DNA from: Branchiostoma floridae
Lineage: Eukaryota; Chordata; Leptocardii; Amphioxiformes; Branchiostomatidae
Length of the DNA: 64,000 nt
Assembly (NCBI RefSeq): GCF_000003815.2
Contig: NC_049984.1
Span: 22,640,385 to 22,704,384 of the forward strand
Reading direction: 5' to 3'
Below are positions 1 through 64,000 of this stretch, one piece after another; position 1 is the stretch's first letter; each line of letters starts with the position of its first letter. The translations under genes were made by a program, and so were the position numbers. A model generated the notes under the pieces. The model ran no database searches, was not told the origin of the DNA, and was given only the letters and a program-made list of their open reading frames with translations.

Positions 1-148
1 GGGCTGACGGAGTCGGGCTGAAAAATTTGGGGTAAAGTCCCAATCTTTACTTTGGTGTTGGTTACGTAAAGTTTTGTCTTTTTTCCACAATGTCATTTAC
101 CAACATAGATGAACTTTCATGCTAAGACCTTTTCATATGTTTCCATAG

Positions 149-312
149 GTACAGCCTCTACTGCAGCAGGCCGCCCTCCCCAAGGGGAACCAGCTATAGG
201 GAAGAAGGTAGAAGAAGTAGCAGCCAAGGAGACAGAGGAGGAGGAGAGGACCAAACTGCCTCCACAGGTGGAAGAACAACCACCACCTGTGCTGCAGCCA
301 CACTCAGAACAG
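149..312 (+). CDS. ACIN1: ACIN1 exon, Glu/Pro-rich (first in window)
   Basis: The acceptor is ttccatag before 149 and the donor is gtcagc after 312. The exon enters with two bases of a split codon and leaves in phase 0. It encodes a low-complexity stretch with [19 protein letters not shown]. No folded domain is visible, which fits the disordered N-terminal half of acinus. Confidence 0.7.
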
Positions 313-3300
313 GTCAGCAAACAGAAAATTCTCTACTCTACGGCTCTAGGGCTGATAAAACAGTTGGACCTCTCTATGAGAAAGCATGTTAAAATACACT
401 AAAACAGGTTTCAGAAAAGTACTAACCCCAATTTCAATCTTGAAAATTTTTCTCCACCAGACAGTCACCAGGGTCATCTTTGTAAACGCCTCAAACTCTG
501 AGGAATCCCCGCTCTATCAGTCTATGAAAGAAACCTCACCATTGGCCCCAGTTTTCTCCTGATACCACCCATATGACCCAACAACTAAAATCATTCAAAT
601 CCACCTAAACTGCTAAACTGAGCAAAATTTGACCAAAATGGGAAAGCTTCTATAATGGTGCGGTCCAAAAAGTGGTCGGTTATTCTAATAACCGCCCACT
701 TTTCAGGTTACTGCCTGATAACCCATAGGAAATGATTTCTTTATACACAAATTAACTAATTCATGGTACAATTAAAAATCATGTTTGACAACCATACACC
801 ATGTTGTATGTTGCATTCTCTAGTGATGATTTGTGAATATGATAGAATATTGAGATGTTTGTTGTGACTGTGACCAGGCCCCCCAGGTGGCACCGGTACC
901 CTCCCCCCCTCGGCTGGAGCAGCAGAAGAGACAGGAACCCCCTCCGGAGGAACCCCCTACAAAACACCCCAGGTACCAGCTGCTGTTAGTGTTGTTTTTA
1001 GAATATGTGCAAGGATTTTGGCAGAAGTTATCATAGGAAGAGTCTTCATAATTAAATTGCTGGACACATGCCTGCTGCTAGCTCAGACAATGTAAACAAC
1101 AGAGAAAACCTTACACATGTGTTGAAATTCATCAAAATGACAGTTTTCAGATCCCTGAAGACCCAGTAAGCTATCAGAAAACTGCTAGAGGTTAATCAAG
1201 ACAAATTGCTGGGGGATTTTGTAACAAAAGTAGGCGGCTGAAAAATGTTAAGTAGGCGGAGAAAATCGCCGGCAGCCGGCTTGTTTTGACAAGGCTGGAT
1301 ATATATGTATAGACATAGATACACAGACATATATAGAGATAGATGGTTGCATAGATAGATATGTTAAATTATAGATACATAGATAGATTTATAGATAGAT
1401 ACATAGATTGATGCTACTTTATAAATAGATACATATATGGATGCAAAGATAGATACATTAGATAGATACATACCGGTAGATATGTAAATGCATAGATAGA
1501 CATGTAGATAGATACATAGATGACTGATGTCTTTGTTGACTATTGTACTTCTTTTTCTTCTCCATAGGTTACAGAGATCCAAGCCAGAAGTTGAGAAAGA
1601 AGAAGACAAAGCCCCAGAACCAGAGCTGCCCCCCCAGCCACATAAGGTATAATATAACACACTGCCTTCTGATTCCAACATGCCAAAGACTACTCTTCTG
1701 TTAATAAGCAAACTGTGGCACCCCCGTTCTTCTGAAATGGAACAGTCCATTATGAAAATGTTGTGATTTCCAATGTTTTAGTTTGTAATCTGTTGGAGAT
1801 TTGTGGCTGATTAACTATAATACGGTTTTGCTGGACATGCCATTTGTACTATATTCTGGTTTAATGTAAGTAGTAACACATTAAGTAACTTCAAGGCAAT
1901 GCTGAGTCAAGTATAGGGATGACAATACTGTGCACTTTTGTGTGCGCCCAAATGTTGGGTCTGTGCACCTAGTCTTTAACTATGGATGCACAGCAGTGCA
2001 ACTAGATATTTGTGGAGGGTTACGAAGGTAAAAGTACTATTGTACACTATTATACAGAATTTTCTTGACATTTTGAGTGTCAGAAAAAAACACTTAAGCA
2101 AGCCTTCTTATATTACTTGTGGTGGTCCTACGGGAATGCAAGTTTAACTTAGACTACAAGTTGGTTAAGAGGAATTAAAAGAAAGGAATACTGGTTAAGT
2201 ATATATGTATAAAAGAAGATCTTGCCATTTGCATAAAAGATGTTCTATTCAAGTTTGGAATCTGGCTCTTCCAAATTAGTTTTAGTCTGTAGAATATAGC
2301 TTCTAGTCAAAGACCCCCAAAATATGAATATTTGAAAACAAGTGTTGCATAGTCCGTGTAACACAAGCTCTGCTGTCTGGGGCTGTAACTGGCCCCTCCC
2401 TCTAGGAGGCTGTTGTATGTTGGGCAGGCTGCTATAAGCGAGATTTAATCAGTCTAAGTGTTGCATAAATCCAAAACGGTAATGTATAAAACAAAATTTA
2501 CAAAGTGGACTTCTTGGAGATGTATAAATAATGGGCTTCCAGCATGATTCAATTCATATTTATGTAATAAATCTGTAAGGTTAGGATAATTCTTTTAAAT
2601 AAGAAATGAGATTGTTGTCTGTTAAACCTTTTATGCTCGCTGTGTTGGCTTTTAAATTTGAAATTTAAATGGTTGTCTCATATGCTATAATGTTGCATCA
2701 CTAAATGTTGCTTAATGCTTTAGTTGTAGTACTAGGTATATTGTTAAAAAACGAGTCAAGTGCTGTGTTAAACCTAGTATGGCTACCAATTTGAAAGCAA
2801 AGTACTTCTTAGTAGGTTATGATTAGGGTTAGCTGTTGCTATATGTCAAAAAAGCTTGATGCTTTGTTGTTTTAATGATCCAAAGATTTTTGATAAAAGA
2901 AAGGTCTGAATCAAGCAGCTTGGGTAGTTCTAAGGACTAAGGAGGATCAGGAAAAATGTTGTGTTCCGGTCACAGCACTAAAGTTTGGGTCAGAAGGGGA
3001 TGGGGTTTTGTGCGCGTGAAAAAGTTGCGCGTGAAAAGTTGCGCGTGAAAAATCTGCGCGTGACAATATGCAAATTAGCTGATTCCCAAGGGATTCAAAA
3101 AGTTTTTGCAGTTTTATACTTAAAAGCTCAAACAAGATGGCACAAAATGGAACTAGGTGTCATATTGTTGCATTATAGAGTACAAAATCTCGATCTGAGT
3201 GTTTTTCAAGTGATTTTTAAATGTTAAGTTTTCACGCGCAAAAAAGTTTGAAATTTACGCGTGAAACAATCTTCTTCAAAAAAGGTGAAAGGAAGCTTCT

Positions 3301-6300
3301 AGAATTGAGAAAAGCCTCAAATTGTTACATTTTACAATATAAAACCTCATATGAGTAATTTTTCCATGTATTTCTGTCAAATTTACGTGATTTTGAAATG
3401 TTAAAATATGCAAATTAACCTATTCCCAAGGGATCTAAAAATCAGGGGTTTTTCAAACCCAAAATTCAGGTAACAGATGGAAAATTACGTCATAGGATCA
3501 AATTTTTCTGCCTTAGAATTTCCTGCTGCACATTTTCTGACATTTTTCAGGAACTTTATTTTTTCACGCGCAAATTTTTCACGCGCACGCGCAAATTCTC
3601 CACGCGCAGAAAACCCGTTTCCGTCAGAAGTAGGGATTCTTTTTTTTCTTTTTCTCCTTAGATTTTGGCTGAAGAGATTATAAAAGAAAGAAATACAGTT
3701 TAACAATGTAAAACTGAATTGCATCATCAGGACACTGGTATTTTCAACATATTGTAGGGTCAGCAGGGTTTTGCTAGCTATACAGTTGGTCTGGTAACCG
3801 GAAGCACAACATTTTTCCCTAGGACTAAGTTCTAACCATAACTGTCTTCCAGTTCATGTAGATGTTCAAAGTTAATACTGGTACATAGAATTTGTACTTA
3901 ATCCAGTGCTACATGTAAATCTCTGAATACTAAGGCATTTCTTAAACTTGATTTTTCAGTATTTCATCCTAAAAGGACTCAAGCCATAATTAATTTCATT
4001 TACTTTGACAATGTTCTTTGAAGTCATATTATATATCTTCTGGCCTTCTACCAACATAGATGAACTTTCAAGTTATACTTCATATTGAAGACCATGTAGT
4101 TGCCTAGATTTAAAAGAGTGAAGGAATCTTTGCCATCTATGTCTTCCTGACTAGGTTGATGTTACAACAAGGTCAAAAGCCATTTATTGCAACAGGGCTC
4201 GAAATACTTGTTTCTGCATACCTGCACTGGTGCAGGTAACATTGAAAATTACCTGCACCAGACAAATTTTACCTGCACCACTCTGAATTTACCTGCACCA
4301 CTCTGAAGTATGGATCATACTAAAATTTGCTAAAGGAACCATTGCTTTTTTTTTCTTTTTATACTTTATAGGTGATAACAGTCATAATAACATTTCACCT
4401 ACATCATACTTAGAGCATTTATGTATAAAAACCCTGTACATGGACCAGTGCAGGTTAGTGCAGGTAAAATTGGAGCTGTGCAGGTATTTATGATGTCACT
4501 GGTGTAGGTTAAGTGTAGGCTAAGACATCATAAATACCTGCACATGGTATTTCGAGCCCTGTGCAAGCATATCAATGCATTACTGTGAAAATGAATTTCC
4601 AGTTCAAGACTCTTTGCGTTTAGAAGGTTGTTGAGTGGTACAATCAAACCTGTATAAGTGACCACCTCTACACAAAGACCACCTGACCTGGACAATGTGA
4701 CCACTTTTGGGCAATGCTTTAGATTAATTTGACATAAGCATTAAGAATCTTGTCTATAGTAACCACCTGTCCATATAGACAGGTTCTTATGGTTTTCTTG
4801 GGCAGTTTTGACTGTATGAAGTAACGGTAAGAAACATAGATGAAGGCTAGTCAGCAGGGCTTTAGCCAGCTCGAATTTTTTTTCCGTCAGCCAATTCCAG
4901 TCATCGTGAAAACCGCGAAAACTTATTTTCCCATGACACTACAAAGTAGTAAATGTTGCCATTGAGACCTTGAAAAACTGGTTTTTAATGAGATTATCGT
5001 ATGCAAAAGAGCGCCGACACACATTGTCAACAATCATAACAATAGTAAAACAAACAGTGCGTGGCTTTTACGGCCGTGGACGGCGTCCCCAACTCGCCTG
5101 TAGCTTCCACCAAGGATTTTTGTCCATTAAGGTTGACAGATTGCTTTTAAAATTTTTCCGTCAGACACAGCGAATTTCCGTCAATTGACGGAAAAACGAA
5201 CGCTGGCTAGAGCCCTGCTAGTCAACTAGGTAACAATATTCCAAATAGCAGTTACTTAATTATATGATCATGGTTTTGGACACAGAAGTTTCAGATACCA
5301 AAGGGAGCTAAAAAATAGAAAAATGCTAACACTTAAGTTCCAACACTGAATTAAAGTATAGGGACTTACCCCTCTAAATTTTCGGTCAATCTTCATCGAC
5401 CTTATTGACAAGATGACCCTTCTAAATGAAGTTCTATCTCCAGCAGTGACATCAGTAATTCAGTGTTGGAAGTAAAGTGTTAGTATTTTTCTATAATGTA
5501 CTCTACCAACACAGATGAAATTTCATGCCAACCAAAAGCAGCTGATTAACTCATTCACATTTACAGTCTACCTTGTCTTGACTATGACTTACTTTTATTT
5601 CTTATAATTGGACTATCAAAAATTTGTCTTTGTGCCCTTTGCAAATTCATAGTTTAGGTATAAAACCTTCTCTGCCTTGTCACTGACTAAATTGGAAAGA
5701 TAATGGGTGCTACATAATAAGTCTGACCGTCTCCAGGGTTCGAAATACACATACTTAACTTGCAATTTGCATGTAATTTTTGAGATTTGTACATGTATGT
5801 AAAAATATTCTGAACTTGCAATCTTGCATGTTGAAAATACCTGGCCTATAGTAAAAAATACTGAGGCCACGGTGCCTTTGTTTGACTGCCTGGGATCATC
5901 AGTAGGTGTTATGAATAATCAAATTTGGCTTTACTGCAAACTCGCATGCTGTTTATGTGGATATCTGTCCAAAATTGCAAGTACTGTCTATATTTTCATG
6001 CGCCGATTGCTGTCCGTCAAATGTGACAGAATGGGGAAAATTCTTATCCATCCTGAGCAGCAAAATTCCACCAATGGACGGAATGATGGATGCTGGCTAG
6101 ATCATTGCAGTATAGACTAGTTGTATTTTGCATGTAAATTTTTCAAATTGCACATAAAATTTTTGCCAACTTGCAATTTTGCATGTAGCAAAAAAGTATT
6201 TCGATCCCTGGTCTCTAAAGCTTGAGTAACCAGTTGCTTGAGTAACTGCTATTTGGTGTAACAATAAGAAAGTTAGACTCAAAGGCACTCTGTTCTCTCT

Positions 6301-9300
6301 GCTTGGACATGTGTAAGTCATGTACCAGTCACCACACTTTCCAAAATACTGTTCTGTTACTGATACCTTACTATACAGAGAAACTTCTGTTCACTGTGCA
6401 CTGACAACAGCAACTTTGTAAAGAAGTGGAAAGAACAATAAAGGCATTGAGAATGTGAAAAGCGTCTGTTTTTTTCATTCTGAATGCTTTTGTGTGCATG
6501 TGGAGAGTGCAGAGGCAAGCCTTCATGTAAATTTTAATTTGTAACATATACTTGCAACATAGCATTCCATCTTCCAAGATGCTTTACAAAATTTTAGCTA
6601 AGAAAGTGAAAAATCATGTTTTCTTAAATCATTATACCATTAAATTATGGGACAGACATGAAAATTGCTCCAGTTGTAGGTAATGATAACAGAGTTTAGT
6701 AATATTTATCTCGCATATGTAACAGATAATTTCAGGCAATAATTTTTATTTTTAACTATCTGGAAATAGACAATCCAGTAAGGCCATGCTGATTTGATAA
6801 TATCCTCTGGGAACCCCAAAGTAGTTACAAGCGAATGAAAAAACAAAAACATTTTGGGCCACAAAAAAATTGCCTTCAGTATGAAATCAAAGTGATCAGG
6901 AAGGTTGAACAAAATGACTAAACACGAGTATGGTATTTAGAAGAATTATTTTGTTCTTTCACATCTTCTTTGACGTTGGAAAGGACTGTCTGTGATTATC
7001 AGTTTCAGATTCTGTTTCCTGATTTTTGTTGTTCTAAGTTGCGGCAAATATTTGCTCATCTTGCAGCTACTTTGTACAATTTGCAGTATGGTCAAAAAGC
7101 ATATTTTTGAAATGAACAAAAATTTATGTGCGGATGATTGTCATCACTATAAGGAGAGAACCAAAACTTGTGAACACATACAATAGAAAACTGTTGTGCA
7201 TCGATCCAAGGCCCATGATTCTATCTCTATAAGTATAGCCATATGGCATGAGTGTGTAACACCTTGCCAATGATAACATGGTCTTCATGACACGGTGTCA
7301 CACGAGACCCAACAAAAGGAAAGCTAGCTCCACCTGTATGCATCACTCAATTGTAAGTTTATATCATTTTTGATTCCAGTAATTTCACTTTACCTTTGAA
7401 ATAATTCATAGTTATTGTATCTATTCTCATTTTTTTTTTTCTGGAAATTTTCCATATGTATATTCTTGGTAGTTTTTATCACCTTGCCCTTTTGGTTCGT
7501 GACAGCATTTGTATGCATACAGTCTAACTTGAATGATATAGCATTAGTTCAAAGGCTGACATACAGCAGATACCATTTGACTATTCCTCCCCTCCACCTT
7601 TTTAGGTATTTACTGATAAATATCATTATTGACTATTCGTGCCAACATCCTATATCAAGATTTACACAACAGCAAATAAAAAAATGCAACAATTTTTAAA
7701 ACCTCAATAAATGCTTGATTTGAGTTATAACATAATTTTTGACATTAAGATGATAGTATTTTTGTGGTTATGATTATAGGCTAAATGTCAGTCATATTGA
7801 GTTACTGGTGGATGGAGAGATACATGTACCAGCATGTCGAAAGGTCAGGGGTCATAGTCCTAGGATTTCGAACACAACAGCAGGTATATACAGTAATATA
7901 TAATCTTTAATGCAGTGGACAACTTCTGTGTGGGGTCAGATCTTACCAGCCATTTCAGATGAAATAGAGGGTAAGTATGTACGAAGAATAAGGGTCAGTT
8001 GAAATAATTAATGTTTTAAGTATATAGATTTTAGTAGTATGAAATTAGCTATGTTATTGATTCATACAGCTACATGTACATGATTCATAATGTTATTATT
8101 AGTACATATAGTATACATATAGACTTCAAATTTGGTTTTGTTTTTGATGCTGAATTTCCAAAAATCTAGGAGGCCAATGTGCTCTAAAAGGATTTTAAAA
8201 ATAGCACAAATCATTAAGTCATAACAACATGTTATTGTATACAGTATAGTATTTGTAACTTGATCTCAGTCGGATATATAGACCTGCATTTAAGAGTAAA
8301 ACATCATGTGAACGCGAGTATAGAAACATAGTCATACATTCTTCATGGGAAATACCTAATGGTAAAATCCACTGGTATAAGCATAACAACATGTTATTGT
8401 ATACAGTATAGTATTTGTAACTTGATCTCAGTCGGATATATAGACCTGCATTTAAGAGTAAAACATCATGTGAACGCGAGTATAGAAACATAGTCATACA
8501 TTCTTCATGGGAAATACCTAATGGTAAAATCCACTGGTATAAGCATGCCATGTCTGGGACATTTTTGATAGTCCAATGGTAATTGATATGCTAGACATGA
8601 AACACGTTGGCGTGCACAGACATCCCAGTCCTACCATGGGTAACGGGATGTATCAGCTTTATCCTATCTCCTACTTTTTCATAATTGTTTAGGCCTTTGA
8701 AACTGAATATATCATGGCGTAGATCTATAGGAAGTGTAGATACATCAGTGAGTCATTAACTTAATGTTGTACTTCTTCACATGGGAAAATAACCATAAAG
8801 GTACAGTTTGTTAGACAAACATACATATACTGGGTGCTAAAGAATAGCTCTTCATATTCTAAAACATAGGAATTATGGTAACATTGACAAGGCATAAAGT
8901 ATCCTTATAGAGCATATCAGAAAATTCTTTACAGCGGAACGTGATGGAAGTAGTGTCTAAACAAATAGTTGACCTTTGAACTCCTACACTACAAGTACAA
9001 CTCACTGTACAGCCAAACAGCCTTCTTCTAGAACATTCCAAACACCCCAAACAAAAGGCTAAAAGTCTGGTTTTCCGACACAAACATGAACAAAGGAAAC
9101 AACCATTACCTGAAACGTAAAGCTCCAAAATACCAATATTTCCAAAGAACAAGACTGAAAAAAACTTTTTTTCCACTTTGTTTTAAAAAAGGCCAGCTGA
9201 GTTGCAATATTGGATTTAGCGACCTTTGCCCTAATAGCATGGCTAGGTGGCTACATTGGATAACAAGTTCTCAGGGGTATTTTGATTTCTGGGAGATTAC

Positions 9301-12300
9301 AAAATATTGGGTATACAGGTAGTCACCCAGTGATTGGGAACATAGCACTATCTGGACTTGAAGGGCAAGTCAGGTACAAGTATCACAAAGGCAAACAACT
9401 GATTTTTCCTCAAGTCTTCTGATCTAGTGATAGCATAATGATATATTCATAAATATTATTGTGGTATATTGACATATACATTTATTGTTGCTACAATGTT
9501 TTGAATATGCTACATGTATATGTATCAGGATATTGTCATTAACTGGTGGCCAGTGGTTTGTTGGCAAACGTGCCAAGTGCCCTCATGTCTCCATTTTGAC
9601 TCACACAGTCACATGGAACTCATCAGTATGTTAAGGTGGGTTCGCACATGCGTATATATTCAAGTCCGTTTGAGGTGCTTATAACGCTCTTAGTCTCTAC
9701 CAGGCTCCACAGGTCGCGGGAAAAATAGTAGAAGTTGGATAAATATAGATATATAACATGCCAGATGAGTTAGCTGACCGAGAAGTATGGTTAGCGACCC
9801 AGCTAACTTCGCTGACATGTTACCTGTTTACGTTTGTCCAATTTCTATCATTTTTCCAACGACCTGTGAGGCCTGGTGGAGGCAAATACTCCCATGCGTG
9901 CCTCATACGGACTTAGAATCGTTAGATATATATGCAGGTGTGACCCCACCTTTAAACTTCAATTTGAAGGCTGCGCCAAGCAATGGTGTGTATTATAGTA
10001 CACTAAGCTAGCAGTGATGACAAATGGTAAAGATATTTACAGAATGGGACAACAAATAAGCATCTTATTCAAGTTGGTCTTTTGGTGTCTGTCATTTTCC
10101 TTAGGGCAATTTTGACTGGGTTCTAGTTCACACTGCAGCTGTGAGGATACTAACACTAACAGATGTGTACCACTATAGGTTTATGTGTGTAAATACTTAA
10201 TGTTTGGGACTACATCAGTTATTAGCGACACCTGTAGTTGCAGTGCAAAATACATGTAGGACCAGTCAGAAATTCCCTGAGGAAGGTGACAGATGGTCAC
10301 TGAAACAATTGAAGGAAGCACTGAGTTGTGTGGAATGAACTTAAGATGCAATGTAACTTTACGAAATTACAGTACATGTAATGTGTTTTTTTAATGCATT
10401 TTTTTTTATGAGCCATATATTCTGTTACTGATTTAATATTTTGTAAAGTCATTGCCAATGCAGATCTACTTAGACTTGAACCCGGCAGGTTTTGATTCTT
10501 CTTGAACGGATGTTATCTGCCTTCTTCCTTTCTTCTTTTTCTCTTTCCTTGAAATGTAGTTGACTTGTAGTGAGAGTGTATGGTTACCTTGTTTGTTGCA
10601 GGAAAAAGCAGAGGTTGCCGAGGTAGAACCCCTCCCTCAAACTGTCTCCCAACAGCAGGAAATACCCCCTGAGGAGACTCCCCCAGAAGCAGTAGCCGAG
10701 CCCCCTCAGCCCTTGCCAGGACCCCCCTCGGAACCCCAGGAGGTAGTGGTCGATCCTCCGCAACAAGAAGAGCCTAACCCTCCAGAAGAAGTTGAGGTTG
10801 ACCCCCCTAAAGAGGTCAAAGTTGACCCTCCAGAAGTAATAGAAGTTGATCCTCCAGAAGAAGTCAAAGTTGACCCTCCAGAAGAAGTCAAAGTTGACCC
10901 TCCAGAAGAAATAGAGGTTGACCCTCCAGAAGAAGTTAAAGTTGACCCTCCAGAAGAGGTCAAAGTTGACCCTCCAGAAGAGGTCAAGGTTGACATCTCA
11001 CAGGAGATACCAGTTGACCCCCCAGAAGAGCCTCCTGAGTTGAGCTACAGTCCAGAAGAGCCCACAGCTGAAGAGGTTGAGCCTGACCAACCAGAAGGCA
11101 CAGAAGCTAAACAGGTTATCGGTAGCCAATCAGAAAAGCAAGAGGAAGAAGAGGAGTCTGTTGAACAGCAGAAACAGCCTCCAGAAGAGAAACGGCAAGA
11201 AGAGGCTGCTGATCCAATGATCGAGGACCCTCCCTCTGGAAAAGAGTCAGAGAGAGAGGACGAGACCAAAGTGCAGCCTGAACCAGAAGCTTCCCCACAG
11301 GTAGTCTTACCTTGTACCTGCATGTGCAATAACAATATCTTACCTCGTTCCTGCTTGTGCAATATTCAGTGCCTTACCTTATTCTTGCATGTGCAACATC
11401 GGTGTCTTACCTTATTCCTGCATGTGCAATATCAGTGCCTTACCATACAATGATATATATATATATACAATTGTTTGTGAATGCATCTATTCAAGTGCAA
11501 TGAATGAGCATGTACAGCATGTATTGTTTCTCTTTTGCAGATACTTTGTTATTGTCTGTTGAGACGTATTTGCACTTCAATGCTATGCCTTCCAATTGCA
11601 TGAAATTTCTGATGCGCATGTCCTTGTCATTGAAAATCATGAACAATATCCTTTTCACAGGAGGAATTAATAACTTTTTCAGTTTTCTGTTCTTTCAATT
11701 GTCAAGTTTTAACCAATGACATTTCACCATCCATTGTATGTATAGGTTCCATCTTTGCATATTTTTCTTTCCGACTTACCAGTGATAATGTTCTGGTCAT
11801 GATTCAGTTTGCATGCTTGTAATTGTTCCAATTTGCATGGAAATCTTAACCCTCGTCCTCCGACCTAAGCCAGCATTGTTTCAGTTTTGACTTTTGTGAT
11901 CAGACATGTTTGCAGCTTACCCCATACTATCTGTTGTACGTCTTTGTTTACTTCATATCTATAACTTGCATTCAACTAAATGCTGCAATGTGCAAAAAAG
12001 CTACAATCAAGGATTGTTTGTAACACTCCCTCCATCTACTGTCTAACACTCTGTGTTGTCCACATTTCATTATCATATAATACTTTCTTACTGTTAATAA
12101 CTTCCTGTGCATTAAATCTAAATCAATTCACACTACACAAGCTCACTCACACTACAGTCACTATCCACATTCTAACACTTAATCAATTCTACAAAAAAGC
12201 TACAAAAAAACTCCATGTAATTATCATGGTTTCTCTGTAATGCCATGTACATTCTAACACTATGTCTAATAGATGTTTTATGTTACTCCAATTCGTAACG

Positions 12301-15300
12301 ATAATGTTCTGTGCATTCAGCCTACATCAGTTGGCGTGTCACAGCACATACTATCAAGTAGCGTTGTAATGACTCTGACATATTGCCATTTGAAGGTCAC
12401 ATGCTTAACCTTAAATGCCCTCTGAGCTTTTAGCTTGTGTCCGCCCAATCTACAGTAAACATGTTGTGTCTCGTTTTGGTTGTTGCTGAAAAAATATACA
12501 GGCAGCCACCTAATCCAATGTACTATAAATGCATTTAAGTTCGCGGGGATTTAATTTTGCGGTAGCGGGAAAAAGGACCTTTTGCGGTGGTTTTAACTTT
12601 GCGGTAGCACCATGCACTATAGTCTATAGTCTCTTACTGCTATGGAAAAATGTCTGCGGTGGTTTTGAGTTCGCTGTAAATCCGCCACTGCGAAAACCGC
12701 GAACATTAAACCACCGCGAAGGTTTCTGCATTTACAGTAGTTCATCTAACAGCTGAACTAGAATCAATAGCTTGCTGATTTGCATGTACAGCTGGGCTTG
12801 ATTTTGTGTCACAGCTGTCACACAATGCCAAGAACCTAATTGTCTGGTACCAGCTCTCCGCATGAATATTTAATATCTATTCTTTTCATCCACGTGTTTG
12901 TTGGCGCATTTCCTCCTGTTTACAAAGCAGTTGTTGGTGAAGCTAGTAACCGGTTTCCCTTGTTATTTTCTTTGCTCTCTATTTGGTAAGGTTATTTTGG
13001 GGATGGAAATGGGTCTTTGGGTCACTGCACTCATGTTATTCTTAGAAGTGTTAACTGTATTTGTTTGAACTATAACAGGCAAGGGTAGTCAAAAGGCTTT
13101 TGGTAATGTTTGATATGTTTTTAAGTCTTAACACATGTTTATAGTCTTTGCATGTACTGTATAGTGTTTTAATTTGGTGCGTCTAAATGCCAACTTTGAA
13201 GACAAGAAAATTGCCTAGCCCAATTTTAGCTCAACACACAATTTTGTCAGACTGACTATTCAAATTTGTACTGGTAGTGGGGGAGAGGGGTATTTTAACA
13301 AAATTGACAACAAAAGTCGGCCAAAATCAACAGCGACCAGATCATTACATTTTACAGTACCTTACACATTGTAGGCATATGCCAAGCTGGAATCTTTGAC
13401 AAAAATAACACTTCAAAACATACATGCAAATTCTTTTTCTTGTTCTTCTTCAGAAGTCCAAAGACATGAAGGACACAACGGCAACGAGTGACGACCCGCC
13501 ACCCCGTAAGGCTAAGAAGGCGCTAGCGGCAAAGAACAGCCGACGCAGGAAGGATAGCTCGAGTAGTCAGTCCAGCTCCTCAAGGTGAAGCATTGTAGTA
13601 TTGTAACTTTGTAGTATTGTAACTTTGTAGTATTGTAACTTTGTAAAGTTTGTAGTATTGTAACTTTGTAGTATTGTAACTTTGTAGTATTGTAACTTTG
13701 TAGTATTGTTACTTGTAGTATTGTAACTTTGTAGTATTGTAACTTTGTAGTATTGTAACTTTGTAGTATTGTAACTTTGTAGTATTGTAACTTTGTAGTA
13801 TTGTAACTTTGTAGTATTGTAACTTTGTAGTATTGTAACTTTGTAGTATTGTTACTTGTAGTATTGTAACTTTGTAGTATTGTAACTTTGTAGTATTGTA
13901 ACTTTGTAGTATTGTAACTTTGTAAAGTTTGTAGTATTGTAACTTTGTAGTATTGTAACTTTGTAGTATTGTAACTTTGTAGTATTGTTACTTGTAGTAT
14001 TGTAACTTTGTAGTATTGTAACTTTGTAGTATTGTAACTTTGTAGTATTGTAACTTTGTAGTATTGTAACTTCGTAGTATTGTAACTTTGTAGTATTGTA
14101 GTTTGTAGTATTGTAACTTTGTAGTATTGTAGTTTGTAGTATCGTAACTTTGTAGTTCACCTTGTAGAGTACAGCAAGTAGGTACCTATCTAAGTAATGA
14201 GGCTGTTGTAACGTGCTCAAGGCACCTCCTCAAACATGGGACCCCCATATTACGCCCTTTCCGAAAGATGAATACAGTTCCAACCTTCCCTAGATTCAAA
14301 GCAGAGATTCCCAGTTACAAACTACATGTAATTGGAACCAGAAGCTCAACTGTAAGGCTGCTACCAGTTGAGCTACAGGGACATCCCTGATTATTATGCA
14401 TGACATTTCTCACATCACCTCACGTCACCGGTCCCATAGCCTCACTGGCCGTAGGGGCAGCACTTCCATCAACATTCCACCTTTGTCTGTCCTAAGCCAA
14501 GGTTGCCAGTTGCCATTAAGCATGCAGAAAGTATTTTTTTTGCTTCTGCTGAAACTTTGGCTGCTGATTTGAATTTTTGATACAGATTCTCAGCACCAAA
14601 TGTAAAAAAAATTCCATCAATCTATGATTATGAAAATATTCAAGCTTGACTTAAGATAGTATGTCCCTTTGGTCCAATATGAACATTGAAAACCCAGGAT
14701 GTTTTTGGAAATAAAATTGACTTTCTGTACATTCTCATTTTCCATGATCCAGCTCCCAGTCCAGATCTCGATCCAGATCTAACTCCAGCTCCAGCAGTAG
14801 TTCCTCAGAAGAGGAGGAGAGACGGCCCCCCAGGAAGTCTGCTGTGTCAGCTGTCGCCAAGGTAGGCTGTGTTTACTTTTCCCTTTTAATGCATAGTCTA
14901 AGGCCCAATCTAGACACAGTTTTTCCCGATATCGGCAAGCCTACAGCCTCTCGCCGACAGCTTTTTTTCAGTGTCTAGATGGAACTGCAATATCGCCATA
15001 AAGATGTCGGCAGAATTTCTCCCCATAGGTCCGGACCATTCGCCCGATAGCTTAGCAGGGGTCCCCGATAGCTTAGCAGGGGTCCCAGACAGCTTCCGAG
15101 GGCTTGTAGATGTGTCCGGACTTCGGGAGGGCTCATTAGCATATAACGCGGGCTCATTAGGCTATATAGCTATTTATAACTGCAAGTGCCACGGGTGTCC
15201 CGCCCCCAATGTTCCAGATCCCTCCCGACATTTCCACAGATATCGGTAAAAACTGTGTATAGATTGGGCCTAACTTGCTTAACAGCCCTTCCTCTGGACC

Positions 15301-18300
15301 AAGAAGCTATGAGTTCAAATCCCAGCTGTTGTTGCTCACCCGACATGCACGCTTCTTGAAAGCCTTACAGTCCCAAGGTTCACGGTTGATTGTGATGGTT
15401 CACGGTTCATTGTGCTTGTGGAAAAGAGGTAAGGGAATTTCCCTGGTACAACAAACCTGTAAATACTATACATATCATCTGTCTTCTCTGTCACAACCAG
15501 TGGAAGAGAAGCTCTTCAGTGAGCTACATCATTCTTGTTGACATCGGTTCAGTCTATTTAGAAAAGTTTTCCGGAGTTAGACGCTCAGTCCGAAATTATT
15601 GTGCTGCATGATTTTAGACATGCAATTGAGATGTAGCAGGCTACATTCAAGCAGGGCTCTAGCTAGCGTCCGTTTTTCCGTCAATTGACGGAAATTTGCT
15701 GCGTGTGACAGAAAATTTTAAAACTAGTCCGTCAACCTTGACGGACAGAAATCCTTGGTGGAAGCTACAGGCGGCTTGGGGACGTCGTCCACGGCTGTAA
15801 AAGCCACACACTGTTTGTTTTGCTATTGTTATGATTGTTGACAATGTGTGTCGGTGCCCTTTCGCATACGATAATCTCATTAAAACCCGTTTTTCAAGGT
15901 CTCAGTTCAGTCTCTCTAACTCCTGGAATAGTATTTTCGCGACAATGGGAATTGACTGGCGGAAAAAAAATTCGAGCTGGCTAGAGCCCTGCATTCAAGC
16001 ATGGGGAGCTTCTCTTTTTTGACCGTTATTCTCTGTACCGCCCTGTAGAAGCCGGAGCCTGTGAAGAAGGCCAACAAGAAGCCGGTCCAGGAGAGCCCGA
16101 AGAGCGAGCGCGAGGACGGGAAGGACGAGAGCTACCACACCGCGCCAGAGATCTCCTTCACTGAGGAGAAGATAGATGTACAACAAGAGGAAACGTATGA
16201 ATGAAGCTTCACTTCTCATTTATACTGTAACCTTATTGCAATTTAGCCTGTGTACCATACGGGCAGTAGTTCGCTCCTATGTTCGCTTCTGCTACCCGTC
16301 TGGGGAACTATATATTCGAATCTTAAAGTGGTGACGTCAGTTAATGAGCGAATCAAGGAATGGGTTTTAGAGCGTTCGTTTGATGACAACAGGCTCTCCC
16401 ACAAGTGAACGGAGGACGTTTCGGGTGTATAAGTTTCTGTTCGAATGAGCGCTTGAACCTGTTCCTTAATTCGCTCATGTGTAAGGGACCAATTGGCGCC
16501 CTCGTTAAAAATTTGGACAATTGCAGACGTTAGAGATGTCAAGGTTTCCAGACAAAATGACAGAGAAGTGACCATTTATTGTGTACAATAAACGTCAGAG
16601 CAAGAAGCAACTATATTTAGTGTATAATAATCGTCAGAGCAAATTACTATCCGGATGGTACCCAGGCTAATTTTAGTTTGGAGAACTAAGATTTTGTGGC
16701 ACAGTGAAAATCAGTGGGACCGCAATCGGCAGCACGTTTGACTCAGGTCCAGAAGGTTCTGAGTTCGAACCCCGCCGTGTCACCAATCTTGTGCCCTTGG
16801 GAAAGGCACTTTACACGACTTTCCTATTTAGGCTGCAAAAGTCTTCAGCAAATTGAAGTTGGTAGCCTCAAAACGAAAGAAAGAAAAAAATCAAGGATAT
16901 CTTTGAAGTTTGGGTTTGCATTTGGGACGCTAGTATTGGAGTAACAACATTGAAATCTAAAACAGCATTTGTGGTGGAAGAGAAAATTGCAAACTTAAAA
17001 CGATGCAAAAATTTCATAATTGACATTGTATGGCTTCTGTTAAACCATTCTTTAAAAAATTATCATTCAGGAGTAGTTTTGGGATAGCATAACAAGAGTT
17101 TGCATTTTCTTACTAAAAATTTATGTTTGTTGCTCACCATAGTAAGGAGGAACCGAAAAAGCCTGCCGACACCGAAGTTGCCATGGAAACAGAAGAGGCC
17201 CCGCCCGAGCCCGCGGGAAACAAAGAGGAAGCAGACAAAGAGACAGGTGGAGGTGACAACAACGTTGAGGTAAGTTACCAAACTGTGGGGCATGGCAACA
17301 ATAAAACTACTGGAGAGGGAAGGAGCAAGGAATGTAATCTGCAGGCATAAATCATAGGGTTAACTGAATGATAGGTGGGCTGACAAAAATTGTACTTGTT
17401 GTAAGTAATGACACGTTTTATTTGTAATTTGTAATACTGCATCAACTATGAGGGGTTATTGCTGTACTGTTGGTAGGCAAAATTTCGTCTGTATTATTGG
17501 GAGAAATTTTGACAATTTTCCTTCATGATGTAGAAACCAAAACCTTTCCATTAAAAATATACTGTTTTGAAATGCATTGACATGTGAAATCTTTGCATAG
17601 ATTCGAAAGCAGATTATGTTGAAATTGTTTTTGAAATGTTGTGAACTGCAGTTTGTTTTGATTGAATTAAAGGAAAAAGCAGCAGGGTCGGGTATTTGTG
17701 GGTCAGCTAGAAATGCTAGGTCTCCTTCCCTCACAAGTGTGTTAATGTTACCATTGGTGTTTGTACCAAAGTCAGAGTGGATGGGTCTAGTCGACAAACG
17801 CGTCGCTCCTGAAATTTGGCGAGGGGAGCTGCCGGCCCGTCCCCCGCCTTTGCCTCCCCGGACACCCTGCGGGTAAAACAGCAGTGCCACGCTGTGTGCT
17901 GATTGGCTGGTGAGATGCGGCGGAGGTTTTCGAGAAGCGGCGAGCGCTACGCTCGGCTGCCAACGTGCTGTGAGGAGACCAGCTGGTCTCTGCAGCAATG
18001 GCTGATTGCCATATGGAGAGAAGAAAGAATATTCCGTTGACACAAACTTTGTCTCTGATACCGACAATATATCACTGTGACAAAGAAGAAGACCGAAGGA
18101 TCAGCGAGAACTGTCAAAGATGAACTCCAAGAGCTGAAACAGTTGTCAGACGATGGAACTTGCAATTAATACTGTACATCACAAATGCAGGACTTAACCG
18201 CAGTTCCATTCTGTCAACCAGACGTCGACTTTCCGATCGTGTCAAGTAGCGGATTATGCAATGTCTGATTGACTTTTGAAACAATGCGAGGACCAATGCA

Positions 18301-21300
18301 GATTTGTTTGCCACACAACGTAACAGCTGGACTTCTTTTGGCTTCACTAATTTCCACCTGTGTGATTAGTGCAGTGAAGAGGATACCCTGTGGCAAAAGG
18401 ACAATCTGACTCGATCAACTGGCCGATTCCACACCGGCCGCTGTTGCTACAAACTGTTGTCATGGACTCAATACAATGACCAGACAGGAAAAAAAACATG
18501 GTCTGTGTGGAATATGCATTACCCTGCTGCAAGGATAAAACATGCCACCACTTATTTGATTGGACTTACACACGTTTGCTGCACCGGTGACGCTATAACA
18601 AAACTGGTGCAGTGAAGAGGAGCGCCGTGGTGGCATGGCGGCAGCAGGGACGGACTTTGGTATGACGTGGCACTGGCGTAGAGCGAGGCACCGCGACCCC
18701 TGACCCTTTGTAGCGAATGTTCCCCCGCAGTGGCAGTGTGTCGGATCCCAGGCTGCTGATTGGCCCACCTTATTTCGGCCTGTTTGGGTTTTCTGAAGCT
18801 GTAGTATCATGCGACGTCAGGCAGGGGGCGTCACTGAGGTTTGGATGGATGCATCAAACATGACCTGCTATTTATATCTCCATTTTTTTGTTGTTGATCT
18901 CCTTTTTTTTGTTTTTCGTTTTGCTAACATAATTATTTTTGTTTGAGGCAGGGTTGCAGTGAATCAGTTTGTGGTGAAATGTTCAAAACAAATGATTAAA
19001 AGCCAAATCATGGATTAGACTAAGTCCCTTACCAAAAGGAGATAAACTGCATGATTTGTTGTAAATGCTACAAACAAATTGGGGGGAAAAAATCACAATT
19101 CTAGAAAGGCAGGTCAAAACAAAAGTACTATGAAGTTGTTAGAGCGATTTTAATTCAGCTAGCTAGAAGCACTTGTCACCAGAATTAGCACAGATGTAAA
19201 ATGGATTGAAGACTAGATTTTGAACCAATTTATAAACCTTAACACATCCATTCACACAAAGGTTTGAAGCAGGCTTTTCTGGAGATATTAAAGGACGTGT
19301 GGAATATTACATGATCCCAGTGTGAGTAGACCAACGAAATCTGTCCAGATATACAGCTTGTACTGTTCAGTACAACTTACTACTACAAGCATGTTATGCC
19401 TTGAGGAGCTTTACAAGGTGCAATACATACAAATAAACGAAACCATTTTTACAACCATCCTTGCATATCTCCAGAAAAATCTTTTTCATTTCCTCAGTTA
19501 TAATTTCATTTATGATAAGAAATATAACCCCTGTTTAAGAATGATTAGTTTTAAATTTACCGTTTCCACCCGTAATGCTTGTTGTTGTTTTTTCTACAGA
19601 AACCGGAGATTCAGCCCGTGGTGTTCAAGAGCAGGAAGATATCCATTGCCTGTGAGATGACCTTGTTATGTGTTACTGTTTTTCTTCAAATTTTTTGGGG
19701 TGGTGTTATGTTCGAAGTTGAAGCAGTCACCGCAAACATTGCTGTTTATATTACTGGACTGTGTGTGGCTGTAGCACTATCACAAACTGAAAATGTCTCG
19801 AGCTCAAAGATTATGGAGTGTTCCATTGTAAAAACACAAAGGGGGTGGTTACGAACACTTGTGACCTTTCTTAAATCTTTCCATGAAGAAAAATTATTCT
19901 GTTAAGCACCAATTTGAAGACATATTTGCAGAAGTAAATATACGATTTTCTTCTAGTAATACTGTAATTCCTGATTTTTTCAATGTACTGTTATGTTCAC
20001 GGTTTTCACGGTGATGACTGTAACGTGAACTTATCATTACGGATAGAAAATAATTCACAGACTTTTTTCATGCGCACTTGCCTCAACAGTGAACATTTAG
20101 TTCCGAGAACAAGTTCAATTTTCTCAGACCGTGAAAGTTTGGTACCGTGAAGATAAAGTGAATAGTATTCGTTGTCAAATTTTGCTAATGAAAATGCGAC
20201 ATTGATGAGACCTATTGGAACCCTGCAGCACGGAAGCACTCGACAGAGGGCGCTCCTGAACAGCAGCCGGCTCAGCCTGGAGGGCGGAAGCGTCGCTGGG
20301 GCTCCAGCAGTACATCTGGTACCGTGAAGAGAACCATCAACATCAGCTCACAGTCACTCAAGGTTTGTTTGTTTGTTTGTTTGTTTTATTATATTTGGAT
20401 CTCCATTAGTGTTCACGTGATATATCATTTCACTATTCTTCCTGGAGTTTGTAACAGTACATGTACAAGAAAATCAGAAGTGGAATAAAGGTGGAGGCGT
20501 ATTTAATTTATTTTTCTAAGCTTCGGTCAAAGAAAAAAAAGTTTTTTTTTTGTCCAAAATTAACATTTCACTACGTCTTCTACTCTAAGTAAACAGACAA
20601 AATACGATAATAACAAATTCATCAGAAAGGAGCAGGAAATAGCATTTCGCTGAAATGGTTACGCTCTGCGGTCTTAGTTTCTTGGTGGAATTGTAGCCCT
20701 TTGGTCTGAAAGTATCCGCCTATCTCTGTAATTATAACTACTGTTTTGTCTCACCCTCCATTTTTGTAAAGGAAAGTTCAATAAACAAATCAACAAACAA
20801 CAAATTCTTTGATCCTGTGTAGGAGGTCTTGCCTGAGATCAAGCCCTCAGTGCTGAAGGAGGCAGTAGTGGACCTGGGGACAGATGAAGGGCCAATCAGC
20901 GATGATGAACCCCCCCTCAACACAGAACCTGAGGAGATCCAGGCCGACAAACGGGAGATCAAAATCCGCAGGACTGTCACTCAGGTCAGTCCAGTCTTTT
21001 GTGACAGTACTGAAAAGATTTGAATACCCTATTATGAATGAAGACCAGGCTTTTAGCCAGGCATGCGTCAACGCCTCATCTGGACGCACTTTTCTTAGAA
21101 TAACAAGAAATTTGATGCCCCTGGACGCCCTTACACTGGGGGAAAATCGTCTGACAAGCATAAAATTCTGATTGACCAGGGATGCTACCAGGTCATCTGT
21201 GGTCACATTCTCCTACTGTGACCTCTGGAACAGTATTTTTGCCTCTTGGTATACCTAAGAATGCACTTTTTTAACTTAAAATCATCAAAAACTCTGTGCA

Positions 21301-24300
21301 CCATGGAAGGTGGATGCCCCCAGACCCCCCTACAATAGTCACTTGCCGTGACTCACCAATAAGTTTGGACTCCCTATTATAAAATCCTAGCTAAAAGCCT
21401 GAACAGTACTGAAAAGATTTGAATACCCTATTATGAATGAAGACCTTTATTGTACATTTTTGTCCGATCAAGCTAAGTACAGGTCACAATTGAGACAGAA
21501 CATACATAATAGTATCATAGACCTAGTCTAACATCTATAGGAGTTTGGCTTCTTTGGTATGTATGGGTTTAGTAACAGTCAGTTTGTCAAAATGCATGAG
21601 GAATATAAATTTGTTAGTGCTACTCATATGTCTAAAGTGAGGGAACATGTACAGTGCACTTAATCTGTGAAGCAATAACTATTTCATGTCGTTGCATCAC
21701 TTCTATGTTAGTAAACACTATAGTGCACAATTTCTGGTACCTCAATGGGGGACATAGTTTTATACGAAAGGGATTGGGCAACATGAACTCTGTAACCCCA
21801 ATGATTATTTGTTTCTAAAAGAAAATACAGAACTTTGGTACAGACAGCTGCAATAAGACTATGTGCATATTGACCATGGCTACAAAGTTTAACATATATT
21901 CGCACATCTTAATAGTTATTATTGAAAAATGATTATTTTTGTTTCATTAAAAAAACATCATCAGAGAGCGGTGTTTATCAGTTGTTAGGAGTTACTGCAA
22001 AATTCATCTGAAACATTTTTTACCCACAGGAGGAACCCATGCAGGATAAGAGAGAGATTAAGATATGCCGAACTGTGACACAGGTAAGCTCCACTTTTGA
22101 AGATGTGGTGTGTATTGGACATTGTGTTGTCACTATGTAGCTAGTTCCCACATCAAAACAATTAGTCTCACAGTTGAATCTATATGTTAATGGTAACGTT
22201 TTGTAGCAAAGGAACTACTTTAACAACCTTTAAGTTTGCTGTTATTTGTTTGCGGCAGTTTTAAGTAGGCAAAAATGCTATAGTCACGTACTGTACAGCA
22301 GGGTTAAAGTTAACTTAAACAAGTTTTCAAAAATTCACTTGTCCTATCGGGCAAGTACATTAAAAATTTACTATGTGTTTTCACTTTCATGAATTTTCAC
22401 TTTTGTTTAGAGACCACGTCTAGCGAAATAATAGACGTTAAACGAGGACAGCAACAACAACAAAATCAATGTCTCTACTGGCTTAAAAATGACATGGTCA
22501 ATATAGGCAGGCATTCAGCCCCATGTGCTGTCACACTCAGTGGTAATTTGAGCGGGTCACCTCTGGAAATTCTTACTTGCCCGTTGGGCAAGTGGGAAGC
22601 ACTTCTGCTTGCCTGAACAGCACTTTTACTTGCTCGGGACAATCGGGCTAATCGACTTGTTTATCCCTGTACAGTAACAGAAGCACCAGTGGTTTTAAAG
22701 TTAGTTCGTTATGAAGCCACCACTGAAGACTACAGACATTGACTAAACTACTGCAAAAATTTCAGTAAAGAATTTCAGTATGCAAACTGCATGCCTATTA
22801 CTGTTATTAGTAAATTATGTATTACCATGTACAGGGCTCAAAATACTGGGGCTTTGTGCACCCAGGTGCACCCAAAATTGGAGCTGTGCACCCAATTATT
22901 TTCTGTGGGTGCACAGGGTGCACCCAAATGTTCTTATAGACTTATGTATGTTAAGATGTCAGTATACTTAGTAAGTAAACACCATATTCTTGACATCTAT
23001 GTGTTAGAAAGGTAATAGAATGACTGTCATAGTACTTCCGATTTCTGAAGAGCTCCGTTCAAATTACTAATTTAGTAGGTTTGCAATTAGGATGTTCTGA
23101 TATTCTATTTTATTTTATGTGGTGCACCCCAAAATATTTTGGTGCACCCAATTTTCTATGTTGGGTGCACCAGTGCACCTATTCCCAAAAATGAATTTCG
23201 AGCCCTGATGTATAATACCGTATATTCTCGAATAAAGTACACACTTTTTTAACTTTTCAAAATTGAAAAGGTGCTACAAGTTGTTGCCAAAGTTGGGGTG
23301 CGTACTTTATTTGAGGTCACTGCACAGAGAAATGGTAAAAAAAGCCTAAAATAAAGCAAGGTGGAGCTACACTTCTAGTAATTTTTCAAAACATGCACAT
23401 TGTTGTTGTCTTGTAGTTGTCTGAACATGAAACGAAGAAATTGTCTAAACATGATTTACATAAGATTGGCATTTACATACAATCCTTTTGAGTTAGTGAC
23501 TTTGACTTGTACAACTGGTTTTTCCTGATTTCTTCTACCAGTTCACAGTGATTTTTATAATTGCAGTAGGCAATTCTCCAAGTTATCTTATGCAAAATAA
23601 CCGGGGAAAAACATCATAAATTTGAATTTATCCAGTTAAAGGTCTGTTCAAAATTGATGGAGAAGGGGTGCGTACTTTATTTGAGTTTTTCCATTTTACC
23701 TTTCAGTCCCAAAGATCTGTCTAAGACTTGTCCAAAATCAGGGGTGCATACTTTAATTGGGGTGCGTACTTTATTCGAGAATATACGGTAATGGTGTTGT
23801 GTTTGGGGGGCACAGGTGGTGAAGACCCCCCCTCCTGAGGAGAAGGAGAATGGTGAGGGGGAGGCGGAGCAGCAGGAGGTTGCCATGGAGACAGATCAGA
23901 ACCAACAGGAGGAGAGGAAAGGTGGGTGGTGTCAGTCAGGAGTATCTTACCTGTGTGGAGATGGACATGTTTTCTGTTCTGTTAGTAGGCAGCATAACTC
24001 TAGAAGATACGTGTAGATCTTGAGAGTTTGATGTTGGTCGAGGTTGGCAAAATGAAGGAACTATGAGATTTTCAGCCTTCTAGAGGCTTTGATTGGTATT
24101 TTCGACATCTAGGCTCTGGACAATATATGGTCACAATTTTTATTTGGTAGATAGCTCTAACAATGTGATGAGGAATCAGTTGAATGTGTAAGTCTAGCAG
24201 CTTTCCTAAAAACTGCAGGGGTATTTCTTTTGCAAACTTTGGATAAGTCTTGAAGAGATAATGAATTTTTATTGATGTTTTTTGCTGTTTCATCTAGACA

Positions 24301-27300
24301 CCAAACAATCAAAACCCAATATTTGACCAAATGTAGTACTCTTGCTGAGTCAGCTAAAAGATATCTTTGTGGAAGCCCAACTTTTCACCAAATAATGAGA
24401 AAGCTGGGGCATTAACTTTTTGTCATCAAACAACCTCATTGCGTATTTAAAAGGCAGGTAGCTTTTACTGCTCACATGTAGCTTACATAGCAACGTAATG
24501 AATGCTTGTTGTTGGTCTGACAGTCGTCCCAAGTGAAGAAGTGGTGCGTAAGGCGGTGTCCAGACAGTCGTCCCTGGTGGTGGACGAGCCCGTAGAGCCG
24601 AACCGTTCACCCTCGCCCGCCCGCCGCCCCGTGAGTCAGATCGTGCACATCCTACACCTGGTGCGCCCGTTCACCCTCGGACAGCTGAAGGAACTACTGG
24701 GGCGTACGGGAACCATCGCGGAGGACAAGGGCTTCTGGATCGACAAGATCAAGTCCCACTGTTACGTCAAGGTAAGCTGTTCAGAACTGGTTACTTCTGG
24801 ATCGACCAGATCAAGTCCCACTGTTACGTCAAGGTAAGCTGTTCAGTACTGGTTACTTCTGGATCGACAAGATCAAGTCCCACTGTTACGTCAAGGTAAG
24901 CTGTTCAGAACTGGTTACTTCTGGATCGACAAGATCAAGTCCCACTGTTACGTCAAGGTAAGCTGTTCAGAACTGGTTACTTCTGGATCGACAAGATCAA
25001 GTCCCACTGTTACGTCAAGGTAAGCTGTTCAGAACTGGTTACTTCTGGATCGACAAGATCAAGTCCCACTGTTACGTCAAGGTAAGCTGTTCAGAACTGG
25101 TTACTTCTGGATCGACAAGATCAAGTCCCACTGTTACGTCAAGGTAAGCTGTTCAGAACTGGTTACTTCTGGATCGACAAGATCAATTCCCACTGTTACG
25201 TCAAGGTAAGCTGTTCAGAACTGGTTACTTCTGGATCGACAAGATCAAGTCTCACTGTTACGTCAAGGTAAGCTGTTCAGAACTGGTTACTTCTGGATCG
25301 ACAAGATCAAGTCTCACTGTTACGTCAAGGTAAGCTGTTCAGAACTGGTTACTTCTGGATCGACAAGATCAAGTCCCACTGTTACGTCAATGTAAGCTCA
25401 CTCTTCAGAACTGAACACTATCAGATAGTAAATGTGGTTGAGATTTGCACTCTAGTTTATGTCATACCTGGGCAGTAATAACAGTTGATATGGGTATCCC
25501 TGACTGGGTGACATTTAGCATACTTTACATACAATGTATTTTAGATATGACGCTCCTCAAACATGGGACCTCAATTTAATGTCCTATCCGAGGGATGTCC
25601 CTTGTCGAAGCTAGGTACTCATGTTCACCTGAGTGAAGTCGCACTTAAGTTCCTTTTCCATGAGGGCACAACATAGGTGGCATATCAGCAGATTCTAACC
25701 AAGGGCCTCTGGGTTTGGGGCCAAACACTATACTTTGCCATTATGCGAACAACCCACATGATTCCTTGAAAATCTAACTGCGAGTAGTGACCCAATATGT
25801 TGACTTATTCAACCTGTAGATATCCATATATGTCTGTTTAGTTGTACTGTAAGTAGTTGTTATAGACCTTATGAAAGTCGCTGTACTTTTTTGTCGTGTC
25901 AATTAAGATTTCTTTGTTGTTGATGAGTTTTCTGAAGCAGTAGTGTATGTTTTGTTTTGTTTGTAAAAGTTTTGTTGTTATTTTCCTCAGTACGAGACTG
26001 AAGACGAGGCAGTGAAGACCCGTCAGGCCCTCCATGGGGTGCGCTGGCCCTCCTCCAACCCCAAAACACTTCTGGTGGACTTCGCAGACCAGGATGAGGT
26101 AAATGATACAAAGATGCATCGTACACGCACGCACACATACATACATGCACACACATATACAAGTAGAGCAAACAGATTATCTGTGAAATTGGACATTTTT
26201 TGTACGGAGCATCAATGTGATTTGTGGGATAGAAGTAAATGTCATTGTTGCTACCTGAAATTCTATTGGCTACCACTTGGGCAATTCAATATCTAAAGTG
26301 TTTATTCCTTGTTAAAACATTGTACTTAGTATGGCCATTGTGGAAGATGCATCAAAGGGCTAAATGCTTTTTGAAGCTGGATGTTTTTACCATTTTGTTG
26401 AGTTGCTGTGTGATTTCACCATTTCCCCAGCTGGACCTCCACCTGGGTGTGGTTCAGGAGAAGCGTGAGGTGCTGAAACCCGAGCCGGCGTGGGACGAGC
26501 GCCGCCGGGACAGACGCGCGTCCGAGCGCGAGAAAGACATCCGAGAGGAGCGGGCGGAACACGAGAGGGAGAGAGAACACAGGTGAGGGCACTGCTATCT
26601 TTTGGGGTGTAGGTTGGGTTAGCCTGACATAACCAATAGTAAATAGTTTGGGACAGCATTGGTAAGCAGCAACACCTGGCTGCAGTACAAATTACTACAA
26701 TTTGAACAGGTCTTGTCCAGATAATGTCAGTAAAAATAAAATGTCTAGGTTGTGTGCAAATAATTCTATTATTCAGTGACTTACCAAAGTGTTATAGCTG
26801 GCTTTAATCATTTTCACTTGTGCTCATATTTGGCTTGGGAATTTGTGATTATTTGTAACTGTACTCTTTTAAGAATGGAGGATTTTACATAAAATATGCT
26901 ATAATAGGATGTTTGAAAACAAGATAGTCATGGCAAACTTTCCCTGATCTGCGTTTGACCATAATTTTCCAGAGCCAGAGAGCGTGAGTGGGACAGAGGG
27001 AAGGAGAGAGACAGGGAGGCCTCCAGAGAGAGGGAGCGAGAGAGAGAACGGGAGAGAGAGAGGGAGAGGAAGAGGAGGGACAGAGAGAAGAGGGAAGGTC
27101 CAGAGAAGAAGAAAGGTGATTCTGAACTCTCTTAACTGGAATTAATGAATCAAAATTCGTTTCCTGCCCTGAACTAAAAGTGGACTTGTGAAAATGTTAA
27201 GGATCAGGAACCAAGTCTGGACTCTTGCTTACATTCTCCTTGTTCTAAACCATCTAAAACCTGCCTTAGATTGGGCAATTTATGGTGGGGGAAAACAAAA

Positions 27301-28766
27301 ACATTACTGTTTTTGTGTTTATTACTGAGCTGTTTTGCTTACTACTGACTGTATGTAATTCCGCATGTGTATTTTTTTAATGTATTCCAACATGCAAGAT
27401 AACATGCAGCCAAAAAAAGTTTTTCTAGCACACATATGGGTTCAGGTCCAGACTAAATTATAAGTTTGGACCTGGAACAGAATCCACTCCTGAACCTGAG
27501 TTTAGGTACACAGCACAAGTTTATTTACATATGATTGACATATGATTGACATTTTCCTTTTACAGAGAAAGAACCAGACGAGGCCCCTGCCAAGCTGTTG
27601 GACGACCTGTTCAGGAAGACCAAGGCTGTCCCCTGTATTTATTGGTTACCGCTCACTGATGAGCAGGTACTCGAACGCGTTAGTCACCCCTTTCTTTCTT
27701 TTCATAGCGGTAGAATTGGTGAGATAACGTATGACTGGGTGGAGGGTATGTGGATGGATGGGTGGATGAAGTTTTCTAATTTCATTTGCAATGTGTAGCA
27801 TGTTTTTTGTAAACTATTGGTAAGAGCCAAACTTCTGAAACATTGTAGAATAGTTGGAGCATCAAAACAGTTTTTATAATATAAATCTCAGAGACACTAT
27901 TTCCTGCATTTTGTGGGCCAAATTTCACGACGTGTAGCCAAATTTTTTAAAAATTTCATAATGTGCAGTGAGACATTATTTCCAAGCAGAATTTGTGGTG
28001 AAAAGTTGCAATGCTTTCTGACTGCTGTTTTCTGACAGCCCCCCACTCCCAACCAGTCGGTCGGCAAATATAACAATTTCCATCCCAACTTCTACTTGGA
28101 AATTAATTGGAAAGACATTTATGGCTGGACCCTTAGTAAGAACAGAAAGTTCAAACAATTGTGCTCACTGAATAAAAAGACTTGCTTTGCACAGCCAACA
28201 ATCGGTGGCAGTCCTCAGAGCAATTCTTACTGGTTCACATTGTACTGCAGCCATTAGTGTTGCCGCTTACAGATCTGATCCCATATATTAAGTATTTACT
28301 GTACATATATTCAGTGATTGTCTTATAGAAAAATCCATCACTGTTAATATGTAAGGACTTAATGTTTGGGAATCTGTAAGCAGCGACACCTTTAGCTGCA
28401 GTGCAGTGTGACCCATGCTATCTTGTAAAAATGGAAAGTGGAAAATTTGTAGACATTGTCTTTGCTTGAAACAAAGCCAGTGAAAGTGACCATGTTCCAG
28501 GGTAACTGTTCTGTTGTTGTGCTTCACAGATCGCTTCTAAGGCAAAGGAAGAGGAGGACAGGGAGCGAGCTCGCGAGGAACGCCGCGAAAGGCTACGCAA
28601 GGAGCGCGAAGAACGGGAGGAGCAGGAACGCAAGGAGCGCGAGAAACGGCGGGAGGAACGCCGCAAACGTGAGGAAGAGCGGAGCCGAGATCGTGAGCGC
28701 GAGAGGAAGCGTAGTCGGAGCGCTAGCCGCAGTCGCAGTAGAAGCCGGTCTCGGAGGAAGCATTAG
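149..28766 (+). CDS. ACIN1: Acinus (apoptotic chromatin condensation inducer 1) orthologue, 19 exons, 5-prime partial
   Basis: Exons read from splice sites and phase: 149-312, 887-972, 1568-1646, 10602-11300, 13454-13584, 14753-14861, 16049-16194, 17143-17269, 19600-19651, 20229-20362, 20823-20984, 22030-22083, 23816-23921, 24524-24771, 25991-26098, 26431-26582, 26973-27115, 27566-27666, 28530-28766. All junctions keep one frame, giving about 1011 residues plus stop. The hallmarks of acinus appear in order: the RKRRWG block, KICRTVTQ, an RRM-like domain with [18 protein letters not shown], and [18 protein letters not shown], the RSB motif that recruits RNPS1 and SAP18 into the ASAP complex. 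Acinus is nuclear and works in exon-junction-linked splicing control and apoptotic chromatin condensation (family knowledge). The N-terminal SAP domain of the family is not seen, so the gene starts left of the window. Exon limits are inferred without transcripts. The 9-kb intron 1647-10601 could hide a small exon. Confidence 0.93.
887..972 (+). CDS. ACIN1: ACIN1 exon, Pro-rich
   Basis: The acceptor is ccccag and the donor is gtacca. The exon runs from phase 0 to phase 2 and reads [20 protein letters not shown] and onward. An alternative acceptor 9 bases upstream, at 877, would keep the same frame. Confidence 0.65.
1300..1525. repeat. ATAGATAC-type microsatellite
   Basis: Imperfect tetranucleotide-like runs of atagatacatagatagat sit in the ACIN1 intron, ending about 40 bases before exon 1568-1646. 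Confidence 0.9.
1568..1646 (+). CDS. ACIN1: ACIN1 exon, Glu/Pro-rich
   Basis: The acceptor is tccatag. The first base completes an Arg codon carried over from the previous exon, and the exon ends in phase 0 at PPQPHK before gtataa. It continues the acidic, proline-rich disordered region. Confidence 0.7.
2975..3635. repeat. Foldback element with CGCGTGAAA subterminal repeats
   Basis: The left end carries GTCAGAAGGGGATGGGGTTT and then four GCGCGTGAAA-type units. The right end carries the inverse, with repeated TTTCACGCGC and then a reverse match to the left end. About 660 bp, no coding capacity seen. It looks like a non-autonomous inverted-repeat transposon. Confidence 0.65.
4193..4561. mobile_element. 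CAGGG...CCCTG element, 5-bp TSD (copy 1)
   Basis: The ends are CAGGGCTCGAAATAC and GTATTTCGAGCCCTG, perfect inverses. TGCAA flanks both sides (4188-4192, 4562-4566). The interior carries many TACCTGCACCA/TGCAGGTA words near both ends. 369 bp, non-coding. Confidence 0.85.
4641..4814. mobile_element. MITE with CAGTCAAACCTGT-type ends, TA TSD (copy 1)
   Basis: The ends CAATCAAACCTGT and TTTTGACTG are flanked by TA. Inside are repeated GACCACCT words. It is a diverged copy of the element at 57240-57417. TA duplication and short length suggest a Tc1/mariner-type MITE. Confidence 0.75.
4855..5217. mobile_element. hAT-like MITE, 8-bp TSD (copy 1)
   Basis: The ends are CAGGGCTTTAGCCAGC and GCTGGCTAGAGCCCTG. 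The flanks CTAGTCAG and CTAGTCAA match at 7 of 8 bases. It is homologous, in opposite orientation, to 15652-15991. An open frame of about 70 codons is shared by both copies. Confidence 0.82.
5734..6210. mobile_element. CAGGG...CCCTG element, 5-bp TSD (copy 2)
   Basis: The ends are CAGGGTTCGAAATAC and GTATTTCGATCCCTG, flanked by GTCTC on both sides. Subterminal words are TTGCATGT and ACTTGCAA. The middle (about 5990-6115) holds a decayed piece of the hAT-like MITE (CCGTCAAATGTGACAG...GCTGGCTAGA), so this copy is nested. 477 bp. Confidence 0.82.
6776..7155. repeat. GGCCATGCTGATTTGAT foldback element (copy 1)
   Basis: The left end is AAGGCCATGCTGATTTGAT and the right end has GCGGATGATTGTCATC. 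The interior matches the element at 60787-61248 (GCCTTCAGTATGAAATCAAA). It is diverged and non-coding. Confidence 0.65.
8221..8544. repeat. Perfect 162-bp tandem duplication
   Basis: 8221-8382 and 8383-8544 appear identical base for base. The unit is a multiple of three, which is why a reverse-strand open frame repeats twice. Nothing suggests that frame is a gene. Confidence 0.93.
9631..9955. mobile_element. MITE with TTAA target duplication
   Basis: TTAAGGTGGGTTCGCAC at the left mirrors GTGACCCCACCTTTAA at the right. A GGACTT/AAGTCC match follows further inside. TTAA at both ends fits a piggyBac- or Kolobok-type non-autonomous element. Confidence 0.7.
10120..10262. repeat. GTTCACACTGCAG/GCGACACC palindromic repeat (copy 1)
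   Basis: A left arm with GTTCACACTGCAGCT faces a right arm with TTAGCGACACCTGTAGTTGCAGTG. Related copies lie at 28228-28413 and 50795-50875. It is a short inverted-repeat element in an intron. Confidence 0.55.
10602..11300 (+). CDS. ACIN1: ACIN1 large Pro/Glu exon with VDPPEEVK repeats
   Basis: This 233-codon exon is the largest in the gene. The acceptor is tttgttgcag and the donor follows ccccacag. Its middle part (about 10795-11010) carries eight to nine near-tandem units of VDPP(E/K)E(V/I)(K/E). An acidic tail with [16 protein letters not shown] follows. The exon opens and closes in phase 0, so it can expand or be skipped without changing frame. No such repeat is known to me in vertebrate acinus. 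A disordered, strongly acidic spacer is the likely role. Confidence 0.85.
11310..11455. repeat. Degenerate 36-39-bp tandem repeat after exon 10602-11300
   Basis: Four imperfect units of CTTACC...CTGCATGTGCAATA begin just after the splice donor. Confidence 0.7.
12523..12737. mobile_element. Tc1/mariner-like MITE with GCGGT words (copy 1)
   Basis: The ends CTATAAATGCATTTAA and TGCATTTACAG are flanked by TA. The inside is rich in TTCGCGG and GCGGTAGC. It is the same family as 54817-55381. A remnant may lie at 30640-30712. Confidence 0.82.
13454..13584 (+). CDS. ACIN1: ACIN1 exon, basic/Ser-rich
   Basis: The acceptor is cttcttcag and the donor gtgaag. The exon runs from phase 0 to phase 2. It encodes [20 protein letters not shown], a basic and Ser-rich stretch that could include a nuclear localisation signal. 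A 16-bp minisatellite begins only 11 bases past the exon end. Confidence 0.8.
13595..14155. repeat. 16-bp minisatellite GTAGTATTGTAACTTT
   Basis: About 35 units of 16 bp with a few truncated or variant units. The array starts 11 bases past the donor of exon 13454-13584. Confidence 0.95.
14220..14392 (-). mobile_element. tRNA-derived SINE (copy 1)
   Basis: On the minus strand the head reads CCCTGTAGCTCAACTGGTAG, a pol III A-box-like tRNA start, with a degenerate B box downstream. A related copy is at 59765-59948. No functional tRNA is implied. Confidence 0.65.
14753..14861 (+). CDS. ACIN1: ACIN1 exon, RS-rich
   Basis: The exon runs from phase 2 to phase 0. It encodes [20 protein letters not shown] followed by an acidic and basic run. 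SR dipeptides followed by Ser and Glu tracts fit a phosphorylated RS-like segment of a splicing-associated protein. Confidence 0.8.
14900..15271. mobile_element. MITE with AGGCCCAATCTAGACAC ends
   Basis: AGGCCCAATCTAGACACAGT at the left mirrors ACTGTGTATAGATTGGGCCT at the right, each followed inward by a GATATCGG motif. About 370 bp, in an ACIN1 intron. Confidence 0.8.
15652..15991. mobile_element. hAT-like MITE, perfect 8-bp TSD (copy 2)
   Basis: The ends are CAGGGCTCTAGCTAGC and GCTGGCTAGAGCCCTG. CATTCAAG flanks both sides perfectly (15644-15651, 15992-15999), the diagnostic hAT target duplication. It is inverted relative to 4855-5217. It carries CCGTCAATTGACGG. Confidence 0.9.
16049..16194 (+). 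CDS. ACIN1: ACIN1 exon, charged linker
   Basis: The acceptor is ccctgtag and the donor gtatga. It encodes [20 protein letters not shown] and ends with [16 protein letters not shown]. It is phase 0 to phase 2 and joins the next exon through a split Thr codon. Confidence 0.8.
16241..16676. mobile_element. Inverted-repeat element with AGCCTG(T/G)GTACCAT ends (copy 1)
   Basis: TTAGCCTGTGTACCAT at the left mirrors ATGGTACCCAGGCTAA at the right. A truncated copy lies at about 57646-57835. It starts 47 bases after the donor of exon 16049-16194. Confidence 0.78.
16712..16845 (+). mobile_element. tRNA-derived SINE
   Basis: The head has GCAATCGGCAGCACGTTTGA and the B box GAGTTCGAACCCC, closest to a Trp/Met-type tRNA. 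The tRNA-unrelated body CTTGGGAAAGGCACTTTACA follows. It is a SINE, not a tRNA gene. Confidence 0.72.
17143..17269 (+). CDS. ACIN1: ACIN1 exon, acidic linker
   Basis: The exon is phase 2 to phase 0, with a clean gtaagt donor. It encodes [20 protein letters not shown], a disordered acidic segment. Exon 23816-23921 carries a similar EVAMETD phrase, suggesting an old internal duplication or shared composition. Confidence 0.8.
17700..18838 (+). promoter_or_regulatory. Possible internal ACIN1 promoter and alternative first exon
   Basis: GC-rich sequence with inverted CCAAT boxes (GATTGGCTGG near 17900, GATTGGCC near 18755) lies in the intron before the exon at 19600. An ATG at 18809 opens [10 protein letters not shown] and ends at 18838 before gtttgg in phase 0, the phase that exon 19600 needs. 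Vertebrate ACIN1 makes short isoforms from an internal start. The call is inference only. Confidence 0.3.
19600..19651 (+). CDS. ACIN1: ACIN1 small exon [17 protein letters not shown]
   Basis: The acceptor is ttctacag and the donor gtgaga. It is phase 0 to phase 1, with 17 full codons. It joins the RKRRWG exon through a split Ser codon. The intron before it (17270-19599) is GC-rich in part and may hold an internal promoter. Confidence 0.8.
20229..20362 (+). CDS. ACIN1: ACIN1 exon with conserved RKRRWG block
   Basis: It encodes [18 protein letters not shown] and then [10 protein letters not shown]. This corresponds to the strongly conserved RKRRWG...SLK block of animal acinus proteins, which makes the gene identification firm. 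The donor is the weak gtttgt. Confidence 0.9.
20823..20984 (+). CDS. ACIN1: ACIN1 exon with EAVVDL and [12 protein letters not shown]
   Basis: Fifty-four codons, phase 0 to phase 0. It contains [20 protein letters not shown] and ends with [13 protein letters not shown]. Vertebrate acinus has the matching EAVVDL and KICRTVTQ segments. Confidence 0.9.
21004..21444. mobile_element. hAT-like element flanked by 42-bp direct repeats
   Basis: The element at 21046-21401 has ends CAGGCTTTTAGCCAGG and CCTAGCTAAAAGCCTG. The 42 bases at 21004-21045 recur exactly at 21403-21444. The ends match the hAT-like MITE group here, but the flanking repeat is far longer than 8 bp. Confidence 0.85.
22030..22083 (+). 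CDS. ACIN1: ACIN1 mini-exon repeating [12 protein letters not shown]
   Basis: Eighteen codons, phase 0 to phase 0, with a cccacag acceptor and gtaagc donor. It ends in [13 protein letters not shown], almost the same as the end of the preceding exon. It therefore looks like a duplicated exon end and is a candidate cassette exon. Confidence 0.88.
22299..22669. mobile_element. CAGGG...CCCTG element, 5-bp TSD (copy 3)
   Basis: TACAG flanks both ends (22294-22298, 22670-22674). Subterminal words are GGGCAAGT and ACTTGCCC. The outer ends read CAGGGTTAAAGTTAACTT and ATCGACTTGTTTATCCCTG. 371 bp. Confidence 0.8.
22832..23207. mobile_element. CAGGG...CCCTG element, 5-bp TSD (copy 4)
   Basis: The ends are CAGGGCTCAAAATACT and AATTTCGAGCCCTG. 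ATGTA flanks both sides (22827-22831, 23208-23212). The subterminal word GTGCACCC is repeated many times. 376 bp. Confidence 0.85.
23218..23788. mobile_element. Tc1/mariner-like MITE with CCGTATATTCTCGAATAAAG ends
   Basis: The left end is an almost perfect inverse of the right end (CTTTATTCGAGAATATACGG), flanked by TA. 571 bp. It lies five bases after the previous element's TSD and ends 27 bases before exon 23816-23921. Confidence 0.9.
23816..23921 (+). CDS. ACIN1: ACIN1 acidic linker exon
   Basis: It encodes [20 protein letters not shown] and onward, phase 0 to phase 1. Its acceptor (ggggggcacag) has a poor pyrimidine tract and lies only 27 bases after the end of a Tc1/mariner-like MITE. 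Confidence 0.8.
24524..24771 (+). CDS. ACIN1: ACIN1 RRM-like domain, first half
   Basis: Eighty-two codons after a split Val. It encodes [32 protein letters not shown] and [13 protein letters not shown], the first beta strands and first helix of the acinus RRM-like fold. It ends in phase 0 at gtaagc. The last part of this exon and its donor are copied ten more times downstream. Confidence 0.95.
24731..25410. repeat. 62-bp tandem array copying the end of an ACIN1 exon with its splice donor
   Basis: Each unit holds about 38 exonic bases (TTCTGGATCGAC to GTCAAG) and about 23 intronic bases starting GTAAGCTG. GTAAG donors occur at 24772, 24834, 24896 and every 62 bases to 25392, 11 in all. Units differ at only a few positions. 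The last donor context is CAATGTAAG instead of CAAGGTAAG. Confidence 0.95.
25991..26098 (+). CDS. ACIN1: ACIN1 RRM-like domain, second half
   Basis: Thirty-six codons, phase 0 to phase 0, with a ttttcctcag acceptor. It encodes [20 protein letters not shown] and then [14 protein letters not shown]. This completes the RRM-like fold and matches the same segment in vertebrate acinus. Confidence 0.95.
26431..26582 (+). CDS. ACIN1: ACIN1 post-RRM exon, Arg/Glu-rich
   Basis: It begins [20 protein letters not shown] and turns into an ERE/RER-rich helix. The family has LDYHRGLL at this position. It is phase 0 to phase 2. Confidence 0.9.
26973..27115 (+). CDS. ACIN1: ACIN1 Arg/Glu repeat exon
   Basis: Alternating RE/RER dipeptides fill nearly the whole exon, which ends with KREGPEKKK. 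It is phase 2 to phase 1. A single long charged helix or a disordered mixed-charge domain is expected, as in other acinus proteins. Confidence 0.88.
27566..27666 (+). CDS. ACIN1: ACIN1 exon carrying the RSB motif
   Basis: It contains [18 protein letters not shown] followed by LTDEQ. This is the RNPS1-SAP18-binding motif of acinus and is nearly identical to the vertebrate motif. It supports assembly of an ASAP complex in this animal. Confidence 0.95.
28228..28413. repeat. GGTTCACATTGTACTGCAG/AGCGACACC palindromic repeat (copy 2)
   Basis: GGTTCACATTGTACTGCAG...TTGCCGCTTACAGAT faces ATCTGTAAGCAGCGACACC...CTGCAGTGCAGTGTGACC. It lies in the last ACIN1 intron, about 115 bases before the terminal exon. 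Confidence 0.65.
28530..28766 (+). CDS. ACIN1: ACIN1 terminal exon, R/E and RS tail
   Basis: Seventy-eight codons and a TAG stop. [20 protein letters not shown] leads into a basic/acidic helix and ends in [17 protein letters not shown]. The RS-repeat C-terminus matches the vertebrate architecture. Confidence 0.93.
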   Translation: MASKAKEEEDRERAREERRERLRKEREEREEQERKEREKRREERRKREEERSRDRERERKRSRSASRSRSRSRSRRKH

Positions 28767-30265
28767 GGTTTTCGAGATGTGCAAAAAAACATGCTCTAAT
28801 GACTCGATACAGCCTAGGAAATAAACAGTTGTAAGATACTCAACCTTTTCATAGCCTCCATGATAGCAAATACCACAGTGTTGATGATGATGTAAGCATG
28901 TTGTCTATGGTATGTACCAACTATGATTCCAGAAGACATTGAGTAGAATGTTTCTCTCTCTCCTTGGCCTAGTGACTGCTAAGTATTAATTTTTTTTATT
29001 AAGTTTTGCTGTAAGTATGTATGTTAATTTGTCACAGAAATTCTCTAGTTTTTGTAACACATAATGAACATGTCATTCCTACTGTAATATTTTCTCAACC
29101 TTATGTTGTTTGTAGATGTATTGAATGAGTGTGAGCAGGGGTCTTACCAGGGTTTTTTCACAGTGTAGTGCAGTGAAGCAATGTAGCAAGCTGCACAGGT
29201 GAGAGCATTGTAAGGGGTATCCGTGGGCATCATTCCCCTGAAGATTTTATATTTAGAAATGTCAGAAACACTATTTCCTGCATTTTGAGGGGCAAATTTT
29301 ATGAATCATAGCCATTTTTTTTACCTTTGTTACAAAATAATAGAAAAGCCGGATATGAGGTTGTAACACAGCATAGGACCCAATATCACAGCATAGGGGA
29401 TCCAAATCACAGCATAGAGGCCCCTTATGCTTAACTGCACTGGCGAGAACCCTGGTGAGAGAGTGAGGGTGGTTGGTTTTTAAGTTTGAAACCTGTACAT
29501 AATTTTGTTGGAAACTGTAGCGCCACTTTTCTACCGTCGTACTGTTGAGAAGTATCTTTGACTGTGACTATTCCAATACTTTGTGAAGAGCTGTTTGAAT
29601 TATAGCCATCTAATGTGGACTAAGTCTGTTAGAACTGACCATGCAAAATGGTGGGAAATCATAACAAGTCGACAACAAAAGATGTTGTCAGATTGTTGTG
29701 CTTGGACCCTTGTAATCTTGTTTTTATTTTCAACTGCAGCTCATAATATAATACAGAAAATCACCAGCAAAAATGAGCGCACATGTAATAGCATACAAAC
29801 CATGTACTCATCTATTGTAAAAATTGATGTTCCTAAAATCATTGCCAGGACTGGCTGAAAATTAGACTCTTAACAGGCTTGAGATTTGAAATCCAATCTC
29901 GCAGTTTTTTTTAGAATCTGCAAATGCATATACTTGTCTTCCTCTACCATTAAAGATATTGAGAGGACATTTTTTTCATGTATCAAATAGTAGCAAACAT
30001 TTGCCACCGTATTACTCACAAGTGCAGCATCGTTTTGATATAATTATGCAAAGTAGTCTTTCTATTATAATTCGTGATCGGTTTCAGAATTATTGTGTTC
30101 ATGTTACTTATTAGGGTTGAAGGCAGCAGCTTAATGTTTTTAATTGCACTTTAGATTTTGAAATTGACTGACTTGTATATGATGTCATTATGGTGATTTC
30201 TTTCTAAGTATAAATCTGATAGTGATATTTACAGAGATGATGTCGATGAGAAAGGTGAATAAAGG
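28767..30265 (+). other. ACIN1 3-prime UTR with two polyadenylation signals
   Basis: AATAAA occurs at about 28819, close to the stop, and again at 30258-30263. The second is followed by a T/GT-rich stretch typical of a cleavage site. The long form would give a UTR of about 1.5 kb, including a transposon-like block at 29155-29455 whose ends share CCAGGGTT. The boundary is inferred. Confidence 0.5.
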
Positions 30266-30792
30266 TCATTTGTTTTGTACTTTCCGTGTTTTTGTCTTCA
30301 AATGTTTCTTTTAATACAGTAGTGCCAGAAACAAAGCTTTTAGTCAACTAATTACGTGACATGTAGCAATTGAAAGGAACGTTCTTAGTAAGTTTGAAGA
30401 AAGCCACCTTCATTTCAACAAGGATTGCAAAGAACACATCATACGCTAGAAATGCATTCACCCCTTAGACGTTACCAAAAATATAGTACGTTTCATCTAT
30501 ATAAAGCTTTGCTGTTTTCTCTGTGTAGGAAGTCATACTGTAGATCTTTAAACTTTCGCTGTGATTTTATTTTCAGTGGTAAAAACTAGTACCTATTCAT
30601 GGTACTGCCAATATGGGTTTCCCATAAATTGCTATCGTACTGTAGAAATTTTAAAACCGCGAAAATGTCTTGCCGTGAAATAAAACTACGCGAAAGAAAT
30701 ACATTTTACAGTAGACTGAATGACGCAAAATGACATTAGAACACAGATCGAACAGGGGCATTCTATCGGGGTTCGACTTACGGAATCTCGAA

Positions 30793-30800
30793 TTCTAGAA
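30793..30800. promoter_or_regulatory. Heat-shock-element-like palindrome upstream of the HSF-domain gene
   Basis: TTCTAGAA (a TTCnnGAA pair) lies about 118 bases before the start codon at 30918, near several TTCGAA palindromes at about 30807-30846. It could bind an HSF trimer, but only one properly spaced pair is visible. No TATA box was seen. Confidence 0.35.
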
Positions 30801-30917
30801 CCACTGTTCGAAACCGTTTTCGAACGTACCATTTGCAACGTTCGAAACTCCACTTGACAAGTTGTGTCTTTTCTTCGGTCGTTTTCGTCTACCTTTTAGT
30901 CGGGCTTACTTTCAATC

Positions 30918-32039
30918 ATGTCTCTTCTTGGTGGTCTGAAATTCCCCGAGGTTCTGTGGCGTATCGTTAATGATGACCAGTTTATGTCCATCGGCTGGTC
31001 GGAGGAAGGGACTAGCGTTGTTGTCCGTGAGCAGGACTTCATAGAAGAGGTTCTAGAGGCTGAGGACGAGAAGAAAGTATTCCAGACGAATTCTTTTGCC
31101 AGCTTCATCAGAAATCTCAATTTCTACGGCTTTGCCTGTCGCCGGATCGCCACAGAGAACGAGACGGCTATCCACTCGTGCTTCTGTCCGTACTTCCAGC
31201 GGGATCGCCCCGAGCTGCGGTCCCGTGTCTCCCGCGGACCCAACTCACGGCGATGGATGGCGCTTTTCGAGGCCGATGGAAAACCCAAAGAGGGTGTGAA
31301 GGGGTTATTGGAGGACCTGACAAACAACGGGAACAAGAGAAGAAGCTTGTTCACTAACGTGAAGCGGGATGAGGAGTTAGCAGCCAAGTTTGTGCGGATC
31401 GCTCCCAAACCCTCTGCTTCTGCTGCCCTCCTCCTCGGAGAACACAACATCGGCGACACGGTTCTCCGAGAACCGCCCATTCAACCCCGCCGCTTGTCTT
31501 CTCTTCGTCCTCCAAGCCCGTCACTCAAAAAGCTCGTCCACGACGCTCTTGAAATCCCGACGACGCCACCAATGATGGCACAGCCTGTGGTAATGATGCC
31601 CCAGCAACAACAACAGAGCTCGCAGCCGGCTCAAATCGTGTACATGTTGCCTATAGTTGTACCACAGAGTCCGGTAGAGATGGCCACAACTGCTGTTCAA
31701 ACCACGGCAACTTTATCGACAGCAATCAACTATTTCAACAGCAATGTCTTCACGCAGACAACAGTGCCAACTCAGAGAGATCGTCCCAAATCGTCAACAT
31801 CAAAGGAAGATTTTCCCACTACGGATAGACCAACCATTTCTGAAGGTCAACTCGCGAAGACGTCGACGTATGACGACGTCACGTTGCAGATGACGTGCGA
31901 GGATGACACCTCAACAGCTGCACCAGACAAGCTGACAGCCAGGCCCGGGAAAGTGGTCCGCAGAGCCACCAGAAACCAGGCGCGCACAGCCCGTGTCGTC
32001 ATGCAGTCCATCGCTGAGGAGAACGGTCAGGAACTATAG
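30918..32039 (+). CDS. Intronless HSF-domain transcription factor, HSFY/HSF5-like
   Basis: 373 residues in one exon. Residues about 7-75 match the HSF winged-helix DNA-binding domain: FPEVLWRIVNDDQFMSIGW, then FQTNSFASFIRNLNFYGF, the recognition-helix region. The wing that follows is extended and ends CFCPYFQRDRPELRSRVSR, as in HSFY-type proteins, rather than the short wing of HSF1/2/4. I see no HR-A/B leucine-zipper array, so trimerisation as in HSF1 is doubtful. The rest is low complexity, with MPQQQQQSSQ and QIVYMLPIVVPQSP. A basic C-terminus (RPGKVVRRATRNQARTARVV) may be a nuclear signal. Start: first ATG, directly before the domain. A retrocopy origin or a lancelet-specific paralogue is possible. 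Confidence 0.85.
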   Translation: MSLLGGLKFPEVLWRIVNDDQFMSIGWSEEGTSVVVREQDFIEEVLEAEDEKKVFQTNSFASFIRNLNFYGFACRRIATENETAIHSCFCPYFQRDRPELRSRVSRGPNSRRWMALFEADGKPKEGVKGLLEDLTNNGNKRRSLFTNVKRDEELAAKFVRIAPKPSASAALLLGEHNIGDTVLREPPIQPRRLSSLRPPSPSLKKLVHDALEIPTTPPMMAQPVVMMPQQQQQSSQPAQIVYMLPIVVPQSPVEMATTAVQTTATLSTAINYFNSNVFTQTTVPTQRDRPKSSTSKEDFPTTDRPTISEGQLAKTSTYDDVTLQMTCEDDTSTAAPDKLTARPGKVVRRATRNQARTARVVMQSIAEENGQEL

Positions 32040-32768
32040 AACCACGGAAAATCAAAGTGTATCTAACAAGTAGCGGTTTCGCCTGTAGTGTACGTATGTA
32101 GTACCACTATTAAATACTAGTATATGTTCATGAAACGAGTAGTGATATGTGTTGTAGCGACGATGTCGGCAACTAGAAAAACTTAGAAAATTGATAGATT
32201 TAGAATAGACTGAATTTTTCATCTAAGAACACGACTGTTACCGTGTCTATCTAAAGTAAGCTGGGATCGATAGTTTAGTGTTTACCGCGGTAGTCGAATG
32301 TAGAATATGCAGTAACAAAATATAGCCGAGTTTACGCAAAGTTGTTTGAACGGAAACGTTTATGTATGTATGCATTCAAAGTTTATACGTCTTTAGTATT
32401 AACGTTAGATAGATTCCTTGCTGAAAAGATTAAACGTTACAATGTTGAAACGAAACAAAGGACATCGTTCTTCGGTTGCACCACTGACAAGACCTAAATT
32501 TTCCATTTCTTGTTGTGTTCACCACCATATATATGGATCAAAAACGCCACACAGTGAAGTGTATCAGTACGGCAGGCAAATTACGCCTGGTCACTTGCAG
32601 TAACCACATATCGTCGCCAGAGCACTACTTATGATAATAGTCAATTTGTATGACCTGACCATCACAAAAGGAGTAGCAAAGGCCAATAAGGGGACACTGC
32701 CCAGTTTATTTGAGATTTCAATTCGAGGTGGCGCACCCTTAAGGCTAGCGACCATCTCAACCGAGGAA

Positions 32769-33660
32769 TTATCCTGAAACAAAATAACTGTATATGGGAT
32801 GAGAGAATATTTCTGCAGCTACAAGACTGAGTTCCGATCCTTTCCACATTTCTTTTTGGGCTTGTCTCTTTACTCTGTAACATGTTCGTTCCTTCAGCCA
32901 TTGTTTAAAGAATTTGTTTTTCTCATCTACTTCCGCTTTGACTTCATCAGTCCACCAACCAGTTCTTTTCTTTCTCGGGTTACCCACAACAGTCATTCCT
33001 ACTATTTCATGTTGGATGTCTTGGAGGCAGGTTTTTAGGGAGTTCCAGTGTTTGTCTACATCATCTCCATTTATGTTGTTTTTCTCGTCATGGAGTCTCT
33101 CTTCGATGTTTTCTCTAACACTTTCAATTTTGACTCTTTTCCTCACTATTTTCTTTTCAGGTTTTGGTAAATGTATTTTCATTTTTCCTCTTATCACTCT
33201 GTGGTCTGAGTCAAGTGATACTGATGGAAAAGCTTTCACATCTCTGATAATGGATTTCTTGTTTGTAAGTATGAAGTCTATTTGTGACTTCTTATCATAT
33301 TGGTTAATACGAGAGTTATATCTGTACCATGTGTATTGGTGGCTTTCTTGATGATCAAAGTATGTGTTCATCACAGCAATGCTGTTTCTGAGACAAAAGT
33401 CAATGAGCATCTCCCCTTCCTCATGTCTCTCTTTCTAATTCACTCCGAACTTGCCAATCACTCCCTCTACTACATCACTACCAACATGACAGTTCAAGTC
33501 TCCCATGACAATAATGTCACTTTCATTTGGCAGACTGTCAAAAGTCCTCAAGTTGCTCAAAGAAGTGTACCTTTTCTTCTCGTGGTCTGCCTTGTTGTGG
33601 CGCATATGCCTGGACAAGTCATGTTTTATATATGAGTTTATGTATAGTGTTACTACAATG
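32769..33660 (-). pseudogene. Decayed non-LTR retrotransposon, endonuclease (EEP) domain fragment
   Basis: Minus-strand frames carry a DxNxHVG metal-site motif (VMGDLNCHVG), then IDFILTNKK and SLDSDHRV, the C-terminal motifs of exonuclease-endonuclease-phosphatase domains. The following TGWWTDEVKAEVDEKN is typical of the linker toward the reverse transcriptase in RTE/CFDP2-like elements. An in-frame TAG lies at 33432-33434 and a frame change near 33550-33560. No reverse transcriptase remains. It is a dead, truncated copy antisense to the neighbouring genes. Confidence 0.8.
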
Positions 33661-33679
33661 ATTCTGTTGCTCACATACA

Positions 33680-34650
33680 TGTATGTTGTAAGTAAACGGA
33701 CGAAAAGCACCATGCCAGAACTGCTGGTATTTATTGAGGGAATTTCCTTTGTAACAAGCCTGAACCAAGTCATAGAGATTTTATTGCTGTTCTCAAAAGT
33801 TTGTAGACTTAGCTCATTTGAGCCTGGACCACTGAAGCAGCCGGCCACATTGGTGAAACTGGTCTGTGTGACAGACAATAAAAGTTGTAAACGGGAACTC
33901 TGTGGCTCCGGCTGTCTTAGTGAGTGGTGACTGCGATGGGAAAGATCTCGGATAGCGTGAGGATCAGTCCGCTCCATACATACTAAAAAATTTAGTTATC
34001 CAAATTTGGACACTGACCATTAAAACCACATGAGGCGTGAAGGTGCTAGCCTGAGCATCATCCTCCGTAGTGACCGCTGTCTCACGACATTCGCTTGGTT
34101 AGCAAGCGAAAGCCGTGAGCCAGCGGTCACTACGGAGGATGATACTCAGGCTATGAAGGTGAAACGCTTATGATGTGTTGAGCTGAGTGAGTTATGCTGG
34201 TAGATTTGCGTGGCTATATTACAGTACAGGGGGATGTACCCAAAACCTGTGTTCCACCCACGGCTGCCTTGTACGTGTGTTACCCAAAGTGCCCAACGTC
34301 ACATTGCCACAACAGAAGGGCCCGGCCGGGCAGCTTTGGGGAACGAAAAGTCCGATATTAAAAAATGAAGAAATAAACACAAAACGAACCAAAAATAATT
34401 CAACAGCATATAGCCTTTGTATATCTATTGGCATGAACTTAAATTTTTCGTTTCTGCAAACAGTCCGGCCGGGCCCCGGGCTGAACATGTGACGTAGGCC
34501 TAAGTACTGTTTACAAGAACAAATCCTTCATTCTGGGAGGTTGGTTGTTTGAACGATGTTGTGACAAAATTCAAACGATGTTGTGACAAAATTCCCGCGC
34601 AGCAAACGACTTCCCCTGGCGCCCAATTGTCAGATATGATCACCATCCAC
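33680..34650. repeat. Segmental duplication, copy A (matches 43325-43970)
   Basis: Direct-orientation similarity runs from AAAGCACCATGCCAGAACTG and AACAAGCCTGAACCAA through GCGTGAGGATCAGTCCGCTC to the CTTCCCCTGGCGCCCA region. Copy B is the flank just downstream of the C-type lectin, and both include AATAAAAGTTGTAAA. Copy A therefore looks like the orphaned 3-prime flank of a lost lectin gene. More diverged pieces continue at about 34960-35100 and 35440-35650, matching 44110-44240. Confidence 0.8.
34046..34153. mobile_element. 107-bp hairpin MITE with 8-bp TSD
   Basis: TAGCCTGAGCATCATCC at the left mirrors GGATGATACTCAGGCTA at the right, and pairing continues through CGTAGTGACCGCTG. TGAAGGTG flanks both sides (34038-34045, 34154-34161). 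The duplicated segment at 43677 has the uninterrupted site, so the insertion is younger than the duplication. Confidence 0.9.
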
Positions 34651-36589
34651 TCTGAGCTTAAGTTACTTTCTGCTGGCTAAAATATGTGGAAACATAACGT
34701 TACAGACATACACCAAAAACAATGCTTTAAATCCTTATAGAGGTAAATTAAACACTGAAGGTAGAAATAAACTCCCTGACAAAACACAAATATAGGAACT
34801 ATTCAAAACACAACTATCCCATTTCTAAACTATCATACAGTCTCAGATGTTCATCAGTTTATAAAATGATGGGAACTGGTGCACATCGGAAGGGTCTGTA
34901 ATGTCTCAAAAAAAACAAAAAAAAACACGGAGATTCAATGACTACATTAAGAGTTCTCCCGTACAAAGTTTTTTATGGTTTTCCCTCCGGGCCCAGATTA
35001 CATTCTTTTCCCAGAAAATTAGTCTGTCACTTGCAGAAAAACAAAATGCCGTTCGCACCACCTAATATAACGCCACGTCATCCCTACAGATGAATATGAA
35101 TATGGCATGTTGTTGTTTATTGGGTATGTTGTGTATCATCATTGTGGAACTCTGGTATCTTTAGGTCTCATCAATTCAATTTCGTGGTTATTGGACCAAA
35201 AAAGATATTCTCACCAGGTGATGCTGAACTGAAAGAACGTAGCGTGCAGCTGCGATGTACCTTGACGTTCATGACACATGTCGATCACTGTAGTCTAAAA
35301 AGTACTCGATCATATGACTGAAGTTAAACGTTCTAAAACAAGCTCTGAAGACATCTGTTTTAAATGCAGTTACACTTGAAATGAATGTAAGTTATTGCAG
35401 CATACAGTGCTATATTATAGTACACCTGTTTTACCCAAAATTTCAGAAAAACACGAGGACTTAATGAATACATTAAGACTTAAGAGTTTTTACGTGCAAA
35501 CTTTTTCATGTTTCTCCCTCTCAGTCCAGATTAACTTCGTTTTAGTCTGCCACTTGCAGAAAAAGAAAATGCCATTCGTATACGTACTACGTCATCCCTC
35601 CAGATTAAGGTAGACGTGATCTTACTTCGTCAGACTCATTAAGGTATTACTTGGTATATTCATGTCTCTTTCACATTTATGTACTGCACGACACAACATA
35701 AAATTATTATCAAAAAAATATACTTATTTCTGAATTTTTATAGCAACATTTGTCAGATATCATAATCTACACAGATGCGTGAATCAAATTCATTTTCCCC
35801 CAAATCATTTAAAGAATAAAATTCATATTGTCCTTGTCGACCCTGACCTTCCGAGATGTGTAAAGCTGGCTCGTATTAATGACGCCACCTAACAACTTTC
35901 AGCAATACTGCAGCACTAAGCATGGGTTTGCCACTTGAGCGTTGCTTCGGTGAAGACGCCAAATCTATAAAGAATCTATAAAAGCATTCGTCAACGTGAA
36001 ACTCTTAAGTGTCTTTACTGTCTACATATGTGACGGAGACCGAACATTTCAAACGGAGAAAAAAACTGTTTTTCTCGTATGGGTGAATATATAGATGAAT
36101 ACAATATATGTCATGGGTTTCCAAGCATGATCAAAAAAGGTAGAAAGCGTTTCAAAATTGTTTTCGATACTTTTTTTTTCAATATGCAACATATACAATC
36201 AAAGAAAACGATTGCGTGTGTATCTGATTTGTCTGGAAACTGGCGTTGTTTGCCACCCATGATTATCTTTAGTTTCTAGTTTCTTTCAATATTTCACATT
36301 GTGTTTCAGACCACGCCTGACTCGGGGCGTGTATTTTTGCTGACAAGTCGCGTCATACCGGGAGGGCAACAGCAGTCCCAAATTGGTGACACAGGTAAAT
36401 ATATTTGTGAAAATATCTTCTCTTTACATATGTCAGTGGGCAAGGGAATTTGTTTACATATATTCATTTATGACAACTCTAAGATTTAAAACTACCTATT
36501 GGCGGGGTATTTTATATGTTCATTCTTCCAAATAGCATTTGGACGAGACATGAAGCCTGGAGGATGCATTTTTATGACAGTATTTTCTC

Positions 36590-36800
36590 TAGGATGGGGG
36601 GGGGGGCACAAGTGGTAGGGGACTACCTCGCCATATGGATCAAGTGCGAACCCCGCTTGCGGGATGGTGTAATGAAGGGTGATTCACCATTTCGGATGGG
36701 AAGTAAAGTCCTGTACATGGCAACATCTGGCGTTAAGTTCAGTCGTCAAACCTCTGTATGTAAAAGAACCCGGGTCACTGATCGAGAAGAGTAGGTGCGT
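36590..36800 (+). repeat. SINE-like repeat
   Basis: A block with AGTGCGAACCCCGCTTGCGG (B-box-like) and GTAAAAGAACCCGGGTCACTG looks tRNA-derived. The assignment rests on motif resemblance only. Confidence 0.4.
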
Positions 36801-37034
36801 TTGGCTAAAACAAAACTAGTTTGGAAACCAGCGTCGCTGCTCAAGGTGAAACGTACAATTAAAAGCCATGAAATGTATGCAATATTGTGATATCGCACAA
36901 TGTAAGGTAACCACGATGATCAAGCAATGTTTTTTTCTTTCAAAAGTATGTTTTTTTCAAACCCAGATTCTAGCTTCTAGTCATATTCAGATTGCCATGC
37001 GACAAAAACAACTTGAGTCTGAATAATGGCGTTT

Positions 37035-37250
37035 GGCTAAAACATTACCCGCCATGACACACGAGTCAGGGGTAGGAGGAACCCCTTGCATCCTTGGTCG
37101 GAAGTCCTCCTAGGAGATGGAAACTCCGAACAACAAAGCCAATGGTATGGTGGCTTTGAAAAGGCGTCTTTGACACCTGTTTCGCCATACCCTCCATATG
37201 TATATGGAGAATCTCAATAAAAATAAAAATAAAAAAAAATTACTAGTTTG
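37035..37250 (+). mobile_element. Retroposon with AATAAAA-rich tail
   Basis: A block starting near CCGCCATGACACACGAGTCA ends in AATAAAAATAAAAATAAA, a simple A-rich tail typical of SINE/LINE 3-prime ends. The CACTGG/CGTACA-type flanks (ACTAGTTTGGAA) recur before and after it. Confidence 0.5.
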
Positions 37251-37945
37251 GAACCCAGCTTCGGTGTTCAAGGTGAAACGTACAGTTCAAAGCTATGAAA
37301 GATATGCAATATTGGGATATCGCAAAATGTAAGGTAACCAGGTTGATCAAACAATGTTTTTTCTTTCAAAAGTATGTTTTTTCAAACCCAGATTCTGTCT
37401 AAAGAGGATCAAAATAGTCGTGCGACGGTTTTTATTGGAAACATCGTGCGACCACCTCGGACCCAGTCTCGCGACGGGATCTGGATCATATGCTAATAAG
37501 CCTGCAGCATGTTTTTTTTTTTTTGAAGGGGCATTTTTCTCCGTAAATATACATGCAGTCAGTAATGGAAACGTATTTTTGTCATCAGAAACTGCCTGTT
37601 CCAGCGCAATGCCCCGCCACCAGTGGCTACATCCTTCATGATACTAGTAGTATTCTGTAATACCACCGGCGGCCACGAACGCCGGGTTTAATTCCAGATT
37701 TTCCCGTCTCTGTGTCATTCTTTGTTGGGGACAGTGTTTGTTTGCAAGCAAAATAATAGTAATCTGCTGCATGACGAAAATGAAGAATTCTCCCGCCATT
37801 TTTAATTTGCAAGCAAGAGGTCACTGTGGGTCACGCACGCACGCACCGCAGTTGAATCCTGCGCCGCGGGTGTCCCGCAATACTCTGAACGCATGTCTAA
37901 AGACAACCGTTTCCCACAACGAATAGTCAATAACAGTCGCACGAC

Positions 37946-37952
37946 TATATAA
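37946..37952 (+). promoter_or_regulatory. TATA box candidate for the C-type lectin gene
   Basis: TATATAA lies about 260 bases upstream of the candidate start at 38209, in otherwise gene-free DNA. An out-of-frame ATG at 38196 would open a short upstream ORF. Confidence 0.35.
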
Positions 37953-38208
37953 GTGTTGTCTATTCATGAGTTTGAAGAATGCCTCTCTGATTGTGCGATG
38001 TACAATAACAGGAGAAGGGTGTCAATTTGCCACAGCTGCGCCTGTGTTCTTAATAAAATGGTACTACCATAGTTAATGGATATATATTTGTCATATCATG
38101 TTGTATTTTGAGTTCATAAAGTGTTGAAGTGCCTGTCCTCCTTAATTCATAACGTCGACGCCATTTTAATTCTGTAATTAATTCAATTATTCTCCATGGA
38201 CCACACCC

Positions 38209-38284
38209 ATGCAGCAGACGTATTGGCGGGCACGTGACGAAGCCGCTGCGAGTATACCAAACACTATGTACGCCTCCGGAGCAG
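38209..38284 (+). CDS. C-type lectin candidate first exon
   Basis: The ATG opens MQQTYWRARDEAAASIPNTM and runs to a gtaaaa donor in phase 1. The leftover G completes the Asp codon at the start of exon 39457. The phase match and a compatible cytoplasmic-tail sequence support it. It could be internal, with its acceptor at gcagcag. Confidence 0.45.
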
Positions 38285-41200
38285 GTAAAACTTTATAATC
38301 CTGTGTCAGATTCTTCGTACGATAACAAATTGATTACGTTCCTGAGTCGCGAAGGTGCCATACAAGCTTTAGCTGTCTTGTTACGAAAGGACTGTCTTAG
38401 ATGCATGTCGGTGGTCGGTTCTGTCATAAACTGCTTGATAACTCTACGGCTTCAAAATCGTAAGACAAACTTCGTGACAGACAGACGTCATGATACTAAC
38501 TCGACTGCAATACAGACAAATTTGATTTCTTAAGCAATCCATCAACGTCATCTTAAATTATCAAACTACAACAAACGGTCCCACAACTTCAAAAAGCACA
38601 TCATGCAATAATCGAAATTTTTCTTTTGGTAGACTGCTTCGTTTGAAGAACAATGGAATGCGTCAAAAGTGACCCGTAGCAATATTGTTAAGCTGTTTAA
38701 GAGAGTCAATCATAACTCATAAATATCGACAGGATCGGTTAGCCATTTGTATGTTAAAGAATGAAATACTAGTAAATGAATACATTGCTGAATTTACCCG
38801 TACCGTCCGTTCTGTTGATCTTATCAATCTACGTGTGGGTTCTGTCACTAATGATTTTCTACTAACGGTTATGAATCTTATAATGCATGAATGAGTGGTT
38901 TATTCGCGTAAAATTTCGCAGCCCTTTTGGGCTGAAGACTGAAGTGCATCTCACGCACATCATTTGAAACTCGTTTTAACAGTACGATTCATTTAAATTA
39001 GATTAAATTAAACATCAAGATGACAGTATAAAAATTACAATGATAGCATAGCAATTACTACATGTCGTTTAACATTCTCAACAATGACTGTAACGGGTTG
39101 TTTTGGTAAGGGGGGTTCGACAGAGTGCTAGAGTTATTTTCTCAGAGTTTCTTAGTTGCGGTCGTGTTCTTGTAGGCACGTGCTGGGCAATGTAGTTCAT
39201 CGTAATGTTTTTTTTATTTTTTATTTTTTTCCTGTTCTACATGAAAGTTAAGATGTAGACGTAATTTCCAGCACCAAAATTGGACTTAGCAAAATTTTCG
39301 AGTGTCCATCTCTGGTCTTTGTCACTCTTGGTAATTCCTTGACAAAGACTGGAGCTGTCGTGTTTAATTTTTGTGTTGGAAACTATAGTTCAAAGTTTCT
39401 AAAGTAATTTTCACCTTGTTTCCTTGTTTTAAATCCTCTTGTTTTTTTTTTGACAGACGGCACGTATTCGGGTGGAGCAAGCTGCCGTCGTGCTCTTTGT
39501 AGCTTCATCCGCTCCCACCGGACCAGTATAGCGGCCGGTATTGCTATGGTCGCTATGGGACTCGCCCTTCTGGCGTTTATCAACATACGTCAACTGTCCA
39601 CCACTGTTGACGCCTTGAAGCGCGACCATGACGACATGCGCCAACTGTCCGCCACTGTTGACGCCTGGACGCGCGACCAAGACGACATGCGCCACTACCA
39701 AGGCGATATGCGCCAGCTGTCCACCCCTCTTGACACCTTGAAGCGCGACCAAGATGACATGCACCAACTGTCCACCACTGTTGACGCCTTGAAGCGCGAC
39801 CAAGACGACATACGCCAACTGTCCACCCCTCTTGACGCCTTGAAGCGCGACCAAGACGACATGCGCCAACTTTCCACCCCTCTTGACGCCTTGAAGCGAG
39901 ACCAAGACGACATGCGCCAACTGTCCACCCCTCTTGACGCCTTGAAGCGCGACCAAGACGACATGAGACGACATGTCTACCACTGTTGACGCCTTGAAGC
40001 GCGACCAAGGCGACATGCGCCAACTGTCCACCCCTCTTGACGCCTTGAAGCGCGACCAAGACGACATGAGGCAACTGTCCACCCCTCTTGACGCCTTGAA
40101 GCGCGACCAAGACAACATGCGCCAACTGTCCACCCCTCTTGACGCCTTGAAGCGCGACCAAGACGACATGCGCCAACTGTCCACCCCTCTTGACGCCTTG
40201 AAGCGCGACCAAGACAACATGCGCCAACTGTCCACCCCTCTTGACGCCTTGAAGCGCGACCAAGACGACATGCGCCAACTGTCCACCCCTCTTGACGCCT
40301 TGAAGCGCGGCCAAGACGACATACGCCAACTGTCCACCCCTCTTGACGCCTTGAAGCGCGACCAAGACGACATGAGCCAACTGTCTACCACTGTTGACGC
40401 CTTGAAGCGAGACCAAGGCGACATGCGCCAACTGTCCACCTCTCTTGACGCCTTCAAGCGCGGCCAAGACGACATGTCTACCACTCTTAACGCCTTGAAG
40501 CGCGACCAAGGCGACATGCGCCAACTGTCCACCCCTCTTAACGCCTTGAAGCGCGACCAAGATGACATGCGCCAACTGTCCACCCCTCTTGACGCCTTGA
40601 AGCGCGACCAAGACGACATGCGCCAACTGTCCACCCCTCTTGACGCCTTGAAGCGCGACCAAGACGACATGCGCCAACTGTCCACCCCTCTTGACGCCTT
40701 GAAGCGCGACCAAGACGACATGCGCCAACTGTCCACCCCTCTTGGCGCCTTGAAGCGCGACCAAGACGACATGCGCCAACTGTCCACCCCTCTTGACGCC
40801 TTGAAGCGCGACCAAGACGACATGCGCCAACTGTCCACCCCTCTTGACGCCTTGAAGCGCGACCAAGACGACATACGTCAACTGTCCACCCCTCTTGACG
40901 CCTTGAAGCGTGACCAAGACGACATGCGCCAACTGTCCACCCCTCTTGACGCCTTGAAGCGCGACCAAGACGACATGCGCCAACTGTCCACCACTGTTGA
41001 AGCCTTAAAACGCGACCAAGACGACATGCGCCAACTGTCCACCACTGATGACACCTTGAAGCGCGACCTGGACAAGGAGGGAAGCCGAACCGCCGCATTG
41101 GAGCAGCGTCTTCACGAGATGAGTAAGTACTAAGACGCCAGGTAGGCTGATGAAAACGTCATTACCAGGCTAATTTGTAACTATTGATCATTATTTCATT

Positions 41201-43132
41201 AAATGATACTATCAACCTTCCTGTGCCTGCAGGATTTCTAGCATGAATGGAGTACTGACATTTGTTAAGTACAATTGTGGCATTCCTTATCATCTTATTT
41301 ACCTCACCATTAATATCCTTACATGTGCATATGTGCCTGTTGTGATGTTTTACGTAGTGTTTCACTAACTCATACCATTTACTAACAAGAGTCTGAAAAC
41401 TCAAACCTGCTTGAAATATTTTGTTTTGTGATGGTGCGCATGGTGTGTTGTGGGGGTTGATATGGTTTGACGTTTGGAAAAATTATTCCATCATTGTTCT
41501 TAAGTTATATATCTACCTATGGTAAACAGTCAGATCCAAAACTACACCTTTCTGATGTCCTCACCATTTCATTTTTATTTCTTATTGTTACACCTGCACC
41601 TGGCACATACATTGTATCTCAATGTGTATATAATGGTTCACACCATACAGAGGTGACAGCGATGGTCACAGTTGCTCTTTTTTGCTCCTTGGAAGATTTT
41701 GACCAGAATGCCCCAGCAGTTCTAGAGCAAGCTGCTAGAGGGCCCAAACATACAACACTTCTTCCTTACACCACAAGCTATGTGCCACCAAAAAATCAAG
41801 ACCACAGCATATCCATGTCAAAAGATACAAAAATCCAAGTTCTGTTGCAGTACCAAGGTCACACACCAGGGGATCCAAAATTGACTTTGACCTTCGTCTT
41901 TCAAACACCTACCCAAATACCAAATATCATTACAATCCATCAACAGGTTCTAAAGTTATGCTGACCACAAATATGTGGAAACACAAACAGACACACACAC
42001 AGACACACCAAAAACTATACCTCCATTTTTCATGGAGGTAAATATCATCACAATCACACGTTCTGTTCTGGAGATATAGCACTGGAAACGACCCTTCCAC
42101 ACACTCCCATGCTACTGAAAACACAAAACAGATGTTACAGCTGCTAGCTGTCCCCAAGGAGGTTGAGACAGAGGGAATGAGGCCAGATCACTCCATAACA
42201 GGAAAAGGGGTGTAAATATTTTTTTTAAACGAACCACAAAACAACAGCAAACTTCTAATCTACTTAATAGCACAATAGGTCACACACTCTATCCCCATAG
42301 CAAAGGAAATCGCAATCCATCCAGAGGTTCTAAAGATATAGGTCCGGAATCACAAAGATCCCTACCAGAAACAGTACATGCTTTTTTCAAGCATGTAATT
42401 ATGCTGATATTGAATACAACTAATGGAAGATAGGGCCTTCTGATAGTCAGTGATGCAATTTCGGAACATTTTCAATGTCACCAATATCTTTCCCTACGCG
42501 TGTTGCTGACTCGCTGTTTTCCAGCATCTTGCCCTACAGGTTACACAATGTTCCGTGGAACCTGCTACAAGGCCTTCAACACACGGAAGACCTTCAGCGA
42601 TTCGGCCGCGGCCTGTGGTGAAGACGGCGGCACCCTCGCCATGCCCCGAGACGCTGAGACCGACGCCTTCCTGATCTCCCTGCACAGTGGCAAGAGGCCC
42701 TTCTGGTTCGGCCTACACGATCAGCGCGAAGAGGGAAGCTTTGAGTGGGTGGATGGTTCTGCACTTGGGACCTACAACTCCTGGTGTCCGGGAGAACCAA
42801 ACAACTATCGGGGCAGGGAAGATTGCGTTCTTCATAATTCTGAAGACGAGTGGAACGACGCCAAATGCAACAGGAAGTATCGCTTCATCTGCCAGACTGT
42901 CCCAGGTACTGGCTATATTACATAATGTCCCATTTCCTGATAAAATGCCACAACTTGATATTCATCGGACTAATCTCATGAGACCATGTGTGATGCTCTT
43001 GTTAAACCATGTAAAACACATCACTCCACATCTCATTCCTGCCATTTCTGTTCATGTTTTCCAGGACGTCCATTGGCGACTGGCGGAACTCTCACCACCA
43101 ATGTGCTGCGGCTTTCCGACCATCCGCAGTAA
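38209..43132 (+). CDS. Type II membrane C-type lectin with 17-residue stalk repeats (frame-broken)
   Basis: Proposed exons: 38209-38284, 39457-41122, 42525-42905, 43065-43132, joined in phase 1 throughout. The order is a short cytoplasmic tail, one transmembrane helix (SIAAGIAMVAMGLALLAFIN), a stalk of about 29 near-identical 17-residue repeats, a C-type lectin domain with EPN and WND calcium/sugar motifs, and a short tail. EPN predicts mannose-type ligand preference (family knowledge). Total 2191 coding bases, which is not a multiple of three. A 10-bp duplication at 39956-39975 shifts the frame in the stalk. Without those ten bases the length is 727 codons. Either this allele is null, the assembly is wrong, or splicing removes the lesion. 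The first exon is the least certain. Confidence 0.8.
39457..41122 (+). CDS. C-type lectin transmembrane and stalk exon
   Basis: The acceptor is ttttttgacag and the donor gtaagt. Basic residues (CRRALCSFIRSHRT) precede the membrane helix, setting type II topology. The stalk consensus is RQLSTPLDALKRDQDDM. Frame 1 runs to a stop at 39989 and the second frame runs from 39973 to the donor. The two overlap at the 10-bp duplication. Confidence 0.88.
39588..41075 (+). repeat. 51-bp coding tandem array, about 29 units
   Basis: Units are 51 bp (17 codons). Two are shortened to 14 codons (starting STT), and one short 7-codon insert reads RHYQGDM. Most units are identical or differ at one codon. Early and late units keep STTVDAL, while central units have STPLDAL. 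Because 51 is divisible by three, several other frames stay open on both strands. Confidence 0.95.
39956..39975 (+). other. 10-bp tandem duplication that shifts the lectin frame
   Basis: AGACGACATG occurs twice back to back. The comparable unit junction near 40470 has GACGACATGTCTACC with a single copy. The extra ten bases lead to a TGA at 39987-39989. Confidence 0.9.
42525..42905 (+). CDS. C-type lectin domain exon
   Basis: A full lectin domain in one exon. It starts SCPTGYTMFRGTCYKAF. FWFGLHDQREEGSFEWVDG precedes the sugar-binding loop, with WCPGEPNNYRGREDCV, then EWNDAKCNRKYRFICQ. The canonical Cys pairs, EPN and WND motifs are present, so calcium-dependent sugar binding is plausible. The acceptor is ttttccag and the donor gtactg, phase 1 to phase 1. 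Confidence 0.93.
43065..43132 (+). CDS. C-type lectin terminal exon
   Basis: It begins after ttttccag, phase 1. It encodes RPLATGGTLTTNVLRLSDHP and stops with TAA at 43130-43132. Polyadenylation candidates are AATAAA at 43307 and near 43526. Confidence 0.65.
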
Positions 43133-43324
43133 AACTGACCAGCAAAACATGAAAACTTGGATTATTATTATGATTAATATTGTTATTAAAGCAGAGGAAA
43201 TCAGCACGTGGTTCCCTGAACCTGTTTAAACTTTGAGTAGAAACTAACAGAGTAAAAATGTAAAGAAAACTTCACTAATAGAAATACGTTACCTCTGCTG
43301 TTTCACAATAAACAAACTTCCTTT

Positions 43325-43970
43325 TGTTGTAGTAAATTGACGAGAAAAGCAAAATGCCAGAACTGGCCGCTGGTATTTATTGATGGAAGTTTATTTGTAA
43401 CAAGCCTGAACCAAGCTATAGTGATTTCCTTGCTGTTCTCCATGTTTGTAGACTGTGCTCATTTGAGCCTGGACCACTGAAAAAGCCACATTGACTTTGA
43501 TGAAACCGGTCTGTGTGATAGATTGAATAAAAGTTGTAAATGGGAACTCTGCGGATCCGGCTGTCTTACTGAGGGGTGACTGTGGTGAGAAAGATGTCGG
43601 TTAGCGTGAGGATCAGTCCGCTCAATATAAACATCTTTTGACACTGATCATTTAAACCACATGAGGCATGAAGGTATGGGACTTGCAATGCATTTGCGGT
43701 TGAGCTGAATGTGACTTATGTTAGTTGATTTGCATGGCTACATTATAGTATAGAGCGTGCTGTACTCAAAACTTTGTTCAACTCATAGCGTCATTTTCTT
43801 CACAAATGCGCCCGGGCAGAGCTTAGTCCTGCTTTATCAGAACAAATCCTTCATTGTTGTTCTTCCATTGGGAGGTTGGCTGCTTTGCGTCTGAAGATGT
43901 CGGAACAAAAATCAAGCCCATCAAATGGCTTCTCCTGGCGCCCATAGTTATATTGCACCGTTTCGTATTC
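43325..43970. repeat. Segmental duplication, copy B (lectin 3-prime flank)
   Basis: Similar to 33680-34650 in the same orientation, without the hairpin insertion. It begins just past the lectin AATAAA and probably includes the end of its 3-prime UTR. Similarity resumes at about 44110-44240. Confidence 0.8.
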
Positions 43971-44244
43971 CGCACACATGACAGCATTTGGAAAGTATGA
44001 ATAGATAAAGAAAAAAAACACTGTTACATGTGGTTTAAAACGTTCGAAAGGCCTTCTGTCGTTCTATTTTACATAGTCACTATATTTTCCTTGTTTCCAT
44101 GCCCCGAAGGTAAGCTTCTTTTCCCAGAAAATTAGTCTGCCTCTCGCAGAAAAACAAAAAGCCATCTTCAGCACGTCATACCGCGTCATCCCTGCAAATA
44201 TGGGCAAAGATATCCTCACTTCTTCAGACTTATCATGGCATTAT

Positions 44245-45425
44245 TGTCCATATTCATGCACCTTGACGTCGGCTGCGGTATTGTTTGCTTCTTAGCTGTA
44301 CAATACGGTCATATACGAGTAGGGGGAGGGGTCGAGGGCTGCCAGATCCTGTCCCTTATCGAAGAAGGACGGAAAACTGCTAAAGTGGGTTATAGAAATG
44401 TTGATGGGCCAAAATAATTGAAGAAAAAGTCAATAAAAAATATATATAAACAAGAGTGGGAGGGGGGGCAGAAAGGCTGTTGGATATTGACATGTCATGC
44501 GGTCTAACTATGTAAACAAAACAAAAAATAAACATAACAACACTTTAAACCCTGTCACCTACTTCCAATAACACTAAAATTGGCCTGCAAGAGACCCTCC
44601 ACACAAAGGATTAAGATGGATACACATCCCATGTGCAGCAGGATCCAAGGATGCGGCCATCTTGGATCTGACCCTTGACCTTGACCTAAATATACACAAA
44701 TATGCCCACGACTATTCTCTTTACGTCTTGTGCAGTTTGGTCTGTTTGATATTGCTGACGGTGGTACATTGGACAGACAAGGTTCAGAGAATGAAAATTA
44801 AGTGCCTTGCTAAATACAAAGTCACATATATACATGCTAACAATTTTTACTTCCTGTATTACTTCCTAATTACTGTGCACATTTCAACGAAGTCAGGTAT
44901 AATTTGCAACAGTATTTAGGGAAAAGCTACGCCTAAGCAAAATGAAGATGTAGATGTAACATCAACCCTCATAATTCCATCGGATGCCATAATACCACCA
45001 CATGGGAACAAATACACGAATTCAAAGTGATTTAAAAAGATGTCCCAAGGCAGCATTAGTAAACCCGAGGTATACACACTTAAGATATTTAGGTGTTTAA
45101 TACAATCTTGAAAAGGCCTCGATAACGATGTTTTTGTTATGTTGTGGTATCATGGCACCCGGTGGAAATATGAGTGTTGTTGTTGTTTTTTCTTCTAAAA
45201 GCCTGAGTACATATTTGCTCGTAATGTGCGCATTGTGAACTGACTTGTGAATCAGTATTAGCTAGACATGTTATTGTTCAAAGTAGGCTTCTGTATCTGT
45301 ACCTGTATAATAATCATCATTGACCTTCGGCGCAAAGCCACAGTTTCGGAGGAACTCGGCAAGGCAGATTCTGGACGTGTAACACCCCCCCCCCCAAGCA
45401 CCTGACTTTTGCTTGCAAGGCCATG
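44245..45425. other. Intergenic DNA, no gene seen
   Basis: Unique-looking, AT-rich sequence between the lectin flank and the NB-ARC gene. Only short unsupported open frames. 44650-44690 (GGCCATCTTGGATCTGACCC) resembles dispersed repeat sequence. Confidence 0.5.
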
Positions 45426-45429
45426 TATA

Positions 45430-45777
45430 TTTGGATGGCATTTTCATGGAACCCCAAAACTGATGTGCGAATAGAAGAAAAGCTTGGCCCAAAAAATGTA
45501 TGAAATACAAGAAAGTGTTCAGAAACGTTGAACAGATGTCTGAGCACCATACACTGAGTATGGAATACCGAACGATGTATTCTTCAATTTTGCTCTTTCG
45601 TGTCCTTTTCTTTGACCGGTATTTTTTTCAATGTAGGTCATAGTGAACTTTAAGCAACTATTTTTGTAGCTGCCTTGTACGTTTATCAGTATGCTTGAAA
45701 CGTTTTTTGTTTGGAAACGGCCAAAAAGTTGATGCGCGGGCGGATGTCATCCATGTAATCAAATCAAACTGGCCTAT
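45430..45777. repeat. GGCCA foldback element (copy 2)
   Basis: The right end GGATGTCATCCATGTAATC followed by AAATCAAACTGGCCTA matches the family at 60787-61248. The interior GTTTGGAAACGGCCAAAAAG also matches. It ends about 15 bases from the stop codon of the NB-ARC gene, on its 3-prime side. Confidence 0.7.
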
Positions 45778-45791
45778 GGCTATAACCTGTG

Positions 45792-48700
45792 TTACGTTTT
45801 GGTTTTTACTTTTTTAGTTGTCCTGATGTCCTGCTCAAAGACAGGCCCTCTCGCCTGAAACAAAACTTTCCTCACTTTGTAGTCGACTCCTATAACTTGA
45901 TCTTCTTTTCGCACAAAGCGGAAATTTTCTCCTTTGTTAGAAAGAGGTTGCCCAAGGAGCGTGCCATCATTTTGTTTTGATCCCAAGTCATAGAATCTGG
46001 CTTTGTTACCAAACAAGTGTAAAGTCTCCACAAAGTGGGTGAAGCATGTAATATCTAACCCACCATGCTCCAGAGAACAGTCTGCATATAGTAACAGGTC
46101 ATGTAGAATGTTCCAGTACCATAGAGTGGCGGGGAGGGGGGTGCCACAAGTTAGTATAGCTTCGAGTGAACCTCTGAAGGGAGCGTTTCCGCATGGACAG
46201 TCTACCTCAACAAAGGGATTCCCTGTGGCGTCTTGTACTAAACCATTCGTACTAAAAATACGCACAAGTCTGGAGATTGAATTCTCAAGTTTGTCCTTTT
46301 TTACGTTTCGCTTTCTTTCCTTTTTAACTTCAATAAGGGAATTGCCAAAAACACGTCTCATTTCATCATAGTTTCTAATAGCTGATTTAAGAATACTCCT
46401 ACAAAAGCCAAATCTGTCAACAAAGAAGCAGTCTCTAAGAATTTCAAACCTCTTTGCTTCGTCCGGATCCGTCGTATTTACCCAAGAAAATATCTGTTTT
46501 TCAAGACCTAGGTACGTCTTTACGGTATTTTCGAACTGAGCAATATCAGGAGGACTCGAGCTTTCCAGCCAGTCCAGAATTTTGTTGCCTTCAAAAATTG
46601 TCCTATTCAAGACTTTTATTTTCTCTGACCAAGTTTGGATTTCAAGGTTGAGTTTAATCGCGTAGTGACATTTATCTAATGTGACTTTGATTGGCCTTAG
46701 TTCCTTGCTTAAGTAAAATCTGTTCCAGACACCAGCTTTGAGGTTATTTTCTATGACAGCTACAGCATCTGATAGAGCTGCACATTGTTTTTCCAATAAC
46801 GACGAAGATTGGTCATGGCTTGACGTAAGATCTACCGTTTGTCCTACAGCTTTCCTGAGCAGACGTGCTATGGCTGTAGCCTGATACTTTGCACTCACGT
46901 CAACATAAATCGCGCGGTGAGCTAAAGCCCGCATGGATTCCTCGTGTTGATTCTTGTAGTTGTTTACAAACTTCAAACTACTAAGAGACAAAACACTTTT
47001 AAGAACTCCTAGATCCCCTAGCAAGTCGTGCCAGTCATTACGAGCAAATTCTACAATATCGAATTCTTTACTTTCTCGGGGCAGTCCTAGCATTGCATCG
47101 AAGTATGTGTTTGTACAAGAAGATGTTTCCATGTACCGGTAGTGCATTAAGAGCAGTTTTCTTACGACCTTTGTAGCTTTCTGTATGTTACTCCAGTAGT
47201 TTTGTAGAAGCTCTCTTGACTCGTGTATCAGGAGACAACACCGCATTGACCGTAACTGGAGGTCTTCTGAACTGTCAAGGCACTTGACATCCTTACACTG
47301 CTGTAAGTGATGCAGTAGCTTCTTAAAATATGAAGCATCAAAATATGTAGCACCGTCAAATCGCATGCGATTCTGGAATTGCGGATGAAGAAACCTCCCT
47401 ACAATATTAACCATTCTTCCCAACCCTCTCCAGTATTCCTTCTGCATAGCATTTCGTGCTGGATTTGGCTTTAAGAGATTTTCCAAATTCTCGAATGTTT
47501 CTTCGCTTATATACGTCACGATGTTGGAATAGAAGGAAAACGGCATGTCAGAATAGTTGACATGGTCTAGTTTTCTGCTTTGGATAAGTCTCTTGTAAAT
47601 CGAGGAAGCGGTGTTCTCTAGAGACGCAGCGATATGGTCAAAATCACATGAATCTTTAGCTGTATTTTGGTCCTCCGCCTCAGCTATACATGTAGCCTGT
47701 TCCCAAGACAAATTATCCGCTATGTCCACTAATAAGGCAACCGGTACGTTGCCGTCGAACAGACACGGCAGTAGAGTGTTGTCAAGAAAGCTCACATGGT
47801 CCAGAAGGCGACAGCACAGATTCTGAATAGAACCAGGTCTAAAGAATAGCATCATCTGAGCGTGAAGGAAAAAGGAAGCCTCCTCACACGCGCCCCATTG
47901 GCAGAGAAACTCAGTGGACTTGTTAAAGAATGCGGATGAGCTGGCAATGGGAACTAACGTTTGATACTGTGCAACATTCAGGGCTGCATAATGGATATGT
48001 GCCATCAAAAACTCTGCCTTAACCCTAGAGATGTTCCTATGGCTGGGTACGTATGTGGAATACATCAAGGCATTTTCCAAATGGTTGATTCTCAAGGATT
48101 CGTTCATTTCTGCCACAACTACCTCCTGCACTATCCTGTTCACACTGAAAGCACACGGCTTGAAGGCGTGGCAAGGAGAGGCCAGGGAAAATCTCTCCAG
48201 GACTGATACCATTTTCTTCGTATCTAAGTTATCCAATTGCCGAGAAGTACTGAAAAGTTTTGAAAAGGTTTTACTGTTGGGTATGGGGCAGGGGATACAG
48301 TCAGGGCCCAAAAATGATGTCGTGTTCAAAAGGTTTTCGGCGTTACTGGACAACTGTGATACGTACTGAAAAGTGATGTCAAACGCTCGTCGTATCGTTC
48401 TGTTTGTGAATTGTACGATATCCCCTTCATCCAGCAAGTCTACCTTCTCAGTCGCGTCCCCCCTTACGTATTTGTCATGATATTCTTTAACTGAGCAGCC
48501 AGTTTCTTCTATATATGCATACGCAAACTGCAAGGCAAGCGGGTGGTGTCCCAAAGACCGACTTAGACCTTTGATTTCCCTTCTATCCTCTTTACTGCTA
48601 GGTCTAACCGTTTTGTTGAACAGTGCCTGGGCTTCAGTCTCGCTGAATGGAGAAAGACTGACCACTGCGATACGCTCCATATCAAGTCTTTGGTATTCGT

Positions 48701-49153
48701 TAGAAGTCAGTAGAACATGACTGGTTTCTGTGAGGGTGTGGGGGAGTAAGGACTCTAAATCTTTCATGGTCTCCCTCACTGCCTCGTCAGCTACTAAGAT
48801 CCAATGCTTGGAATTTGTCAAATGGTTCTTTAAGTGGGATTTTACAGACTCACAATTTAGATCATCTCTACGTTGCGCAGATACTGGAATCTCCCTCCCA
48901 CTAACAAACACGCCGTACTGGCTGATACTGGCACACAGGTCGCCCTTACTCGCTAACCTGACCCAGAACACCCCACCAGGGTACCTCTCCACACGTCTGT
49001 GCCCGTACTCAATGGCCAGAGACGTCTTCCCGACACCGCCCAGTCCCTTGATGAGGCAGGTCTGGTTCTCCTGAAGACAGGCGTCGATCCTCTCGAAGAC
49101 ATCTTCCCGTCCCACGAACGTCTTGAGACGACGGGGGAACACTGACAGTGTTT
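45792..49153 (-). CDS. NB-ARC NTPase exon with long helical C-terminus
   Basis: The acceptor on the minus strand is tttctgttacag, and the stop is at 45792-45794. 1119 residues in one exon. It opens ETLSVFPRRLKTFVGREDVF, the usual entry to an NB-ARC, then P-loop GLGGVGKTSLA and GHHPLALQFA. The sensor-1-like TSR position reads TSN and the winged-helix His position reads Asn (SVNRIVQ). An unspliced frame upstream to 49196 adds 14 unrelated residues that I treat as intron. Confidence 0.93.
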
Positions 49154-51389
49154 CTGTAACAGAAATAGGCTGTCCGTTTAAATAACGACAATGCACTTTA
49201 TTTCATATCCGTTACTACCATGGCAATTTAATGCATCATATTAGATAGAAACTTTAAAAAAAAAGAGAAAAGCTATGCCATATTACATCTATATCTACAG
49301 TCTCTTCCGTCTTCTTGAAACGTGTGCAGGCAGAGTTGATTTTTTATCACATTTATTTAGCCCTGAAAAGTATTTTAGGACAGAAAACGTGATAGTTACA
49401 AAAGTTGTGATAACTTGTTTTTAACAGTCTCTATTAGTGAAATAATGTAATAGCACCCCACTATCACATGTAATAGCACCCCACTATCACATTATTTACT
49501 AGTAAATGATATATAGATGGTCTCTATTACTGAAATAATGTGATAGCACCCCACTATCACATTATTTCACTAGTAAGAATGGTAAGAGATAAAATTGTAT
49601 CTACTGGTTAAATAATCGGATATAATTGTGTCAATCATTATCACATGTGAAAGTAGTTAAAACGTTTTTCGACAAAAACACTTTTTGGAACTAAAATAAT
49701 GTGATAAATATACCGGGCTGTGCAGAGTTTTGCTGACGCATCAGGATCTAACCTAACAGTGTACATTATACGTCCGATTGCAAGGAATACCCGGAATTCT
49801 ACAGGAATTCTAATTTCTGCAATGCGCAATTTTGGAAGATGTTTGGAATGAAGTAAACAATACTCACCGTGTATTCTGGCTCCATCCGGAACCATGAAAA
49901 CCCAGACACAGATCATCAAACTGGTCAGGACGATGCCTAAAGCTCCAACTCCATTCATAGTCCATCTTCTCACCTCTGCAAAAGTACAAGTTACAAGAAT
50001 ATCTTGATTATGACAATGTTGGTAAGAATAGTTTCTAAATTTCATCCTTCCTCTTAATCGGTGTGGTTGCCCGTCGTCAAGTAAGTCGACGAACATTATT
50101 TGACGAAGGCTTGTAACTACGCGATATAAGGTATTTGGAAACTAAGGTAACGCCTTTACTTATACTGTTTGACCTTTATTACAATATAAGATACACACAA
50201 GCGAACAAGTCGTACTTGAGTAAAAACTCAAGACTGGTACACGTATGCTGTGGACGAGAAAAATGCACGAATAGACGAGAAAGAACAATTGTAGGACGGC
50301 AAAAGACTACAGTCAAACCCGTACTAGTGACAAAGATAATTCTTCCAATTGGCACAAGCATTAGGAAAATCTATAGTATAGTGGTCTGTTTTATGCCGTG
50401 CGCATGCAGTCCTCAACTTAACATTGAATCCGAAAATTTGGAGGTTCTTGTTTTACATGTTTTCAAGAGTCAGTGATCAAAGATTATTCGTGCATGTTTG
50501 AAGGGGCTAGCCGTTAATTTACAAACCCCAAGGACGCTTTCCGAGGCTCTTCTTCTTGATCGTCCCCTTCTCCACTTCTGCCTGCAGCCGTGCCCGAGAC
50601 TCTAACAGCTGTCTCACCAGGTGTGCATATGGGACTTCTTTAAGGCTTTTGACAAAGTCTTCGAAACCGTCATACGGCAAGTCTGTGGGGCAGCAAACAA
50701 AGGACGTGTGGGTAAATAAAGAGACTCTTTTCACACAACCTTTGGTTCATTCTCACCAACTTTTCGGTGACCGTCTGTTCCAGGGTAATCTTGCTGGTTC
50801 ACATTGTACTGCAGATATAGGTGTCGCTGCTTACAGTTACAGATGCGGTCACAGACGTTAAGTATTTGTATATGTACAGTGCTAGTGACTACTTTATACT
50901 TGAAGTGGTTTACAGGATGTTGCGGCGTCTGAGGCTGAACTTTTATCCAGTATTTATACCAGAATCCTTTGAGTTCAGTTAAGTTAAGACAGCATTGTTT
51001 GCCGACAAAGAGGAGACAATTATTGTCCAGAAGGGGGTGGATGATTTGCAAGCGTATAATTGTTCTTTTATGCTTCATTATATGACAAGCTAACTTCCCT
51101 GACAATTATCTACTGTTGGCCTTAAATTGGCGAGAACAATTCTCTCGCATATACACATTGAAGTCATCAAACCACAAAACCGTAGAAAGTGCGCAAACGT
51201 ACCCAGTAGTTTGTCTAGCAGTGCCTTGGTGCCTGCGAATGGCCCGTCGTTTTTCGCCTTGGCCCGGATGAACCCCGGGTCTCCATCCCTCCAGTTGACC
51301 GTGCTGTACCGCAGAACCAGGCCCGGGTTCATGTCACGGGCAATGTCGTCATAGCAGTCCAGGATAGCTTGACAGTGTAGAGGGTCCAT
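45792..51389 (-). CDS. CARD - transmembrane - NB-ARC NTPase protein, four exons
   Basis: Minus-strand exons: 51389-51203, 50682-50527, 49975-49868, 49153-45792. All junctions are phase 1, giving 1270 residues. Residues 1-110 look like a CARD (LLDKLLD, GFEDFVKSLKEVPYAHLVRQ). About 123-145 is a hydrophobic helix. From 160 a STAND/NB-ARC NTPase follows: Walker A GLGGVGKT (187-194), Walker B-like WILVADEA (268-275), LLTSN (298-302), GHHPLAL (352-358) and a winged-helix FSVNRIVQEVV (486-496). The last 750 residues look helical, without repeats I can name. CARD and NB-ARC proteins form oligomeric signalling platforms in death and immune pathways (family knowledge). A membrane helix between them is unusual. 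The exon 2 donor (gtttgt) is weak, so CARD and NB-ARC could be separate genes. No symbol assigned. Confidence 0.6.
49434..49575. repeat. Perfect stem-loops GAAATAATGTGATAG/CACCCCA loop
   Basis: 49532-49568 is a perfect 15-bp stem with loop CACCCCA. A diverged, partly doubled copy at 49437-49496 has the same CACCCCA loops. It lies in the intron between the TM and NB-ARC exons. Confidence 0.85.
49868..49975 (-). CDS. Transmembrane exon of the CARD/NB-ARC gene
   Basis: 108 bases between a minus-strand acceptor cttttgcag and donor gtgagt, phase 1 to phase 1. It encodes VRRWTMNGVGALGIVLTSLM followed by ICVWVFMVP. The hydrophobic run of about 23 residues is bounded by Arg on one side and Asp on the other. 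Splice phases fit both neighbouring exons. Confidence 0.7.
50527..50682 (-). CDS. CARD second half exon
   Basis: The minus acceptor is ctgccccacag. It encodes LPYDGFEDFVKSLKEVPYAH, then LVRQLLESRARLQAEVEKG and a basic tail KKKSLGKRPW. The proposed donor at 50526 is gtttgt. If it is not used, translation adds Leu and stops at 50519. Confidence 0.75.
50795..50875. repeat. GGTTCACATTGTACTGCAG repeat (copy 3, one arm)
   Basis: It matches the left arm of 28228-28413 (CTGGTTCACATTGTACTGCA, GTGTCGCTGCTTACAG). The right arm is not seen. It lies in the intron between the two CARD exons. Confidence 0.55.
51203..51389 (-). CDS. CARD first half exon with start codon
   Basis: The ATG at 51387-51389 opens MDPLHCQAILDCYDDIARDM. 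The exon ends KALLDKLL plus one base before gtacgt. An in-frame upstream ATG at 51494 would add 35 residues. The later start was chosen because the CARD begins there. Confidence 0.75.
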
Positions 51390-51719
51390 GTTGGCTACAG
51401 AACTTGGAAAGTTTTCTCTGTTGTACTTTGATTCTTCGGTAAAGGTTACAACACGGTGGAAAGTCCCGATGACACAATCGTCACAAACAGCCAATCACCT
51501 GCACCTATCTGTCAGGCGTGATCGGACTTAGAACTTCCCGAATGTGTATCGGGCACGTTCAGTCTCATTATGTACACATTCGTGACCTATCATCACGGAT
51601 TGGAAGCAAATGTTGACGTGACATTTCGACGTGCGGGTAACGTTAACTTTAGGTGAGGTGATGTCATTAAACTGCAAAGCATGGCCGATTAAAGCTGTAG
51701 CCCGACCTAGAATTTACGA

Positions 51720-51905
51720 ATTATGATTATTATGATTATTATGATTATTACGATTATTATGATTATTATGATTATTATTTGATTATTATGATTATTATGA
51801 TTATTATGATTATTATGATTATTATGATTATTATGATTATTATGATTATTATGATTATTATGATTATTATGATTATTATGATTATTATGATTATTATGAT
51901 TATTA
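51720..51905. repeat. ATGATTATT microsatellite
   Basis: A 9-bp repeat, nearly perfect, about 20 units, upstream of the CARD gene. The open frames it creates (IIM or NNH repeats) are not genes. Confidence 0.95.
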
Positions 51906-51909
51906 TAGT

Positions 51910-54410
51910 ACATTCTAAGACACCGTGCGGATGTTTGTTGCCATTGTTTAGAATTAATTGTTAAGTTTTATAATTATATATCAAGGACATTTGATACTTA
52001 AGAAATAATTCTAACACTGTTTCAACTTTATAAATATTTCCCTGGTCCTGTAAAACTTTGGAAATATTCATGGTGTGGAATTGGATACTTCTAATGGTTT
52101 CTAAATAATGATAACAGCATTCTACCATTATTTACCATTTTCTACCATTTTTTGTAAATGGTTCAGTGGGCTGGGAAGATAGCAATTCACACATCCTTGC
52201 AAAGTATGGTTGGGTGCCATGCAACAATGGCCCAACACAAAGGATCCACCAGTACCCAGCAGTGAAATCTAAAAAATATACAGATGCAACAATAGGGCTT
52301 TCTTTTATGGGGGCAATAAACTAATTTTACCATTTGGCAAGGTTTACAAATATTTGTAAATATTTGTAAATGTGAAATAATAACACAGATGTTTCACAAT
52401 TATTCTAAATAAAGATATTTTTGTACAGTTACTTTCAAAATGTTTCAAAAATATTCAAAGGAATTCAAATACATGAGTATTTTCTTAGTCAATTTTTTGA
52501 AAAAAATTTAACTGTTGTGGCTCAGATATTCTTTTACTCAAAATAATTCAGATTAATTACAAATATCACCTAAAAAAACCCTCATGGTGACTTGGAATCG
52601 ACTCTATGATTATTATCATTGTTCTGATTGTTGTGATTGTTGTGATTGTTATGATTGTTATGATTGTTATGATTATTATGATTGTTGTGATTATTGAGAT
52701 TATTATGATTATTATGATTGTTGTGATTATTGAGATTATTGAGATTATTTTGATTATTATGATTATTATGATTATTATGATCGTCCCGGTGAGCATCATT
52801 ATTATCGGCAATGTGACTGATGTTGCAGCGTCCGTTGATACAGGGTACAACAAAATAGGTTTTCGCGGAACACAAGACACCGAACGAACAAAGAAAAGCA
52901 GAATGCATTGTTATCTGGCATGTCCTAATGTGTGCACAACAATTCGACAGGGGCCATAAAACAATCGTCTGCCTGAGATAGATCGGCGGTTGTACCGAGC
53001 ACTATTTGGAAACCAGGCGTGCCCCGCCCACCGTGACCCAGGAAGTACTTCTTGAACCCGGAAGTGTATGTTTGTACTATTTGTGCAGAGATTCTGGCGG
53101 GGAGTTTGATGCAAACATCGCGCTAGAAACGCTTCAAAACACCCGGTTAGGGTACGTTCGGTTCTTTTCAGTTTCACTAGGCTTTAATTTATTATAGCTA
53201 GGCATATACTTTTGATAAATTTGATTATTTAGATGTATTTTTATGGCGTAAAGGCCGTATACATCCAGATATTTTCGTCGTGTTGTCATAATTTTTTTTT
53301 AGAGCGCAGCTGCAGTGTTACACAACATTGGGTCTTGATAAATATGTACAAAAATCTGCGAAGTATTTGTGTAAAACTTCGCATTGGAGAAACAAAATTG
53401 ACGAAAAACACAACTTGTAAATCCCGTTTTGGTAAGCTAAATATATTTATATGGTCATATTTTTGCTCTGTCCTGATTGATACGATTTTACATAAATTAG
53501 GTCCTACCAGGATATTGGAGCTCGAAGGGGTTATGTAAAAATTATACATAACGAAATTCTATCCAAAAACTGCTATAATGAGCATTGGCGTCTTAACCTG
53601 ACTTGTGTGTGTTAATTATTTTACAACAATCACATTCCCAGCCAGATAATGCTTGATTATATTAGTATTAGTAATATGTGTTTTTTTCAGGTCTTATATT
53701 TATAAACAATTTGTTTAAACCTTTGCAATTGCTCTAAACATAGCTGCATTATAAATGCATGTGTAAGTAACGTTACACACAGAGTTGTTATGTTTGTGCC
53801 AGCATTGAAATATCTTATGTAACATCATACATGAATGTTTTTTTTTGGTCAACAAATGACTCTCACTTCACGTAAAGTAATAGCTCCACTGTAATGGGAC
53901 CTAGGGAAAGATGGCCACCATATTAGCACTGTAATAATGTGATCAAATACGAGCGTTTGCAATGATGTCACAGTGACACAGTGGTAGGGAAAAGGCAATT
54001 GTGTTTGGCAAAAGATTGATTTACATATTACCCAGTAATTTGGTCTGCTAATATTTTCATCAATTTTTAACCAATCTACTGACATCCTGGTAGGCACCAG
54101 CCGTTGAATACCCCGGATAGAAACAACAACAGCGATCGCTTGTATGGGGAAAGAGGCTACAGTCCAGGATTGTCTCCAACTTTAAACTCATCGTTTGGGT
54201 GCCCTTGTTGTCAGTTTTTGAGTTAAATCTGTCAAAATTTCAAATGTAATGTTACAAAAATACACTTTCATCAGTTACAAAACTTGCATGTGATGAAGTT
54301 CAGATATTTTGGATGGATGGGGGAACAAGCAAAATTCCAATCTTGGAGGGAGGGACAGTTCTTGGAGACAGCCCAGCTTCAATCACAATCTTAAATAACA
54401 ATTGATTGCA
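51910..54410. other. Intergenic DNA between the CARD and CUEDC2 genes
   Basis: AT-rich sequence with a second ATGATTATT/TGATTGTTG microsatellite at about 52605-52785. No gene seen. Promoters of the two divergent genes probably lie at its edges, but no TATA box or clear motif could be assigned. Confidence 0.5.
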
Positions 54411-54413
54411 CAG

Positions 54414-54683
54414 GGGTCTGCCTAAACACCACAAACGACCACAAACAACCACAAATCCAACATCCAACATGGCGATCCAACATGGCGGCCAAGAATTGCT
54501 TTGATCTTGAAACCAGCGGACTAACTCAAAGTAACTGGTGAATACATAAATTAAGAGTTGCTACATTTTTTTTAAATTCATAAATGTATAAACAATGTCT
54601 CCAGAGCGTCACAAAAGGTTGTTGCCCCATATACCCTGCATGTTACAGTCGTTTGTGGTCGTTTGTGGTGTTTAGGCAGACCA
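54414..54683. mobile_element. Inverted-repeat element with GGTCTGCCTAAACACC ends
   Basis: GGTCTGCCTAAACACCACAA mirrors TTGTGGTGTTTAGGCAGACC, with further CGACCACAAAC repeats inside. The flanks ATTGCACAG and ATTGCATAG match at 8 of 9 bases, suggesting an 8-9-bp target duplication. Confidence 0.8.
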
Positions 54684-54816
54684 ATTGCATAGAAGAACAG
54701 CAGCATATGTAACTGTGTGCTACAACATGTTTACACACTGCAGCTCTTAGCTCTGGCAGGAGCCATTATGTCCATGCAGTTCCTTTTGTGTCACTGATAA
54801 ACCTTATCATTGGTTA

Positions 54817-55381
54817 CTGTAAATGCATTTAATTTTGCGGGGATTTAATTTCGCGGTAGCGGCAAAATGGACATTTCGCGGTGGATTTAATTTCGCGGTA
54901 GCGCCATCCCATCACGAACTGCCGTGTAAAACCCGGCGCCTCTACAAACCGCCAGTCGGAAAACACTTGCTGGTTACCCGGTAAGGGTCCTATACAGACG
55001 GATAGAACAGTTTCCATGCTTTTGACTTGTTCTTGCGCGAGCCACTGTTACTGATCTAATCATATCTACCCTCTCAATACGTAATAGTATACAGTAGTAC
55101 GACCTTTGTATCATGGTGAACATACTGTACAGTACTGTAATACAGTTGGTCGTATGAAAAAATTACATGTGTGTCTTCAGTCAAGACTTCACCGTAGTAA
55201 GTATGTCAAACATTTCATTATACAGTGACAAAGACAGTAGTAGTATGTACATGGAGCGGAAAAGGGGCACCTTAGGCGGCGCCAGCAGACGAAATATTCG
55301 CGGTGGATTTAATTTTGCGGTGAAGCGGCCGCCGCGAAAACCGCGAATATTAATCCACCGCGAATATTTCTGCATTTACAG
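54817..55381. mobile_element. Tc1/mariner-like MITE with GCGGT words (copy 2), at the CUEDC2 start
   Basis: The ends CTGTAAATGCATTTAA and TGCATTTACAG are flanked by TA. Same family as 12523-12737 but with a longer middle. It ends 75 bases before the CUEDC2 ATG. Confidence 0.85.
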
Positions 55382-55456
55382 TAGTTCACAGTTTCTCCCA
55401 GAGTGGAGGAGACAACCCCTGCAGTGTGCTCAAAGCTGTAAACCTTTATAAAGAAG

Positions 55457-55530
55457 ATGTCAGGCCAGGACCTGGTGAGGCAGGAGCTCACCAACTTCAT
55501 GCAGACACATCTGGGGGGAGGCAGTCTGGA
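55457..55530 (+). CDS. CUEDC2: CUEDC2 exon 1
   Basis: [20 protein letters not shown] ends in phase 2 at gtaagt. The QTHL motif matches the vertebrate N-terminus. Confidence 0.88.
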
Positions 55531-58500
55531 GTAAGTACCGGAAGTTACGTTGATGTAGGTTAGACATCCAGGTAATAAGATACACCAAAAAGTAGTTACT
55601 CAAGCAACTGGATATGGTTTTGGAAACGGTCAGACGTTTCGGATAGAATCCACTATCCTTTGTCAGTGACACTGAAGAGTACCGAAAGTTGTTTAATCTT
55701 TCCGTCGCGTGTAAGGTCGTAAGTTTAGCAGTGACTTCTGAATGCTAACTCTAACCCTGTGGCCTTGAACCAGCTGTCAGCCGATGAGAGAAGCAGCTTT
55801 ACCTAAAGAAAACATTACGGCAATTCACTGATTGGCTGACAGCTGGTTAGATGCCATGGCCACAATAGTGGAAACCCCAGCCCAGTTGAGCATAGCTTCC
55901 ACAAGGTGCACTGGCCATGAACGAGGCTCTGGGAATGCTTAACACTGTAAAGTGTAACAGACATTTTGTCTTTCATTGTGTTACTACATGTACTAGGGCT
56001 GTGTGCCTAATACCAGCACCTGTACCTGTAATTTGTTGTTAAGGTACAGGTCCAGACCTAAACATCTAGTGTACCAGTACCTGTATCTGAACAAACTAAA
56101 GCACTAGACTAATGGACACCAGTTTTTAAGACTGACAAAGATAAGTAAATCTCAAATCATCCCTGACGATTGTGTTGACATTGAAGTTCAAAATGAGGAA
56201 AACTTGCAAAACTTCTTTTGAGATTGAATCTGAGATTCAAATATGTAAATTCTCATACAAAAGATGACAATTTATCATTAAAAAGACAGTTGGTTACATG
56301 TATACAAATATACATACATATAATTGATCAAACTTGTTTTGGTACAGGTATACGACTTACATGATATTTCTTTACTCGGTATATATTTCTTTAGGTATTT
56401 CTTTCAGTACTGTATTAATAGTTTCAAATCGCAATCTCTGACATACTGGAAAAGTAAGTGATATACACCATGTACATTCTTCTCACAGTGAACAAATGTT
56501 TCCTCTCTTGAGTAGCTGTGTAGATGAGATTGTGCTGCAGTACATGACTGGAGTGCTAGAGGACCTCGGGACACCAGACTCCTCAGAGGATAGCTTTGAT
56601 GTGGACCAGTTTGTAGAGATGATGGAGGCCTACCAACCAGGGTTTGGGCAAATCGACAGTGTCCAAGTGTGCGAGTGGATGTTCAACTTGGCTGGAAAGC
56701 TGGCACAGGCAAGGGAAAAGGGTAAGATGCTCGAAAAATGTCTTCCTCTTAAAATCTGCTCTTAAAAATAGTTTGGAATCTTAAAACATGTTGGTCTGTA
56801 CCCTTTTAATCACATTACCATGTTTCTTTTCACAGAAAATACTCCACCACCATCTAGAAGTCTACTGATGTTCAACAAAGCCTTTGAAAACAAAACTGTC
56901 AACAAAAAGACCAGAGGCGGCCCAGGATAACACAAGGCTAGAGAAGGAAAGAAGCAGTCAAAATCAGGTGGATGTTTGGAATTTATTTCTTTATTGATGA
57001 TAAATCATACAATCTCTGTTCTGAAAATTTGTCACTTACTCATCACTAACTCAATTCCTTGGCAAATGATGCTTTAAAACAAGCATTACTGCAATTTTCA
57101 ATACAGTTTAAACGTCTTGTACTTGAAACCCATGATTTTTTATTCGAAGGATTTTAGCAGAAGCTACAATAGAACTGACTGTAGTAAGGTAAAGGAAGGT
57201 GTTTTCAAGCAGGTAGACATAGTCACATACCAACTACTACAGTCAAACCTGTATTAGGGGCCACCTCTACAGAGGGGCCACCTGTCCATAGTGGCCACTT
57301 TTTGTCGGTCCCTTGGGTATTTTATCTACAAGTTGCCACCTCTATACAGAGGCCACCTGTCTATAGTGGCCAAATTTGTCCGATCCCTTGAGTGGCCGCT
57401 ATAGACAGGTTTGACTGTACATGCATGATCATGATACCACCTTTAAAAAGAACAAGAAATATTGTCATGCCATTAAGTACCAAGACCATCAACCATGCCA
57501 TCAAGTACCAAGGGATTGATGTACTAGAAGAAAAGTAGTATTTCCCTAATTATGGAACTTGTTGACATGAAGAAAAGTAGAGACAACCTCACTAGAAAGC
57601 TTTAAACTACAGTCAGATGTGCAAAGGTTATTACTATTAGGTGTGACTAGCCTGGGTACCTTGGTACCATCCAGGTAGTAGTTCACTCCTATGTTCGCTT
57701 CTGATACCCGTCTGGGGAACTGTATATTTAAACCTTTTAGTGGTGACGTCAGTTAATGAAGGAATTGATGAATACTAGTATGAGGAATGGGTTCTACAGC
57801 GCTCGTTCAAACAGGTGTTTCAACAGGGATCAGTTACCCTTTCAAGTTTCTTGTGACTGTTAGGGAGCTGGATCAGAGGGTAGGGATCAATCAGCACAGA
57901 TACAGAAAGTTCTGTCATTGCATTCATATGTGTGAAAGGGCTATTACCTACTGGACTACCACATCCACAGGACAAGCCAGAAGAAGCAGAGGAGGAAGAC
58001 AGAGAGAGTCTAGATGAGTTTGAGGATCAGGTGCGACTCCTGTGTGAGATGTTCCCCTCCTGTGCTAGTCTGGAGGCTAAACACTGCCTGGTGGTCGCTA
58101 ACGGTGACATGGAGCATGCTGTACAACTGGTGATGGAGAGACAACAGTCCGGGGAGTGTATGCAGGTATGGGGTAGGGGGGTAGTGCTGCGTACCTAAAG
58201 CTAAGGGCACAACCCCCCGTACGTGCAAATACTTGCTGTCTATGTGCCAAAATGTGGGCAATCTTTGGGGATTCGTAAGTGGTAAGTACCCCCTCCATAC
58301 AAACTCGTAGGGAATCCGACGGATTTGGGAGCACGCAGACACGCCATAGAACTTTTCATGCAGGCAAAACTTTGTGTGCCATCGGGTTGCGGATTTGCCC
58401 CCTGTACGTGCCAGTAAGGGTGATGCGCCTGCCCTGTACAGCCTGAACATTTTCAAAAATACATGGCGGACGTGGCCTCCCAAAAAAACGTACGGACAAA

Positions 58501-61500
58501 TTGCACGTACGGCAGGTTGTGCCCTTACCTTAGGTAGACGTGGCATCAAGCACCAGTACAGAGGTTAAGGTACCTGTACCTGAACAAAACTCGCTGCCTT
58601 GAATATCTGTGGCTTGTTATTTACATTGTCCTCGGTGTTTATTTGGTCTTGTTTAACTTTAAGGTCGCAGCCCACATTATTTATCCACGACTAAAATAGT
58701 AGTGCAGCCACAAATCTGGAAGCACCTGTAAACACTGCAATGTAAAAGACAGCGGGGGATGAGCTTTGCTATATGGTAGTATAAGGAGTCGACTTTCAGA
58801 TCGTATATATAAGATCATGATGTTTGCCCATTCCCTGTATCAATGCGCGTGACCTTTACAGCTCATGAATGCCTGGGTGAGTCGGCTGCAGTTCCGCATG
58901 ACCCCGCATGACCCTATTTCAAAGAGGTCTTTAAAAATTTCAAAACGTCAACTTTTTCTGGTTTTCAATTATTTTGGAAGGTTATACCCTCGACGTCAAC
59001 ATACTAGTTTGTCATGCTGCACCGTACTATGATTTTATCACCACTTTGTGGTCCTTAACTATAGAAATCCCAATAGGCCAAAAACTGTGTTCTGCTACTT
59101 TAATATTGCATGGGGCCATGAAGTTAAGAGATGAAAAGTATTTTATGGTAACCCTGATGTCCTTCACAATTTTGTTGCAGGCGTACCAACCAGGGAAAAA
59201 GAGACAGGCTCTCAGAAGCCAAGACGAAGGACACCTAAAGAAGGACATTATTGCTAAGTAAGAGGAAACAGTTACTTATGGTTCGTTCTGTGCTATCACA
59301 CTAATTCACAGCTCATACATCCTCCCCCATTATTAAAGCATATTGTTGGCATTTTACCAGTTCTAAAATTTTTATGTTATTCTTTTTCAAGCCTCAACCA
59401 TTTGGTACAGCAAGGAGGTTAAGTGTTCTTTTTAACCTCCTTGGGTACAGTAATGTGTGATTTGATATAAAGAATTAAACTATTCTGCACAATTAAAATT
59501 TGCTTGCTGACAAGCTTTCAGCCGCATATGCCATCTCTCTTCAGCTCTGAATAGGTAGTCGTGTGACCTGGAAGTCAAAGGTCACAAGTCATGTGACACA
59601 AGTGTGTCATAAATGGTTGAAGGTGATTAATGTTGTGTAAGGTTGTTTTTTGTTCACCTTGTAGTGGCTAGGGGCACATAGGATAGCAAGCTTCCTTGCT
59701 GTTTCTGTAGCAGAATAATTTTTTATATTTCTACAGGAAGGGGTTGCTAATCCCCTGTAAATTTGACATGCTCGAGACACCTTCTTGATTACGGGACCCC
59801 CATTTTACATCCCTTCTGAAACACAAATGCAAGACCAACTGAGATTACCTTCCTAGGACTTGAATCAGGGCCTCACAGTTACCAACTAATTGAAACTGGG
59901 AGCTCAACTGTGAGGCTGCTACCAACTGAGCTACAGGGACATCCATACATCAGAGGCATTGTATGTTGAGACTTGTTTGAATATATTGTGTGCTAACAAT
60001 GTGATATGATTATCCTCAGATACTCATATGTAGATGTTGATGATGATATGAGAGAACATCGACCGATAGCACCAAAATCGGTGAGTATCCATCCTAGATT
60101 TTAACCTTCGCCAAGAAGGTTATGTTTTTGGTCGCACTTGTGTGTCTGTCTGACACAATAATAATTCAAGAATGCCAAGATGGATTGTCTTGATACTTGG
60201 TATGTCAATTGTTGTTGATGAGACTCAAAAGAATTAGAGTTTTGGCCCCCTAGCAGCTTGTTATGGTACTGCAGCAGAGCTTCCGGTACTGATATCTTGT
60301 TTAGCATGGTGTAACACATTCAGTTGTTCATTTACTAGAATTAGGGCCCTTTCTAAAGAAACTTTCTAAAATTTGTGGTGTTGTCACTCAGGGCTCAAAA
60401 TACTAGGTGCATGTATTCCATGTTGCACCCGAAATTGGTTCTGTGCACCCATTTTTTTTATGGGTGTACAGGTACACCCACATACTTTTGTAGGTTTACG
60501 TATGTAAAGATATACTAGAAAGGCCGACATTTGCTTGAGAGCAAATGCAGCATATTTCAGCCATCTCCCTCCCCATGCAACAACAGACTATTCCAAAATC
60601 ACCCATGTGCAAGAATCGAACACTTTTGTTTAAAAGTCACTTCCACTAATGACACTTAATGACACCCAAAAATGAATCTTACAAAATTCCTAGTGCAAGA
60701 ATGGACTCTTCCAGTGCACCCCATGTGAATTTGCACAATAGACCAGTCCAGAAATACTCTCACTGAAAACATGGTCAAGGTTGAACTAAGGCCATGTTGA
60801 TTTGATTATATGGATGACATCCTCCGGGAACTCCAAAACTGATGCGAGCGAGCGAATAAAAAAAAAGTTTGGCCAAAAAAAAAGTTGCCTTCAGTATGAA
60901 ATCAAAGTGGCCAGGAAGGTTGAACATAGGACTAAACACACATAGTATGGTATACCATGATCCTCTGGACCTGAATTTTCTGTACTGGTACCTCCCCCAA
61001 CTAACAATAGATTTTTTTCTTTCCGTCCTTTCACATCTTATTCTTTGACTTTAGATTCATTTTGGCATTCTATATATGGCATTAGTTATCTGTTTTCTGA
61101 TACTTTTTTTCCATCTACGGAATATTTGTGCTCATTTTACGGCTGCCTTGCACAATTTATTGTGTGGTCGAAAACTTTTTTTTTGGAAATGGCCGAAAAT
61201 TGGTGCGAGCGCGGATGTCATCCATATAATCAAATCAACGTGGCCTAAGCAAAAAAGGCATGAAAAGGTAAAATAGACCAGTCCAAAAACACTTCCACTA
61301 AAAATGGAATATTGAATTATCACCTTTCTAAAACTAAATTTGAAAACATCCCCATGCAAGAATGGACTCTTTTTGCGATGCCCCTATGTAAAGTGGTGCA
61401 GTCCAAAAATACATCCGCTAAAATTGGACTTGGACGTAATCACCAAAAGTCCCAAAAATGGATTTCAAAAATCCCCCCATGTAAGGATCGACTCTTCCAG

Positions 61501-63038
61501 CACAACCTATGTAAAATTGCAAAGTTGACCAGTCAAAAAATAACCACACTGAAACACTTTGACATATCAAATCACCAAAGTCCATAAACAAATTTTAAAA
61601 AAAATGCCCCCCTCCATGCAAGAATGGACTCTTCCAGTACCCCATGTAAAATTGCAAAATAGTCCAGTTCAAAAATACTCCCATTGAGAGACATTATATA
61701 ATCAACAGTCCAAAGATGAATTTAAAACAAAATGTACCCCCTCCGTGCCAGAATGGACTCATCCAGATAACACCGGGCTCACTGATTGGCTGCCAATCCC
61801 CTTCGGGATGTTGACTCAGGCTACGTGATTGGTTGCCTCTTTAATCAAGTTACTAGTATATATAGACATGTGCACATGCTGTCTTCAGGTGGGAGAGGTC
61901 AACGACCTTGAGGACCTTGAGGTCGTTGACCCTCTGGCCAGTGGAGAATTACTAAAAAAGTACCCAAATATATCATTTTGAAGTGGTTTATGCCAGAAAT
62001 TATACATGGGTCATTTGAATGAATATCTAGTGCACCTATTTACCAAAATGTAGGTCATTTGGTTACAAGACCAGAGAACAGGAGCCAAAAGCGTACGTTT
62101 TTGGTCAAACAATGGCCAAAAAATTCCAAAATTAAGCATTTTGTTGTACCGTATGCCAAAGGTGTCAATGAATTCATGTGCGCATATGTAGACGGCACTC
62201 CTATACAAAATTTCAGGTCATTTGGTTGTAAAATGGGGGTATACGAGCCAAAAAATGTCATTTCTGGGGCAAAAAATGCCAAAAATGCCAAAATTAAGCA
62301 TTTTGCTGTACCGTATGCCAAAATTGTTTTTGGAATTTTGTGGGCATATGATCAAGGCACCTCTGTACCAAATTTCAGGTCATTCGGCTGTAACACCAGG
62401 GAACAGGGGGGCAAAATGTACATAAAAATTGCAAAAAACATGAATAAAATCATTTTAAAGGAAGATATGAAAAAAATGAGAAAACAGCACCTGAGTATTG
62501 ACCCACTCTACCCTTGTGCCAAATTTCAAGTAATTCGGTCCAGGAACGACGGAGTTGAATCGATTTGAAGATTTGACAGGAGAAAGAAAGAAACATTACG
62601 AATACAATATATTTCACCATACCTATGGTATGGCTGAAATATAAAAAGTATATCAAAATGTTGGAAAGATGATAAAATGTCTGTCATAGTTCTTGTTTAA
62701 GAAGTAGAAGTTGGAATTTGGGTTCATCGAAATTTTCGACTCTTTAAAACTGTGTGTATCTGTGGCGCACCCCAAAAATTTCTTGGTGCACCCAATTTTT
62801 TAGGTTGGGTAAACGAGTGAACCTAATGCCAAAAGTAAATTTCTAGCCCTGTTACTATTGTTGCAAACAATTTCTTCTCATTCTTCTGTAGGAACCCAAA
62901 AAGCTTGTACGCTACCTAAACAGCGAGGTAGTGAGTAAGAAGGGGGAACGCTACACCGAGGTCAAGTCTGCCGAGACCGAGGACATGAAGAAGACTTACG
63001 TCAACCTGAAACCTGCGAGAAAGTACCGCTTTCACTGA
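55457..63038 (+). CDS. CUEDC2: CUE domain-containing protein 2 orthologue, seven exons
   Basis: Exons: 55457-55530, 56489-56721, 56836-56967, 57971-58165, 59181-59257, 60020-60080, 62892-63038. The product is about 305 residues; vertebrate CUEDC2 is about 287. The N-terminus has QTHL and GVLEDLG...[10 protein letters not shown] as in vertebrates. A CUE (ubiquitin-binding) domain in exon 4 has [20 protein letters not shown] and [11 protein letters not shown]. The C-terminus ends [13 protein letters not shown], essentially the vertebrate ending. In vertebrates CUEDC2 binds ubiquitinated or signalling partners and restrains IKK/NF-kB activity. Exon 3 needs a 1-nt frame correction between two well-supported halves. 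Start: the first ATG, whose product aligns with the family N-terminus. Confidence 0.93.
55560..55670. repeat. AGCAACTGGATATG...TTGGAAA dispersed repeat
   Basis: CAAGCAACTGGATATGGTTT followed by TGGAAACGGTCAGACGTTTC resembles 63690-63780, and a fragment near 6225-6260. It is a dispersed element of unknown class. Confidence 0.55.
56489..56721 (+). CDS. CUEDC2: CUEDC2 exon 2
   Basis: The acceptor is tctcacag and the donor gtaaga. It encodes [20 protein letters not shown] and [12 protein letters not shown], the conserved N-terminal module. It is phase 2 to phase 1. Confidence 0.93.
56836..56967 (+). CDS. CUEDC2: CUEDC2 exon 3, apparent 1-nt frameshift
   Basis: From the acceptor the frame reads [20 protein letters not shown] and hits TAA near 56930. 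The frame one base later reads [20 protein letters not shown] and ends in phase 0 at 56967, as the next exon requires, and resembles the vertebrate QRPEMLKEETRSS segment. The switch falls in the A-rich run around 56885-56905. The donor (gtggat) is weak. Confidence 0.7.
57240..57417. mobile_element. MITE with CAGTCAAACCTGT ends, TA TSD (copy 2)
   Basis: CAGTCAAACCTGTATTAGGG mirrors ATAGACAGGTTTGACTG, with TA on both sides. Inside are repeated GGCCACCT/AGTGGCC words. It lies in CUEDC2 intron 3. Confidence 0.88.
57646..57835. mobile_element. AGCCTGGGTACC element (copy 2, truncated)
   Basis: It matches the left part of 16241-16676 (TAGTTC.CTCCTATGTTCGCT, GTGGTGACGTCAGTTAATGA). The right end was not found. 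Confidence 0.7.
57971..58165 (+). CDS. CUEDC2: CUEDC2 exon 4, CUE domain
   Basis: Phase 0 to phase 0, 65 codons. It encodes the three-helix CUE domain: [20 protein letters not shown], then [16 protein letters not shown]. The MFP motif that contacts ubiquitin in CUE domains is present. Confidence 0.92.
59181..59257 (+). CDS. CUEDC2: CUEDC2 exon 5
   Basis: [20 protein letters not shown], phase 0 to phase 2, between tttgttgcag and gtaaga. Confidence 0.85.
59765..59948 (-). mobile_element. tRNA-derived SINE (copy 2)
   Basis: The minus-strand head is ATGTCCCTGTAGCTCAGTTG with B box GATTCAAGTCCTAGG. It is homologous to 14220-14392. It lies in CUEDC2 intron 5. Confidence 0.75.
60020..60080 (+). 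CDS. CUEDC2: CUEDC2 exon 6
   Basis: [20 protein letters not shown], phase 2 to phase 0. The family has KYMMVD...HRPMAPK at this position. Confidence 0.9.
60787..61248. repeat. GGCCA foldback element (copy 3, best preserved)
   Basis: GGCCATGTTGATTTGATTAT...GGATGACATCC at the left mirrors GGATGTCATCC...AATCAAATCAACGTGGCC at the right. About 460 bp, inserted into the large CAGGG element. Related copies lie at 6776-7155 and 45430-45777. Confidence 0.85.
62053..62400. repeat. 163-bp period tandem repeat
   Basis: GGTCATTTGGTTAC at 62053, GGTCATTTGGTTGT at 62217 and GGTCATTCGGCTGT at 62379 start similar units containing TTTTG(T/C)TGTACCGTATGCC. This gives a spurious 169-codon open frame. Confidence 0.75.
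62892..63038 (+). CDS. CUEDC2: CUEDC2 exon 7, conserved C-terminus
   Basis: [20 protein letters not shown] leads to [13 protein letters not shown] and TGA. It is nearly identical in pattern to the vertebrate C-terminus. Confidence 0.95.
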
Positions 63039-63120
63039 TATGGGTTACTTCAGATGGTGTTCTGATAGTTAGTAACAATCTATGGAAAGTTGGTGAAAGG
63101 AAACCAGGATAATATGCTTC

Positions 63121-63470
63121 AGGGTTGTAGCCAGCCTGAAGTCATTTTTCGTCTCCCCAACTGTGAATCCCATCTCGAAGGTGCGACAATCCTAGGAGGT
63201 CCAGGGGCATGCTTCTCCAGAAAATTTTGGAATCTAGACCCTCTAAAATGCTATTTCCTGCATTTTGAGGTGTAAATTTTGCTGGTAGACTAAGCTGTTC
63301 AACGGCATCTGTTTTGGTAAAAAAATTACACAAAGGAGACCGTTTTTTTATATGTTTACATTATCAATTTTTGTCTGTCACAGAGCAATTGGAATGGGCA
63401 AATTTTTTTTTCATCCCCAGCTGCAAAATTCTGTCAAAGGACTGAAGGACAGGCACTGGCTACAACCCTG
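63121..63470. mobile_element. hAT-like MITE in the CUEDC2 3-prime UTR
   Basis: The ends are CAGGGTTGTAGCCAG and CTGGCTACAACCCTG. The flanks ATATGCTT and CTGTGCTT match at 6 of 8 bases. The end sequence matches the group at 4855, 15652 and 21046. It lies 82 bases after the stop codon. Confidence 0.8.
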
Positions 63471-64000
63471 CTGTGCTTGTTTTGACCTGAAGCAAAAACA
63501 AGTCAATATGCAACTCATGCGGACTTATATATATATATATGATGTTTGACCACTCCCCAAGGTAAAGTCTTGGGGAGTGGTCAAAAGAATTCCTTGAATA
63601 GCTGAACAGCTCAATGTTCAAAGATAGGGTAACAAATAAAACAGTATTACTATTACTTATGCGTGGATGAAGGTTAGAAATCCATGTAACAAAATACACC
63701 AAATAGCAGCAACTGGATATGATTTTGGAAAACTGTCAGGATTTTCAAGTATTCTGAAAGTCATGTCCAGTTGCTTGAATAACTGGCATTAACTGCTAAT
63801 AATTGGAATATAATTTGATTATGGTGTCACTATTATGTTGCTGTAGAGGAATCCTATGCACTTTATGCACTTGTCTATGTCTGTTGGAACAGTCTTCCAC
63901 TTTAGGTTTATTTTTCGGGTACTTTTGGATTGTACATAGCAGCAAGACTATATTTATTGAGTTCCTCGATCTTGCTTTGTGAGCAACCTATAGTCAGTAA

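Follow-up and report, generated by a model that had tools for sequence, protein, structure and literature searches.

A minus-strand gene of Branchiostoma floridae, lying in a stretch of 64,000 nucleotides that we call the window, is predicted from four exons to encode a single chain of 1270 amino acids (Table 1). Profile and hydropathy searches of the translation confirmed the domain order CARD, one hydrophobic helix, STAND NTPase and long tail, and the gene is no lone oddity: 11 further loci in the same genome match it (12 in total), and nine of the 12 have all four exons. These observations suggest a family of immune sensors fixed to the membrane. We judge it on balance probable that the four exons form a single gene, one of a family of 12 loci, for a STAND receptor anchored by a single pass through the membrane, whose CARD would signal when the STAND part oligomerizes.

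Gene model and related loci

All introns are GT-AG and all three junctions are in phase 1, so that the coordinates, strand and phases proposed in a first-pass annotation of this DNA were right; its placing of CARD, helix and STAND module in one gene model is borne out by the same order at eight further loci. Exon 1 is 187 nt long with a GT donor in phase 1 at every locus that has it (9/9), and exon 2 is 156 nt long at all 10 loci where it occurs, ending in AAG|GT at the nine others, where its position, phase and size are unchanged. A chance join of unrelated exons is ruled out by the identical exon order at other loci. Within the window itself, a search for paralogous exons gave none at E<1.

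Table 1. Features of the gene, in positions of the window
Feature	Positions	Strand	Description
GGGACTTTCC	51458..51467	-	78 bp upstream of the start codon; sole exact copy in the window, 0.09 expected
Exon 1	51389-51203	-	187 nt; aa 1-62 and one further base, with the start codon and the initial two thirds of the CARD
Exon 2	50682-50527	-	156 nt, phase 1-1; end of the CARD and basic linker, aa 63-114
Exon 3	49975-49868	-	108 nt, phase 1-1; single hydrophobic helix, aa 115-150
Predicted membrane helix	49890..49952	-	about aa 123-143; hydropathy peak aa 124-142
Exon 4	49153-45792	-	3362 nt including stop TAA; STAND NTPase, winged-helix region, long tail, aa 151-1270
NB-ARC (PF00931)	48555..49094	-	aa 171-350; E 1e-4, 22.1 bits against a cut-off of 23.5
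Walker A, GLGGVGKTS	49020..49046	-	aa 187-195; read from the sequence
DUF7779 (PF25000)	48096..48359	-	aa 416-503; E 4.2e-6, 27.3 bits against a cut-off of 27

Of the 12 copies, three are intact, a fourth stays open as far as its contig runs, and eight are damaged or incomplete. Because these eight loci are damaged, incomplete or without recognizable CARD exons, the family may be decaying. Among four copies (C6, C17, C19p and C236), dN/dS is 0.08-0.38 for exons 1, 2 and 4 in all six pairs, and for exon 1 alone the window's gene gives 0.33 against C19p, 0.20 against C17 and 0.38 against C236. Judged by these ratios, purifying selection acts on the CARD exons.

Upstream of the gene lies GGGACTTTCC, which we take to be a kappa-B-type site, and the promoter of C19p has a kappa-B-type site at -77; the looser pattern GGGRNWYYCC occurs eight times in the window against 4.0 expected. 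The sites in these two promoters were counted in favor of the mechanism proposed below.

The CARD

With the N-terminal 114 amino acids as query, Pfam CARD_2 matched aa 5-88 at E 1.6e-5, across the exon 1/2 junction, with a score of 25.3 bits that falls slightly below the curated 28.2. The same profile was detected in 9/9 family copies (best E 3.8e-8), and the nine copies having exons 1 and 2 carry a single CARD each. The best PDB match of the domain is RIG-I CARD1 (E 3.5e-4), and a profile built from nine family copies matched RIG-I at E 6.1e-6. The other CARD profile, PF00619, gave no reported match to the protein at a limit of E 10 (HMMER filters remove most matches above E 0.1), and none of the 149 places listed in a genome search with it falls on the exons of this gene; it does match L071, an APAF1-like frame elsewhere in the genome. 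On this profile evidence the CARD is of the RIG-I/MDA5/MAVS class (CARD_2) and not of the APAF1 type. The “APAF1 plan” that had been proposed for the protein therefore fits its NTPase half only.

The STAND NTPase and tail

The NTPase is marginally below the cut-off for PF00931 alone and clear against NCBIfam NF040586, which covers exon-4 residues 6-355 at E 2.3e-45 (155.4 bits; equivalog cut-off 300). In the family alignment A1, NB-ARC was matched in nine of 10 rows and DUF7779 in all 10, and GLGGVGKT[ST] is kept in the eight of eight family rows that cover Walker A; a Walker B-like ILVADE is present in this copy. Taking DUF7779 as the probable winged-helix region, the predicted protein has the P-loop NTPase core, the Walker A and Walker B-like motifs and the winged-helix region that define a STAND protein. 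An alignment-based AlphaFold2 model (mean pLDDT 54.8), of which only the NTPase core is usable, has a P-loop alpha/beta fold with pLDDT mostly 60-85 over exon-4 residues 11-150; the tail is predicted, with low confidence, to be mostly helical. A single-sequence model (mean pLDDT 38.3) was set aside.

STAND proteins usually carry a sensor-1 Arg and a winged-helix His. Both are replaced in this copy (LLTSNEY and FSVNRIVQ), which we count against the mechanism; the outgroup L067 and the copies C11c and C11d do have the His. The first-pass description, a “ligand-gated oligomerising NTPase”, goes beyond the sequence, in which Walker A is intact and these two residues are replaced; gating and oligomerization would follow only by analogy. 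Pfam profile searches of the 1270 amino acids reported no WD40 and no LRR and found NACHT only at E 0.072; neither a DExD/H helicase nor the C-terminal RNA-binding domain of RIG-I-like receptors was reported in the protein, and PADLOC gave weak matches only (E 0.015 and 0.039).

The predicted membrane helix

Hydropathy finds only one strong helix in the protein and none at the C-terminus. Its KD19 of 2.36 is the maximum of the whole chain (exon 4 reaches 1.63), and it is hydrophobic and long enough for a predicted single-pass membrane protein. In the 1373 bp that separate exon 2 from exon 4, no open phase 1-1 exon other than exon 3 has strong sites, and none of 1000 simulated introns yielded a comparable one, as scored with a vertebrate-derived site matrix. 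A phase 1-1 hydrophobic exon stands ahead of the STAND exon at all 12 loci, recognized as equivalent by sequence homology at 10 and by place, phase and hydrophobicity only at two. Its sequence appears little constrained, since dN/dS is 0.35-1.02 in the six pairs among C6, C17, C19p and C236 and, for four pairs among the C11 copies, 0.47-1.66; in a drift simulation, hydrophobicity was retained against drift while the sequence drifted. A spurious helix exon is ruled out by the site and simulation test, the equivalents at other loci and the drift simulation.

One chain or several products

The locus could instead make several products, namely a CARD-only decoy or regulator from exons 1 and 2 and a separate helix-STAND protein started at Met121 or in the preceding intron. 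The exon 2 donor, GGG|GTTTGT, is weak (only among the best 17% of GTs with the vertebrate-derived matrix), read-through meets a stop two codons on at 50521-50519, an AATAAA stands at 50180 inside the following intron, Met121 is in frame in exon 3, and two loci (C8 and C12) keep exons 3 and 4 with no recognizable intact CARD. The weak donor, and the CARD-only product ending at 50519 that it would permit, were counted against the mechanism. However, the four exons are collinear and in the same phase at nine loci, the exon 2 donor is AAG|GT at the nine others, and the reading frame of exon 4 offers no Met ahead of Walker A, so that this exon depends on others upstream. The position of Met121 is also occupied by Met in C11a-d but not in the remaining seven of the 11 other loci (C17, C19p, C19m, C236, C8, C12 and C15), which does not support a separate helix-STAND gene from Met121 as a rule of the family. 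We regard several products as unlikely, if worth keeping in mind.

Exon 3 might also be mostly skipped, so that the main product would be a soluble CARD-STAND protein resembling Apaf-J or APAF1 and the form with the helix a minor isoform. The exon is symmetric and, being phase 1-1, leaves exon 2 to join exon 4 in frame; C11c has exons 1, 2 and 4 open and two stops in exon 3; and dN/dS is in most pairs highest in exon 3 of the four. Against this, no donor in the gene is stronger than that of exon 3 (top 0.18% of GTs with the same vertebrate-derived matrix), and an equivalent of exon 3, with hydrophobicity kept, is present at 12/12 loci. Predominant skipping seems to us improbable.

Transmembrane effectors of some STAND proteins are thought to perforate membranes, and the effector modules of STAND proteins usually adjoin the NTPase. 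That the helix is such an effector, bundled by the STAND oligomer into a membrane-perforating assembly with the CARD as an accessory, is a reading we find very doubtful: the helix does adjoin the NTPase, and some NLRs of sea anemones are described as having 3-5 TM segments at the N-terminus (PMC5094078), but a single, rather featureless helix with charge asymmetry looks like an anchor, and selection on the CARD exons is purifying.

Predicted orientation in the membrane

If the helix is an anchor, its flanking charges predict a cytosolic CARD and a STAND part across the membrane: K+R before the helix exceeds K+R after it in 10/10 copies with exon 2, and net charge is higher on the N side in 10 of 12 copies, equal in C15 and lower in C12. 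The protein would then be a type II receptor with a luminal or extracellular STAND NTPase and a RIG-I/MAVS-type CARD as its cytosolic tail, an arrangement that we put forward tentatively and hold to be possible rather than likely. If true, an intracellular switch domain has been turned into an ectodomain, and extracellular nucleotide is perhaps part of the signal.

Counted in favor of this arrangement, exon 4 has 23 conserved cysteine columns, and over seven copies eight of nine cysteines are invariant in the NTPase part and only six of 18 in the tail; certain sequons are conserved as well, for instance N-x-T ahead of the P-loop in 8/8. Counted against it, the cysteine content of seven copies (2.5-3.2%) resembles that of five control frames, L067 and L071-L074 (1.6-3.6%). 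Seven copies hold 103 NxS/T sequons against 55 in reversed sequence, and columns with a sequon in at least four rows number nine against three reversed. In 15 long frames used as an initial control the counts were 29 and 27 reversed. Better controls from this genome were the five frames above, with 35 against 21, and frames presumed to be cytosolic, L021 included, whose observed/expected ratio (0.92-1.92) overlaps the family's (1.21-2.20). Because the better controls are likewise in excess, sequon enrichment was dropped as proof of a luminal STAND part.

Comparison with known systems

A literature search, with subscription literature mostly outside its reach, found no description of a CARD-helix-NB-ARC order. 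The first-pass remark that no protein with this order is known agrees with that result. Membrane NLR-like proteins are already reported: NLRs predicted to lie in the membrane occur in sea anemones, with 3-5 N-terminal TM segments (PMC5094078), and in sponges (PMC12909245), so that placing an NLR in a membrane is not in itself a novelty, and the available parts of these two papers contain no CARD-TM-NB-ARC order. DED/TRADD-N receptors of Crassostrea virginica combine in one chain a TM helix and a Death-fold domain, to which some add a STAND NTPase; as the accessible text gives it, their order is Cys-rich ectodomain, TM, DED, TRADD-N and variable end, with Death-fold and STAND parts both described as intracellular (PMC8195603).

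APAF1 likewise has CARD and NB-ARC in one chain, but with a PF00619-class CARD (here CARD_2), WD40 repeats (none here) and no membrane helix. Membership of the APAF1 family was rejected, since of its features only NB-ARC was found. The protein shares the CARD class of MAVS/IPS1 and lacks their C-terminal membrane helix, and it does not answer to the definitions of a RIG-I-like receptor, a strict NLR (NACHT plus LRR) or the two-CARD BbeApaf-J. Lancelet IPS1, in the part of its description available, has an N-terminal RLR/IPS1-class CARD and one membrane helix, as here, with a proline-rich middle, the helix at the C-terminus and no NTPase (PMC4565553), whereas in this protein the helix follows the CARD directly and the STAND module follows the helix. 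BbeApaf-J of Branchiostoma belcheri, compared by description only, is also a lancelet protein with CARDs, a central NB-ARC and a C-terminal region without defined domains; it differs in having two CARDs against one here, and the accessible text mentions no membrane helix (PMC11747288). The same source reports that it raises p65 phosphorylation in Apaf-1-deficient human cells (PMC11747288).

Proposed mechanism and implications

By analogy with related families, the helix would hold the N-terminal RIG-I/MAVS-type CARD at the membrane, the NB-ARC module behind it would be a nucleotide-dependent switch, and the long, fast-evolving tail would be the likely sensor. On meeting a ligand through the tail, the STAND part would oligomerize in the plane of the membrane and gather several CARDs, which could seed CARD filaments of the receptor itself, of lancelet MAVS/IPS1 or of a further CARD adaptor, and these in turn would feed NF-kappa-B/IRF signaling. 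One chain would thereby do what RIG-I plus MAVS do in two. The predicted topology, in putting switch and CARD on opposite sides of the membrane, complicates this signal path. Lancelet RIG-I CARDs bind the lancelet IPS1 CARD in vitro and MDA5 CARDs do not significantly, according to the available portion of that study (PMC4565553), and the lancelet lineage is reported, in a source likewise available in part, to have the fastest exon shuffling among animals (PMC4284660). The one-chain design described here is built from phase 1-1 exons.

A RIG-I/MAVS-class CARD, a helix and a STAND switch in one chain would amount to a one-protein version of a sensor-platform relay. Vertebrates divide this task between a sensor (RIG-I, MDA5) and a membrane platform (MAVS), separate proteins brought together by their CARDs, and there APAF1 and similar NTPases with a CARD are soluble. 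The lancelet family makes two questions testable: whether a STAND oligomer may seed CARD filaments directly on a membrane, and whether a STAND NTPase may act across a membrane from its signaling domain.

Gene structure and family

The C6 gene, named like its relatives for the contig that carries it, lies in a 513-Mb genome of 431 contigs. The first-pass annotation had joined four minus-strand exons by phase 1 at every junction, and this model was verified in its coordinates, its introns (GT-AG in 3/3, with phase 1 at 3/3 junctions), and its 1270-aa frame, which closes with a TAA stop. The neighboring lectin and stalk frames, from 39408, are probably one gene; its stalk is made of many near-identical 17-residue repeats (MRQLSTPLDALKRDQDD), and the opposite strand of the repeat DNA also contains long open frames.

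Features of the window, in nucleotide positions of the forward strand
Feature	Position	Strand	Remarks
Exon 1 (CARD)	51389-51203	-	GT-AG intron after, phase 1 junction
Exon 2 (CARD)	50682-50527	-	GT-AG intron after, phase 1 junction
Exon 3 (hydrophobic helix)	49975-49868	-	GT-AG intron after, phase 1 junction
Exon 4 (STAND NTPase and tail)	49153-45792	-	stop TAA
HSF-type DNA-binding domain frame	30900-32036	+	E 1.4e-16
Endonuclease-reverse transcriptase match	32772-33434	-	weak (E 0.001, under its cut-off); probably a retroelement remnant
Hydrophobic helix and stalk, then C-type lectin domain	39408-42925	+	
C-type lectin domain frame	42434-42922	+	flanks the CARD-STAND gene, opposite strand
Tandem repeat, long, AATAATCAT-type	about 51720-51910		about 0.3-0.5 kb upstream of the C6 start codon
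Two frames, CUE-domain protein (CUEDC2-like) by eye	56442-58195	+	other flank of the CARD-STAND gene; no supporting match in a Pfam search

A whole-genome search with the C6 protein returned at least 44 matches, at the C6 gene, at least 11 further loci, and at least three distant NB-ARC places; this count is a lower bound, because 37 of 46 first-look candidates were scored. The 12 loci were examined with their flanks and small extra stretches, covering intron 2 of C17 in part. Exon 1 was found in nine (187 nt each), exon 2 in 10 (156 nt each), and a hydrophobic exon (phase 1-1, 96-120 nt) ahead of the STAND exon in all 12, with all four exons in order at nine. The exon 2 donor is weak in C6 (top 17%) and reads AAG|GT, at the same place, in 9/9 other loci with exon 2. 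Three copies (C6, C17, and C236) are open throughout and C19p is open as far as its contig end; exon 4 carries stops in C11a, C11b, and C19m, breaks frame in C11d, and is short in C15; C11c has two stops in its exon 3, and the CARD exons of C8 are degraded. Exon 1 was looked for and not found at C19m, and at C12 the roughly 4.4 kb preceding exon 4 yielded no CARD exons. In a tree built on the STAND part, C6 groups with both C19 copies (support 100/100). The two C19 members are arranged head to head where their contig ends (G000:C19:17104125-17116508), and one of them runs into that end.

Class of the CARD

That the N terminus is a CARD was borne out by profile matching; the annotated likeness to the APAF1 plan holds for the NTPase half alone: the CARD class is CARD_2 (RIG-I/MAVS), and no match to PF00619, the class of the genome's APAF1-like frame, was reported for the C6 CARD. 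For the N-terminal 114 aa, the Pfam match was CARD_2 (E 1.6e-5, a little short of the curated score) and the PDB match RIG-I CARD1 (E 3.5e-4); a nine-copy profile reached RIG-I at E 6.1e-6, and CARD_2 matched 9/9 copies (best E 3.8e-8). A genome search with PF00619 listed 149 CARD places. The APAF1-like frame (L071, G000:C7:13040700-13044900) is open for 1280 aa, reads as APAF1 with a CARD (PF00619), NB-ARC, and, by eye, WD40-like repeats, and is apparently intronless over its stretch. Ten of the 27 CARD_2 matches in the genome (L015, L016, L018, L020, L024, L025, L030, L032, L035, and L036) cluster at G000:C4:23363687-23424413, possibly the RLR/IPS1 cluster described in PMC4565553.

The helix exon and its constraint

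The hydrophobic helix proposed between CARD and STAND held up: hydropathy in C6 peaks at aa 124-142 (KD19 2.36), and exon 3 has an equivalent at 12/12 loci, with KD19 of 1.96-2.72 (C11c counted with its stops). Homology by sequence extends to 10 of the 12, C6 included; exon 3 of C12 and C15 was chosen by place, phase, and hydrophobicity, so that hydrophobicity there is not independent evidence. Ranked on this strand by a simple site matrix of vertebrate origin, the exon 3 donor falls in the top 0.18% and the acceptor in the top 0.43%; no other phase 1-1 open exon between exons 2 and 4 has such strong sites, and 0/1000 first-order simulated introns yielded a comparable one. The helix exon is real.

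When five exon 3 copies were drifted neutrally in simulation to 30-50% identity, KD19 stayed at or above 1.96 in 6-28% of runs. By Nei-Gojobori, with pS up to 0.74, the six pairs of C6, C17, C19p, and C236 gave dN/dS of 0.20-0.38 in exon 1, 0.08-0.34 in exon 2, 0.35-1.02 in exon 3, and 0.26-0.34 in exon 4; four pairs of damaged C11 copies gave 0.15-0.29, 0.18-0.72, 0.47-1.66, and 0.18-0.80, respectively. Exon 3 thus drifts in sequence but retains its hydrophobicity, the latter with support that is good but not overwhelming because the copies are related (once C12 and C15 are set aside, the helix persists in about four old lineages). As read from the genome, the architecture is real, recurs in a gene family, and is constrained.

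STAND part and tail

A STAND NTPase with a long helical tail, as annotated, is supported by matches to NF040586, NB-ARC, and DUF7779 and by a modeled P-loop core, the tail helices being of low confidence. Residues 6-355 of exon 4 matched NF040586, a bacterial STAND-TPR model, at E 2.3e-45, under its cut-off; the family profile matched AfsR (8.2e-9) and the plant receptor MLA13 (0.0046) in the PDB. In the family alignment of this part (A1), which includes one outgroup row (L067), NB-ARC matched 9/10 rows and DUF7779 10/10. In an AlphaFold2 model on A1 (mean pLDDT 54.8 overall), the P-loop core has an alpha/beta fold, with pLDDT mostly 60-85, and the tail is predicted at low confidence to be largely helical. 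Walker A is intact in C6; other residues replace the sensor-1 Arg and winged-helix His that are usual in STAND proteins. A Cys module (C-x4-C ... CC; A1 columns about 660-765) is present once in the C6 tail; counted by eye, C19p, C236, and C12 each have about three, so that repeat number in the tail seems to vary among copies.

Upstream sequence

GGGACTTTCC, a textbook kappa-B site, lies 78 bp upstream of the C6 start codon and is the one exact match in the window, where 0.09 would be expected over 64 kb; the looser GGGRNWYYCC occurs eight times in the window (expected 4.0). Among nine promoters of 174-400 bp each, C6 and C19p carry exact GGGACTTTCC, C236 carries GGGACTTTTT, C15 has a looser match, and the other five have no kappa-B-type site. 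As the site was noticed after the fact, it is no more than a hint of a candidate regulatory element.

Topology and relation to known systems

Lys and Arg within 15 or 25 residues are more numerous before the helix than after it in 10/10 copies with exon 2, and by net charge the N side exceeds the other in 10/12, matches it in C15, and falls short of it in C12. Membrane helices are oriented by the positive-inside rule, under which this excess predicts a cytosolic CARD; if the helix spans singly, the STAND part would lie on the opposite side. Signs of a luminal domain were sought: exon 4 has 23 conserved cysteine columns and several conserved sequons (N-x-S/T), and the four CARD parts examined have no sequon, but a sequon excess and cysteine content similar to the family's also occur in frames of this genome presumed to be cytosolic, NB-ARC/NACHT ones among them.

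The claim that no described protein has the order CARD, helix, NB-ARC agrees with the portions of the literature consulted, in which none was found; an earlier mention in Huang et al. 2008 or in subscription journals is possible. Among the nearest systems are lancelet IPS1/MAVS (PMC4565553); BbeApaf-J, with two CARDs, NB-ARC, and an undefined tail (PMC11747288); anemone NLRs with 3-5 TM segments (PMC5094078); sponge NLRs with TM segments (PMC12909245); and oyster TM-DED-TRADD-N proteins (PMC8195603). The interest of the CARD-helix-STAND family would lie in its RIG-I/MAVS-type CARD and in the puzzle of its predicted topology.
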